Positions 1 through 64,000 of a stretch of DNA of 64,000 nt are shown here, piece after piece. The position numbers and the translations under genes were made by a program. The stretch is from assembly GCA_947179485.1 (NCBI GenBank), contig OX359247.1, positions 28,992,801 through 29,056,800 of the forward strand, given 5' to 3'. The notes under the pieces were generated by a model that saw only the letters and a program-made list of their open reading frames with translations, made no database searches and was not told the DNA's origin. This stretch comes from Allacma fusca. Lineage: Eukaryota > Arthropoda > Collembola > Symphypleona > Sminthuridae. Numbering within the stretch: the stretch's first letter is position 1; every line of letters starts with the position of its first letter.

Positions 1-380
1 AACATTGTGAGTACTTGTACAAATTTACTGTCAACTTGTATTACTTTTCCCGCATACCCAGTCATTTTTTCAAACTTCCCAACTTCACCAACATATCAAA
101 GCATATCCGAGAGATATGACAGAATCAATACTCCCCCCTCAACCACACAATATACAAATGTATAAACAAAACTTGAGATTTGTGCAGTAAAACCTTGAAT
201 ATTTTGCTTGACGGAAATTTCATCTCTTTAAAAAAAAAATCTGCATTGAAAACATTCTACAAGGAGTGTATTTTTGAAGCGGGTAAACAAATGTAGGACA
301 CGCATACGGACGTTTGTAAACTTCCCAAAGTACAAGAGGTACATGCAAAAGATGAGTCAGAGATAAAAAAAAATCCGTAC
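1..380 (-). other. sequence downstream of the dpr-like Ig2 exon, probably intron
   Basis: The Ig2 exon ends at a GTACGG donor, so this stretch should be intron leading to a C-terminal exon outside the window. I see no further Ig, transmembrane or GPI-signal exon on the minus strand. The sequence is AT-rich with A and T runs. Confidence 0.6.
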
Positions 381-588
381 CATCAGAGACGTATACTTGA
401 ACTGTGGCTGGTTGAGTGTTGGAGGCCTTGCAAGTGTAGTTGCCCGCATGTTGGTGTCCTGCGGATGGAACTGTTAATCTGGAGTGCGTTCGGATCCCTG
501 GTTCAGTGTGAACACTCACCCCGGACCCATAATTAACCATTTGGTTATTATGGTACCAATACAGGTACTGCGGAGACTGACGCGGACT
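381..588 (-). CDS. dpr-like gene, exon encoding most of Ig2
   Basis: This exon supplies the second immunoglobulin domain of a dpr-like protein. It has 69 codons plus one base (208 bases). The frame opens SPRQSPQYLYWYHNN, where the YLYWYH block carries the core strand-C tryptophan at exon residue 11. It continues through VHTEPGIRTHSRLTV to AGNYTCKASN, with the strand-F cysteine at residue 53, and ends ATVQVYVSDG. The first Ig2 cysteine lies in the upstream exon at 21329-21463. The acceptor is a long T tract followed by CAG at 589-590, and the donor GTACGG begins at 380, leaving in phase 1. NYT at residues 50-52 is a possible N-glycosylation site. The Asp usual in the DxGxYxC motif is His here (HAGNYTC). 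The match to dpr Ig2 domains is clear by eye, but the paralogue is not assignable. Confidence 0.93.
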
Positions 589-1555
589 CTGAAATTGTAC
601 AGAAAAAAAAAATTCTACAAATGAAATATCATGGCCATAACTATGGGAACAGTAAAGAAGTCCCCTTGAAAAAATGAGCCCATTCAAATACGGGGGCGAA
701 ACTCGCTCCACTGCGCCTACCATAAGTATTTTAAGCCTTGTACATTACAAGAAGGAAAAGGAATTCTGGAAAAAAGGATACTCTTGTCGTATCTTTCAGG
801 AGAAAAAAAAATTGAGGACCTATAGAAACCTTGGAGATATTGAGCATATTATTGCATATGGGTTTTTTTTTGCATGTACAAGATGTTGCGAGAAATTTCT
901 AAGGAATCCACATCGAGATGAATAGTCTTACCCGATTGTATCATCCGAGTAATAACTACATGGCATGTACATACTCTAAATTTGGAAAGCAACATGAATC
1001 AGTTGATATGTACATTTTGAGAAGGAGGTTTTCAAATGGAACTTGTATATGTATATTTACAGTACATATGCACATTTTCGTATGTATACAGGCGACTATA
1101 GGAAATACATTTACTTAGTATTCGTTACGCATACATACCAACAAACGTACATTTATAAACACTATGGAAATAACCCGGATCCATAAATGCAGCAGGGAGC
1201 AATTTTTCGGTGAGCTTTGTGTTGAAACCCATTTAGGTTTATTACAGCCTGACTATACCTATGTATACATGCAATACATTCTTATTCTTTATTTTTCTAC
1301 TTTACGCAATGCCAATAACGCGAGCCATAATTTGCATCTTGGAGAGAATGGAATTGTTCCGCCGTCAAAGAGTCAGCTCGTCATAAACAAGTCAATGAAA
1401 CGGTACTGTTTTCTATTTTCATGATTGCTTCCAACTACGCTCTCAATTGTTTATGTCCCTGTATCTCCATGTGCTTGTCTGATAAGACCCCGTAGTCTTG
1501 AGTACCGCCGGGAGTCTCGGTCTCGGGATAGTCCTCAATACACTCTTCTCTTGAG

Positions 1556-1558
<3 letters not shown>

Positions 1559-1603
<45 letters not shown>
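1559..1603. repeat. (AG)n microsatellite
   Basis: About 45 bases of AG dinucleotide with one interruption (GAAAGAG). It causes spurious repetitive open frames on both strands. Confidence 0.97.
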
Positions 1604-4600
1604 TATCCTGCATGTTTCTCTTTGAAAATGCTTGGGTGGCACCGACTTGATGTAGCTTGTCCTAAACGGCTTTTACGATTTGAATTCAATTTGCCATGTC
1701 ATTTGATTGTCGACTCCTTCTGACTCACATTTCATGTTACGTATTTCCTTGACTTTGAGCGTCGTTCCGGGTAACATATGGCCTCTTGTTCCATAAAGAG
1801 CCCTCAGATTCCAAAATGTGAGGAATTTATCCCTCGTTTTTTTTCGCAACAAACAACATTATATCCCTTACATTGGAATTCTCCCTCCAATCTTTTATCC
1901 TATAGAGCTTGCTCATTCAACTTGCAAAAAATGATTGCTAAACGATTGAAATCCAATCCATTGGCAGGTTTTTCTGGAGCAGGGTGCTTAGGGGAAGTTA
2001 TAACATTTACATAAGGATATCTCTCATACCATTATCCTTTAATTTGAAATTCCACTGAATCCCAGTCCTACGGATTCCCTTGCTATCAGAGTTATGCACC
2101 CAGGGGTAATTACATAAATACATAATTGTATGTATGTATGTACATACGTAGACACACTATAGGCTCTCATACAAACTTATGTGTTATATCCGTACATAAT
2201 TACCCACAGGATTCTGTATTACGAGCATCCGTCAAATACGTGTGTGATACTATGACCCAAAAATTTTGAAGGCACTTGATACATACATACATAGTTGATA
2301 CAGAGCTCAACCTGATGTATGCCTATTGTTAACATATGTATGTAGATAAATGCAGACAGATGTACATAGATACATAAATAATCTATTTCTACTATCTAAC
2401 CCGTTGAAATATGAGTACGAGTAGTAATGCATTAATGCTACACTCTGATGGCAAATTAGTATTTGCTTTTGAATATCCCAATTTCTGTCATAGCATATTA
2501 TCCCCTTCCTTTGGGAATGCTGACAATGATGAGATTTATTTCATGCTGGTTACATTAAGCAAACATGTACGCATGTTCAATACATCCTGAACTGAAAGAA
2601 GGCGGAATGGATGTATAGTCTTTATTTGATGTATGTACATATATGGGTATTTGGTGTGCTGATAGTTGAACACACAAACTCATTGTAGTCATTGTACAAC
2701 AGGCTTATTGGTTTGGTTTGGGGCTGAGGCATCATGCACAGGGGAAGAGCCCCCTCTGTATTTGCAGTAGTGACTATTTACAGGGGAATTAGTTTGTTAA
2801 ATGGTGAACAACAGTATAAATTACGGGAAATCTGTTTTTATATTTGAATTTACTACTACGGGCTTGTTTGCATATGTAAGGATGTACTCGGTAGCTGGGA
2901 GGACGTGCGGGATCTAGTTATGGGAATGAGGTAGTAAAGACGGAGACAATAGGCCGTTTATTTGCTGAAGAAATGAAGAGAATATCTAAATGAGTTTGTA
3001 GTACGATGTTTATTCTTCCTCCATGCGGCTGTTTCCTCCCGGATTTTGGACGGACTCCCTCAGCAAAGAAACCATTTGTACAAAGATGTAATGAATGTGT
3101 GAGCACCCCGTTCCTCCTTGTTCCGGAGAGTTTGTTTTACATGCATAGATGCAGCATGTGCCTCTGTAATTATTCACTATATGCCTCACTCCAGATATAG
3201 GACTAGTAGTAGTAGTAATAAGTACCGTGACAAAAACATTTGCTGGGGGTACAGTACCACTGTGACTTCGACTACGTCATTACAGTATATAGATGAGACC
3301 CTACGATTTCTATGAGGGAGAGTGGATTTGCCAGAATGAAAACTCCGGGACTGACTACATGAAGGATGAATCCACTCGCGTAATGACAAGAACAACATGA
3401 GTGACATTACCATCAAGGCCCGGTTTCCATTTCCCTGAAATCTTATGCCGAATAAACAACAAGTGAATTCCAACCCACACGCCAGCACTAACAAAATGTT
3501 CCATCTCGGTGGAAATAATCCTCAATGAAGTATTTACCATTGTTCCAAATATATTCATAGTGTATTAAATTCCCGGCAGTGTGGAGATCCCTGCCGGCGG
3601 ATATGTATCTCCAGATATGTGCATTGCATACAAATGCATAGGGAGACAAGCCGGTGACGGAGATCAGTAGGGAGCAAATTGTCACCCTCTCATTCGTCAA
3701 TGCTAACGTTTGCCATTAAAACAAGTAATGTTATCTGTCGGGGGGGGGAGCCTTTATGTAAGTGCCATAATAGAGCCTATGTATCTATAGATACGGACCC
3801 GGCCATTTAAATGGACCAACTCCCGTTGTCCACTTGAATAATGGATTGGGTACCCCCCGAAATAACATGGGATGCTACTTCGTATAGATAAAAGATTGAC
3901 GAATTTTCTGTGAGCGTCACCCGGCAATAACTTTTTCTTCCTTAACTTCTCAACAGTTTCTAAGGAGGAGAGACGTTTGCACACACACAGTACTAGCCCA
4001 GATTCTGTAGTTGGAAGATACTACAGAGTCATAAAATGTGCGAAAGGAGTCAAGTTGGGCAGTCACTTGCTAAAAACCCGGACTTGGTCCTTCTTGCTCC
4101 ATTCACTTGAATTATTGAGGCTTGGCTATATAATATCGTCTCATCTTAAGTGAGCCTTTTGAAACAAAATCGAAACTTTGACTTAATGCTGGGGAATGTA
4201 CTTCCCGGAGAAATGAAAGACCAATTGATATTCCAGCCGAGAGGAGCCATATATAAGCCATGTGTCTGAGCATGGACGTTGTGGTATATAGATATGCACA
4301 TATGTAAATATAACCTCTACTGAAAAACCAGAGCCCCCTTTTAGCCTCTCTCCCTACAGCCTTTGTCACGGACGTAGCAGTTACTGTTGACGTATACAGT
4401 CATGTCGAACATCTTGAGACTACACTGACTACAGATATGTAGATACTGCAACATCATGTATAACTACGTACGCTCACTTTGGACTGGGAAATCTCCCTCA
4501 GGATTCTTCAATACTTTGTCCTTGAGTTCTAAGACTGAGGATCTTCCTTGGAAATAAAGATCTATGCAAGTACCCCAAAACTTCGAGCTTATCGCTCCTT

Positions 4601-5322
4601 CAATACATACTTAAATGTGCTTCTAAATGGCAGGGTATCTTATGACGGTCATTGGGTTCAAATTTGGGTAAGATTGCAGTTCTATTCATTCATCCATATC
4701 TACAGACATGCATACATGTGTGTGTGTCGTCAGCTAAGAAGCAACTTTAAACGAACTCGCAGAGTCAGATTTAAGCAAAAAATAAGTCTGCGGAAAATTT
4801 CCCTGAACCATAAATTATTGAGTACATATCAAGTCTCAACTATCAAAACACAACTTAATGCCGAAACCGAAACCAAAATTCGGTGTGGGGAAAATATTAA
4901 AGAAAAACAGAATACCCGTCACTATGCAAAACTTTTAGGATGCAAAAGGAGAAAATCGTTGGGAATCATAGGAGACATAATTACGTGTTGATGTTTCTAA
5001 AAAACGAATATATTTCCTTTGGCGTCTTCTAGCTGTTTCAAATGTACCATTGTGTTGTACATAAAACTCGCAAATGTTCGACACTCTGCCCTTGTCGATT
5101 GTCTAGGATTGTATCGTATGAAACATTGAGCATAATGACATCTTGCTCTTTAAAGTAGACCACTGCATTATTGATGTGCCCCAAAAGAGAAATGTATTGT
5201 AATAATTGGCTACAATTTGCTCAACAATGTCCAATTCAATGATGCGCATTGGAGGAGCAGGATAAAGTATGTGTTTAAATAGGGAGGAATGTTTATATGT
5301 ACATATAATAGCACATAGCCAG

Positions 5323-5398
5323 GCAGGGTGGCTGAGTTGTCAGAGCGTCCCGTTCGTTGCGGCTGGAGTCGGTTTCGATTCCAGTAAAGCTCTGACAC
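5323..5398 (+). repeat. tRNA-derived SINE-like head (A box and B box)
   Basis: The segment contains TGGCTGAGTTGTCAGAGCG, which resembles an RNA polymerase III A box and D arm, followed about 35 bases later by GGTTTCGATTCC, which resembles a B box and T arm. CTGGAGTC and GATTCCAG close a T-arm-like 8-bp stem with one G-T pair. An outer perfect 9-bp stem is formed by TGTCAGAGC and GCTCTGACA at the right edge. CCG(7 nt)CGG lies where an anticodon arm would be. It does not fold as a standard cloverleaf because the expected acceptor stem is absent, so a functional tRNA is unlikely. A tRNA-derived SINE or tRNA pseudogene fits better. The body beyond 5400 was not delimited. Confidence 0.5.
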
Positions 5399-5938
5399 TT
5401 TAATAATTTCCACTGCTCTTTCTATCTTCTACTATAGCTTTGGGTGGGGTGAGAAGGGCGTGAAAGGGGCTTGCACTCTGAAGACTGAAACCATGGCCTG
5501 GATGCACAAGGGGAACTAGCAGTGGACATCCTTTAGACGGAGAGGAACCAGGAGAAGCTGCCAATCTGCATCGCTCGCTAGACATTCCAGTCTAATGAGC
5601 GTCCGTTAATCTCCTTCAATTAACCCAATACCTCCTCTCCTTCCCAATTATCTCCTACTCTACATTTCCTCGGCTGGAGCAAAAAGACTAGTGATATACT
5701 CCCTTAATGGGAGGAATGGACTGAGGGGTGTTTGTCCCACTAGTCTAGCTCTGTGCCTCATATAAGGGGAAGAAATATGTACGACACCCTGTACATGTGA
5801 TTCCCACCACTCTATAAAAACCGAAGAGAGCCGGTATAAGCTTCTCAGTTGTAACTTCACAAGTTCTCAAAATTGTGTATGGCATGATGACTTCTGGTTA
5901 AGTGCAAGAATAAAATGTGCCCCCTGTTTGGGCGAATA

Positions 5939-5966
5939 TTATTATTAATATTATTATTATAATAGC
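5939..5966. repeat. (ATT)n trinucleotide tract
   Basis: ATTATTATTAATATTATTAT is followed by ATAAT, an imperfect, nearly self-complementary AT-only repeat. Confidence 0.85.
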
Positions 5967-6801
5967 ACATATGATGTCTACATGAGTATGTTCATTACAC
6001 CCTATCAATCAACCTTAGGGAGAGAAATACAACAAATGCTGTCAATTGGTAGGAAACTGGTAAATAAGAAGAAAAAAACTGGAGAGAAACATGAGCCAAG
6101 GAGAAAGTTTTTTTAAAAGAGAAGGTTTCAGAGCCCAGACGTGTGATCAGTGCATAATCCAATCGACAGAGGAAGAGAATGCGGTCAAGTGAAGATGATG
6201 CCAGCGTGGCGTACTACTCTGCCATGGCTTTCATCATTTCCCTTATTTCTTGTTCTCCTCTGAGGAATCCACTTTGTGGCGTCGCCAAAATATCCTCGTT
6301 AACTTGGCATCCAGAGTTTCTTCAGCAAGTTGACAATTTCTTTTGCGACAGGGCAGACTTGCTCTCGTCCTCCTTGTCTTTTGTACTGGAGCAAAGTAAA
6401 GTACAAGGTTTTGTGCAGAGGCAAGTGACGGCAAGGTTTTATGCCCAAAAGTATACCATTCAGAGGCAATTCCGTCAAGAGCAAAATTACGTATGAAAGT
6501 TTCATTGTTATAAATACAATTTCCAGATAAATGAGTACGTCACAGAGTGACTTGTAACAAGGAGAAGGGAAAGAAGTAAGAATTTGTCCCGAAGTGAAAA
6601 AAAAATGAGAAAAAAGCCTTGTCTTCCTTTCACTTGCTTTCTCCAGTTGACCAGTTAGTTCTTTCCTTGCATTAGTTTTTCTTTTATGCTTGAGTAACGC
6701 CTGCAAAAGCTTTCCAGGATGCACGTCAACGTACTTGCTGAATGGCTGGATGGAGAGCGAACGACAGAGGAAAGCTGAGTATCGTTTCTGTATCCTCTCA
6801 G

Positions 6802-6804
<3 letters not shown>

Positions 6805-6862
<58 letters not shown>

Positions 6863-6876
6863 AAGGGAGAGAGAGA
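6805..6876. repeat. (GA)n microsatellite
   Basis: A pure GA tract runs to 6857 and continues imperfectly (CGAGAAAGGGAGAGAGAG) to 6876. It is the longest GA tract in the window and produces poly-Leu-Ser frames on the minus strand that should not be taken as proteins. Confidence 0.97.
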
Positions 6877-7379
6877 AGCTGTTGACTTTGTTGAGCAAGT
6901 CGAGCCTTTAACCAAAAGATTGGAACCAAAAGAAGGGAAAAGGCCACACACTTGTATGAGGGGACAGAAAGTGAGATAGAAACTTCGAACAAAGTCATAC
7001 TTGTGTGATATACTTGAGGAATCAAAATAGTTTCCCCAACTCTACTTGAATCTGTCTCTTCCCTTCTTTCACTCAAACGAAGTGCTGAGTTTGGCACAAA
7101 ATCATTTTATGAGGTTCACAAATCCATTCGTAAACCGTCTACACTCAATTCGAAACTAATACGTGCCGTTGCCGAGGCTTATTCCAAATCCCCCAGTCCA
7201 GGAAATAAATACAAATAGTATATGAGCCAGGGAGACACGGAAAGTCAACTAGGACGGGAAACCCTGAGAGTCTCCAGTCCTTCATTATGTAGAAAAATCC
7301 GGGAACCATTTAACTTTTCAACTTACTAGCTACAACCAGGGCTCTCGTAACTTTCCAATGTCAACAGAATTTCAGAATT

Positions 7380-7850
7380 GTTGCTTGGAGAAAGTATCTA
7401 GAGCGAATCGTGCATAGAGAGGAGGAGGTAAAAGTGCAGTTTCCAATGAGCTTTAGACAGTCGTTATGAAGTTGTGGACAAAGATACACGTTCTATGGAG
7501 AAAGCATGCTGAGAAAGTTGACTCAAGAAAGTTACATGGGGACAGTACGCAGGGACCTGCCTATCGGGAAAAAAACATGTAGTATAGGATGAAAGCAAGT
7601 GAAAGGCATGGAGATAGTCATACAGGGGGAGAGTTCCATCGATGAAATATGTAGCACAACTTATTTGCAGAAAGCATACGGGGGAAAGTTGAAATTGAAA
7701 GCTACACACGGATTCCCTGAAAAAGTTCAATGGAGAAAGTACATATAGGAAGAAATCATGCAAAGATGAAGGGGAAGAAAGTGTCCCACAGCACATAGGT
7801 ACATACGGTGATTGAAACTAATGCACGGAGAAAGTAGAAAGTCAAGTTCA
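7380..7850 (+). repeat. GAAAGT/GAGAAAG-rich stretch
   Basis: GAGAAAG, GAAAGT or GAAAGC words recur every 20-60 bases: TTGGAGAAAGT near 7386, TGGAGAAAGC at 7496, GAGAAAGTTG at 7511, CAGAAAGC near 7671, TGGAGAAAGT near 7732 and CGGAGAAAGT near 7828. The sequence between them is not repeated, so it is a cluster of short words rather than a clean tandem array. Confidence 0.55.
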
Positions 7851-9857
7851 GTGTATACTTAAAACAATAGTTTCGCCAACAGGAGAGTGAATTCTTTGTG
7901 TCCATTAGGAATTCCCGACCCGTGCAGCCTACCATGTAATGACAATGGAAGGGCTACCATTAAAACAATTTGGGAAGATGAAAAGTTAAACATGGTTGTT
8001 ATTACGGTGGAAATCAAAAAGTCTGTCATGAAAATGAGATTTTTTCCCCCCCTTTGGAGGAAAACGAAGGAGGGGAAGGAAAAAAGGAAAACTGGAATGT
8101 GGGTCAAACCACAAGGAGAATTTGGATTTGATATTTGTCCCTCCGTGCCGTCTGATCTCGGTGACTATGAGAGTGGTTGAGGATGAAATTTGTCTGTGGA
8201 CGTGTGAGGATAAACTGCAAGTAACGTTTCAAGAGCTCCACTTAGTTCCCTCACGTCCACCCATTTACTTTACAGTAAGGGAGTGGAGATCGTGCGAGAA
8301 TTGCGTAAAAAGCCTCGGCTCGCAAAGTCCCTGTCCATGTCAACCTGGTCAGAAAATAGGACATTTTTCTAATCGAAAGTGTACATAAGAGTCAGTTCAC
8401 GGGTCTGGTCCACTACTCCTTTGACTTCCACCCCCCAAAGTCGGACTGGACGGAGTGAAAGCATTCCAACGAGAGTTACCACCGGAACTAGAAAAAGGAG
8501 TGAGAAGACAATGGCCAGCTATTTTCGCTCACCCACTTTGTTTGTACCATTTTGTCACTTGACATTTCCAGCCGGTCGCCATATATCTCCTTAAACCATA
8601 CACCTCCTATACATAGATACTATAATAATTACACATGCCTCTCATACAGCCATATGTAGCATAGTATCTCCCTATAATGGAAAACTTTATACGATATCTC
8701 ATACCACACCTTGGTATCTATACCAGGGCTCCTTAAAGCCCCTGTTCTCCAGCCTGTTGCCTATATGGAACGTAAAGGCCACAAATAACTATCACAAGTT
8801 GGATCTTTGAGGGTGTTCTCGGCAACGATACTATCAAAGACCAGTTGGAACAACATTTGGAGCATCTTTGAAGGAATTCCAGACAATCTGCATCCTTTCA
8901 TCCTCAGAAATTTTTCAGACTGAAAATAACCAGTGGTTTCTTTGGTTTTGCAATTTGTATGCGGAGTACATACAACCTTGACAATTTCAACTGGAACTCT
9001 CTTCATCTGACCACAAAAAGAGAGACTCTTTGTATGGACATAAAGTAGCCGCACATGTATAAGATTTTCCCATTGCAAGGATCTTGGTCGTCCAAATCCT
9101 TGCAAAAAAGCCCTTATAGTATCTACAAGAACGGACTTGCAAGAAAAATCCCATATGGACCGCATTACCCGGAGAACCTCACAGTGCTATAAGGACAATG
9201 GCCTTACAGAGACATACAGTATAAGAGGAAACCCAAGGAAGGACGTCTGAAGAGGAGCCGTAAAAGCAATGCATTTTCAATACAGTTCCTCCCAGCTTAG
9301 AATCCTGAGTAGTGCGAGGGTTACATGTTAAAGGGAGGATTAATAAATGCTGGGCTGTAAGTACCGAAGAAAAAAAAAGTTTCTTTAAAAGAAAAAGATG
9401 AAGATTATTCTTGAGAGATAAGACCAACAGAAACGCTGTCAGGGAGGAGGTTCAGTATGAGGCGAACATATTGTGTGAATAAGAAATGACCTGCAGAGGT
9501 TGTCATTTCATGTCAATTTATCTCATTGAATTCAGTTCGATAAAATAAATTTGGGCTAAATGTGAATCTTGTATAAGAGTTAAGGGGGAAGTATACGCAA
9601 TGCGGGCAGATATGTCTTCTCCAGTGGCTCCTGTCCTCAGCATTTAGTTTAGCAATGGCCAGTAGCCGTATGTATGTAATTATCTACATACGAACTCTAT
9701 CGCAATATACCAGACGCTGCACTTTTCGTGTGAACGTGATTATGATGAGATTTCAGTTGACTCTTTGTATCAGCGGATCTTCGATTGACTCCCATGAGAC
9801 TTGTACGTGTGAGCACTGGGCAGGACATATGCATGTAGCTGTAATGGTCCATGCTCA

Positions 9858-9872
9858 TATATATATATATAC
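9858..9872. repeat. (AT)n tract
   Basis: A short alternating AT run inside ATGCTCATATATATATATAC. Confidence 0.8.
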
Positions 9873-12717
9873 ATAGTGGCTAAAGATACTCATTTATGTG
9901 CAGAGTGCACACAGTCCCTATATATTACAAGTGGACGTGTATGACCGCCTATGTAAGTCAACCCTCAGATCTTAACGCACTTACAGGCACAATCTCCTCA
10001 CATGCATAATATTATATAACAGTATATATTATAGGAGCAGGATGATCTCCTTGTAAGAATACAACTGTAAGTTTCGTACGTGCATACATACGTAAACGTC
10101 CCTGTTAGACACAGCCCTGCATGCATTAGGTTTTTATGACACACACACATACACTATATTATCTCTACATGTTCGTTATGCACGTAGCGTGCTGTGAATA
10201 CAGTCCTTGTGCACATACGATCCCGTGTCCAGACTCCTTTTGCACTCAATGCTCTATGCATTCGCTCCTTAAACATAGGGCTCTACATGCCCAATTTTTT
10301 TTAAAAGCATGATAGCAAATGCACACTCTCCTTGTGTACACAAATAGCATATCAACATATTCTTAGGACATGTTACGCTATAACTACGAATTTCACTTAA
10401 GCATATAGAGTCATAAGTTCCTTACACAGACCCTAACTGAATGTAGTTGTGGTCCACATGCAGAGCTCTGGCCTAATGTACGTTCCTCCCCACGAAAAGA
10501 AAGAGCAGCAATATAGGAAGCATAGATAGAGTCTCTCAATGGAAAATTGACCAAGTCGCTTCTCCCAAAGAACTTTCATCACGTCTTTGTCAACAAATCT
10601 AATGGACAGTTACGGAGTTTACTTTTTATATGTCCTACCATTGGAAAACCTTACCCTGAGATTCCTCTCAATCGGTTTCCTCTCGAAAGCCTTAACCTTC
10701 CAATCTCCTGCAACTAATCTGCTAGATTACCTCTTTCTACACACTAACATTGTAAACCAGTGACTTTGGTTCCTACAACCCTCCTCTACGACCAACTCCG
10801 TTACCCACAGTTTAGTACCAAACTGTACTATATCCTGAAAGGATACAGTCCTGTATCTCTCAATGCACGACGCATCCTCGATTCCCACTACTAGGCTCCC
10901 TCCGAACATTATAGTAACCTCCGAGTCATACATTACCGTAAAGTAATTTCATTTCTGAGTACTGTACAATCCAGTAGAGCCGATTCCCTTGTAGAGTAAC
11001 CCCAGAACTTGTATCTATATCTGGACATTGAACCAATGGACATGCATGTGTACATTCGTAAATTGAAGGAGGAGAGACGAGAAAAACGAAACAGCTCCGC
11101 TCATTTTGTTTGAACACAAAAGGGTTGCATAGTCAGCACATGCTTTCCCCTATACTCTGGGCAAGTATGTGGATTGTTATGAAAAATCCCGCTATACCGT
11201 AGCATATTGACTTTTTCTTTTTACTCCTTCGGTAAATATAGCGGAGCCCTCGGGGGAGACCGAGTCACCACGGAATGTGTCCAGCGTTACGTTACCCAGC
11301 ATGAATGAAAGTAATATTTAATTCCTCCGTCAATTTATACCTCCTAAAGTTACCCTCTACTCTGCACATTTATGATCCGGGATAGGCCTGCAAATAATGA
11401 GTATATTGCCTTAGGATTCATAAAGTAAATACGCTCTGTATATAGAAACGAAGTCTGAGGATAGTAATAGCATTCTCTGAGACACATTTTAATAGGAGGT
11501 ATATGACCCGGCAGTAAATATATAAGAGGATATAGGAATACTTGAAGTATTATCTCCTGTACGGTCCCACAAAATATTTCCCTCTCTCTATTTTAACTTT
11601 GGACCCAAATAAATCTAAAAACAACCAAATAATTACTGTATAGTGTTATTGCAGGACAAGAATTGAAGGACACCTTTACAATGCCCGCATATGTTGACAG
11701 CACTCTGACATCAACAATTAATAAATTGTACAGAAATAAATAACAGTAATCTACATGTAAGAAAATAAATTTTATAAGAAAATAAAAATTTGAAAGCATA
11801 ATTACAAGAAATTGTTAAACACGTGGCTATAATATACACGTGTGAATATCAGTAGCTATTTTAGGAGCTATGTAACTCAAATGCTGGAGCATATTAGGTG
11901 AGGACGTGTTTCCCAGAGAACCCTGTACGTCCCAATCTATAGAACTACGCAGAGTAGCTCACAAAGTATACAAAGTTGTCTTCAGAAGAGAAGTATACTG
12001 AAAGTGCTAACTTCGCAGGCATACATAGATACATACATACATATATGCATGCACACGTATGATGATACATGTACATTTCCCACGTTGAGATGCTCTGTTT
12101 ATAGGTACAGTAGATACGCATGGGACAAATAAATAGGAAATTTAAGTTAGTCCATAATTACATACGGTAGTAGTAAAGCTGAAAGGCCGGTTTATAACTA
12201 CGGGGAGAGTAACTGCTTGAGTACTGGTCGGATGGTGAGTCGGAAGTTAAAGGAAAGTTGTTGGAGAAAGAGAACAATCATGAGTACATAACCATGGCGC
12301 CTCTTCCTCTCTTTACCCTGAACAAAAAAATACCCATTAAATTCTTCTGCCAACAAAGTCCAACTCCGTCCGAGTGAGGCGAGACTGGGTGAAAAGTCCG
12401 AGTTACGGAGAGTCGTCATGGCCTGCGGAGTCCGTCACTGAGTGAATTACTTGAGAAATTCTATCATCCTAAAATTTTACTCCAGTGTTGACGAAAAACT
12501 TGAAAATCATCCCCGCTCTGTCAAAGTCACTTGACCCTTATTTTTACTACTATTACTTGGAGCGTAGTTGGTTACCCGAAATTTCAGGGGAGGGAGGGGG
12601 GGGGTGGCAAGGTCTGATCTATTCTTGGAGTCATTTTTTTCTCTCTCAGCCGTTAAAAAAAAGTTTGCTCGAACAAGTATAGTTGTGGATTAAGGATAGA
12701 ATTTCATATTCCAACTC

Positions 12718-12739
12718 CTCTCTCTCTCTCTCTCTCTCC
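12718..12739. repeat. (CT)n microsatellite
   Basis: About 11 uninterrupted CT units in a pyrimidine-rich setting. Confidence 0.93.
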
Positions 12740-15569
12740 AGTAGCTTCATTGCAATCATTTTCCTCGCAATCATCCTCTCGCTTCGATAACTTCACTTAT
12801 GGGGTATGTATGTAGATGTGGATATAAAAAAAAGTGGAGGTAAAAATAGTAAAGTTCCTATTACTTATACATTGGGCGTAGTTAGTGCCGAGGGGCTTAT
12901 GGAAAGTTTGTTTCCCTCAATTATTTTTCTTCGTTAAATTGAATCTCTTATTCCTTTACTTTTAATATTCTCCTTCTGCATCATCCCATAAAAGTGCCGT
13001 ATTGATTTCTTTCTCGAAAACTTTCCCCCCTGTACTTCTGCTTCAGCACTTGTTTACGCCCTGTACGTATGATATGTTTTACTATATCTATCTGTCCTTA
13101 CATATTTATATAATTAGGTCCAAGTTTTATTTTTTGAGTACTGGTACTTTACATAAGGACGTTCCCTAGGAAGGGGCGTGTGTCTATGTAAATACTTATG
13201 CATTTGGGTGTGATTATGCAAATAAAATGTTATATGGAATGTCCATGCATGGCTTTAAGGAGCACTGAGTGCTACACACGTTCAATCCACCATGGGATCT
13301 CCGACTGTTCAGTACATTTTACAAATGTCACAATAAATGCACTAAACATAGAATGTATATATAATTATGCACAAGTATGATTTTATACGTTGGCATAAAT
13401 ATAAATGCGTACACTCTCTCCTTTGCTAAAGGACAAGGGTCAATGTCTGGAAATGACTTCAAAGGGAAAATTCTGCCATGCAAAATTTGCTGGGAACAAA
13501 ACAAGGCATGCGAAGTTCAAAAAGAGCAAAAAGGGCTGGAGGAAAAAATTTGAAAAGGAAATACGAATGATTCTTATCACGTAGCATGCACAGAGTGCAT
13601 GAGCCAAAATTAAATTAAGTTCTTAGTTTTGACTTTGATCACTATGCCCAAATTTTTTACTCCTTATTTATATTTTTAATGGAGTTTTGTAAATTTCCAA
13701 TGTGCTATCTCATTAGATGGAACTTATTTGCGAGGGAAACAAATTTACGCACATGAATAATTTAACCAGATTTGATCTCCTTTCTAAATATTGTTACGGC
13801 TAGACATGCTCACCTGTAAATAGGAATACAATTTCTAAAGCAAATCCGAGTCGAAGAACTTGTCTGATCTGAATGGAGCTAGAGCCTTGAACTTATTACA
13901 AAGTTGAGGAAACGAGAAATGCTTCTTGTGACTCTAAACACTCGAATGAAAAGCCTTTTTGTTGACATAATTAGGTGCGTATAGATAGCTTGGAGCTTGA
14001 AATTAAGCATCTGCTTCAAGGTGAGAAAATATGTAGCTGTGTATTTGTGACATTGGCCCCTTCCTTTCTACAGTAGAAGGTGGAACTATTGGTTGGAGGA
14101 TCTTCTGGCAATAAATGTATAATATGTATATACATAATTATGTATACCAACATAACACATCCATCTATGATGCTGAATAAGCGATGAAGTTGTTCTCCAA
14201 AACTTGTTCATTTACGTAAAATTCGTTGAAGTGGGATTTATACACTGCTTGTGTGCCTGGAGGTTCCAGTGATTCACACTCTTCCCCTCCCCCTCTCTCA
14301 TCTTCATTTCCCATGTGCTGGAACGTGCCGTCGTCATGGTGGACCCATCTCATCTCTCTCCAATCAATTCATCAAGCATGAATATAATAGAGAACATGTG
14401 TCTTGATCAAAGATATGTCCTTACTATTGCTCCTTCCGTCCTTGTCATTTTCCTTTCTTCTTTTCACATTTTTTTTCATATTTGCTCATCTTGGAGCAAC
14501 CAAGCATTACTATGCTCTTAATTGTTTCGGCAGCTTTTGTTCCTTCATCTCCATAGTAGACTGCTTCGTCATGCGTTCAATTGAGAGTCTACATTTCTAT
14601 TATCATCTGTCTTTTACTGGAGCTTGCTTTCTTATCCACTTTGGCTCTTAGCATTCAGGCGTACTTATACATATACAGTACTCCCAGAAATAAGCTTCTT
14701 TTGCAAACTGCACCAAAGTTAGTAAGAGGGATTACTGGGTTTGTGAATACAATAAATACATATTGGCAGCTATACATAGAAAATCCTTCATACTGATATG
14801 CATACTTATATACATAGATACTTATGCAATCCTTATTTCTTATGAATGATTCATTCCTTCTCCGAATAACAAATGGTACTTATTGTTTTCTTCCCAGAGA
14901 TATGAGCTGCTCCTCTTTTGTTATCGCCATTAATTATGCCATTCCTTGGAGGTACATACGTCACATACAATGAAGGGAGGTGAAGGGGAAGTGTTGGTCA
15001 TTTCGTATCTTTTTCTCATTAATTTACTGAACAGCTTGCACAAAATTGGAAACAACGGGGTTTTGAGTGTGAAGTTAGAACCTTTTACAACTCAAAATTT
15101 ACAGGGGAGTTCCCATAAAACCTTTCCCCCCACCTCCAGCTCATTTAGAAAGAATTGTAGAAAATATCACATTCTTCCATTTTGTAAAAAATTCTCTTCC
15201 AGATTTTACAAATGTAAGCATCATTAACTTGGGTCAAAATTTGCGTGACAAAACATGAAGTACAGTCGGAATTCGTGAGGGATTTGAAAATTACTAATAT
15301 TTTTTCCAGTACAAAATCTGGTTCAAAATAGTCTAGACTCTGAGTTGTAGAATATTTCAGGATAACTTTAAAGATTTATCTTATATGTCACTTTGTTTAG
15401 AATGACGGTCAATTTTTATGATACATTTTACTGTTATAGAATAAAGTTGAGGTTGGAGAAATTTTTGTGGAGATTCGTTTTCGCTTTATTTCATTAGACC
15501 AAATTCTTCTTATTGTAATGAATTCCAAAGAATAAATTCCAATTCAAAAAAATCAGCCTATAGGATTTT

Positions 15570-15605
15570 TGGCCATGGGGACCGCAAATATTGACCTTGG
15601 TAAAG
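15570..15605 (-). repeat. possible diverged transposon fragment
   Basis: On the minus strand this reads GGTCAATATTTGCGGTC, which resembles GGTCAATATGTGAGGTC at about 47,152 on the plus strand. The surrounding 15.2-15.7 kb is more AT-rich than its neighbours. No terminal inverted repeat or transposase frame was found, so this is only a candidate remnant. Confidence 0.25.
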
Positions 15606-17659
15606 CAAATAGCTTGTATCAATCAAATCCCTAGAAAAATGTACTGCAAAACGGGGAGAATTGAAATGTTTGCGCCCTTACCCTAAATGTAACTAAAGAC
15701 TTTGTGGCAGCCTGTGCATGTAAGCCAGCTGACACAAATATTTTGATCAGAGGAAGGTTACATACAGTATCTATCTATAACGGAATATTATGGTGATAGC
15801 ACTTGTAAGGATAATTCCGTGAAATACAGTTCATGTTTTCAAGTCAGTTTCTGAATCGAAAGAATTTCAAGGATTGTTAACTTTTCACAATTCAAATAAC
15901 CGAAAGAGACAAATTGCAACGAGCTGCTATTTGGGAGGATGCTTAATAATTATTATAATTTTAAATATACATAATTACTTCAGCTAGTTCAACGTAGACA
16001 CCATTTCCATCTGAATGAAAAAGCTAAACGAGGCTCGTACATACATAAGGCAGTAGCTTACGCAACCATGTATATAACTACTTAAAATTTCGGTAATCAA
16101 GGCTTCGTATGTATGCTGTTCTCTGGAAGTTTTTTGCAAAATTCTGGAATAAATGTATATATGTACATATGTATAAACAAGTGCATAACTACGTATGTAT
16201 TTATTTGTTGACGTATGCACATACGTTGTTTTCAGAGCTGTAATTACGAGCACACACGGATTTAACATGAGTAATTTTGGACGTACGTATGTACATACAT
16301 GGACGCTTCTGAAGGAGCCTAATGTCCTTGAAAGGAAGGATTTAACGATCCTCCAGGTAAAGCTCCTCTTGAAAATGAATGATCCATCAGTCAGGATGAG
16401 GAAAAAAAATGTGGACGTGAAGGATTAATAAATGGAAGGAGTTCATTTGTCATCCATTCAAGTTTATTAGTTTGCCCTTTAACTTGTGCTCCAGCTATTT
16501 TAAATTTGACTCTCTCTCTCTCCACCTCCTCACTTTCTCTGGCTTCTCCGTGCTTCCCATAATTTCCCTGGGATTTCTCTCCCTCCCGAACCCGCCCCAC
16601 CCAAAATTTGATGCATGACTTTGTGCTATAAGGATCCAAGGCAATGTCAGCAAGAGCTTTCTCTTAGCTTTCTCCGAGAGGAAAAATGTGAGGGAAGCGG
16701 AAGCTGGCGAGACAATCAACGACAAATCTGGACAAATCGATCATCCGTATCTCCCGCTGTGAGCCCATCTTTCTTGCCTTGTTGAGGAGAGAAAACTACC
16801 TCCCACCCCAAGGATCCAAAAGAGGACAGCCCGCTCCTCCCGCACCTCCGTTTTTTACTTTCCCAATTGCCTGATTACATGCTACTAACGATAAACGGTG
16901 GGAGGTTCGGGAGCCGGTAGGATAAACAAGGTCTAAGCCAAGGAGTGGAGGGAGGGAAGGCTTCAAAGGAATGGACGATAAGGTTGATAAGGAGAAAGCA
17001 ACAAAAACTTTCTCTCGATAAAACCACCGGGGCCATTTAACCCAGCTTGACTCTCTTTCTTGCATTCTCTCTCTTTTACTCTCATATACTCCCAGCTCGG
17101 TCTTCCACCGTCTTTCGGTCAACAAACTACGAGCCTAATGGTGACGTCCTGCATTAACTTATCCACCGAGAAGCTCGCGAGAGATCTTTGAGGGTGGAAG
17201 ACACATAAATTCCAAGAGTACCCCACCGCAAGTTTATAGTTCAAGCAGAGCAACGTAGTGAGAATCATTTAATCCACTTTCAAGGACGAACTATCATCCT
17301 CTCTTGATGAGCATCGTTGAAATTTGTAACAAAAATTTCCACAGTTTTCTTATTCCCCCCTCCTTCCTACTGCAGCTTCCTTCCCTATACTTAACTATAC
17401 ATATATCCTCTCCACATTTATTACCTAGTTGGGCAAAACTTTGAGCTGACTTTAAGTGAAAGTTGGAAACCCCTTGAGACTGGACAAATCTTCAATGAGG
17501 AAAAACGACTGGACAGGGGGAACATGGCTTCAATATGTCCCATAACAGTAGTACTGTAAATATTCATACAATCATCTGGACCTGTACAGTCTCCATTATA
17601 TTATGCTGGCCAGAATGTGGGTCATTAGCTTATTCAATGATACAGGGGCTCATAATCTG

Positions 17660-18010
17660 GGTCAAATTGTTTTTGATCGGAGAAAGCCAGTGAAAGTTAG
17701 CGAAAACGGGTGAGAGTTCCTGTAATAAGTAAAAGTAAGACGAGCCATTGGGAAGTTAGAGAAAGTTGGAGAAAGTAAAGGAGGGCTGGGAAAGTGAATG
17801 AAAGTACAAGAGAATGAAATCTAGGAAAATTGGTCAGTACAGTTGCAAGAAGTGGAAGAAGAACTCCCAATTAAACTCGGGCCTTAAAAGGTGACAGAAA
17901 AATTCTCCAGAAAGTTTCCTTAACTGATAGATTGTTGTACAATTGCGGAGAAGAAAGTAGGAAAAAGTGAAAGAAGGCCGAGTAGCAGCTCCTGAGAAAA
18001 GTAGGGAGCA
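17660..18010 (+). repeat. GAAAGT-rich stretch
   Basis: A second cluster of the same words as at 7.4-7.85 kb: CGGAGAAAGCC, GTGAAAGTTAG, GAGAAAGTTGGAGAAAGT, GGGAAAGTG, ATGAAAGT and GAAGAAAGT occur within 350 bases. No reading frame explains the spacing. Confidence 0.5.
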
Positions 18011-19774
18011 GTTCTGTCTGAGTATGATTTTCCTAAGAAAAAGTAACTAAAGGATTTTTTTTTGCTCCTGCGAAAAAAAATCTGTCGTTAGCAAAAACTT
18101 TCTTGGGTAGGTTTAGCCATTGTGCATGTAGCCCAATTTTATATAATAGGGAAAAATGAGCACCAAAAATGATAGGCCTCAACTTCCAGATCCTTTGCAC
18201 TGCTTGTTCTTTGTTTGATGTATCTCTTCCCATAGGTTGTTAACTTGCTCGGAATTCGTGCACTTTTTCCCCCCTTACTTGAATGCAGATTCGGGTTTCG
18301 TCTGAAAAGAAGGAGCTTTTGTCGTGACTCCCTGAATCCTCTTACGTGTACCTTTCATGTATCTGTCTTTACCTATTTCTTCTAAAAAGAGGTCCTATTG
18401 GAATGTCAAACTCCATTGTAGGCATTACCTTATGGTTGAGTCAGATGAAGGGTAAATTTTTGCAAAAAAAAAAGGGAAACCTTTGGAATTCTCAAACCAT
18501 GGACTTGAATGCTCTCGTATCTTTACCTTTGACTCTATCCCTCAGTCCTTCTCAACGACGGGAACACACGTGAGGGGACTACAAAGGATGCACTTTTCCA
18601 ATTCACATTTCAACCTGCATCCCAACCAGATGGAAAGAGGAACGGAGAGATTTTTTTATTTATTTAAGCAAATCAGAAATGCCTAACTTTCTGTCAAACG
18701 AGTAACTTATGTGTTATGTCATCCTCTTATTGTTAGTTTACTTCCGACAATGCATACTAATATATGTACATGCATGCATTTTATTTCGAAACCATGGGTT
18801 GTGAGTCACAAGCAGGATCATGAAACCATGTACGGAGCGGCGAATGTGAGCCCTTAGAAATGTTCCTAAGAATTTAAAAACTTCGTACGCATGAGAAGCT
18901 TAGAAACAAGGCTGAATAATTTTATTCTCTTAGAAATTCTTTTTATTTCGAAAGAAAGTACTCCATTGCAGAAAATATCCAAAGGTTAATCATTATATTC
19001 CAAAATATTTGTAAAGGGCTAAATCAGAACGGCAGGTCTTGGGACATGAGAATAGTTTCAGCCTGAGAGAAGAGTAGAACATCAAGGTTATGGAACAGGG
19101 GAGCTTTTTAGGCTTCAATGACAAAAATTCAAGAGACAGATTATGGTAATCTTTTAAGCGTACTGTTTATTTAAAAAAAATCCAGTGGGGCCCACACGCT
19201 CCATAATAGTAAGCTGAAAATAGCCATAAGCTCCATGTTGTTTATTTTGTTTCAATATTGGGAGAATTGCCTTACTCGGTGGTGAGCTTGTTAAGTTTGA
19301 AGGAGAATATTCAAAATTTACATATGCAGTTTTGCTTCTACACTCCCCAATGGACGGCATTACACCTGTGCGTGCTTACCTATGTACATGTGAAAACATT
19401 GCAAATACGCTGCACATACATATGTACCTGGCTAAAAAAATCAACATAAGTGATTACTAATGATTAGTTGACTACTGTAATTGATAAGATCACTTATGCT
19501 ATTATAAATAATTGAACTAATCTTGTGCTATTTTCCAAAATTGATATAAGCTGTTTAATATGATTACTAAACAAGCCTATCCTGTCAGCATTCTGTCAGT
19601 GCGTCATTATTAACATGTCTAACTTGCCATTTGTCGGCTGACGATTGCAAAATGTTTGCATTTTGTAAGAAACTAGGCATTACGTTCAGCCGTAAAACAA
19701 ATATATGAAACATTACGTATCTACATTTGTGTACCTAATTAAGTGTATAATTTGACCCAGTGAATGGTCAGGGT

Positions 19775-19860
19775 TGTACAAAATGATTGCCCTCCACGAC
19801 CCCATATGAGGAAGTAACTCATAAAATATTGGATTCCCTCAGTGTGGATTAATGCAGATT
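19775..19860 (+). repeat. diverged dispersed repeat, copy 1
   Basis: The block TAACTCATAAAATATT followed by GATTCCC recurs at 47,069-47,100 with two mismatches over about 27 bases. Weaker similarity extends to both sides (ACAAAATGATTGCCCTCCAC here against TCAAAATAATGTTCCACAGA there). It is probably an old mobile-element fragment of unknown family. Confidence 0.4.
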
Positions 19861-20875
19861 TTGTAAAAAGTGATTAAATTGAAAAAAAAAAAGATTTGTG
19901 ACATTAGATACGAACGTGCATCAAAATTGCAATATTTTCAAAGAAATATGATTTCAACCATTTGTTCCCGAGAACATCTTCTGAATTTTGTTTGTAGGAA
20001 CTTTTATGGGCTTTCCAGGAAGCTACATGATTGGCATCTACGTTGAGAATTGTTGGCAAAAGCCCTAAACATGAGAATTCAGGTTCAGAGAAATTCAGCT
20101 CCCCGAAGGTAATCACGAAGACAGATGGATTTCTAATTCTAAGATAAATCATGACTGATCTGACCGCTGGGAAAGTTTATAAAAAGGTAACTTGTAGAAA
20201 CTTAAACGGGGAATCATTTCAATTTAATTTGATCAGTCTAATTAAGAACACAAAGCATTGACGGAAGGTCGAGTTGACGTGGAAATTGTTTCCGATGTAA
20301 GGAATTTGAAATAATAAATAAACCTTACTTTTTGGATTCAGAATCGGAATTATTGTCGTTTGGCTACACAGCTTTTAGATTTTGAGTAATTTATTATCTC
20401 ACTGGATATTTAAAAGTTTAAAAATTTTCAGTAATTTTTGGTACATTTCTTTTACCTCAGAAAATCTCAATTTTAGCAAATGTGTTTAACAGTTTTGAAA
20501 GAATGTTATAATGAAAAGAAATACACATTATTATGTCAGATGTTAGAAATTATAATTACATACGTTACAATCCAGTCGATACAAAATGTTGAAAAATAAT
20601 TTAAAACAAATGAGCTATATGATTATTTGAACCACCCCTCTTTAAGTGTGTATAAGCGGACAAAAAATATGTGATGGCTTCTGTAAAAGAATATTTGCAC
20701 ATTTCACTGGCTTCTCTAAGTATAAACACGTCATGTAAGATTAAAGCACATACGACACTTCATATGTATACGCACTATTATAAGTCATTCCGTGTTCATG
20801 AATTCATTCCTTGGACACAAATGTCCATCCATACACACATGTGTCCTTGTACACATGCTCTCCCTTTAAATATGT

Positions 20876-20895
20876 ACACACACACACACACACAC
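20876..20895. repeat. (CA)n microsatellite
   Basis: About 10 CA units. Confidence 0.93.
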
Positions 20896-21202
20896 ATATC
20901 TACACATAGAGAAGAACCTAATAGGATCCAACAGAGAAATCCTATAGAGTATAGCCAAGGCTGTAGATATGTACCTGCATACAAAGTAAGGCCAGCACTT
21001 GAATTTGTATTAGAGTTCCCCACGAGTCGAAAACCCGTCTGAGTCCTGAACAACGGAAAGCAGTCAAGTGGAAATGGGAGACGGAGGAGGAAACGGGACT
21101 TGCAGAGTGGTCGCACACACCACTCTCTATGTACACGTGCATATCCCCCTTGAAGGAAGAACATTTCCAGGAGTCTTCCCAGCACTTTATTTATGTATAT
21201 AG

Positions 21203-21205
<3 letters not shown>

Positions 21206-21237
<32 letters not shown>
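21206..21237. repeat. (GA)n microsatellite
   Basis: Sixteen AG units end 92 bases from the 3' edge of the linker exon, inside the intron just after the donor of the dpr-like gene. Confidence 0.96.
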
Positions 21238-21239
<2 letters not shown>

Positions 21240-21328
21240 TCACCCATGGGGTAAGAAAAAGCAGCCGGGGAGGAAGTCAAGGAATAATAACCATGCATAA
21301 AGAGGAACAAATACAAAGTCCAACTCAC

Positions 21329-21463
21329 GTTTTCTATAATGCAGACTAGACTGATGACCGTCCCTTGTTGAACGTGGTACTCTTGTGCTCCTAAAATATG
21401 AGCTTGTGGAACTAGAACATTCAGGTTAAATAAATGAGCGATGATTCCTCTCCCCGATGAAAC
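21329..21463 (-). CDS. dpr-like gene, linker exon (end of Ig1, start of Ig2)
   Basis: This exon has 45 codons and enters and leaves in phase 0. It begins VSSGRGIIAHLFNLNVLVP, the last strand of Ig1, and passes through the linker QAHILGAQEYHVQQG. It ends with VISLVCIIEN, which carries the first cysteine of Ig2 at exon residue 41. The acceptor is TTTCTTTGATACGCAG immediately above 21463, and the donor is GTGAGT from 21328. The LVVP-ILG linker and the SLVCIIE strand are typical of dpr proteins. Joined with 588-381 it restores a continuous Ig2 (IIEN followed by SPRQSP). It has no start codon and would be missed by a simple open-frame search. Confidence 0.92.
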
Positions 21464-23541
21464 CTGCGTATCAAAGAAACCACAAACAAGTCAATTAGCA
21501 ACTGTCACTTCAAACATATATAGATAGATACAATACCTGAAAATCCTACATCCCTCCATTACATTACATATTCATAAATTTATTATCTTCCCTCTAGTAA
21601 TAACAGCATAGATATATATATCTACACATCCTTTACACACTAATTCCCCCACGATATTTTTATATTTTACCCAGACGTGGAAATTTCCTTCCAAAATGTA
21701 AGAAAACATGGCGAATTTACTGCAAGGTGTCTCCCATAATGTACCCGGACTTTATTGGCACGCTGCGTTACTGCAATAATCCGCATGTGGAATGATTTAA
21801 TTTCCCCTCGTCCTCCCCAATGTTGAAGATAATATGAGGGTAATTATTCAGAAAATATTGGAAGGGGCTCTTCCTAATTTCTCACGTTCCCTCCACGTGA
21901 GCTCTGGAGGGATTTAATAATTGAAATCCGAGCAGGTAGACGGGATGAATTAATTCTATCTTTTTATCCTGTATGACTCCGCCGTATAATCATGTTGTTG
22001 CAGCAGGGGCTTAGAATATTAATCTCCATATTTGTATCTATCTATTGTTGCAGAAACTGGGTTAAAAAAATCTGAGAAAGCAAGGACGGCTCAAGTTCCA
22101 GTATCTGTATCGGTGCAGTTTAAGCTCAGGAAGAACATTAAGATTCTGGAAATTAAGGGAGCCGGTCATAAGTAGGTAGTATGCATTGCATTGCATTCTT
22201 CCCTATGGAGAGAAAGCAAGGTAAAAATTATCAGTGGGCTTTGGAGAAGTTATGGAAATATGAGCGGAGCGTGAGAACATTTATTCTTGGGAATGAGCGT
22301 CCGCCCCATCCTCAAACATAAATTTCAATTAACGTCATCAATGTTTCATAATCCCAGGGCCTGTGTATATAACTCCCATTCCAGTGCAACAAGGGCTCAA
22401 TTAGGAGCTGGAGCAAAAAGACTGGAGAAAGCATAGGGGGATATAATAAAGAGATTATTGAGTTGAGGGAAATCCGCAGCTTCCGATGGAACTTTAAGCT
22501 GTCCGCAGCATTTATTAATAGAAGCCATTAGCTCCGACTACAATCTTATATACCACTGTCACTGGGTATTTAATTATGCACATAATTATACGCCTTTACA
22601 CACTATACCCGAGCATGCTGCTAAGAGGCAAAAATCAAAACTTGTCCAAACTACATAAATCAAAGGCGTCCTCATATACATAGGTAGATGGAACATGTAC
22701 ATACGTCCCAGTATTAAAATATTACTTCTATAATTTGATTTTAGAATTTAATTTACCCAAACTTTTGGGACCATTATTTTTGACTTTGTTTGTGTGTGTA
22801 GCTTTAATAATTTCCTTGGAATTTTACTTCTTAGCCAGAGGTGTACGTGAGATAGTACACATATATACATAGATATATATAGCTGAACCATCAATCCGAA
22901 ATCATATCAAGAGTAACCGCAGGATTTACAACTTTCCTTGCTTTGTTATTGCTAACTTCACAAGAGCATGCCCTCCAAGAGTGCAAATGTTTACAAAACC
23001 GGAGATGTGTCAAGTCATATTTCATGATGAAACTACTCTCTTACGCTTCCGAGTGTCCAGAGGGAAAGTAATCAGGACTGACGGTTAAAAGTCTGGGAGA
23101 GCCCAGGACTCAGAAACAGTTTCCTTCCCAATTTCATGTGGTTTCAAACTGCACTAAAACTTCCCCGTAAGGGATGAACTTCAGTAGAGAGAATAGATGT
23201 CGGATTTATAAATAATTATTTTCATTTAGTACGAAATTTTACGAAGCATTTTATCATGCAAAATAGACTAGGAAGGTTGAGCACATCATTCCGACAATCT
23301 TCTTCAAGAGTTGGCTCAGAAATTAACGAACGTTAACGAAGGTTTTTTTTATTAAATGACTCTGCAGAAAACTCTTGTTCCAAATATATGAAATTTTAGA
23401 ATTTTTATTATATAGTATAGATTTACTATCAAATCATTAAAAATTGTTGTTCTTGATCTTTTGTGACTGAGGATGACAAGCTGCTAGTTTTGAAAAGCCC
23501 GGAAGTTAAGTTTGCCAAATATTTTTATACGTAAACCGAAT

Positions 23542-23648
23542 ATATCGTTGGCTAAATTCGAAAAAGTACCATTTTCATTTCACAACCTATGCTTTTAAAA
23601 CGGGTTCGCAAATGAAAATGGTACCTTTTAGAATTTAGCCGACGATAT
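23542..23648. repeat. inverted repeat with 39-bp arms, hairpin or fold-back element
   Basis: The left arm is 23542-23580 and the right arm 23610-23648. They are reverse complements with three mismatches, separated by 29 bases in which AACC and GGTT can extend the stem. The arms begin ATATCGTTGGCTAAATTC, and the right arm read on the minus strand begins ATATCGTCGGCTAAATTC. No target-site duplication is obvious. It could be a small fold-back transposon or a transcribed hairpin. Confidence 0.85.
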
Positions 23649-24051
23649 GTATGTATGTTCTTTTTAAGGCACTGATTTTTCATGTAAAGCTAGATATTTC
23701 TAAAATGATTTTAACTTTCGGGGAATTCTATATAGTGTAACTTGGGAGAATCCCATTCTATTTCTGTTCTGTTCTAAGGCCATCAGACGGATCTAACTTT
23801 AGTATTAATAATGTTTACAAAGGTATCAAAACTAATTATAAGCTGTTGACAGTGAAATGAGGGAAATTCCGCTTCCTTTCTACGAACTGTTTGTTCCACT
23901 CATCCTGTTGGCTATATATGTATCTACACATAATTGAATTTTTGAAATAAGTAACTTTGTACTTTAGTTTATATCATTTTAGACTCTCTCGCCTGTAATT
24001 TGGAAAGGGAAACCTCACATTCTTGAAGCACCTACCTGTGTCTACCTCCTT

Positions 24052-24081
24052 CCATTAAGGAAAGAGAATTTTCCTTAATGG
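24052..24081. repeat. perfect 12-bp hairpin
   Basis: CCATTAAGGAAA at 24052-24063 is the exact reverse complement of TTTCCTTAATGG at 24070-24081, with a 6-base loop. There is no T run or other sign of a function. Confidence 0.7.
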
Positions 24082-27000
24082 TTCAAAAATATCAAACGGA
24101 TTTCCCTTCCCCAAGAAATTATTTTGTGTCCATAGAAAAGCAGTATCTTTAGTTTTATAATTGCTTCTTTTAAGGGTCCCCTTATATTGATAGGTCATTT
24201 TCTTGTTTTTTTTTGTGTTATCTGAACTTGATGCTTCAAGTAATACAAGTAATTACTTCCAGAAATTTTAAACAAGATCACACAGAGAACCTCGTGAAAT
24301 GTGGTTCTCGAGACTAAAATCATTATACAACTTTTGTATGAATGCGTGCTGAGATCTTTTCAAATGCTGATGGAAATTGTGTAGCTATCCTTACTTTTCA
24401 TATTGCAATGCCTCAGTGAACTGGAGCGGCTACTTTATATATTTAAATGTGAGATATTCTCCAGTCTTTCTCTTAGATGTATTCTGAGGAGAGCCTCAGT
24501 GCAGTCTGGAGCTACGAGAGGTAAAAAACTCTACAATTCAAAAGTAGCGTCCTACTTTTTAATAAACTACTTGTTATTAGTTGGAAACTCTGGTTGGCGT
24601 TCCCATATTGCTGACATTGACATCTCATTGGTTCTCTCATCAGCAACTCACATTATTATTTTTGTATTTCTTAATTATATTACTATTACTAATAATTGAC
24701 TGGCACTATCCAGAAGACATGTGGCTTTAGCCTGGCTTTATAATAATTATTATTATACGACTTTACAGTAGTCCGCACAAAATTCCCAAGTAAATCTCCA
24801 CTTTGTCAACAAATGCACGTGTTCATAGTAACTTAATGTAGGTATATATCGAAAGTAGGATTTAAATATGACTACTTATTTGCAAGTCCAAGTGTCACTT
24901 CATATGGGTCTACTCACTGGCATTAACTTCTGTATCTGCATATATTCTTATAATTGCTGAATCATTTATTACAGTCACAAACGAGAGTAACATCAATTTC
25001 TAGCTACGTAATACATAAGTGTATCTATACATATGTAATTACAAAAGAACAGACTATACTGTAAATATATAGAAACCTGAGTGTGTTTTGTCTAAGGGGC
25101 ATCCTGTTTTTTAAAAGCAAGGAGGAGATTACAAGTCCATGTAGTGGAAGTTCATCGGTCTAATGTGTTCCTATATCTTGCGTAAAGAAACTGATCCTGA
25201 GAGACTAGCAGAGGGGCCAGGGAGAGTTCTCCAATATGAAGAGAGATGTGCTAGGAGTTATTCTTAAAGTAAGGGTCGACTAAAGACACGAAGCAAGTAA
25301 AGACCATTAAGTGCAACCGACTGAATGTCTTGCCATTCCATCATACAAATGACCTGTACCGAGTAATTTCCAACAATTTGTGAGTTTTTTTATCCGGTAC
25401 GACTTTCCTAGACCCGCTCTGCCTCTCCTGAAGGCTCTTCCTACATCGTACATGGTCTCTCCCCAAACCTCCGCGAATCTCTCAGTCTCTTTTCCGCACT
25501 GGCACTTCCTCCTCTTATACATCTATTTTGGGGTCTATTACCAAGAGGGGCTTTCTCCCTTGCTTTCACCAACTTCCCTCCTTCAAGATCCGTCGTACAC
25601 ACAAGACACAAGGGCAGAGCAGTGGCGGAAGAAGTGCTTTCCGCACGGTCTTCCCCGCCATGGCTGCCAATGAAAACAGTAATGGAGGTCCATGGGAATG
25701 CATACGGAATGTAATCATGGGTAAAAAAAAAACGGGAGACAAATGAGGATGACTTTTTTGACTCGCCCATTCCATCCTGAAGTATGCTCGTTCCTCAGGA
25801 TTCCACTCTTACTTTCTCCAGGGTTACTTTCTCTCCAGCTCGGGATATTATTATTTGAGGAGACTTAGCAACCATTCAACTCCGCCACATGTAAATGGAT
25901 AGTCTCAGACTAACAATGGGAGTTTTCCTTGAGGGAGATGAGCACACACAGTTGGAGTGAATAAGATATTTGCTGGGAAGGAAGGAGCAAGTTCATTCTG
26001 AAGGGGTTATCATTCCTCATACATATCTATCCACAGCCATACATACATCACTCCCTGTCGTCCTTTATCATGCCCCTCAATATTTATAGATATACGTAGG
26101 GCGTACATACGCAGGGCTCTTTGCATTCCGCCAGGGTGTGTGAGGAGGAAATGCATGTGCATTATATAGGCAAAGGATATGCATCTGGTTATGCATTGAG
26201 TGCCAGCCTGGTTTCAGATAATAAAGAGTCATATGTAGATATAAATAGATAGATATAGGTCCACTATGTGTAACACCATATATTTAGATACCTGGCTGCC
26301 TCTAAGACAACATAGCACAAGTATATATATTCATTGCAAACCCTCCTTCCTTTAGACGGAGCATGTATAAATAATTACAGATATTCATATGTAGGTATAT
26401 ATGTATCTATATATTGCAGAAATATACACAGTGTGAGAGAGTGCCTACACCGTTTGCCTGAGAATATACATACAGAGGGTTGGAAGCGAATCCAAATTTT
26501 ACAATGTGAAGTTATCACGTTACTGTATTAGTAGTGCATAAACACAAGTACTTTTGCATAAGAATGCAAAGCGTATCAACGCAAATATTTTACCATCAGA
26601 ATGCACAGCGAGAGTACACTTCTACATATATACCTGCATAAGTATATTATCAAAAGCATACAAATAAATTACGTATATCCATGACATGCATACATACACG
26701 TTTCCCAGTTGGAATAAATGACTCATGCATATGAGTAAGTAACGTGAGAGTCTGGATCCAAGATGCTAACACTTTTGGGAGGTATCTACATATGTACATG
26801 CACATGCTATTACGTACATATGTACCTAAGTGTCTTCCAATAAGAGCACATATGATATACCCTGCCATTTACATAAGCCCTACTACGAATAAGTGCTAGT
26901 ACAACCGCATTTGCACATAGTACGGACATCCAGCGTATTATCTTATGTGTACATCCGAATGAATGGGAGATCTTAGCGTATGCACGAAAATCCAGGGGTA

Positions 27001-27317
27001 TAGTGCAAAAGGAGGGGAAGCATGTATCCGCATATGCATGGCCTTGAGGAAGGGAGTTTAGATGCAAATAGTATATGTGCAGATCGATTTCCCCATTCGA
27101 AAGGAAAACTTTAAATTTATCCATCCGTCTCCGGCCCGTTTCTTTGGCAGGACTTGACTTTTTTCCCAGTCCATGCAGATTCTTATTCCTTATGCAGACC
27201 TAACCACAGAGACAGACACGCACTTGTATCCAGTCTATTTATGGTTTGGAGGAGGACGAGTGTTCAGAATTTGAATTTATTATGTCTAGTAGGTTTACCT
27301 TCTGAGACCTCCCTTTT

Positions 27318-27318
<1 letters not shown>

Positions 27319-27352
<34 letters not shown>

Positions 27353-27372
27353 TACACACACACACACACACA
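27319..27372. repeat. compound (CT)n(CA)n microsatellite
   Basis: A CT tract to 27337 passes directly into a CA tract with one CATA interruption. Confidence 0.96.
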
Positions 27373-30300
27373 AATCCCATACGTATAGACAGACATACAA
27401 ATAAATTCGGGAATCTTTATCCCTCATCCTCCGTCCTCTACATATGTCTCATCTACAAAACTGATGGTGAGAGGATGGGAATGTGCGTCAGGGAGATTTC
27501 TATATCGTTTTCTCCTTCTGTGATTTCAATCTCAATCCTTCCATGTCAACCATTCAGCCCCACTCAATGTCTTAGCCCTGGTTCTTCTATTTTTTCCCTT
27601 TTGGCTCTTGCAAGTACAAACGAGGGAAAGGAGTGGGAAAAAAGGAGATGAAAAAAATCTCTTGATCCTCCAACGTCTTCACATTGTGGTCTCATTTGTG
27701 CATGTATAGCCCAAACCCAATTGATTTATACTCCGTCTTGCTTCATCGTCTTCATCCATCCACTCAAAACCTTGGTATCCCCATTTTGGAATCCCAACAA
27801 GAGCTTTCTCCACAATATCCATGTCTACTCTCAATGCTTAACATCTCTCCTCTCACCAATTACTTTATATTACTGAGCTGTAGCTTTTACTTCTCAAGTG
27901 AAAGCTGTCTCCAATTCAATCCCATCCCTTGAAATCCCGCCAAAATTCTATTTTCACCCGCAAAAAATACATTAACCCTTAAAAACCTCAAGTTAACCGT
28001 AAAGCCGAGCTACACGGTTTTTTTTTCAGGTAACTTCCAGCCACCCTTAGATTTTTCAGTCCTTAGAAATAAATCCTATACAACGGCCATTTCATCATGG
28101 AAGAAACACAATAATACTAGTTCCAATATAAAAGCTTCACGGATAACTCAGAAAGACCTTTAATGAAATAACAACAAAAAGGCATCCAAATTCAATTAAG
28201 AATTTGAGACAAAGTCCCATATAGGCGATGCATTTAATTATATTATATTGAATACCGATGTAAATTTGTATTCCAGGGGAGAATATGTCAAGGGCTTTCA
28301 ATTTACTGTTCCAAACCTTTTGTCGCTTCTGTTCTCGATTTTATGAGCATTCGGGAATATATGTAATTAATTACAAAAGTGAACAATCCTAATGTATATA
28401 CTCCAGAGTTTGGGAAACATACTCAAATGGATGTTGTGGTGAAAGTATGGCGGGAGATTTTGCTCAAACGGCGGGAAAAAAATTTGGAAAAAAACTGGAA
28501 GTCACTCAAGCACACAGAGCATTACATTCAGTACATTAAAGAAATTCCATTTCCCTCCAGAAACGATACAACCAGAGTGAGTGACACACTTTAGGAATAT
28601 GTGCTGAGAGTTTCCCTCTCATTTTTCTGCGTGTATGCATGCACATATGTATATACAGATGGGAATGCGGAAACATCCGTTTGTTCTGTGCAAATTTCCA
28701 TTTTCCTATAGAATGCAAAACCAAAGACATTTCTGGTGTTTCCTCCTGTCTCATCCAATCCTCCATAGCTCCTTTACTCCCTGAGACATTTCATGTTTTT
28801 CCTGTGTGTGACTCCGGGCTGTACTTTGAAATACAAATGTTCATCCTGGGAATGTCAGAAGATGTCAGGAATTTTTGGAGAAAGCAGTGGGTGGTATCAT
28901 ATTATAACCTTTGGCTTTAATGTAAAATAAAAACCTTCCATATGGACAGGAATTGTAGGGAGCCGTGGGGAATGGAGAACCGCGAGACAGTTTCTTTTGG
29001 AGAGAACAAGAGACAGAAAGAGGGAGAGCGAGAGGAAATTCAAAAATGGGAGGTTTCATAATGGTGAAAGTCATTCCAGAGAACTCCTTATTACTTCACA
29101 CAGACAATCCACCGAATCTTAGGCTTTAATCCTTGTCATGTATAATTTTGTATACGAGCGTGAGCACGGAAATTTGTGGGGTTTTACAGTCCGATGATAG
29201 TAATGGGATGGAATGTAATTATTATTAGACTTTGTGTACACGCAGTCACGAGTGAGTAAATGTGACACTGTGGGAAAAAATATGGTGAAAGTATTTGGAA
29301 AAATTCCTCTCAAATGACATTGGACTTTTCTTTGGTTGCAATTAACCCGGATTTCCAATTGACGTTAGTCCAGTGACCTGGTGATGCGTGAGGGGTGAGG
29401 GCATAAGATAGATACATATGTAAATAGAATGGAAGCGTAAGGGCGGAGGTTGGGGCAGATTCAATTAAGTTTCACATTAAGTTCATCTCACTGGTTCTGA
29501 GTTACTTCTCCGTAAAAAATCGATTATATATTGGGGAAAAGAATGGACTGCTTCGAGGAGAAGAACAAATGAAAAGCCATTATTTTCATGAGCTCCTGCA
29601 TTTTTCCCACACGAAAGCACACTCAACTCCACTCCAGTACATATCTACTCGCAGTCCTGGGCTGTCTGTATACACACAGGAAATTGCTGGGCTTTGTTGG
29701 CAGAGAGGTGGAGGAAGGAGCTATGTATCTATATGTACCTCTGTACATATTTACCCTCAAAGGATCTTCAGCTATATGTTACAGTAAATGTCATTTGCAT
29801 AGAGGAGAGAGAGAGAGGAGAAAAACTAAGATTAGTATTGGACAACAACACTGTCTGTATATTTACCCTTGCGTGTGCCAGTACACACTTACATATCACC
29901 ATATACACAAATACACATCATTTCATACGAACGCTTTAGAGCTTTGTAAAGTACCCCTGGTTAAGAAGCGAAATGAACGGTTGAAACTCCTAAAGATAAA
30001 AATTGAAAATCCATAGAGCTGTTTGACCTTTACAAACCTTTTACGTGATAAAAATCAAAGATATGACCGTACAAAAACTTGCTAAACCTAGCTCTACCCT
30101 AGCTATCTAGCTCCCTACAATATAAAGAAGAACCAATCTGCAAACTATTCCAGATATAAAAGTGTAAAGTTCACAAGGAAAACTTCAAAACAATTTCCGA
30201 AACTGTTAACAATCAGAAGCTGCATGGAACATCCAAGGCGCAAAAAACATAAACATCAAATCCTGGAACGTATCTACTTAGATTTAAGCAGATAATACTG

Positions 30301-31966
30301 TAAGAGCTCTCTCTCCCTCTGATTTTGTATGGAATCTGAATTTTGCTCCTTAACTGAGGATATGTATTGTGAGATGCGTGTCCGTACATATCGTCCTAAC
30401 TAGATCTATAAACAAAGTCATTGACACAAGAGTTCTTTTTGTACTTGTATTATTGCCAGTCCCATTAGTCGTAAATTGTATATACATAGTTGTTTCCATC
30501 CCAGTACCTTATATCACACTCCATGCTATACCCATATTTCCCCCCCCCCATTATCTATCCCCAGGAAAATTTTCCCTCTCAGTTGCTACACCTTCGGAAC
30601 ATTTATACGGGAATCTGTGGAATCGTAAATTATTTTTATGAAAAGTGCTTTTTCTATGGATTATTACGAGGAGAGAATCTTTTGAAATCCTACAACGTTG
30701 AAGGTAAGGGGATTGGGCAGGGTGTGGAATAAAGGAAAGTCCCAGTTCAGCTTGTCACGATGGCTTGAAACTGTCAAGAGGTCTTCTGCCGATCCTGACG
30801 GCAGCCACTACATTACCGTTTCATGTCTCATCGATCATCCTTTAACTGCTTGTTATAGTCGAGGTCTCAATGGTTACGGTTTGGTATTTAAGTATATAAC
30901 AGGAGATACATACCTATACCACTATGGTTGTGGGGTAGGGTGGGTTGGTTAATGTGCCTAGCTAATGGTATCTCAAAGGGTGGTGCCTTAAGAGACTCAC
31001 AGTAGGAGGAGGCTTCGTATTTGTAATAGAAAATTCGAAAGACGCTAAATACCTGCATTGCACCTAATGACCATGTGACACTTAGCTTCTTTTGCAATAT
31101 TCTGGAATTATATGTCTCAAATCTGGCCATGGAAAACTTGTTTGACATAATGTATACAAACCGGTAGATTCTACGTATGTACATATGTACACCCATGTAT
31201 ATTTATATTACGTACATACATACATACTGCGTGTACCTTACAGTTTTTATATCGATTTGTGAATAGGTAGTTATGCATGTATATGTTACCATATGGAAGT
31301 AAGGAGGAGAAACAGATTGAGAATCATTATCCTGGAAGAGCCGAGGACGAGGAGACAGTGTCTGGATCGGGTGCTGTAGCACTTGACATCCTCGGAGGAT
31401 TAGGCCTAACTCCCCTCATCTCTCACACTCCTTTCTCCCTAACTACCTGATAAACACTCATGAGTGTAAGCAAGGATCATATCCTCCCAAATCAAGGCAC
31501 ATTTCCCCCAAAAAACACAAGAGCTCAGAGGAGGGCACAACTTTGGGAGAAAGCGTGTAGTCCTCTCTCTCTCTCTGAAATTGCAGCCTCGCATTTGAAT
31601 AATGTTAAACCATAATGAGGACTCTTCCCTAAAAATTCCCTACGCATTCAAATGTAATTCACTGAAACTTCCCCTACATGTTGATAGGGCAGCTCTTAAA
31701 GCTGGAATTGAATCCAGAATTTCAAATGGACAAGACTCCAAGACGTTCCTCTTTTGAGGTCAACTTTCCCCACTCTCCCTTTATCTTTCTCATTCCTTTT
31801 TCGAAAGGGGATGCTGAGTTGAATGTTATTGCAATTCCATTAGCTGAACCAAAAGAGCATTTACTTTCCCCCCTTTACAACTCTTTGATAAATAAACGGG
31901 GCTGGAGAGTTGAGTCTTGTATGGAATCATGGTGTGGAGCAGTGCAACTAAAGCGATTTCTCTTCC

Positions 31967-31969
<3 letters not shown>

Positions 31970-32022
<53 letters not shown>
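31970..32022. repeat. (CT)n microsatellite
   Basis: About 26 uninterrupted CT units. Confidence 0.97.
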
Positions 32023-32024
<2 letters not shown>

Positions 32025-32285
32025 GGCTTTCTTTCCATCCTTGCTTAGACATTCTCTGTAAATTGATTTGGTTGCCTATGACTTGCACTTGTACACAGAG
32101 CCGAGCCGCGGCCTTGATATCGCATCCCGAGAGGGGGAGTGCATTCAAGATAGTGATAATGTAAGGGAAGCATCGATTTTCTCGTCTGTTTCAACTGTTT
32201 CAGAGTTGATGTTTTGCGAAAGTAAGTGGAAGAGCACACAATGGAATTTCAGAGGGATTCGTGTGGATGGTGAAGGCTGAGGGAA

Positions 32286-32303
32286 AGAGAGAGAGAGAGA
32301 GAA
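32286..32303. repeat. (AG)n short tract
   Basis: About 9 AG units. Confidence 0.85.
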
Positions 32304-33440
32304 GCTGAGATGAGATAGGAGTGTAAGTTTCCTGGCAGTAAAGAATTGTAGGATTGAAAGAAATTGTCGACCAAGATTAATTATTCCTTCGGAAATCCCT
32401 TCACTTATCAGAATGGCCTAGTGAGCTTCTCCACGTCTTTCTTCACAATTTGTTCGGTTGGGAACATTATGCTGTTTTCCCCTTTTTTCTCCCCTTTCCT
32501 CATCAACTCCTAGAACGGATCCTATAAAATGGAATTGGGTCCATGGAGTATCCTGTGGTAGTTTCAGCCACAAATGTCTACACACAACTCTATGTACCCC
32601 CCTCACATTACAGTCCACGTCTATCAAGCCACAGTTTTTAGAACCAAAGAAGTAAGTATCTACACATATTGGAGAAAGCGTCGGAGAAAGGCGTAACTTA
32701 AAGCTGTACCGTGGGTGGGAGTATCGATATATAAACAAGAGGACAGGATGTGGGGACTAAAATCTGTATCATGAAGAAATGGAAGGAATGGGAAGTGTAG
32801 CCCTGGGCCGATACCTTTCCCTATTCTTTAGTACGGAGAGAAAAAGTGAATAAAAGATATAAACTCTTACTCCCCTCTTACGGCATGCCTGTGGTTGTGG
32901 TAGGGGCTTGATACAAATGCACGTGCTTTATATCTCTATGTTTTGAGTATATGTTTCCAGATACCCCATGCATGAACTATAGTTATACTGTATCCCTATA
33001 TCCAGGAATATTGTATACCTATGCAGGTAGTTAATTCAACATACATGCGTATCCACGACATGCATTATATATCCCTGTCTGTAGCTTTTATAATTAAATG
33101 CATACGCCACTCTTGTGTTCATATGTATCTGCAGATTTTTTACACACGTCCGGACGAAAGTGCGGGTCTTTAGACACTGCTACATAAGTACCTATAGGTA
33201 CAACAGTAGCAAAAAGAATTATTTATTATTGGTATAGATATATCAGATTTATTGCAAACAGTAGGAAGTAAATTTGGGAGCATTAGAGGCTGTTATATAG
33301 ACAAGATGTTGTTTCTATATACATATTAAAACTAATATCGAGAGCATTTGTACAGGGTGAAAGCACAGGGTAGAAATGGAAACATTCTATAGCGGTGCAT
33401 ATCACGTTCCTAAGAAGAAAGCGCAACATGGTACAATAAA

Positions 33441-33470
33441 GAAGAGAGAGAAAGTGAGAGAGAGAGAGAA

Positions 33471-33510
<40 letters not shown>
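33441..33510. repeat. (AG)n microsatellite, interrupted
   Basis: AG units are broken by AAAG and GTGAG interruptions, giving a run of about 70 bases. Confidence 0.95.
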
Positions 33511-33841
33511 CCGGCACATAATATGTATCCCCGACACATGTACAAAGTTACTGATGCTTAAGAAGGGATGTAGGGATGTGTGAAAAAAAGGTGCCGCTAT
33601 TAGGTGCTAGGTGGTCCAGTGGACTAGTCAAGAATGAGAGAGGGAACAAGTGGAATTGAAAAATGTGGGGAATGAGAACCATTCATCTATTGGTTTGGTG
33701 GATGGGATGCCAACTGTGGATGGATGGATGAATGTATGTGTCGTGTAGCTACTCTTTGTCCATTCCATTCAATAAATTCTCATGGAGGTTGGAGACTCGC
33801 ACACGGAAAAAGCATTAGGAAGATGGGTGAGGAGCGGAGGA

Positions 33842-33859
33842 TGTGTGTGTGTGTGTGTT
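33842..33859. repeat. (GT)n short tract
   Basis: Nine GT units. The unit-level repeat GATGGATGGATGAATGTATG lies about 120 bases upstream. Confidence 0.85.
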
Positions 33860-34304
33860 GCTAGGCTGGATCCCGATTTGCAACTCAAACCTTGAAAAAT
33901 ACCATCTTTCAATAACTACTCTCCGCATGGTGGAATTTCAAGGCATTCAAAATCCAAAACATTCATCACATCTCTCACCCGATCCTTTTATTGTACATGT
34001 ATCCAACCCCCTAAATCCACCTCCACTATTATATGCACCTCTAGAAGGGAGAAGAATGCTCGAGACGCTTTCTCATTCCTAATCACGTCCTCCTTTGGGA
34101 CTCATACTAGCTTTCTCCTAATAAAATCACTGGGGTAGCATTTCACATTTGGCATCTTTTTTTCTTCTCCTCAATAAAGGAAATCGTGGTAGTTAGAGCC
34201 CGGATACTCACAATCAGCTCTATTTCCCAAAAATGATATCTTGTGTATATCTAGACATGATAAGAATCAATCCCGTCACAGGAATTAGATCCCTGCTCTT
34301 TGAT

Positions 34305-34405
34305 ACAATCCCTGTCACTTTCATTCATTTCATTGCCAAGTCATGGGAGAAAGCTCCAACGTTTTGCTCCATTGCTCCGAATCTTGTCCCAGTGACAGGG
34401 ATTGT
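34305..34405. repeat. 15-bp perfect inverted repeat
   Basis: ACAATCCCTGTCACT at 34305-34319 and AGTGACAGGGATTGT at 34391-34405 are exact reverse complements, 71 bases apart. A partial third copy, TCCCGTCACAGGAATT, lies just upstream at 34271. No coding frame or transposon feature is attached. Confidence 0.75.
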
Positions 34406-37400
34406 GCCCTTTTCATTACAAAAACCACACTACAGTGGGTAGGTAGCTCAGCCTCATCAAGGTCTCGAGTAATGGGGATGTTTTAACAAAAGAAAATAAC
34501 TTTTCATAGATACTATAATATCATAATGATTTAATAGGGTGAAAACGTTCAGTAGCAAAACTTTCACTCGATTTCCAGCTAAAATTTCCAGTAGATACTT
34601 GGAGAAATTTGAGAGGTTTTTGAAGGGGCACTTATTGTATCAATACCACTCAAGTCTACAAGTAAACGCATATTGCAAATTTTAAAAGGAGGGTTGAGGA
34701 GCGATACAATTTGTTAGAATCGTAGGAAAGCTCATATTTAAAACAACTACAGTAGTAGTTTAAAAACACAAAAAGGAAATAATGAACTCAGGAGCAAATT
34801 AAGCGTGAGTAAAATCTGGGTGAAGGCACAGACGAAAGAACACGGAGAATCATCTTCAGTTTTAAATAATGAAAGTGGAAGTACATTAATAAATCAGGGG
34901 AACTTCTCCTTGGAATTAAATGAGTGAAAGGAAAGCGACACACAGAAAATGCATCATCAAAACCTACGCAGCAGAATACCGTTTATGGAAATAAATGGGC
35001 TCAGCATTACGGAAGGAATAATGATGTAACAGGCTAGTGTCTTCTGGGAACGGAAAATTATGCCAAGTCAAGAGCAGCAATGGCTATCCCCACAGGTGTA
35101 AGAAACAGAAGGAAGAAAAAGTGGACGGATAAAGGAGAAAGTGAGCGACCCCCTTTTACGCAGGAACTTTCCTCACGTCATCTTTATAAGCAGGAGATTT
35201 CTACCTATGTAAGGAAACCGTCTAGACATCCTACTTGAAACGACTCTAATAATAAAACACTTAAGGCCTTCAAGCTTGAGCACAGTCCCTCCTCACATGT
35301 GAGTTACTTATTGAGCTAACTACCAGCAAAGATTTTCCCTCTCACTTACTCCCTATTCCCTAACTATAGCTAACTATCACCCTATATTCTAACTCTCACA
35401 ATCAAGTCTGATCCATGGGCACGGCTGGGAACGAGGATTTTTTTCTTGGGTGAAAGTAAAACTCATCTGAAACTTCGAAACATTTCAGTCCACTTGAGTT
35501 TTTTGTTTACACTTCCAGGTTGAGCCCTACCAGGTTTTATAATTTATTACATAGAATATGTGAATTTACAGTAAGCACATTACTTATCTCGGATTATAAT
35601 TAAGGGACAAGGCCCCCGCTTAACTTATCAACATGTACAACTTTGCATGCAAACAAACCTTTAAGTTAATCAATTCTAATAGCTGATAGTTATCAGTTTG
35701 CTCATATATATGAAGCCATGTATCTATAGATACTGATTTATAGGGGATTTTAATTTGCTGTGAAAGGTTTTTAATCGTTGATTTCCTTTTCAAAATTGCT
35801 TATACCTGCATGTATGTAATTACATATGCAAACCCAGCAAGAACTAATTTCTGGGGAGTTAAAATAAAACATTCACGAGGAATCAAAATAATTTAATTAC
35901 AAGCTGCTAAGTGCTGACATGAGTTCATTCACTTATCAATGGGTGGAAAGATTTGAGACTTCAGAAAATAAAGAGTGTCTAGAATGTTCAAGGAGAAAAC
36001 ATTGTTCCAAGATTGGTGAAAGTCTCGGAGAAAGGTGGGAGAAAGTATGGTGAAATTCCGAATATTTTCCAAACAAACTTACAAAAAAATCTAGGGTGAT
36101 AGTGTCAGTTTAAGTTAAGTGAAAGCCTTTGAGAAATTTTATGAGAGCCCGAAGAGATTCTGAGAATATTTCGACGCTGGGAAACGTAAAATTTGCGATA
36201 ACCAAATCAAATTATTGCAAACCTTTTAGATGCAGCCTGTCGAGATTCTACGTAAAACATTGAGCGAGCATCTCGAAATCTGTTGATGTTTTTGAAGACT
36301 GTCTTAAAGAATTCCCACGAAAGGTATGGCGAGTGCAGAGGAATTTCTTGAGTCTTAAAAGTGCCTTCAAGATAAAAGACTCGCGAATTTCCAGGAAAAT
36401 CAAGCAAAACGTTGGCCCCTTTCAAAAATCTTGTGCAAGCAAAACTCCCTACCACTAGCAGGTATATTGAGAAAGGTCATCAAATTCATGGATTTTAATC
36501 CCTCTCAAACACCCTTGTCATCTGGAAGACTTTTGGATATTAAGGGGGTGGGGAGGATTTGGAGGGAAATTTGAGTTGGAGATCTCCATTTGTGAAATGA
36601 TAGTAGTGTAATTTACTTCTCCCAGGTTCTCCCCCACTTTCTCTCTCTCACTCTCGAGCTAATGGCTTTCTCCGCTCTCCACGTGGATGCATTAACTTCA
36701 GATGGTTTCCAATGTTTACTTTGGATAGCTAATAGATGCTTGCAGGTTGATTACGAGGAGCAATAGCACGTAGCCCGACCTTATGTACATCTCACGATCA
36801 TTCCTTTCGAGTTTACCCCATAAAGTTTTCTTTCATATCAAACACTCCGGACCTACATACATACGTTTCTTCCTCCAATGTACATACATTCTGTGTGTGC
36901 TGTAGTTTTGTGGAATGTATTTGCTCGAGTAGAAGATAATTTGCAGACTATCTCTTGCACCGGCACTCTTTCCCGTGACTTTCTCCACAGAAACTTATGC
37001 GGACGTCAGCTCAATCCATGTAATTTTCATCAGGAGGGATCGGAGTGCAGGAGAAAGTAAAAATGCCGGTGCCTCCTCGTCTTTAGCTCTCTTCTTTCTC
37101 TCATTTTCCCCTTCCCCTGGCGTCAATTCCGGAGCCTGTCGACTCCCTACCGAATCTTTCTCTCTGTCTCTTTTGCCTAGTCTAATGTGCAATTAGTAGG
37201 GAAGTCACGGAGGGGAGCTATTGAATTAAAAGAGTGAATTTCCCAATCAATTCTAACATGAATTAGCTCATTTTTTCCAGGTCAGACGTGTTTCCTCCAA
37301 TTTGTTCTTTTCCCTTTTCACTCTTCTTCTCTTTCTCCCTTTCTCCCTCTTTTATTTCTAGACACCAAAATAATCTAACAGGTCCTGCCAATAGATTTAC

Positions 37401-38498
37401 AAGTGGCTTGAATTAATTGTACGGATGAATAGGAATTGCAGTCCCTGTTTTATTACTGGCAAACACACGCTTGGATTTATGGACATATGTAGACACGTAC
37501 ATTCATATGTGCGCATCTCAGAATATATTATCTACAGTGCCCTGTTGCTATAAAACCCTTCGTTAATACAATTTCCTGCACATCTGCTATCCAATACTAA
37601 GTCTATATATAGAGGCCCAATCACCCCAATTTTAATTTATCTGTTATGAGGGGTGCTCTTCCAACGGCAGGGTACTGTAGTGATTATTGGCAGTCCTTAC
37701 GTATAATTACATACATATATCCCTATGTACAATTTTATATGCATAAATGTATGGAATCGGTAAAATCGATGCCAACAAAACCCGAGGATTTATGATTAGC
37801 TGTCATTTTGTTCGGAGAAAGCAACTTTCCCCGGAACCATTTCTTGTTGCGATTCATTGGGAGAATCTTGCACGTGTGAGCTAAATTATATATAATGCTT
37901 TGGAATGCACACCTATCGAACAGGGACATAGGAGCTTATCACGACACAGTGCCAACACTGAACGCTCATTTGTTCTCCTCGCACGCTCTCTCATAGTTCA
38001 GTGAATAGCGCCCATTAATTTTTCCCTGTATGTTCCTGTATTTTTATTTGATTTCGTGTAATTCTTAAAATAGTTTGCTTCCCCGCTTTCCTCGTCGGCC
38101 TTGACAACGTGCAACTTGTAACTATTGTAATTATTATTAGTAGGGTCGAAGTTGCGTGTATGTATACACACGGATGTTTTTTCTGTATGGGGTCTCATAG
38201 GCCGGTATTTAATGTTGTATAAGATTACTTTCTTTTTTTTCTCGGGGTAGAGCCGCTGAACACAAAAGATTTTATGGTATCGTCAGCAATTTTCCTCCAG
38301 GATTTTTTCTTCTCACAATTTTTTTTATTACAGTGGGTATTTCCAATCATGACGGAATCCTCATTTATTAACATTAATAACGCTAACATGCCGGGGGGGG
38401 GGGAAAGTAAGGAATACAACCATGTCTTAAAGTAATTACTTAAATTATTAATTGTACAATATCTGGCTCGAAATTAGTAGGACGAGTAAGGTACGTAC

Positions 38499-38660
38499 CT
38501 GACATTCGTAGGTTCCGTTGTCCCGGGTCTGGACGAATTTGATGACGAGTGTCCATTCATCGGAGCCATCATTGTGAACAATTTGGAATCGATCGTCATT
38601 TGTATATGTTATTCGGCCTGAAGTTAAAATATGCCAGTCTCTTCTCCTTATCCAGGAAAC
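38499..38660 (-). CDS. dpr-like gene, exon encoding the second half of Ig1
   Basis: This exon has 54 codons with phase 0 at both ends. It begins VSWIRRRDWHILTSG, with the strand-C tryptophan at exon residue 3. It continues ITYTNDDRFQIVHNDGSDEWTLVIKF in three short blocks and ends TRDNGTYECQ, with the strand-F cysteine at residue 53 inside a standard DxGxYxC motif. The acceptor is TTTCTCCTTGTAG immediately above 38660, and the donor GTACGT starts at 38498. In Drosophila Dpr proteins this part of Ig1 forms the face that binds DIP partners. NGT at residues 48-50 is a possible glycosylation site. The first Ig1 cysteine must come from an upstream exon that I could not find between 38.7 and 64 kb. 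Confidence 0.94.
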
Positions 38661-38847
38661 CTACAAGGAGAAACAACACTATGAATTATTCATCCATTGT
38701 CCCCTCACGGTTCAGTTCCAACTTCAGTGCGGAGAAAAATAATTCTAATCGATTGTAATTGTGCCAATTGCTGCTGCAGCTGCAGTTGCAGGCCTAATTT
38801 CTTAGACTTGATGCTAATCACATTGGGCAGGGAGAAAGTTGGCTGGG

Positions 38848-38848
<1 letters not shown>

Positions 38849-38879
<31 letters not shown>

Positions 38880-38880
38880 T
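38849..38880. repeat. (CT)n microsatellite
   Basis: About 16 CT units with one TTT interruption, roughly 190 bases upstream of the Ig1 exon acceptor. Confidence 0.95.
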
Positions 38881-38959
38881 CTAGACAGACAGACAGTCGT
38901 GATTGCATTCCACTCTGTAGTCACGTTCCGGCTGGGGATAGCGAGAGAGATAGCTAATT

Positions 38960-39310
38960 TAATGGAGAAACTTAAAACAGAAAGTTAAAGCGTATTTTGA
39001 GGAAGGGAAGTTTAGCTGCAGAAGGGAAGAATTTTTTTCTAGAGGAGAAAGCAGGGATTACCCAAGTTACAATGCAACGCAATGGAGAGACTCATACAAA
39101 ATAAGGCTATCATTTATTTTGGAAAGGGCAAGCTTTATTTTACATTGGATCAAGGCAGATAAAGTGATTACATAATTATTTAATTTCAAAATATGCAGAT
39201 TCCTTTCAAATTGGAGAAAGCAAGGTTTGATTTCTAAAGAGAAAGGAGACTTGTGATTTTACAGAGAAAGCAAAGTTTAATTTTTTTTGTATGGAGAAAG
39301 TTAACCCCTG
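38960..39310 (+). repeat. GGAGAAAG-rich stretch
   Basis: GGAGAAAC, CAGAAAGTTAAAG, GGAGAAAGCAGG, GGAGAAAGCAAGG, AGAGAAAGG, AGAGAAAGCAAAG and GGAGAAAGTTAACC lie within 350 bases. It is the third and clearest such cluster. AAAGTT/AAAGCA follow-on letters recur, but there is no fixed period. Confidence 0.5.
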
Positions 39311-41177
39311 CCTTTAAAGGGGAAGCTTTCCAAAGAGCCGTTGGGAGGTTGAATTTGTATTTAAGACAGCGGGGCATAAGTTCTATGAGATGGAGTAAGT
39401 GAGCCTTTTTGCGGCTGCTTAGCTCTCTCTCCTTTGTCACTTTGGGTCTACCGCTTGTCTCACTCGGCACAAATTAAGGGGGTTACCGCGCGAGGCTCTC
39501 CCAATGCTCCGCATGCAGTTTGGAGACACAGCTGGAAATTCGCTTTTCTCCGCTTATTACTCCTACCTCGGATGTTGCTTTGCAAGAGTTAATTATGATA
39601 GACAAACTTGAGGAAATAAATTGGCTCCATGCATGTGCAACTCTAATTTAAAGTCAATCATGTTGCTGGTTGGGACATTTAAACAAGGCCCGGCTCTGAC
39701 CTGTGGCTACGGAGCGGGGATTAGAAATGCAAGAGTTCGTAATGGAGATGGAAGGTTGTGTGCGGAATGGGAGACGGGGAACATGTCTTGAATGAAGTGG
39801 TAAGAAGGGCAGTGGGAAGGTTAGCCGTTGTTAGGGAAAGTGAAGTGAAAGTAACCCACGTTGTTGGGATCCCGAAACAAGAAACAAATCTCGTGGGCCT
39901 TCGTGGAATGTTATTTACGACCGGAGCCAAAGTGACAAAGAACATGTCGATCTCCACATGGAAGCACTTACTACCCCGAATTGGCACTGTAATTGTTTAT
40001 CCATTCAACGAGGGGAACTTCTACCTCTGACTCCATCTCCCCCGAACCTTCCTGACATGTACATGCTCAAATTTACCTACACATTTTTCATTTCATCCGT
40101 CCTATTGACTTTCGTACATGTCACCGGCTAAGAAGCAAATTAAAGGGGGAAGTTTATCCTGGTGAAAATTAATTGTTACGGAGAAAGTGTCTGTTAGGTT
40201 ACGTTAAATTAATTAACGTAGTTCAATGAAATTTGCATTGTATTTTGTACTAGAGGTTGTTTGAAGAGCTCAATTTTATCCACATTTCAAAAATGTATAG
40301 TTCAAGTTTACTCCTTCTCAGATGATTTACTCACATATTTTCCCACACTCGGTGTTTATAGCACATAATCACATACAAAATATCTTCAGACCTTCCCATT
40401 TGTCTCTCAGCCGCAGGGAATTAATAATAAAATTCTAGTAAAGGCATTTGACGGTGCTTGTTTTTTAGCACGTTTTTTAAAGAATTTCTAAAATGTGACT
40501 TCAGTTAGTTTCTTTTTAGTAAATTTTGGAGAAAGTCCAGGCCACAGTTGGTCCGGAGTGCGGATGCAGGTCTTTGATTCTTAACCTCGTGCCTGCATCT
40601 ATAGTTTGTATGCATTTGCTTGGAAAATCCTTTCCCCTGGAGTCACACTCCGGCTTGGCGCGTTTGAGAGAGGATGATTAATCTGGGGAGCATAATTCAT
40701 CCGTTCAATTTAGGCGTGGAGATGTAAAACGATGGGTGGGATGATTTATACTGTCATCATTTTTGAGCTATTTTCAATTTTTATGGTGCTTTTTCAAGCC
40801 ATAAAATAATGGTTGCATGATTTTCCTTGTACTTTGGGGCAGATTCTGCCTTGGCTTGGTGGGAATGCGAGAGGGCGGAACTTACTCCTTTCAATGCTCG
40901 GAGACTGCTACGATGGGGATCATAAATTCCGGGAGAAAAATGGGGATTTAATCGGGGATTTAAATGAGCACAATAAATTAGACTCAGACTTCTAATCCTG
41001 GGATCCGTCAGTTCTGCCAGGCTCGAGGAGACAGGCGGAGGTGAAAATCAAATGGAACGGAGAAAGCGGGGCTCTGGGGATGGGCGGGAAGAGAGCGGGA
41101 GAAACCAAACAAGACAACAACCGCAATCATAGCATAAATTATTCCTTAGCAGGTCTCTCACCTTCATATGCTAATAC

Positions 41178-41810
41178 ATGCTTTCACTTTCGTGTTTACA
41201 CACGCCTTTGCCCTATGTCCCTATACTTATGCATGTTTTAATTTTCATATCCTTGCTGAATCGGCAAAATGGTCTACGTATGCATGCTTTTGTACAGCAC
41301 TTATACCATTTTGCATCTTCAGCGACGATACGCTTTCACCGTTGCTTTCACTTACAAGCAAAAATAACGTGCTTTCACTTTCAATGCGGAAAGATGCAGT
41401 GCTTAGCTTCTGCAATCAAAATTATTATTTTAAACTGTCAAATCCTATGTCTAAGATGCTTTCTCTTGTACCTTTCTCGAGTAACTCTTAAGAAAATTTT
41501 TAGAACAATTCTTTGAAATTGATTGTTTAAATACGCTTTAATTACAAGTTCACTAAGCTGCTACATTCAACAGCAGTTTCTGCCATTGAATACAACTGCG
41601 TCTGAACAGTATACCTTAAAATATTTTTTCCTACCTCGATTCGCTGAAAATTTCTGCTTCCTTCTTAAAACAGGATTTATTTATGGGCAACGAAACTTAA
41701 CTTTTGCTTTCTAAGATGAGTTTTACAGAAAAACCTCAAAGGGAACTTATACTGTTGAACTTAAATGTAGTATTTACTTGAATGCAAGATTTATGCTTTC
41801 ACTTCTAATT
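41178..41810 (-). repeat. cluster of GTGAAAGC words (GCTTTCAC on +)
   Basis: GCTTTCAC occurs at 41180, 41332, 41344, 41371 and 41794, several times extended to GCTTTCACTTT. GCTTTCTC is found at 41459. The reverse-complement word recurs twice near 44.46-44.49 kb. This could be an old degenerate repeat or a regulatory cluster. The open frames across it read differently in each copy, so it is not a protein repeat. Confidence 0.45.
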
Positions 41811-44800
41811 ACATCCATAATAGTTTAATTACAACAGATCTTAAACTTTGAACTGTACGTACACACATGTATTTTATACGAGTACTTAAATACCTGTATA
41901 TACATTTTTCGACCGTCTTCGTAATTCATATAATTATGTCCGTTGTGTGTTTTGTCTCGGTGATATATACAAAAGTATATCTACGTATTTGCATCTGGCA
42001 AATATATCTGTACAAATTAAAGTAGACACAACGGCTGCTAAAGTTCTGGTACAAGAGCACATCCCCACCGTCTTACAAGCTACAAATAAGACACTGATCC
42101 TTACGCATAAATATCTACGTATTTACATGTGAGAATCCATGCCCAGGTAGACCCCAACTGGGGACAATGTTTCTACCAAGTTGAGACTGGTGAGACTGAG
42201 AGTGACACAAAATGTACAGGAAGGATTCCTTGGTTAATTCTCAACTTTTAGTCTCAATGCAATTAATTTGTAAGAACTGGTTCTCCAGGGGAACAGGTCC
42301 TGAATAATTGGGCACAGAAGTCAGGAGAGCGAGAGGGGAGAGAGAGAGAGACAGAGGAAATGAATGTGACCTGGTTGTGGTTTTTCTGACCTAAATTATC
42401 CCCTCCACCCCTGGAGGAATCTTTCTTCATGCTACATTAACTCCCAAATAGATACGGACATATTTACTTTCTCCTTCCACATCCTCATCCCGAACCCGGG
42501 CATACATACAAGCCCAATCTTGAACTAACAGCTACATACCATTTCCTTGTATCTATACGTAGATCGTATATGTACATAGTATCTACTCCAACCCACGAAA
42601 TAAAACGTGCTATTGCTATCTAAAGAATGACATAAATACACATTATAATCCTATCTACAAAAAAACATGTACAAAGATAGGATTCCGATATACAAATGAA
42701 ATACAATGTATGTATCCCCCTCATTAATAGAATATTCATAAATCCGAAACCCACATTCCTTATTAATCTTCCCCTCTTCAGAGCTCAATTCAGAGGACTG
42801 TGGGCTGGAAGGCTAACATTGAGTGGGGGAAAGAATAGAGAGAAAATAAATTTTATTCCAGCAAAACTCTGCTCCTATTGTGTTGCTATTATGTAGGGAA
42901 GTTTCCACGGTCTCTCAAAGCCCATAGAAATTATAAATGAGGATAGAACAATTCCAACCCTATATTTTTCCTCTTCAATGTGAATTGACGTATAAATTTG
43001 GGGTCTTAGATATAATCCGTTTAATTTCCCTTGAAATGAAACGGTCTTTAGCACACCACATGGGGATTAAAATTCGGAACGACTAAACCGACAATATTTC
43101 CTTTTCAAATGCAACCCTCCATGGGAGAGACCCTCCTACTCACTCAACCTTAAAACAAGCTCGCATGTAAATCAATACATGACAAATCATAGGGACCCTG
43201 GGGGATGACCGGTGTCTGTTTATCAAAGAGCTTTTGCAAATATCCAAAATATCTAATTAGGATGTCAAGAGTGGAGGGGGGAGAGCGAGGCCGGAGAGAT
43301 TTTCTGTTTGACTGGGAAACCGCCTTGGCTTGGCCCGAACATAATTGCATACTCCAGACTTATCAATATACTCGCGTACAATTTTGCACACTTTCTAGGG
43401 GCATTATTGGAGCTCCAAATTTCTTATACATTTCTAATCATACGGTATTTACTGCTTACATAGATATGTAATTATATCGCAAAGATTTCTTATGCATCTA
43501 CAGAATTTAATTTACAGGGACTAACAAATCCTTTAACCTAACTTCACTTCCGTAAATCCAACTCAGCTTGAAAAACCTGATCAACGGTTTTTCAAACTAA
43601 TAATATTTTATTTAAAATTTTATACGAATTTAGAAATTGACCTGGAACGAGTAGTTTACAAAACGAACGATTCAAATTTACAATTAATTACTATTTTCAA
43701 ATACTAGACACACAAAGAGGTGTGTCCAGAGAAAGTTAGATGCTGGAGCATTTCTAGGGACAGAATTAAAATTTTTATGGGAAATTACTGAATTTTGATA
43801 AGTAGATATTGTAAATTTTTAAAACAAATGTCAGTTAATTTCTTCAAACTTGAGGGGAGAAAATTTCAGAGGATGTAATAATTCTTACTAGAAAATTTGG
43901 AGCCCCCTTTATGTTATTTGCTTCTTTGCCCGTAGAAATATTTTATCCATCCCTGTATATTGTATATGTTTGGAAGATTAAATACAAGCCCGTTAGGGAA
44001 AGTGAAATATGAAAAAGGGAGTTGCTACACGGGAGAAGGACGAAGGAGTCACCTGGCTCTCCCTCGACTCCTGGTTTCAACAATATGAGGTGTCAACAGA
44101 TTATAAATTAAAGGTCCTGTCTATGAGCACTGTGCACTTTCCCCGCTTTCTCCTCCATGCTATTTACAGCCTCAGAAATAAATTATGCCTTTCCTCAAAT
44201 AGCACCTTTACAACCTACACCGTGTTAACACAAGCGCTCCTTTATTCCACACAGTGTCACTCTCCAATGCTCAAGCCCCATTACTTTTCCCCCCGCCTTG
44301 AAAACAATAGGAGTACATGTGAGTCTTACAGGAAATCACGGGGAGCAATGAAATGCAAGAGGAAACTCCGCCATTTTTCAATGCCACTGCATTGTTCCTC
44401 CCTGGTGATAAGTATACTACTACGAGCCCAAATACTAAAATCCTGAAAGGTACCATAACCTAAAGTGAAAGCAATAGACGCGTGAAAGCAAATGCAGCCT
44501 AAATTACTATTTGTGTTCCACCTCGAAATTGCCCAACAATAATGGACCATATTAAATAGCATTTTTCAAACCTTGTCACACCAGTATACTGTTTTGACGG
44601 ATTTTCTCCCCTTTTTCCCTTTTAATACTTTCCCCACTTCCTTCCAAAACTTCCAATGCTTGAGCATTGGAGTAACCCAATATATTGACTGGAAATAGAC
44701 GTAGTGCGGAAACATTAAATACACTGGCAAAATTTACATTATAGTCTTTACGCACACACTAAAAGGAGCAAAATTTAGACTATAATAAATCGAGAAGTGA

Positions 44801-45009
44801 AACGTGAGGAAAACGTTCAATAACTTTTAATTTACAGAAAAATTCCTTTAGAAGAATGTAACACCGTACCTGACATTACACGTTTAAAATAATTACATAC
44901 TTTTCGACGTTTTTGTAAAATGTACCCTGTAAATGAATGGGCTCCTTGTTGGAGCTAGTGTCCATAAATAAATGGGCAAAAATAGTTGAACAACTGCCCA
45001 CTTACCACA

Positions 45010-45240
45010 ATGTTAATAATTGATCCTCCCCTGAAAGCCTGCTATTGGAAGAGTCAAATTGTGCGTCTTTCCTAGGAATGCCCTTACAGAGGGACCGTCC
45101 TGCATTTACTAAGTAATTACAGTCGGACTGCTTTAATTGAGCAACACGACCCACACAAGGACCTTGTTGTGAGCTCGGCAGTATTTTATCTTGTAAGCGA
45201 GTGCAAGTTTGTAATTAGCCCAAATGTCTAATTGCACGTC
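45010..45240. promoter_or_regulatory. cluster of homeodomain-type TAATT sites, possible enhancer
   Basis: Five TAATTA/TAATTG/TAATTR cores lie within 225 bases: TTAATAATTGAT at 45013, AGTAATTAC at 45112, TTTAATTGA at 45132, GTAATTAGC at 45211 and CTAATTGC at 45228. The surrounding sequence is less repetitive than the rest of the region. The assignment as an enhancer is inference only, since AT-rich DNA produces such words by chance. Confidence 0.25.
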
Positions 45241-45808
45241 ATGGGACGGAGGAGCACAAGTTAGGATCCCAGTGAAAGCAGGAGAGATTCTGGACCCTAT
45301 ATTAAACGCACGTAGTAACTTTCTCCTGTAGCATTACGCATGTATGTACATACATAAAATCATACAGGGCCCTAACAAATATTGTCATTTCCCACAAGTC
45401 TTCAAATTCCCAAACACATATTAGAATTTTTGCTCGATTTTCAAAAATACAATCTATTGATCTCCAAGTCCAAGGTAATTTTCAAAAACCCAAGATAGCG
45501 AATGAATGGCTGTCCAAACTAAATATTGTAAAGAATAGTGTTTTTGAATCACTGCTTATTAGTACTGTAGGAGCTGTTCACGTATGTACATGTTTGTAAT
45601 AAATAAATAATAATAATGAAAGGTAAAAATTGAGTTTTTGAGGCGAACAAAATGTGGTTTGGAAACTTTGGTCAGAGGATAAATGCTCCAGTGCTCAAAA
45701 TTATAAATATTTTAAATGCTTTCCTTTCATAGACTCTCAAGTCCAACATAAATATCATATGTACATTTTGACCACAAAATCCAAGGAAGCGTGTTCAATC
45801 GCATGGTC

Positions 45809-45810
<2 letters not shown>

Positions 45811-45845
<35 letters not shown>
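45811..45845. repeat. (GA)n microsatellite
   Basis: Seventeen uninterrupted GA units. Confidence 0.96.
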
Positions 45846-45847
<2 letters not shown>

Positions 45848-47029
45848 GTTGCATAAGTTATGTTATGTGGGGGGTAGTATCCCTGAAATTCTGAATGTAC
45901 GAGGGAAAAGACCCTTCTCAAAATGTTTATCATCTGTATACTGTTAATGATTTATTTTGTGCAACTGGACGGACGTATCTTGAGGGAAACGTTACTGGAA
46001 TTCCTCATGAATGGTAAATTCGAGGAGTGTAATTGTATTCTGAAGTCAAGTCCGGGGAGATTTGTTTCAATATTTATAGCATAGTAATTCTCATAATATT
46101 AATTATTATTATTATTATCAACTAGCTTTGTCAAAACCTCCGGGATAGCAGCGGCTATTTTTTTTAAAGCTTGTGTAACTTTAATGGGCTCAGCTCTTGC
46201 AAATATTTATTTATGGGATTTGTTCCCCCTTGAATTTTATAAAACCCATTGAGATACATATCCAAAGTGGTTCGTATGACTGGTTGTACTGTACTATGTA
46301 CATACCCTATCACGGAGTTCTCAAACAAACGTGTAATAAATTTCCCAAAATCTGATGGAACTGATGCAAGCCATCCTGCACACTGATTGCGAATACTCTT
46401 CTAGTAATTGTAGAATCGAATACATGACCTTGACAATTAATAATAACAGGGGAAAGAAATTTATAGATTTGAGGTTATGAGAACATGCATAAAATATTTC
46501 CCAAGCAGGAATATTGTCGAAGGTTTTAAAAGCCGGTGAACGAATTTCGAAACGTTTGGTTTTGTTTCTCCACTAACATTTTACTTCTGAGAATCTCTCC
46601 CAGTAATAAATTTGAGTTTACTGTTAGAAATTAAATCGGACCTAATCACACTCCTGTCTTTTGCGATTGAACGGTGGTTACTAATATTGATAAATTCCCA
46701 GTAGTTTAGATATTTGGATGTTGATATGTACCTTAATGTAGATACTGCTATGGAGAAAGTTCCTGGACTCAAAACGCGATATGGAGTAATATAGGTTGAG
46801 GTCTGGCTGAGGGGAAATGGATTTCCTCGGTAAATTCCGATAACATTTATTGTCTGAATATGCAAAATTGTACTTGTACATGAGCTGGAGGAAAGTCCGC
46901 TTTTGTAGACGACTACTCATTGGAAAAGTACAGTGGGACGTCCCTGGGAATAATTACACACGTGTGGAATACATGCTGGAAGGTTAACGAGTGAGGGTGG
47001 AAATAACTACACGGAGTGTGGGTCTACAA

Positions 47030-47125
47030 GATGTCTCAAAATAATGTTCCACAGACCTAGCTCATACAGAAATAACTCATAAAATATTCGATTCCCCAGT
47101 TTATAACATATTTTGTCCTCCAATT
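47030..47125 (+). repeat. diverged dispersed repeat, copy 2
   Basis: It shares TAACTCATAAAATATT and flanking similarity with the copy at 19,775-19,860, in the same orientation. No terminal repeat pair or transposase frame was found within 1.5 kb. Confidence 0.4.
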
Positions 47126-48973
47126 TTTCTAATATTTATTTCAAGGACTGTGGTCAATATGTGAGGTCATGGGGTTGAAATAATTACGTAAAGCAAAGAA
47201 ATTTATAAAGAATTGGCAAATTTAAAATTTTTTTTGCCCATGCCTGAATTTATTTCAATTAGTATTTTGCCTGGTAATTGTACGTAATAATTCCAGCTTT
47301 ACATCCTGTTTTTTTCAGTTGTGAGACCTAAAATATTGATCTAGAACAGTAAAATAATTTTTAGAAAATCTGAAGAAAAATTTGCTACAACCTGGGGGAA
47401 ACAATATCTCAGGAGTCAATCCCTCCTGTGGGGTAAAATACATAGAGGGGAGGTAAATGGTTGTGAGGAACGCTGTAAAAGATGAAGATCCTCCCAGACA
47501 TGTGTGCTACATCCTGTACCCTTGAAATAGTAAAAGGAGGAAGATCTTCTTTGAAACATACGGACTCTTGAGACAGTCTTCATTTTGGGACTTTGTGCGA
47601 GACGCAGTGTTAAGGTTGGAAGGGAAGAATATGAGCTTTGGAGCTTCTAAGCGGTTTATAGCTGGAACAAAGCTCTTCCCTTGGAAAGAATGGGACGATT
47701 GTGCGGGGAGAAAAGGATTTATTAATCCCTCCTGTCTCCACTTTCTCACCCGCCAGCCCATCCTTTTAGTAGAGAGGGAAAATACCCTCCTTATTGGCTC
47801 CTACACTTTTGCCTTTTAACTTTTGAGTAATTTCTCTGTCCCAGCCTTCCATGTCAATAACTTATCTTTCTCATGCTTAATTTACTTCCTGTTTTTTGGA
47901 AATACAATTTCCGCCGGGAATTTCAAATTTAATTCTTTCTTTATGCATGCATGTAGGATGTGAGGAGGAGATCCGAGTAAATTATAACCCTACGTTATTT
48001 ATTATTCAAATTTTGATTATCTATATTTTTGCTTCCCCTTATTCAAATTATAAAATTCGGATTAAATTCCTCCTAGGAATTTCAATTCAAATTTACAATT
48101 GTGACAATTAAAATTCCCCTCAAAATTTTACTTTCTCTCTATGTAATAAAGCCCCCTCCCCTCCCTGTAGTTCCACTCAATTTATTAACTATAGTCATTA
48201 ATTATATTGAAGCTCTGTATATTATTTTTATTATTCACACATTTCAACAACAGAGTGAAAGTTAAAATTACAAATTGGGCCTGTCCCAAATTATTAGGAG
48301 AGTTCAAAGGGTAAGTTTGGCTTTTTCTCAGAAAAAAATAACAAACAGAGAGCCATCCCCGTACCTTCCCATCAATGCTCTTTCAAAGGCTTCCACAAAA
48401 AGGCCTATAATTCACTTGTGACTTTCCTCCTGGACAAGTTTTGTTTTATCAAGTGACGTCCCTCAATATGGATTTACTAGCGCATAGGATTTTTTCCCTT
48501 TTTACATATGTACATACATACATACATGGGACACACTCCACCATGCGTGAGATTGGTTCATTCTAAGCTTGTCACTTCCAGACTTGCATTTGGGATTTAG
48601 TGCGTGGTTGTAGGAGTCTCATGGAAGGGAAGAGGAGATGTCATTTTCCCCAATTTTCATAATGTCCATTGTCCTCTCTCAATTTTCCCCGGAATTCCCT
48701 AAACTCGGAGTCCGTGCAAGTTTTATTTGTGTCCTTGCCAAAACTCGCTATTTTTTTAGGACTTTTGGTCCTTTGCGGATCCCAACTTTAAATAATTTAT
48801 TGAGTTGTCCTGGGAACGGAGAAAATGTACTATATTTGCAAAAAGTAAATACTATGATTGTGGTATTCTTATTTTATTTGTTAGTTATTTCGGAGTTGTA
48901 GGGTTTTGGGGCAATGTGATACGATGCTGAAGAGGACGGGATGATAGTAATAATTACTTTTTTTTTCTCTCTC

Positions 48974-48988
48974 GTGTGTGTATGTGTA

Positions 48989-49023
<35 letters not shown>
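48974..49023. repeat. (GT)n microsatellite
   Basis: GT units with TATG and GAG interruptions in the first half, then pure. Confidence 0.96.
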
Positions 49024-49026
<3 letters not shown>

Positions 49027-50526
49027 GGATATGTTGCGGGTAAACGATTTTTAAAGTGAAAGTTGGGGGAGAAAGGAGGCGGGAAAGTTTTTCCACTTAG
49101 AGTCAACTAGCCTCTTGTGAAAGTTTTATATGGAGCCTTCGTGACTTGTGTGCTCAATTGGGGAGCCTCATAAACTTTCTTGCAAAGTAGGGCCTGGTTA
49201 TTAGACTAATGGTTATATATGGGTTATCATGTCTTCCCGTACTTTAGCACTTTTTCTCTTTTTGACCTGTATCTCTTCTCTACTCATACCCCTCTTTATT
49301 AGCGTCATTTAGCATTTGACCCGGGTCAGTATCTATCCCTAAACCTGGCGCTTCTTCGTCAATCCTGTGATACGTACTGTAGATATGGGATGATGCAATT
49401 TAGCAGCTGCTAGAGTGCATTCCCTAGCCTTTGGTTTTTGTAATAGATATTAAATTATTTGTGATCTTCAGGGATGTATTGCTCCAAAAAAGGGAAGGGA
49501 AAGTTACAGTAGTGCTTAGTAGGGGTCCACTTGAAAAGTAACGTATATTATCGGGGAGTACAAAAGGACTCCGATTTGGAAGGGATTGGATGGAGTGCTA
49601 AAGTGAAGGGAAATAAGGTTAAGCTGTGGTACGTACATATGTAGATATACTGGAGTAGATAAATCTTTTTCTATTTATTCACTTGTTCCTGCCCATTGAC
49701 TTCCATGGAAATTTGAATGCGGGGCCTTGTTACTCCAAATGCTAAGGCATTCAAAGGCATGGTAATTCCTGGCATGGTCGGGTTAATTGCCCTTTTAATA
49801 CATTTTCAATGGGGGATCGAAGCGGAGCTATTTAAACCACTTCTAATCTCAAGTGCTAAACTTTGCTACCTTTTGTGTGCTCTTAACGGTCCCTGTAAAA
49901 ACAATGAATGGTATACAAACACATATGTACAAAAATTACTGTATGTACATTGCCCAAGCTTTGGGTTTCAAAGCATTGGTTTTGCTCCCCCAGGAACGCC
50001 CTGATCCATACTAATCTACATACATATAGTGGGCTAAGGAGCATTAGAGTCCATGTGAATTTGTTCACCTACTAGGAATAAGCCCATATGTAGATACAGT
50101 GAGTGCCAATAGAGACTTTCTCCCAATAATTTCACAGATATTTGTCTGTATCTATATTTACTTCTTACCAATTTGAGGCCCTCACAAATTTTGTTCCCCA
50201 CAATTTCTACAGGGATCCTATTTATTTGAGCCTTTAAAAAGCTTTGCATATAGATGCAAATTCTTTTGTACGAATTCCGAGACTTTGCTTCAAAAACTCT
50301 GACAGGTGTTCAGCTTCCCTCCTTAGCGGACCATATGTCTGGGGAAGTAATGGATTGCGTATAAATACATGCACGTACATATGTAGATATGTGCTTAGGG
50401 AGGGAGGAGTGTGGAACTGCCATTAGCCGCATAAACAAAGCAAAGGGTAAATAGGTCTACTTGGAACTAGATCGATGTATTTGTTTACATGGAATTTAAT
50501 TGGGAAAAGTGTCTATTTGAGAAGAA

Positions 50527-50527
<1 letters not shown>

Positions 50528-50574
<47 letters not shown>
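50528..50574. repeat. (CT)n microsatellite
   Basis: About 21 uninterrupted CT units followed by GTGT. Confidence 0.96.
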
Positions 50575-50575
<1 letters not shown>

Positions 50576-53149
50576 GGAGCATAAAGTCATTTTCCATGTT
50601 CATTTCCAGCCCAAGTGTATCAAAGGGGAAAGAGTGAGGAGTTCCATTACGCTCCTTGACATCACATATCTCCACGTTTTTCTCTCACGTCCCTTCAGCC
50701 TTCCCATTTCACAGTATTGTCACATATACATATCTAGGCATGTATCTCCAGCCCAGGAATATAACATGGAGCTTCTGGTGTCATTCTCAACGCACTGCTA
50801 CCTTCAACCATACTCTCGATCAGGCTGGACGGCAAGTGCAAAAACATACGGTACATATGTATCTATACATATTCTTCTCTGAGCGAAATATCTATTCATG
50901 CAAAATACACTAGATCCGACTTATTAGCTTGCAAATCCTCAGCTCTTCATATATCTATGCTAACAAGGATTTACTACCAGTACTACCAACGATTTTCCTT
51001 TCCCCATTGTTTACATTAGAAAATGTTTGGAAATACTAAAAAATGTTTACACTTGGCCTCTGCTCTATATAATTACTTTCTCCAAAATATGCGCTAAGGA
51101 TCCAGAGAAAAATCCTTTGAAACAATCCTGGCATTCGGGAGTTCTGAATTTCGTAAATAATATTGGGATAAATGGATTTCCTACGTCAAAATTTATATTC
51201 ATGGGTGAACTTCAAGTTCAAGATCTCTCCATCAAAATTGATAATTATTCTGGACTTCCTGCTGGAGTATTGTCCAGAATTGACATTTTATTTTCTGGCA
51301 AAAATTCAAATACCGATTGGCGGGGATTCTTTGGAGTTGAGACTATGCTATGCTAGAGACTGGGACGGAGGGAGTAAACAGGGTCGTTAGATTCCCTTGG
51401 AATTGCATTTTGTGAGGACTGAGAACTCCCCATATTGGACAATCGAACTGGGCCCATGCATTGTAAATAGTTTTCTTTACTCCCTCCCGTCGTTTGTTTA
51501 TTTATTTATGGTTTGCTTTTAATAAAGTTGTCATGACTGGCTACTTTCTCAGGGAATAATTGCATTTGTTGGGAAGGTTTACTCCGAGTATAAATTCCCA
51601 TGAGGTCTTCTGGATCAGGAGGTTCGGGTAATTGCATTTGTTGCGAATTCGACACACTATCATAACTTTGTTGTATCCAATTTGATCCTTTACCATTCCC
51701 CAACCGTGGTCGCTCTATGTCCAGGTAACTCAATTCTTGTACGAACTTATTTGCATTTTAGATTTGATTGATTTGTATCGATTGAGTTGTGAAGGTATTA
51801 AACCAATTAAATCACGGATTTCCAATGAGGGCTAAACCAAAGCTACATGAGCGTACATATGTAGCGAAATGATTTAAGGTTGAATTTTAAATTCTACCTA
51901 AATCCACTCATTGTAATGTACGTATTTTGTTCATCAGTAGACAAATCATTGATTTTCTTAATAGCAAGTCCTGCATCTCACTGGATGTACATACATACAT
52001 AAATACAAAACCCCGCCCTTAGGAACTCCTTTTGTCGACTGCTACGATTTAATTTGATTTTCTAAGTAAATGAATACAAGAGCTTATATTAGTTTCGCTC
52101 AACAAATAGAGTTTTCTTAGAAGTAACGCAAGTCATGTAAATATTAAATTAAATTTTACACTTGTGGATGACAATCATAATTGCCCCCAAATTCAAACAA
52201 CACAGTTGAAAATTGGGGCTTCAAATGTAAAATGATCTTGCATCTTTAAATTTGACTTTGTAACTAATTGCAAGCTCCTGGTTGTTTTATTAATTTTTTT
52301 GTTAATAATTTTGTTACTTATTGTTTAAATATATTTTTTACCTACAATCTATAACAAGTATCTACATAATTGACGTAATTTTAATCAGCCTAAAAACAGA
52401 ATACTACTCAGTCCAGTCCAAATCCAGAATTGCCACTCAGCTAACGACGGGATTAAAACCCCAATTTAAACCCAACCAGTTGCGTAATAATTAAATTTCC
52501 GGACCTTAAAATTAAAACCATTGACTTTGAAATCCCAGTGAGTCAGTTCTTATACTCTGCGTAGCCCTTAGAGCAATTCCCATAGAAGGGATTAGCTTTC
52601 CTCATATTTTCCTATTTTTAGAAAAATTGATAATCCGCTTGAGACAGACTGGTCTGTGTGGGAGGATGTGTGTAGATACAGCACCCCATAAAATTTCAAA
52701 AGAGTCATAAGCTACAGAAATGGGCTGTTGTAAAAAGGGACTGGTTTTCATGAGCATTAACAAAACGCTGAGTATGCAGAAAAGACACTGACAATGCTCC
52801 ATTGTGTATCTGTTTATGGTTAATTTTGGCTGGGTGAGAAGGTGAAGAGGAAGGAATTCCCGAGTTATTGGAAGATGCCCATAATGATAATGTTTATTAT
52901 GATTCCCTCCTAACCCCAAAAATTCCCACGTGATTCCTGTGGAATTGGCCCATTCCTGGAAGAGTCTCCCTCTGAGCAACAGCCCTTTTGTTTATATTCC
53001 CGGGAAATTTTATTAGCAGGGAGGCAGACAAAGGCAATAATTCGGAGGAAGGTGAGGACCAACTTTCTACTACTCCATTCAACACATGTCCATGGACATA
53101 AAAATGGATTTTTACGGGCTGATCCTCACATTTTTCCAGAACAGCCGCG

Positions 53150-53180
53150 TCTCTCTCTCTCTCTCTCTCTCTCTCCCTCT
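53150..53180. repeat. (CT)n microsatellite
   Basis: About 13 CT units, then CCCTCT. Confidence 0.94.
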
Positions 53181-53343
53181 GTGTACCTTTCTACCTTGTT
53201 TTTACTACCTTCCTGGAAATGGCTCCATACAGCCCATGTATTGAAATTCAAGAATGGGAAGGGAGAGGGAGAAATTAAAGGAAAAGTCATTAGGAGGGAG
53301 CACATGCAAGAAAATGAGGCATTTTACAGTCTCCCTATCGCAT

Positions 53344-53383
53344 AACACACACACACACACACAACACACAGAAACACACACAG
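53344..53383. repeat. (CA)n microsatellite, interrupted
   Basis: CA units broken by AACA and GAAA. Confidence 0.94.
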
Positions 53384-54738
53384 TAGCATTACCTATAGTA
53401 TTATAAAACACCCCTCGTTAATTTCTCCACCAAATGGTTTCGCTTTTACTCTCTCCCTCTATCTCTCTATACACTATGCATACATACATATATAAAAATC
53501 CTTCCCTATGAAATTTCTCTGAGGTCTCTAAATCCTCACATTACCTACACGTAATGTTACAAGGTTACGTAAAAAAGCATCGGATCACGCCTGCATAATA
53601 AATACACACAAGCTCCTATCTACATTTACATAAAGCTATACACATTAACTACACACGCACATACTCCACAACTATTTATGGAGGTTCCCCATCACCCCCA
53701 AAAATCTTGGCTAAGAAGCAAAAGAAAAATCCTGTAATTTCTCCTTTCCTTAATTATACCCAAATTTTGGACACATTCTCAATCTTGATTTCAAAAATGT
53801 TCTCAGGATAATTGCTCCTTGTCTTTTAGCAAATCAACACAAGGTCATGGGTAAATTTGATCCCGGTGAGGTCATTGCCCTCAAGGTGGGGAAAGAAAGC
53901 TCAGTGTGATGGCCTTGTTTGAATTTTATAATGCATTGCATTTAAGTATTTATGTATTATTATTTAATGTGTGGATTTTTGCTGGTAGTTGGAAGGAGTA
54001 AAATTGAAGGCTTGGATTTGTTCCAACTCGGGGTAAATCACGGCAGTTGCTCCTTAACTGGGGATATTCGTATGGAAATCATGTACCTCAGCGTCTGTAC
54101 AAATACATAATGATTCCGGATTTACATACATATTAGGTGAGCGTGTAGAGTGTTACCCGGGAGTTACACGTCCCTGCCTGTATCTATACATAGAGACAAT
54201 AAGTAATGGTTCCGAGGGACCTGCATCTTGATATACCTAATTTGAAAGTAACGTGCATATGGACGTATGTATGTATCTACATGTGCATTAGTATTAGTCT
54301 CATAATAGATGAGTTACTGCATGTAGTAGAAAGGAGCCGGCTCATATGTATATGTCTATCAATATCCTTTTAGTCCAAATACAGACACTGCATATCCAGA
54401 CCCAAGAGTAGTTTTGACTCTTTGAACCCTTCTTGCTCTCATCATCAGCTCTCGTTCAAGAAATAATGTAAATGTGTTTTGACTATGGGAAATTTGTACG
54501 TAGGTATTTTCCTTATTCCTGAGCCTTGAAATTATATTTACGTTATAGGCTTCTTTGAGTGCACCTCTGACTCTCTACTCACAGACCGTGTACATTTCTC
54601 ACACCGTGTCAATACAAATAGAAGCTTCCTATTCCGTTTGCCTCTGACGATTGCCCCTGTCGGAGATCAACTCCTGTTATAGAGCACACACGCAAATGTG
54701 CACATTGCAGAGAAATTCTCCTTAGAATTCTTTCTTTG

Positions 54739-54788
<50 letters not shown>
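54739..54788. repeat. (CA)n microsatellite
   Basis: About 24 CA units with one AAA interruption. Confidence 0.96.
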
Positions 54789-54793
<5 letters not shown>

Positions 54794-55876
54794 TACAAAG
54801 AGTAAAGCAGCCCCCAAAACTCCTCACAGTCGGAATAGACTCAAAGGAATTTGACAAAAACAGTTCAATACCAATTTACAATTCAATGTCACTGATTTTC
54901 TCACATTACTTTCTCAACCCAGCCTCCGCTCCTTTTTTACTTCCTGTTTTCCCTTTATCAAGGCCCCGCACGTTTACAATTTATGATACTGTCAACCCCG
55001 CCACTTTTTTTTACCGTCCCTTTATTTTACCAGGGTGAGGGCGTCAAATGGAATACGATATACGCGTAATCCTCTGTTTTGAAAAAATCAAGTGGTGTTT
55101 TAACAGTATGTAATTAATTACGCCTGTGTTATTTTAATGAGACTTGGATGAAGAGATGGTATTCCAGAATAAAGTCTTTTAAGTAACGAATAAGAATTGG
55201 ACACTACTGGGAAGAAGCAAATGGAATCAGCTCAAAATGGGGGAAAAATTCTTTGTAGATATATGCATCAGACAGCTGGTTCAAGTTCATTTATATCTCT
55301 CCACTGATGAAATTCCCATTCTTTCCAACTGGTTCTTCCACCCCCCCCCTCCCTCAACTCTCGCTCCCCTCTCCCTCCGTCCCTCCGAAAATTCTTTTAA
55401 AATTGTTTGGATCATCATCTCCTCTGGACACTTTAAAAACAGAATTGGAATTTAGAAGTATATATACATATTGGAAATAATCCTATGCAGATGAGTACGT
55501 GATGCGGCACTGCAGTCAAGAAATTCCGCATTGAGAAGATGAGATTATTAAAAGGAGATTTCTTGTGTGAGAGAGATAACAAAAGTTAGGATACCTGTGG
55601 CCGGAGGAGTTGCTGGAAGAGCTGGGAAAGTTACATTTGGGGGGAGATAATGATGGAGGAGGATAGGAAAAGAGACAAAAGTTGAGTGGTGTAATTGCTG
55701 GAAGAAATATTGCCGAGCTTCATTTCCTTTACATTGTCCTTTCCATTAACTTTTTCAGTGGAATAATCGATCAGGGCTGTACATACATTGGTTATGGGCT
55801 CGAGAGAGTGTGAGTGTGAGGCAGAGAGCAATCCTATAATTCCCTGTATATGTTAAAGCATGTGAGAAAAAGAGAA

Positions 55877-55892
55877 GTGTGTGAGTGAGTGA

Positions 55893-55947
<55 letters not shown>
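55877..55947. repeat. compound (GT)n(GA)n microsatellite
   Basis: GTGTGAGTGAGTGAG passes into pure GT and then into about 17 GA units. It is the mirror type of the CT-CA compound tract at 27.3 kb. Confidence 0.96.
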
Positions 55948-55948
<1 letters not shown>

Positions 55949-57616
55949 ATACGCGAGAATACTTTTAATGCGGAATTGACTTGCCTGCAGTCTTCCATAA
56001 GGTTACTCATGCAATCAAATGAGGTGTATGAGTATCCACATCGTCGGCTAAGGAGCAAAAAGTAATTTCCGTTGAATTTTCTACCGACCAAAATAATAAT
56101 AATCCTCAATTTTTAGTCATCATAGTGAGCAAATGCGATCTTAAAATTTTTGTATTCTTTCTCACTCCTTAACAATTTCAACCTGCTTATTTTTGCTTCT
56201 TGAAAATAAATTCTAAACTGTTAACATTTGTGCTCCTAAATGTAATTTTAGTGTGAATTCTGCTTCAAAACAGTTTTCATATTTCCTTTTACAATTTCCA
56301 AGTGTATGTACAAGTCAGCTTTTTAATATTTTACGAAACATTACTCCTGCATTTAATTTCACGGTGTCTCAATGGCGAATGACTTTTATTTCTTGGAGTT
56401 GTTTGAAGTAAGTCCTGTTTCTGCAGGCGGGGACGTTCTTTGCAGGTGATTCATTTTGTAGTTTCTAAAACGGATGTGTGTTTTTGTATGCGGGAGATGA
56501 TCATTAAAAAAGAGTAAGCTGTAAAGATTTGTTTAACATTTAAGTTTCGCTTACGAACAGAGTGCAAGTGCAAGTATGTATGTGCTTGCACTGTACTGCA
56601 TGCGGTCTTTGAGAAGGGGAGGGCACTTAATGAGGACTGTAAGATGCACTGCGTCCATGTAGACACTTGTGGTTTATAGGAAATGAGGGATCTAACTGGG
56701 ATTATAGCTAAGTGGATTGAGGAATGAGGGGAGGTTACGAAGCTGAAGACAGGAGCTGTATAGTGAGGAGGAATATATTCCTATAGGGAAGGAGTTGAAA
56801 GTTGAAATGGTAGGAAAGATGATTTTAAAATGTGAAAAAAAAGTAGATACAGGTTGAGGGAATATAGGGAGTAAGGGTTAAGAATAAACCTTGTTCAATG
56901 AATGGAACAAAGCAAAGATATTTTTAAGGAACGAGGTAATTAATTGAAGCTGTTCTCGGTCCATTTCTCTTTTCACACGATCTTGGCTCCCGACCAAAAT
57001 GTTACACCAACCATGCAATCCTCTATTCATTTCACTTCCACCCTCATACACTCACTCTCACACAAATTCTATACATACGGACAAATGCATTCTATCCTCT
57101 CTCTCTCTCTCAGCACCTCTTCTCCAGCTCCCCTTCTTCTTTTTACTCATTCTAAATTTGTTAATATATACACAACAGCTTATCGTACAGTAGTCAATAT
57201 GCACAGGAATGTATGTACATACAGCAAGAGTATCCCATATCGTCGGTGAAGAGTCAAAAGGGATATTTTCGGGAGATTATAAATCCGAAGAGATAAAGCG
57301 AAAGTATCGACAAAGTTAATATTCAGAGGGAGATGTTTCATAGATCTCAGGGTTTATACCACCCCCAAGCTATCCTTAATAAATTTTTCTACATTAATGA
57401 AGATAATTATTCCTCAGAATTTAGGGATATAGAAGAGAGGGATTTAGAACATAAGGATCAATTTCAACAATTGTTTTTTTATCCCTGTCCAAAATCAAAC
57501 AAAGGGAATTACGGAAAAATTATTATATTTTAAGTTCATTTTATTACCATTAAAATATCAACTAAAAATAAATGCAAAAGCAAAACATTCAAGTCTTCTC
57601 TCGTGACTTCATTGAT

Positions 57617-57622
57617 TTTATT
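57617..57622 (-). terminator. AATAAA polyadenylation signal
   Basis: On the minus strand CACAATAAAATCAATGAAG lies 88 bases after the stop codon of the cysteine-rich peptide gene. The T-rich stretch ATGTTTTGCTTTTGC follows about 40 bases on, as expected for a cleavage region. Confidence 0.65.
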
Positions 57623-57709
57623 GTGAGCCCCGAAATAATTCAAGGATACTCGTTTTTACAAGGAATATTGAAGAAAATATCATGAGAAACATCCGGAGAA
57701 TCCCCTCGT

Positions 57710-57823
57710 TTAGGCACATCGATAAAAGTTACCATATTGAGTATAAAAGAGGTCGCACATGTTACTACAACAGCCGTAACAACCAGGAGTGGTACTTATT
57801 CCAGACCCTAAGCAATTGAACAG
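57710..57823 (-). CDS. cysteine-rich peptide gene, exon 3 (mature peptide)
   Basis: It has 37 codons plus a TAA stop and starts LFNCLGSG after the acceptor TTTGAAATTTAG. It holds all six cysteines, including the GCYGCCSNMC block, and ends in an aromatic-rich tail (YTQYGNFYRCA). The antisense strand is also open over this stretch (57683-57820), but that frame has no support. Confidence 0.68.
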   Translation of the reverse strand: MFNCLGSGISTTPGCYGCCSNMCDLFYTQYGNFYRCA

Positions 57824-58154
57824 CTAAATTTCAAAAGTAAAATAAATAATTTTAGGGAAACTATAATAATTTCAATGAGTCACTTAAAAACAGATGTAAG
57901 TTTGTATTATTTGTAGATCCCAACCTGACGCTTTTGTTTGTCAACATGCGAATGGTCTGGAAGCGAAACATCGATGACAGAATCCGTACCAACGGAACTC
58001 TCTGAAGCCTTAAATTCAGGAAATTATTTGTTTATATCTATTTTTCCAATAATTTATTATTCACACTTTCAGTACAAAGAAAATTTAATTCAGAGATTGT
58101 ACTTACGACGACGACCGCGACTACTAAGAGCACGAAAAGACCAACGCACTTCAT
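57710..58154 (-). CDS. secreted six-cysteine peptide precursor (three exons, unknown family)
   Basis: The coding parts are 58154-58107, 58008-57925 and 57823-57710. Every junction is in phase 0, and together they give 81 residues. Residues 1-17 form a signal peptide (MKCVGLFVLLVVAVVV plus A). Residues 18-39 are an acidic, Ser/Asp-rich spacer. KQKR at residues 40-43 is a furin-type site. The mature part would be 38 residues starting with Gln, which could cyclise to pyroglutamate. Its cysteines fall at mature positions 5, 16, 19, 20, 24 and 37, the C-C-CC-C-C order of inhibitor-cystine-knot peptides but with unusual loop lengths (10, 2, 0, 3, 12). A TATA box, initiator and AATAAA flank it. I do not recognise the family. 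A neuropeptide, an antimicrobial peptide or another knottin-like secreted peptide are all possible. It lies on the same strand as the dpr-like gene and may be nested in it. The weakest point is the second donor, GTTGGG. Confidence 0.68.
57824..57924 (-). other. intron 2 of the cysteine-rich peptide gene
   Basis: 101 bases, donor CAG|GTTGGG and acceptor TTTAG|CTG. If it is not spliced, translation continues VGIYK and stops at TAA, giving a 49-residue product without the cysteine domain. Confidence 0.6.
57925..58008 (-). CDS. cysteine-rich peptide gene, exon 2 (spacer and KQKR site)
   Basis: It has 28 codons, from ASESSVGTDS to HVDKQKRQ. It contains six acidic residues and a K-x-K-R cleavage site, followed by the Gln that would be the first mature residue. 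The acceptor is CCTGAATTTAAG. Confidence 0.66.
58009..58106 (-). other. intron 1 of the cysteine-rich peptide gene
   Basis: 98 bases with a consensus donor GTAAGT at 58106-58101 and acceptor AAG at the 58009 end. It separates the signal-peptide codons from the spacer. Confidence 0.66.
58107..58154 (-). CDS. cysteine-rich peptide gene, exon 1 (signal peptide)
   Basis: It has 16 codons from the ATG at 58154-58152: MKCVGLFVLLVVAVVV, a short basic start and an uninterrupted hydrophobic core. With the Ala that opens exon 2 it forms a good signal-peptidase site (VVA before Ser). It ends at a consensus GTAAGT donor. Confidence 0.7.
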
Positions 58155-58259
58155 ACTTTGGGTTTAGGAAGAGACTCGATTTAGGAAATAGTTTTTTTCC
58201 AGGGATTTAATGTCAACCAGAAATTATGTCAGTTTGAGAAAACTCACCTCAAATACCCA

Positions 58260-58267
58260 TTTATATA
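58260..58267 (-). promoter_or_regulatory. TATA box of the cysteine-rich peptide gene
   Basis: TATATAAA on the minus strand lies 106 bases upstream of the ATG. A TCA initiator-like site (A at 58235) lies 30 bases below the first T of TATAAA, the usual arthropod TATA-to-start spacing. Confidence 0.6.
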
Positions 58268-58269
58268 CC

Positions 58270-61200
58270 TACTTGTTGAGTCTGGCAAGCTAATTAATTC
58301 CCCATTAAGATCCCTAACAGCTTTATCTTAATTACCATCTTATATTACCATTTTCTGTTTACTTAATTAAATCCTGGAGGACAAAATAAATGCTGGAGGA
58401 AAGACCTATCCATTGGAATGATTTTCAAATATAACTAATGAAGCATACACCATTAATACATAATAATTAGGTTTTGATAATTTTAGTAAGGAAACGTAAA
58501 TCTATAAATTAAAATCCCTGTACATGGGCGTAATCAGGGGAATTGTATAGTGCCATGCGATAACATTAAAAGTAGAATAAGTTACATGAGTTAATTCCTC
58601 AAAGTTGCGAGGACTACAATATAAGGACACCCAGGACAGTGTACATAGTCAAATGTCACCTGCAGGTCCGACGATAACCCAGGGGTTCCCATCTGATATC
58701 TTTATTATACTTTGAATATGAATCAAGCATAGTAATTTATTACCATTGTTTAACAGCAGGGAGACTCATGTGACAGAATTGGTAATTCGAGCTAATGTAT
58801 TAAAATTGTATAATCGTACGCAGTTTCCTGAGTCATAAGTCATAAATAATTAATAGGAAATAAAGATAATTATGTTTGTTTCTCAAGACTGCTTTCCAGT
58901 AATTTAAATTCAAATTCTTGAAAACCTGGAACTTCCATGTTGCAAAAATTCGAGCTTTGGGAAATACGGAATTTATTATTGTCATACATATGTGGATATG
59001 CAGTAGTTGGATTTGCATAAAGTTCCTTGTGATCCTTAGCCGATAGTCCATATTTACCAGTAATTACTTAAGGATGTGACAAGCACTTATAAAAGAGAAT
59101 GTTATTACAGTGCAAGTATCCAGACACCAGCACGATCCCTAATACGTACCCTAATGCTTTACAAATGATGGACATATTGGGCAATAGAAATATGTATCAA
59201 AATACGTCTCCTAATACAAACACATGTATATACATATCTATAGATATACGTTGCGTAACAAAGTACATCTTGAATTGCTATTGTGGGGAAGCTCATCTGT
59301 GGAGGGGTATAAAAAGGAGGAGATGAGTATCCCTCCTGCTCCTGTTCTATTTGAGGTAAATAAGAAGAGTCGGAGTGATGGGGAAGATGAAATGGGTACA
59401 TTTTTCTCTCACACTGGAAAAAAAAGCCACCGCACTTTTAAGGGTAATTCAAAGCGACAGATGATCCACCCTCACTCCTCAATCATCTGGCCCAAGTCGT
59501 ACAAATATTTACGCATAAACATCACTCTCCGCATATCCCGCACACACTTCCACTACACAGTTTATCTGACTAGAGCAGAAAGTGCGTACAAAACGTCTCA
59601 AGTTACACTCCCTCACGCACTCCATTCATCCCATTCCACTTTATTCTCCTCAAAAAAAAAAAGACACTTTAGAAAAACAAAATTTTTAAAAATCCAACTC
59701 AGTTCAATTCAGAAGCCATTAGCTTTAAATTTTTTCCAAAAAGAATTTTTTTTAAAATGAAAAAGAACCAACCACAAACTCACTCTCATCCCCTACTCAA
59801 TAAGCCTGGAAGAAACTTTCTCATTGAAATACGTATATCTATACTTTTTTTTTACAGGAAATGCCTTCCCAAAAATATTCCCACTCACAGTCACATAGCT
59901 TTTAGCTTTTCCTCCAATCATGTCAAGATTTTCTCGGAACTTGAGCTTTCAAACGTACATAGGCTCTGTATTTTCCTCATAAATTTTTCCCTGTGAGAAA
60001 AGTCGTCACTTGGCAATTTACTTGAAAGAGATAAATGGTATTTGCATACAAAACAATTCTTGACTCCGTCCCAGCACACATCCTCAGTGAGTGTACAGGG
60101 ATCTCTGGAATATTTCCTCAGCTCTCTTCCAAAAGGCATTCATAATTTTTCTCACGGACAATATTTACATTTATTTAACAATTTTAGGAAATAATATCCC
60201 CGATTTTAACAACAGTAAAAAGATAGTAGTAATTACGGAAATATTTTTAATTTAACTATTACTGTCCAATCAGGATTTTGACAACAGCTGTTTTGAGAGA
60301 ATTGAGGAACTTCTGGAGATTTATAGTGTGAAGGTCCCTGTATGTAGCTTCCATGAGAATGTTCGCTGTAATAGCAGACGAAGAGCATTATAATTCCTCA
60401 TGCATTGCAAAATAGCGTTGTGTTGTAATTCCTTCAGCTCCGTACACGTCGTACAATAAAGTATAAAGGGGAAACATCGTACTTGAAGTTCCATGCGGGT
60501 GAGCATTTCAGACTCTCTCTCTCTCTCTATCTTGAGAAGAGTTTTGGCTGAGAATAAGTAATTCTCAAGTGAGGTCTGTTCTGTTGGTAGTTTGATGGTA
60601 ATAATTGGTTGATTTGAGCCTGATAGTTGAGTTCTAATAGTAATGAGAAAGTTGTGGGGCCATGAAGATTATGGTTTGAATTTAGGAATTATATTTAGGC
60701 CAGGGAAATTGAGGAGTTGGAGAGGAGAAGTGGGTGACGAATGTAAATGTGAGGAGGGCGTCTTATCTCCGCATTCTTGTTCAACTCCGAAGTTTTTGAG
60801 GCTTTTCGTACAAAGTGTTTGTCGGGACGTCAGCGGCTGTCGTCTGGCATTCTCATTGAATGTCACATTAACCCTTGTGCTATCTCCTCACTCTACTTCC
60901 TTATCTCAACTCCACCGAGGACTCCAGTCGTCCCATCACCATTACTCTTCATGTCTTTGTTTCGTCTTCCTTGTCCTTCTGTCCTCGGGATTCTATAACC
61001 ATATAAACATATACATAGAGGTACACAGACTACAGTATTGATGGGGGAGCTCCGATGCTCCGAGCCGTGTGTGGGAGCAGACCGCAAAATTAAAGACTCT
61101 TGCTCAAGCCCCCAACCACTTGTACTGGTTTTGCCAAGTGGAAGTGGAACTTCTCCAGAATTCATTTATGGGCTAATGTCTTGGACGGGCTCCATCTTCC

Positions 61201-61670
61201 CTCTGCAAAATTTCTCCTGTCTTTAACTAATCACATTGCGTATCCCATTTGCAAGTACTTAAACCACTGTTCGAGTTCCGAAGGAATGTATGTTGAAACT
61301 TGAAGGTAGAATAGGAGCATTTGGGATGTGCTCTGGCGCTTATGGACGATAGTCCTTAAAATGGTAGCTGGTTCCGTAAGAACTTAGCTTCCGAACCCAC
61401 ACGCAGTGTCTGCGGTGGGGACAGCTCTGAATAAAAATTAATCTTGTCATTAGAATTCCGAGTGAGTCAACATAAAAGGCAATTTTCAAATAGGACGGAA
61501 GAAATGGGGTGACAATTTCGATGCTTTAACAATTTAATTAACAAATAAAATACAAAGAAGTTGTAATATAGATACATTTTAGGGTCAATATACATATGTA
61601 TTTCCATTATGACATGTGTAATATGGTTGGCAGGAACGCTCCAGTTGTTTTAGGCATTTCGAATGTGAAA
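58270..61670. other. no gene recognised
   Basis: AT-rich sequence upstream of the cysteine-rich peptide gene. The longest open frame (59224-59760, +) is rich in Lys, Ser and His with no recognisable domain, and its start lies in TACATA-type repeat sequence. One imperfect hairpin (CCCACACGCAG / CTGCGGTGGG, loop TGT) lies at about 61,400-61,423. A short CT tract occurs at 60,515-60,529. Confidence 0.6.
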
Positions 61671-61673
61671 TTT

Positions 61674-62600
61674 GAACTTGACTTTTGGATCTGAAGGTAA
61701 ACTTGTCATGGGAATATGAGCTTGAACTATATGTAATTACTTGTGGATCAGATTTGAACTTGACTTCTGGATGTGCACTTGAACTACTTGAACTAGACTT
61801 CTGAATCTGAATTTGAACGACACTTCTGGATCTGAACTTGAACTTGAATTCTGGATCTGAACTTGAACCAGACTTCTGCGTCTGAACTTGAACCCGACTT
61901 CTACATCTGAATTTGAATTACGTTTATGGATCTGTACTTGAACTAGAATTCTGGATCAGAACTTGAATTCTGGATCTGAACTTGAACTTGAATTCTGGAT
62001 CTGAACTTGAACTTGAATTCTGGATCTGAACTTGAACTTGAATTCTGGATCTGAACTTGAACTTGAATTCTGGATCTGAACTTGAATTCTGGATCTGAAC
62101 TTGAGCTTGACTTCTGGATCTGAACTTGAACTTGAATTCTGGATCTGAACTTGAGCTTGACTTCTGGATCTGAACTTGAACTTGAATTCTGGATCTGAAC
62201 TTGAACTTGAATTCTGGATCTGAACTTGAACTTGAATTCTGGATCTGAACTTGAACTTGAATTCTGGATCTGAACTTGAATTATGGATCTGAACTTGAAC
62301 TTGAATTCTGGATCTGAACTTGAACTTGACTTCTGGATCTGAACTTGAACTTGAATTCTGATTCTGAACTTGAGCTTGACTTCTGGATCTGAACTTGAAC
62401 TAGACTTCTGGATCTGAACTTGAACTTGACTTCTGGATCTGAACTTGAACTTGAATTCTGATTCTGAACTTGAACTTGAATTCTGATTCTGAACTTGAAC
62501 TGGACTTCTAGTTCTGTACTTGAACTACACTTCTGGATCTGAATTTGATTAAGACTTCCGGATCTGAATTTGATTAAGACTTCCGGATCTTAACTTGAAA
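61674..62600. repeat. minisatellite with 25-bp unit
   Basis: A tandem array of CTGGATCTGAACTTGAACTT plus GAATT, period 25 in the core (successive AATTC at 61991, 62016, 62041 and 62066). Shorter 19-base units occur where one GAACTT hexamer is lost. Units vary at the AATTC/GACTTC position and at the hexamer GAACTT/GAGCTT. The edges are degenerate, with CTAGACTTCTG and TTAAGACTTCCGG variants. The core of the minus strand has no stop codon in any frame, but there is no start codon or splice context. Confidence 0.95.
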
Positions 62601-64000
62601 CATGCAGAGAGCATAACATGGACCTGGATAAGTACTTGGCTTACATTTGCCTCAAGTGAATTGTACGTATACACGCAGTCAATAATGAATCTGAACTTAA
62701 CCTACGCATCCATTTTTAATTTTAAGTTTGAATCTTAACATGAATTCTCTGTATTTTAAATTTCTCAAGTTTCGTGCAGCTTGCAATATATCCAACTGAA
62801 CTCTGAGCAGGATTTGCAACTATTAAAAGCAGAAATCAATCGAGTGGTTTTATCCTGCAGGAACATGAACAGTAACCTCAAACTCAAGTAACGGTTGCAA
62901 ACTGGAACTTCAATTATTTAAGAAATAATTGTCCACCTTAAAACTCCAATCAATTTCATATTTATTCTGCATTCTTCCTGCTCCGACTCGTAATCAGCAT
63001 AAAAATTCAGCCCAGTCACCGCTGAGACTTCAACGTAAGGATTTTGACATCATATTAAGGAAGGTTATAGGAGAAGCGAAATGAAACGAACATTAAGCAG
63101 TAGCAACTAGATTCAGAGTAATTGTGTCAGATTTGAATTCCGCGACATTCTTTATTTCACATTTTATGATGCGATAGCGTGCCACATAGGTCTTAAATCC
63201 AAACTAAAGAAAGAATTATTGTGATTTAGATAAGAATTGTCCGTGTAATCTGAAAATTTCGTTGTAACCGCAAGACCAATCCGAAGTGAGAAGACCTCTA
63301 GCAAAAGCTCCACTTCCCATATACAGAGCCATAATCAAATATTACAATTCAACAGCATCGACAGTCTCTATACACAACACACTTACAACAAGGGCTAGTG
63401 TACTATTACAAGGGCTTCAAAAAACGACAAGTTTTAACGCAATACTATGATTGCGTTAAAATTAATTACATGCCCCGTTTACTATTTGTGTTGAGTTGAG
63501 GGTATAAGAATATAAAGTAAATACTATATTTTTTTCTGCCAAATTAATTCCAGCAATGAAATTCTTAAAGTTATACAGAGAAACAAGCAGATCAGGATTT
63601 TTTTGTGTACTTATATTTTTGAATTACAAGGGAGGAACTTGCCCGTCAAGGAGTATCCGTTTTGCAATTTTCTACTAGAAGGTTATTAATTTTACAGGAC
63701 TCATTCCTCCGTTCCTTTCCCTCAGGCTCCAGCCCTTGTTTTACTTTAATTGCAAACTAGCCTGATTTCCTATGTGTAATGGCGTGTGCGTTAGAATCCG
63801 TAATAATTTTAGCAGTACTGTACTCCCCTGTTTTTCCCATTTCCTCAAATAATTCCTTCTACTGTAAACTGCATTTGTTTTTTCCCTTCACAAGAATTAC
63901 ATAAACATGTTTTATTTTCCATAAGCTCCTGTACAGTAGATCTTTCACGTAAGCTTCTCTATGCTAATTTCAGTTTTGAATGTTTATAAAGTAAATGATC
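62601..64000. other. no gene recognised
   Basis: AT-rich, largely unique-looking sequence right of the minisatellite. I found no splice-flanked exon with a recognisable domain and no microsatellite above 15 bases. Confidence 0.6.

What the first reader, a model, noticed from the sequence alone, without database searches (positions are those of the whole stretch)
57600..58267. Compact, complete gene for an unrecognised six-cysteine secreted peptide
A minus-strand gene can be read completely: TATA box, initiator, signal-peptide exon, acidic spacer exon with KQKR, cysteine-rich exon, stop and AATAAA. All three exons join in phase 0 with AG/GT borders, and each has a distinct precursor role. None of the exons stands out alone, so ordinary open-frame scans miss it. 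I know of no family with this sequence.
Basis: partly seen in the sequence, partly recalled or inferred. Interest (0 to 1): 0.82.

Follow-up and report, generated by a model that had tools for sequence, protein, structure and literature searches.

The report
Springtail gene for a knotted peptide
A tiny three-exon gene in a springtail genome appears to encode a small secreted peptide, probably held together by three disulfide bridges, that matched none of the families searched; it looks like a real gene, but nothing here shows yet that it is expressed or what it does.

The parts
58260..58267 (-). TATA box (TATATAAA)
58232..58237 (-). initiator-like TCAAAC, A at 58235, 32 b from the first T of the TATA box
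   Evidence: use as start site inferred
58155..58235 (-). predicted 5' UTR (81 nt)
   Evidence: inferred from the promoter elements
58107..58154 (-). exon 1: signal peptide MKCVGLFVLLVVAVVV (cleavage expected after the first A of exon 2)
   Evidence: cleavage site by inspection, no SignalP available
58009..58106 (-). intron 1, phase 0, 98 nt, GTAAGT...AAG, GC 0.21
57925..58008 (-). exon 2: acidic spacer (charge about -5, pI 4.2, without the KQKR) ending KQKR, then Gln
57824..57924 (-). intron 2, phase 0, 101 nt, weak donor GTTGGG, acceptor TTTAG after a T-rich tract, GC 0.23
57710..57823 (-). exon 3: LFNCLGSGISTTPGCYGCCSNMCDLFYTQYGNFYRCA and stop; six cysteines, spacing 10-2-0-3-12
57617..57622 (-). 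AATAAA polyadenylation signal, 88 b after the stop
38490..38660 (-). exon of the host dpr-like gene (second part of the first Ig domain)
   Evidence: tblastn with recalled Dpr-like queries
379..564 (-). exon of the host dpr-like gene (second Ig domain); the first part of Ig1 lies beyond the window at L004:3750-3649 (window scale about 77.7 kb)

Best explanation
This is a real protein-coding gene of Allacma fusca, apparently single-copy, nested in an intron of a dpr-like gene. It is transcribed from its own TATA promoter. The product enters the secretory pathway, a furin-type or prohormone convertase cuts after KQKR, and the freed 38-residue peptide, probably pyroglutamate-capped, folds around three disulfides into a knottin-like scaffold with an unusual position of the second cysteine. 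The stable, nearly uncharged peptide most likely acts outside the cell as a messenger or channel modulator (about 45%), less likely as an antimicrobial (about 30%). Shown: sequence anatomy, no second copy found in the genome, nesting. Inferred: transcription, splicing, processing, disulfides, function.
Confidence: 0.55

Rival explanations
1. A defence knottin: a lineage-specific antifungal or antibacterial peptide doing in Allacma what Alo peptides are thought to do in other springtails.
For: Springtail Alo peptides share CC-X3-C and nearly the same C1-to-CC distance (14-16 residues against 13 here), and Alo was reported missing in Sminthurus viridis, also a symphypleonan. The second structural match is the antifungal PAFP-S.
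Against: Spacing differs in loops 1, 2 and 5. No antifungal Pfam model among the matches. The whole-genome Antifungal_pept search gave one weak match elsewhere (E 0.64, below cut-off) and none here. Net charge -0.3. No second copy found. No clear kappaB sites upstream.
Confidence: 0.3
2. Chance: an accidental in-frame combination of splice-like sites with no gene.
For: With loose rules 2 to 8 of 60 simulated windows hold some such model. A loose five-cysteine model, probably spurious, also appears in this window at 9274-8894. Exon 3 has a negative codon score. No transcript evidence.
Against: Strict pattern 0 of 100; phase-0 six-cysteine version 0 of 60. G+C contrast and overall codon score agree although they were not part of the filter; TATA box, initiator spacing and AATAAA fit as well. 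The fold model is more confident than the one control.
Confidence: 0.12
3. A real gene with another splice form: the acceptor 18 nt downstream gives a five-cysteine peptide, or intron 2 is retained and the product ends KQKR-QVGIYK.
For: Weak donor GTTGGG; in-frame second AG; read-through stays open for five more codons after Gln.
Against: The first acceptor follows a T-rich tract and gives an even number of cysteines in the mature peptide.
Confidence: 0.1

Closest known systems
Inhibitor cystine knot (knottin) peptides, e.g. omega-atracotoxin-Hv1 (1axh), PAFP-S (1dkc), bidentatide (8hjc)
   Same: Cysteine order C-C-CC-C-C, CC-X3-C, predicted C-terminal hairpin holding Cys 5 and 6, similar length
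   Different: Cys 2 lies close to CC: spacing 10-2-0-3-12, outside the consensus 3-7, 3-8, 0-7, 1-4, 4-13 in two loops; no significant sequence or fold match
Alo antifungal peptides of springtails and beetles
   Same: Six cysteines, CC-X3-C; mature length 34 against 38
   Different: Springtail Alo spacing 6, 7-9, 0, 3, 10; here 10, 2, 0, 3, 12; full Alo precursors 61-62 aa (two complete genes) against 81
amickin-1/naickin tachystatin-type ICK peptides of bee and Nasonia; also the bee OCLP1
   Same: Small six-cysteine ICK-pattern peptides; a phase-0 intron near the cysteine domain in amickin/naickins (passages; OCLP1: passages)
   Different: Their conserved intron precedes Cys 2 and they carry a proline-rich, positively charged tail; here the intron precedes Cys 1 and there is no tail. 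Sequences were not compared.
Springtail diapausins
   Same: Six-cysteine peptides with adjacent Cys 3 and 4
   Different: Spacing 3, 9-14, 0, 9-11, 6-9

Membership tests
Inhibitor cystine knot (knottin) | Six cysteines in order C-C-CC-C-C | tested here: met
Inhibitor cystine knot (knottin) | Loop lengths CX3-7CX3-8CX0-7CX1-4CX4-13C (consensus from PMC4942781, passages read) | tested here: not met
   10-2-0-3-12: loops 1 and 2 out of range, loops 3-5 in range
Inhibitor cystine knot (knottin) | Knottin fold | tested here: inconclusive
Inhibitor cystine knot (knottin) | Disulfides 1-4, 2-5, 3-6 forming a knot | not testable with these tools
   needs the folded peptide
Alo / Antifungal_pept (PF11410) | C-X6-C-X7-9-CC-X3-C-X10-C | tested here: not met
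   10-2-0-3-12
Alo / Antifungal_pept (PF11410) | Match to the family profile | tested here: not met
   not among Pfam matches listed at E up to 10 (filters drop most matches above about 0.1); genome search with PF11410 did not report this locus. That springtail Alo peptides themselves match PF11410 was not tested.
Conotoxin (PF02950) | Profile score at or above 25.1 bits | tested here: not met
   13.2 bits, E 0.18, for the 81-aa precursor; no family for the 38-aa mature part
Springtail diapausin | C-X3-C-X9-14-CC-X9-11-C-X6-9-C | tested here: not met
Defensin (springtail) | C-X5-6-C-X3-C-X9-10-C-X7-C-X1-C | tested here: not met
Peptide hormone precursor (general plan) | Signal peptide, spacer, basic cleavage site, short mature peptide | tested here: met
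   by inspection, no SignalP or ProP
Peptide hormone precursor (general plan) | Expression in neurons or endocrine cells and a receptor | not testable with these tools
   no expression data

The most novel reading that the evidence does not exclude
A springtail-lineage peptide messenger built on a six-cysteine framework not found in the searches made here (C-X10-C-X2-CC-X3-C-X12-C), in which the second cysteine of a knottin has moved next to the CC pair; it would be the founding member of its family and might have its own disulfide topology.
Probability: 0.3. Interest if true: 0.6.

Novelty: new variant of a known kind. Interest (0 to 1): 0.4.

Why it matters
Genes this small, split over three short exons, are easily missed by ordinary gene prediction. 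If expressed, this adds an unclassified secreted peptide to the springtails, which are non-insect hexapods. The springtail antimicrobial survey read here worked by homology to known families, and the non-pterygote neuropeptide survey, as far as its passages show, searched for named peptides; both ways would miss it. The cysteine spacing also offers a natural test of how far the knottin scaffold can be deformed.

Tried and rejected
Homology: Pfam, NCBIfam (16, best E 0.22, unrelated), PHROGs (39, best E 0.063, unknown families), PDB sequences (11, precursor: one match, cystathionine gamma-lyase, E 1.6; 17, mature: bidentatide, E 1.2), IMG/VR and GTDB contigs (40, 41: 24 and 95 pattern matches, none confirmed), viral fold library (79: 16 matches, best E 5.4): nothing significant.

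Literature: fragment 'GCYGCC' (nine papers listed, none that looks relevant from title and abstract start; none opened), four longer fragments (14: none), six further fragments (81: none); topic searches. That the peptide is not in print is claimed only for these searches of the open-access library. Papers seen: passages only of PMC3308954, PMC5705965, PMC2853521, PMC4942781, PMC4770511 and PMC10427803 (abstract in 57); passages and one section of PMC10051947; the rest as search listings.

Species: I first suspected Hymenoptera; the Abaecin family search found nothing, but its control rang nowhere, so it shows nothing. The mitochondrial contig and chromosome lengths then pointed to Allacma fusca. 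Seeing COX1 as springtail-like was recall; the lengths decide.

Venom reading: dropped, because springtails are not known to be venomous (recalled). Regulatory motifs: CRE and EcRE patterns 0 upstream, CACCTG 1 (0.08 expected); not pursued.

Limits: besides the window's own genome the genome search tool offered no eukaryote relative, so conservation was not tested. The genome searches score only their best candidates, so distant paralogs could be missed. The structural control is a single stretch.

Full report
Where it is. The window is G000:C10:28992801-29056800 of a 392,743,791-base genome in 91 contigs. Six large contigs (81.89, 75.61, 66.08, 58.81, 55.59, 48.06 Mb, among the 19 contigs whose lengths were seen) and a 14,936-b mitochondrial contig match the published chromosomes of the globular springtail Allacma fusca qeAllFusc8.1 (81.9, 75.61, 66.08, 58.81, 55.59, 48.07 Mb; mitochondrion 14.94 kb; span 392.8 Mb; PMC10427803, abstract and passages). 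C10 corresponds by length to chromosome 3. The paper says that the genome would be annotated later with available RNA-Seq; no such data were at hand here.

The observation. The joined frame gives MKCVGLFVLLVVAVVV / ASESSVGTDSVIDVSLPDHSHVDKQKRQ / LFNCLGSGISTTPGCYGCCSNMCDLFYTQYGNFYRCA. The TATA box lies 32 b from an initiator-like A, which is 81 b before the ATG. The precursor has seven cysteines, one in the signal peptide and six in the mature part.

Is it more than chance? A scan with the strict pattern finds exactly one model in the window, this gene, and none in 100 order-3 Markov windows. Four looser versions were run on 60 simulated windows: 0, 2, 8 and 5 of 60 windows held at least one locus, where the real window held 1, 2, 2 and 1; the zero belongs to the version that keeps intron 1 in phase 0, the strong hydrophobic core and six cysteines. 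The patterns were defined after seeing the gene, so this is support rather than a formal probability. Features outside the filter agree: exon G+C 0.52, 0.48, 0.40 against intron 0.21, 0.23, and a codon-usage score of 8.3 where stop-free random triples average -8.5 (sd 7.9; 70 of 5000 reach it; GC-matched 34 of 1500; synonymous use only 96 of 5000 and 25 of 1500), with every shifted frame negative. The training set was small, four kinase stretches and two dpr exons, and exon 3 alone scores -5.1.

Surroundings. Dpr-like immunoglobulin exons lie on the same strand at 38660-38490 and 564-379 in the window, and at L004:3750-3649, about 77.7 kb on the window scale (queries recalled; the exon region at 220-744 also matches Pfam Ig models). 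That the three belong to one gene is inferred from their order and strand. The peptide gene therefore sits in a 39-kb intron of a dpr-like gene, same orientation. In the 700 b upstream there are six TAATTA and five GATA-type sites (5 and 26 of 414 overlapping GC-matched windows reach these counts, none both); of three kappaB patterns one gave a single match, 0.36 expected. These are weak hints only.

Relatives. Searches of the own genome at E up to 10 return only the gene itself: exon 3 once, and with the precursor its three exons. No Pfam model reaches its cut-off; the best is Conotoxin at 13.2 bits against 25.1, for the precursor only. NCBIfam, PHROGs, PDB sequences, IMG/VR and GTDB contigs give nothing significant. 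The only PDB sequence match to the mature peptide is the plant peptide bidentatide, with three disulfides (listing), at E 1.2; there Cys 1, the CC pair and Cys 5 align while Cys 2 is displaced by four positions. Fragments of the sequence gave no paper that looks relevant.

What it is not. The cysteine spacing 10-2-0-3-12 lies outside the ICK consensus CX3-7CX3-8CX0-7CX1-4CX4-13C in two loops (PMC4942781, passages). It does not fit the Alo (6, 7-9, 0, 3, 10), diapausin or defensin patterns described for springtails (PMC10051947, passages and one section; Allacma was not among the five species). It differs from the bee and Nasonia ICK peptides in intron position and tail (PMC2853521, passages). 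The passages read of the survey of neuropeptides in non-pterygote hexapods name no such precursor (PMC4770511). Relative to a springtail Alo peptide, CC-X3-C is the same and the distance from C1 to CC is nearly the same (13 against 14-16), but C2 sits much closer to CC.

How it most likely works. The precursor plan implies secretion, cleavage after KQKR, N-terminal glutamine cyclisation and oxidative folding; all inferred. The peptide carries about -0.3 net charge and its spacer -5. Absence of net positive charge, no second copy and lack of clear immune-type promoter sites tilt the function from antimicrobial to messenger or channel modulator, but only slightly. Acidic propeptides occur in antimicrobial precursors too, and since Alo was reported missing in Sminthurus viridis, a replacement defence knottin is a live alternative.

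Verdict. A well-formed, probably real gene for an unclassified knottin-like peptide in a springtail. It is a plausible founder of a small family, not a demonstrated one. Expression and conservation data would settle its reality quickly.

Noticed in passing
window 61786-62599: About 33 copies of a 25-base tandem repeat whose minus strand stays open for up to 193 codons with a repetitive SSSSDPEFKFKFRSRIQVQVQIQ-like translation.
   Followed up: no
L032, about 80-475 (start of C10); L035:2400-3000 (end of C10): The start of this chromosome contig holds a tandem array of about 17 bases (GGGACAGTGAGGGATTT) and no TTAGG run in the 600 bases read; the last 600 bases show no obvious telomere repeat.
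   Followed up: no
window 9274-8894, minus strand: A loose three-exon, five-cysteine model appears here in many splice variants; 8 of 60 simulated windows hold such a model, so it is compatible with chance.
   Followed up: partly
window 564-379 and 38660-38490; L004:3750-3649: A dpr-like two-Ig-domain gene with introns of about 38 and 39 kb; which dpr paralog it is was not determined.
   Followed up: partly
G000:C8:49982416-49993648: Six kinase-like matches with the same score and two stops each, spaced 2,141 bases apart, suggesting a tandem array.
   Followed up: no
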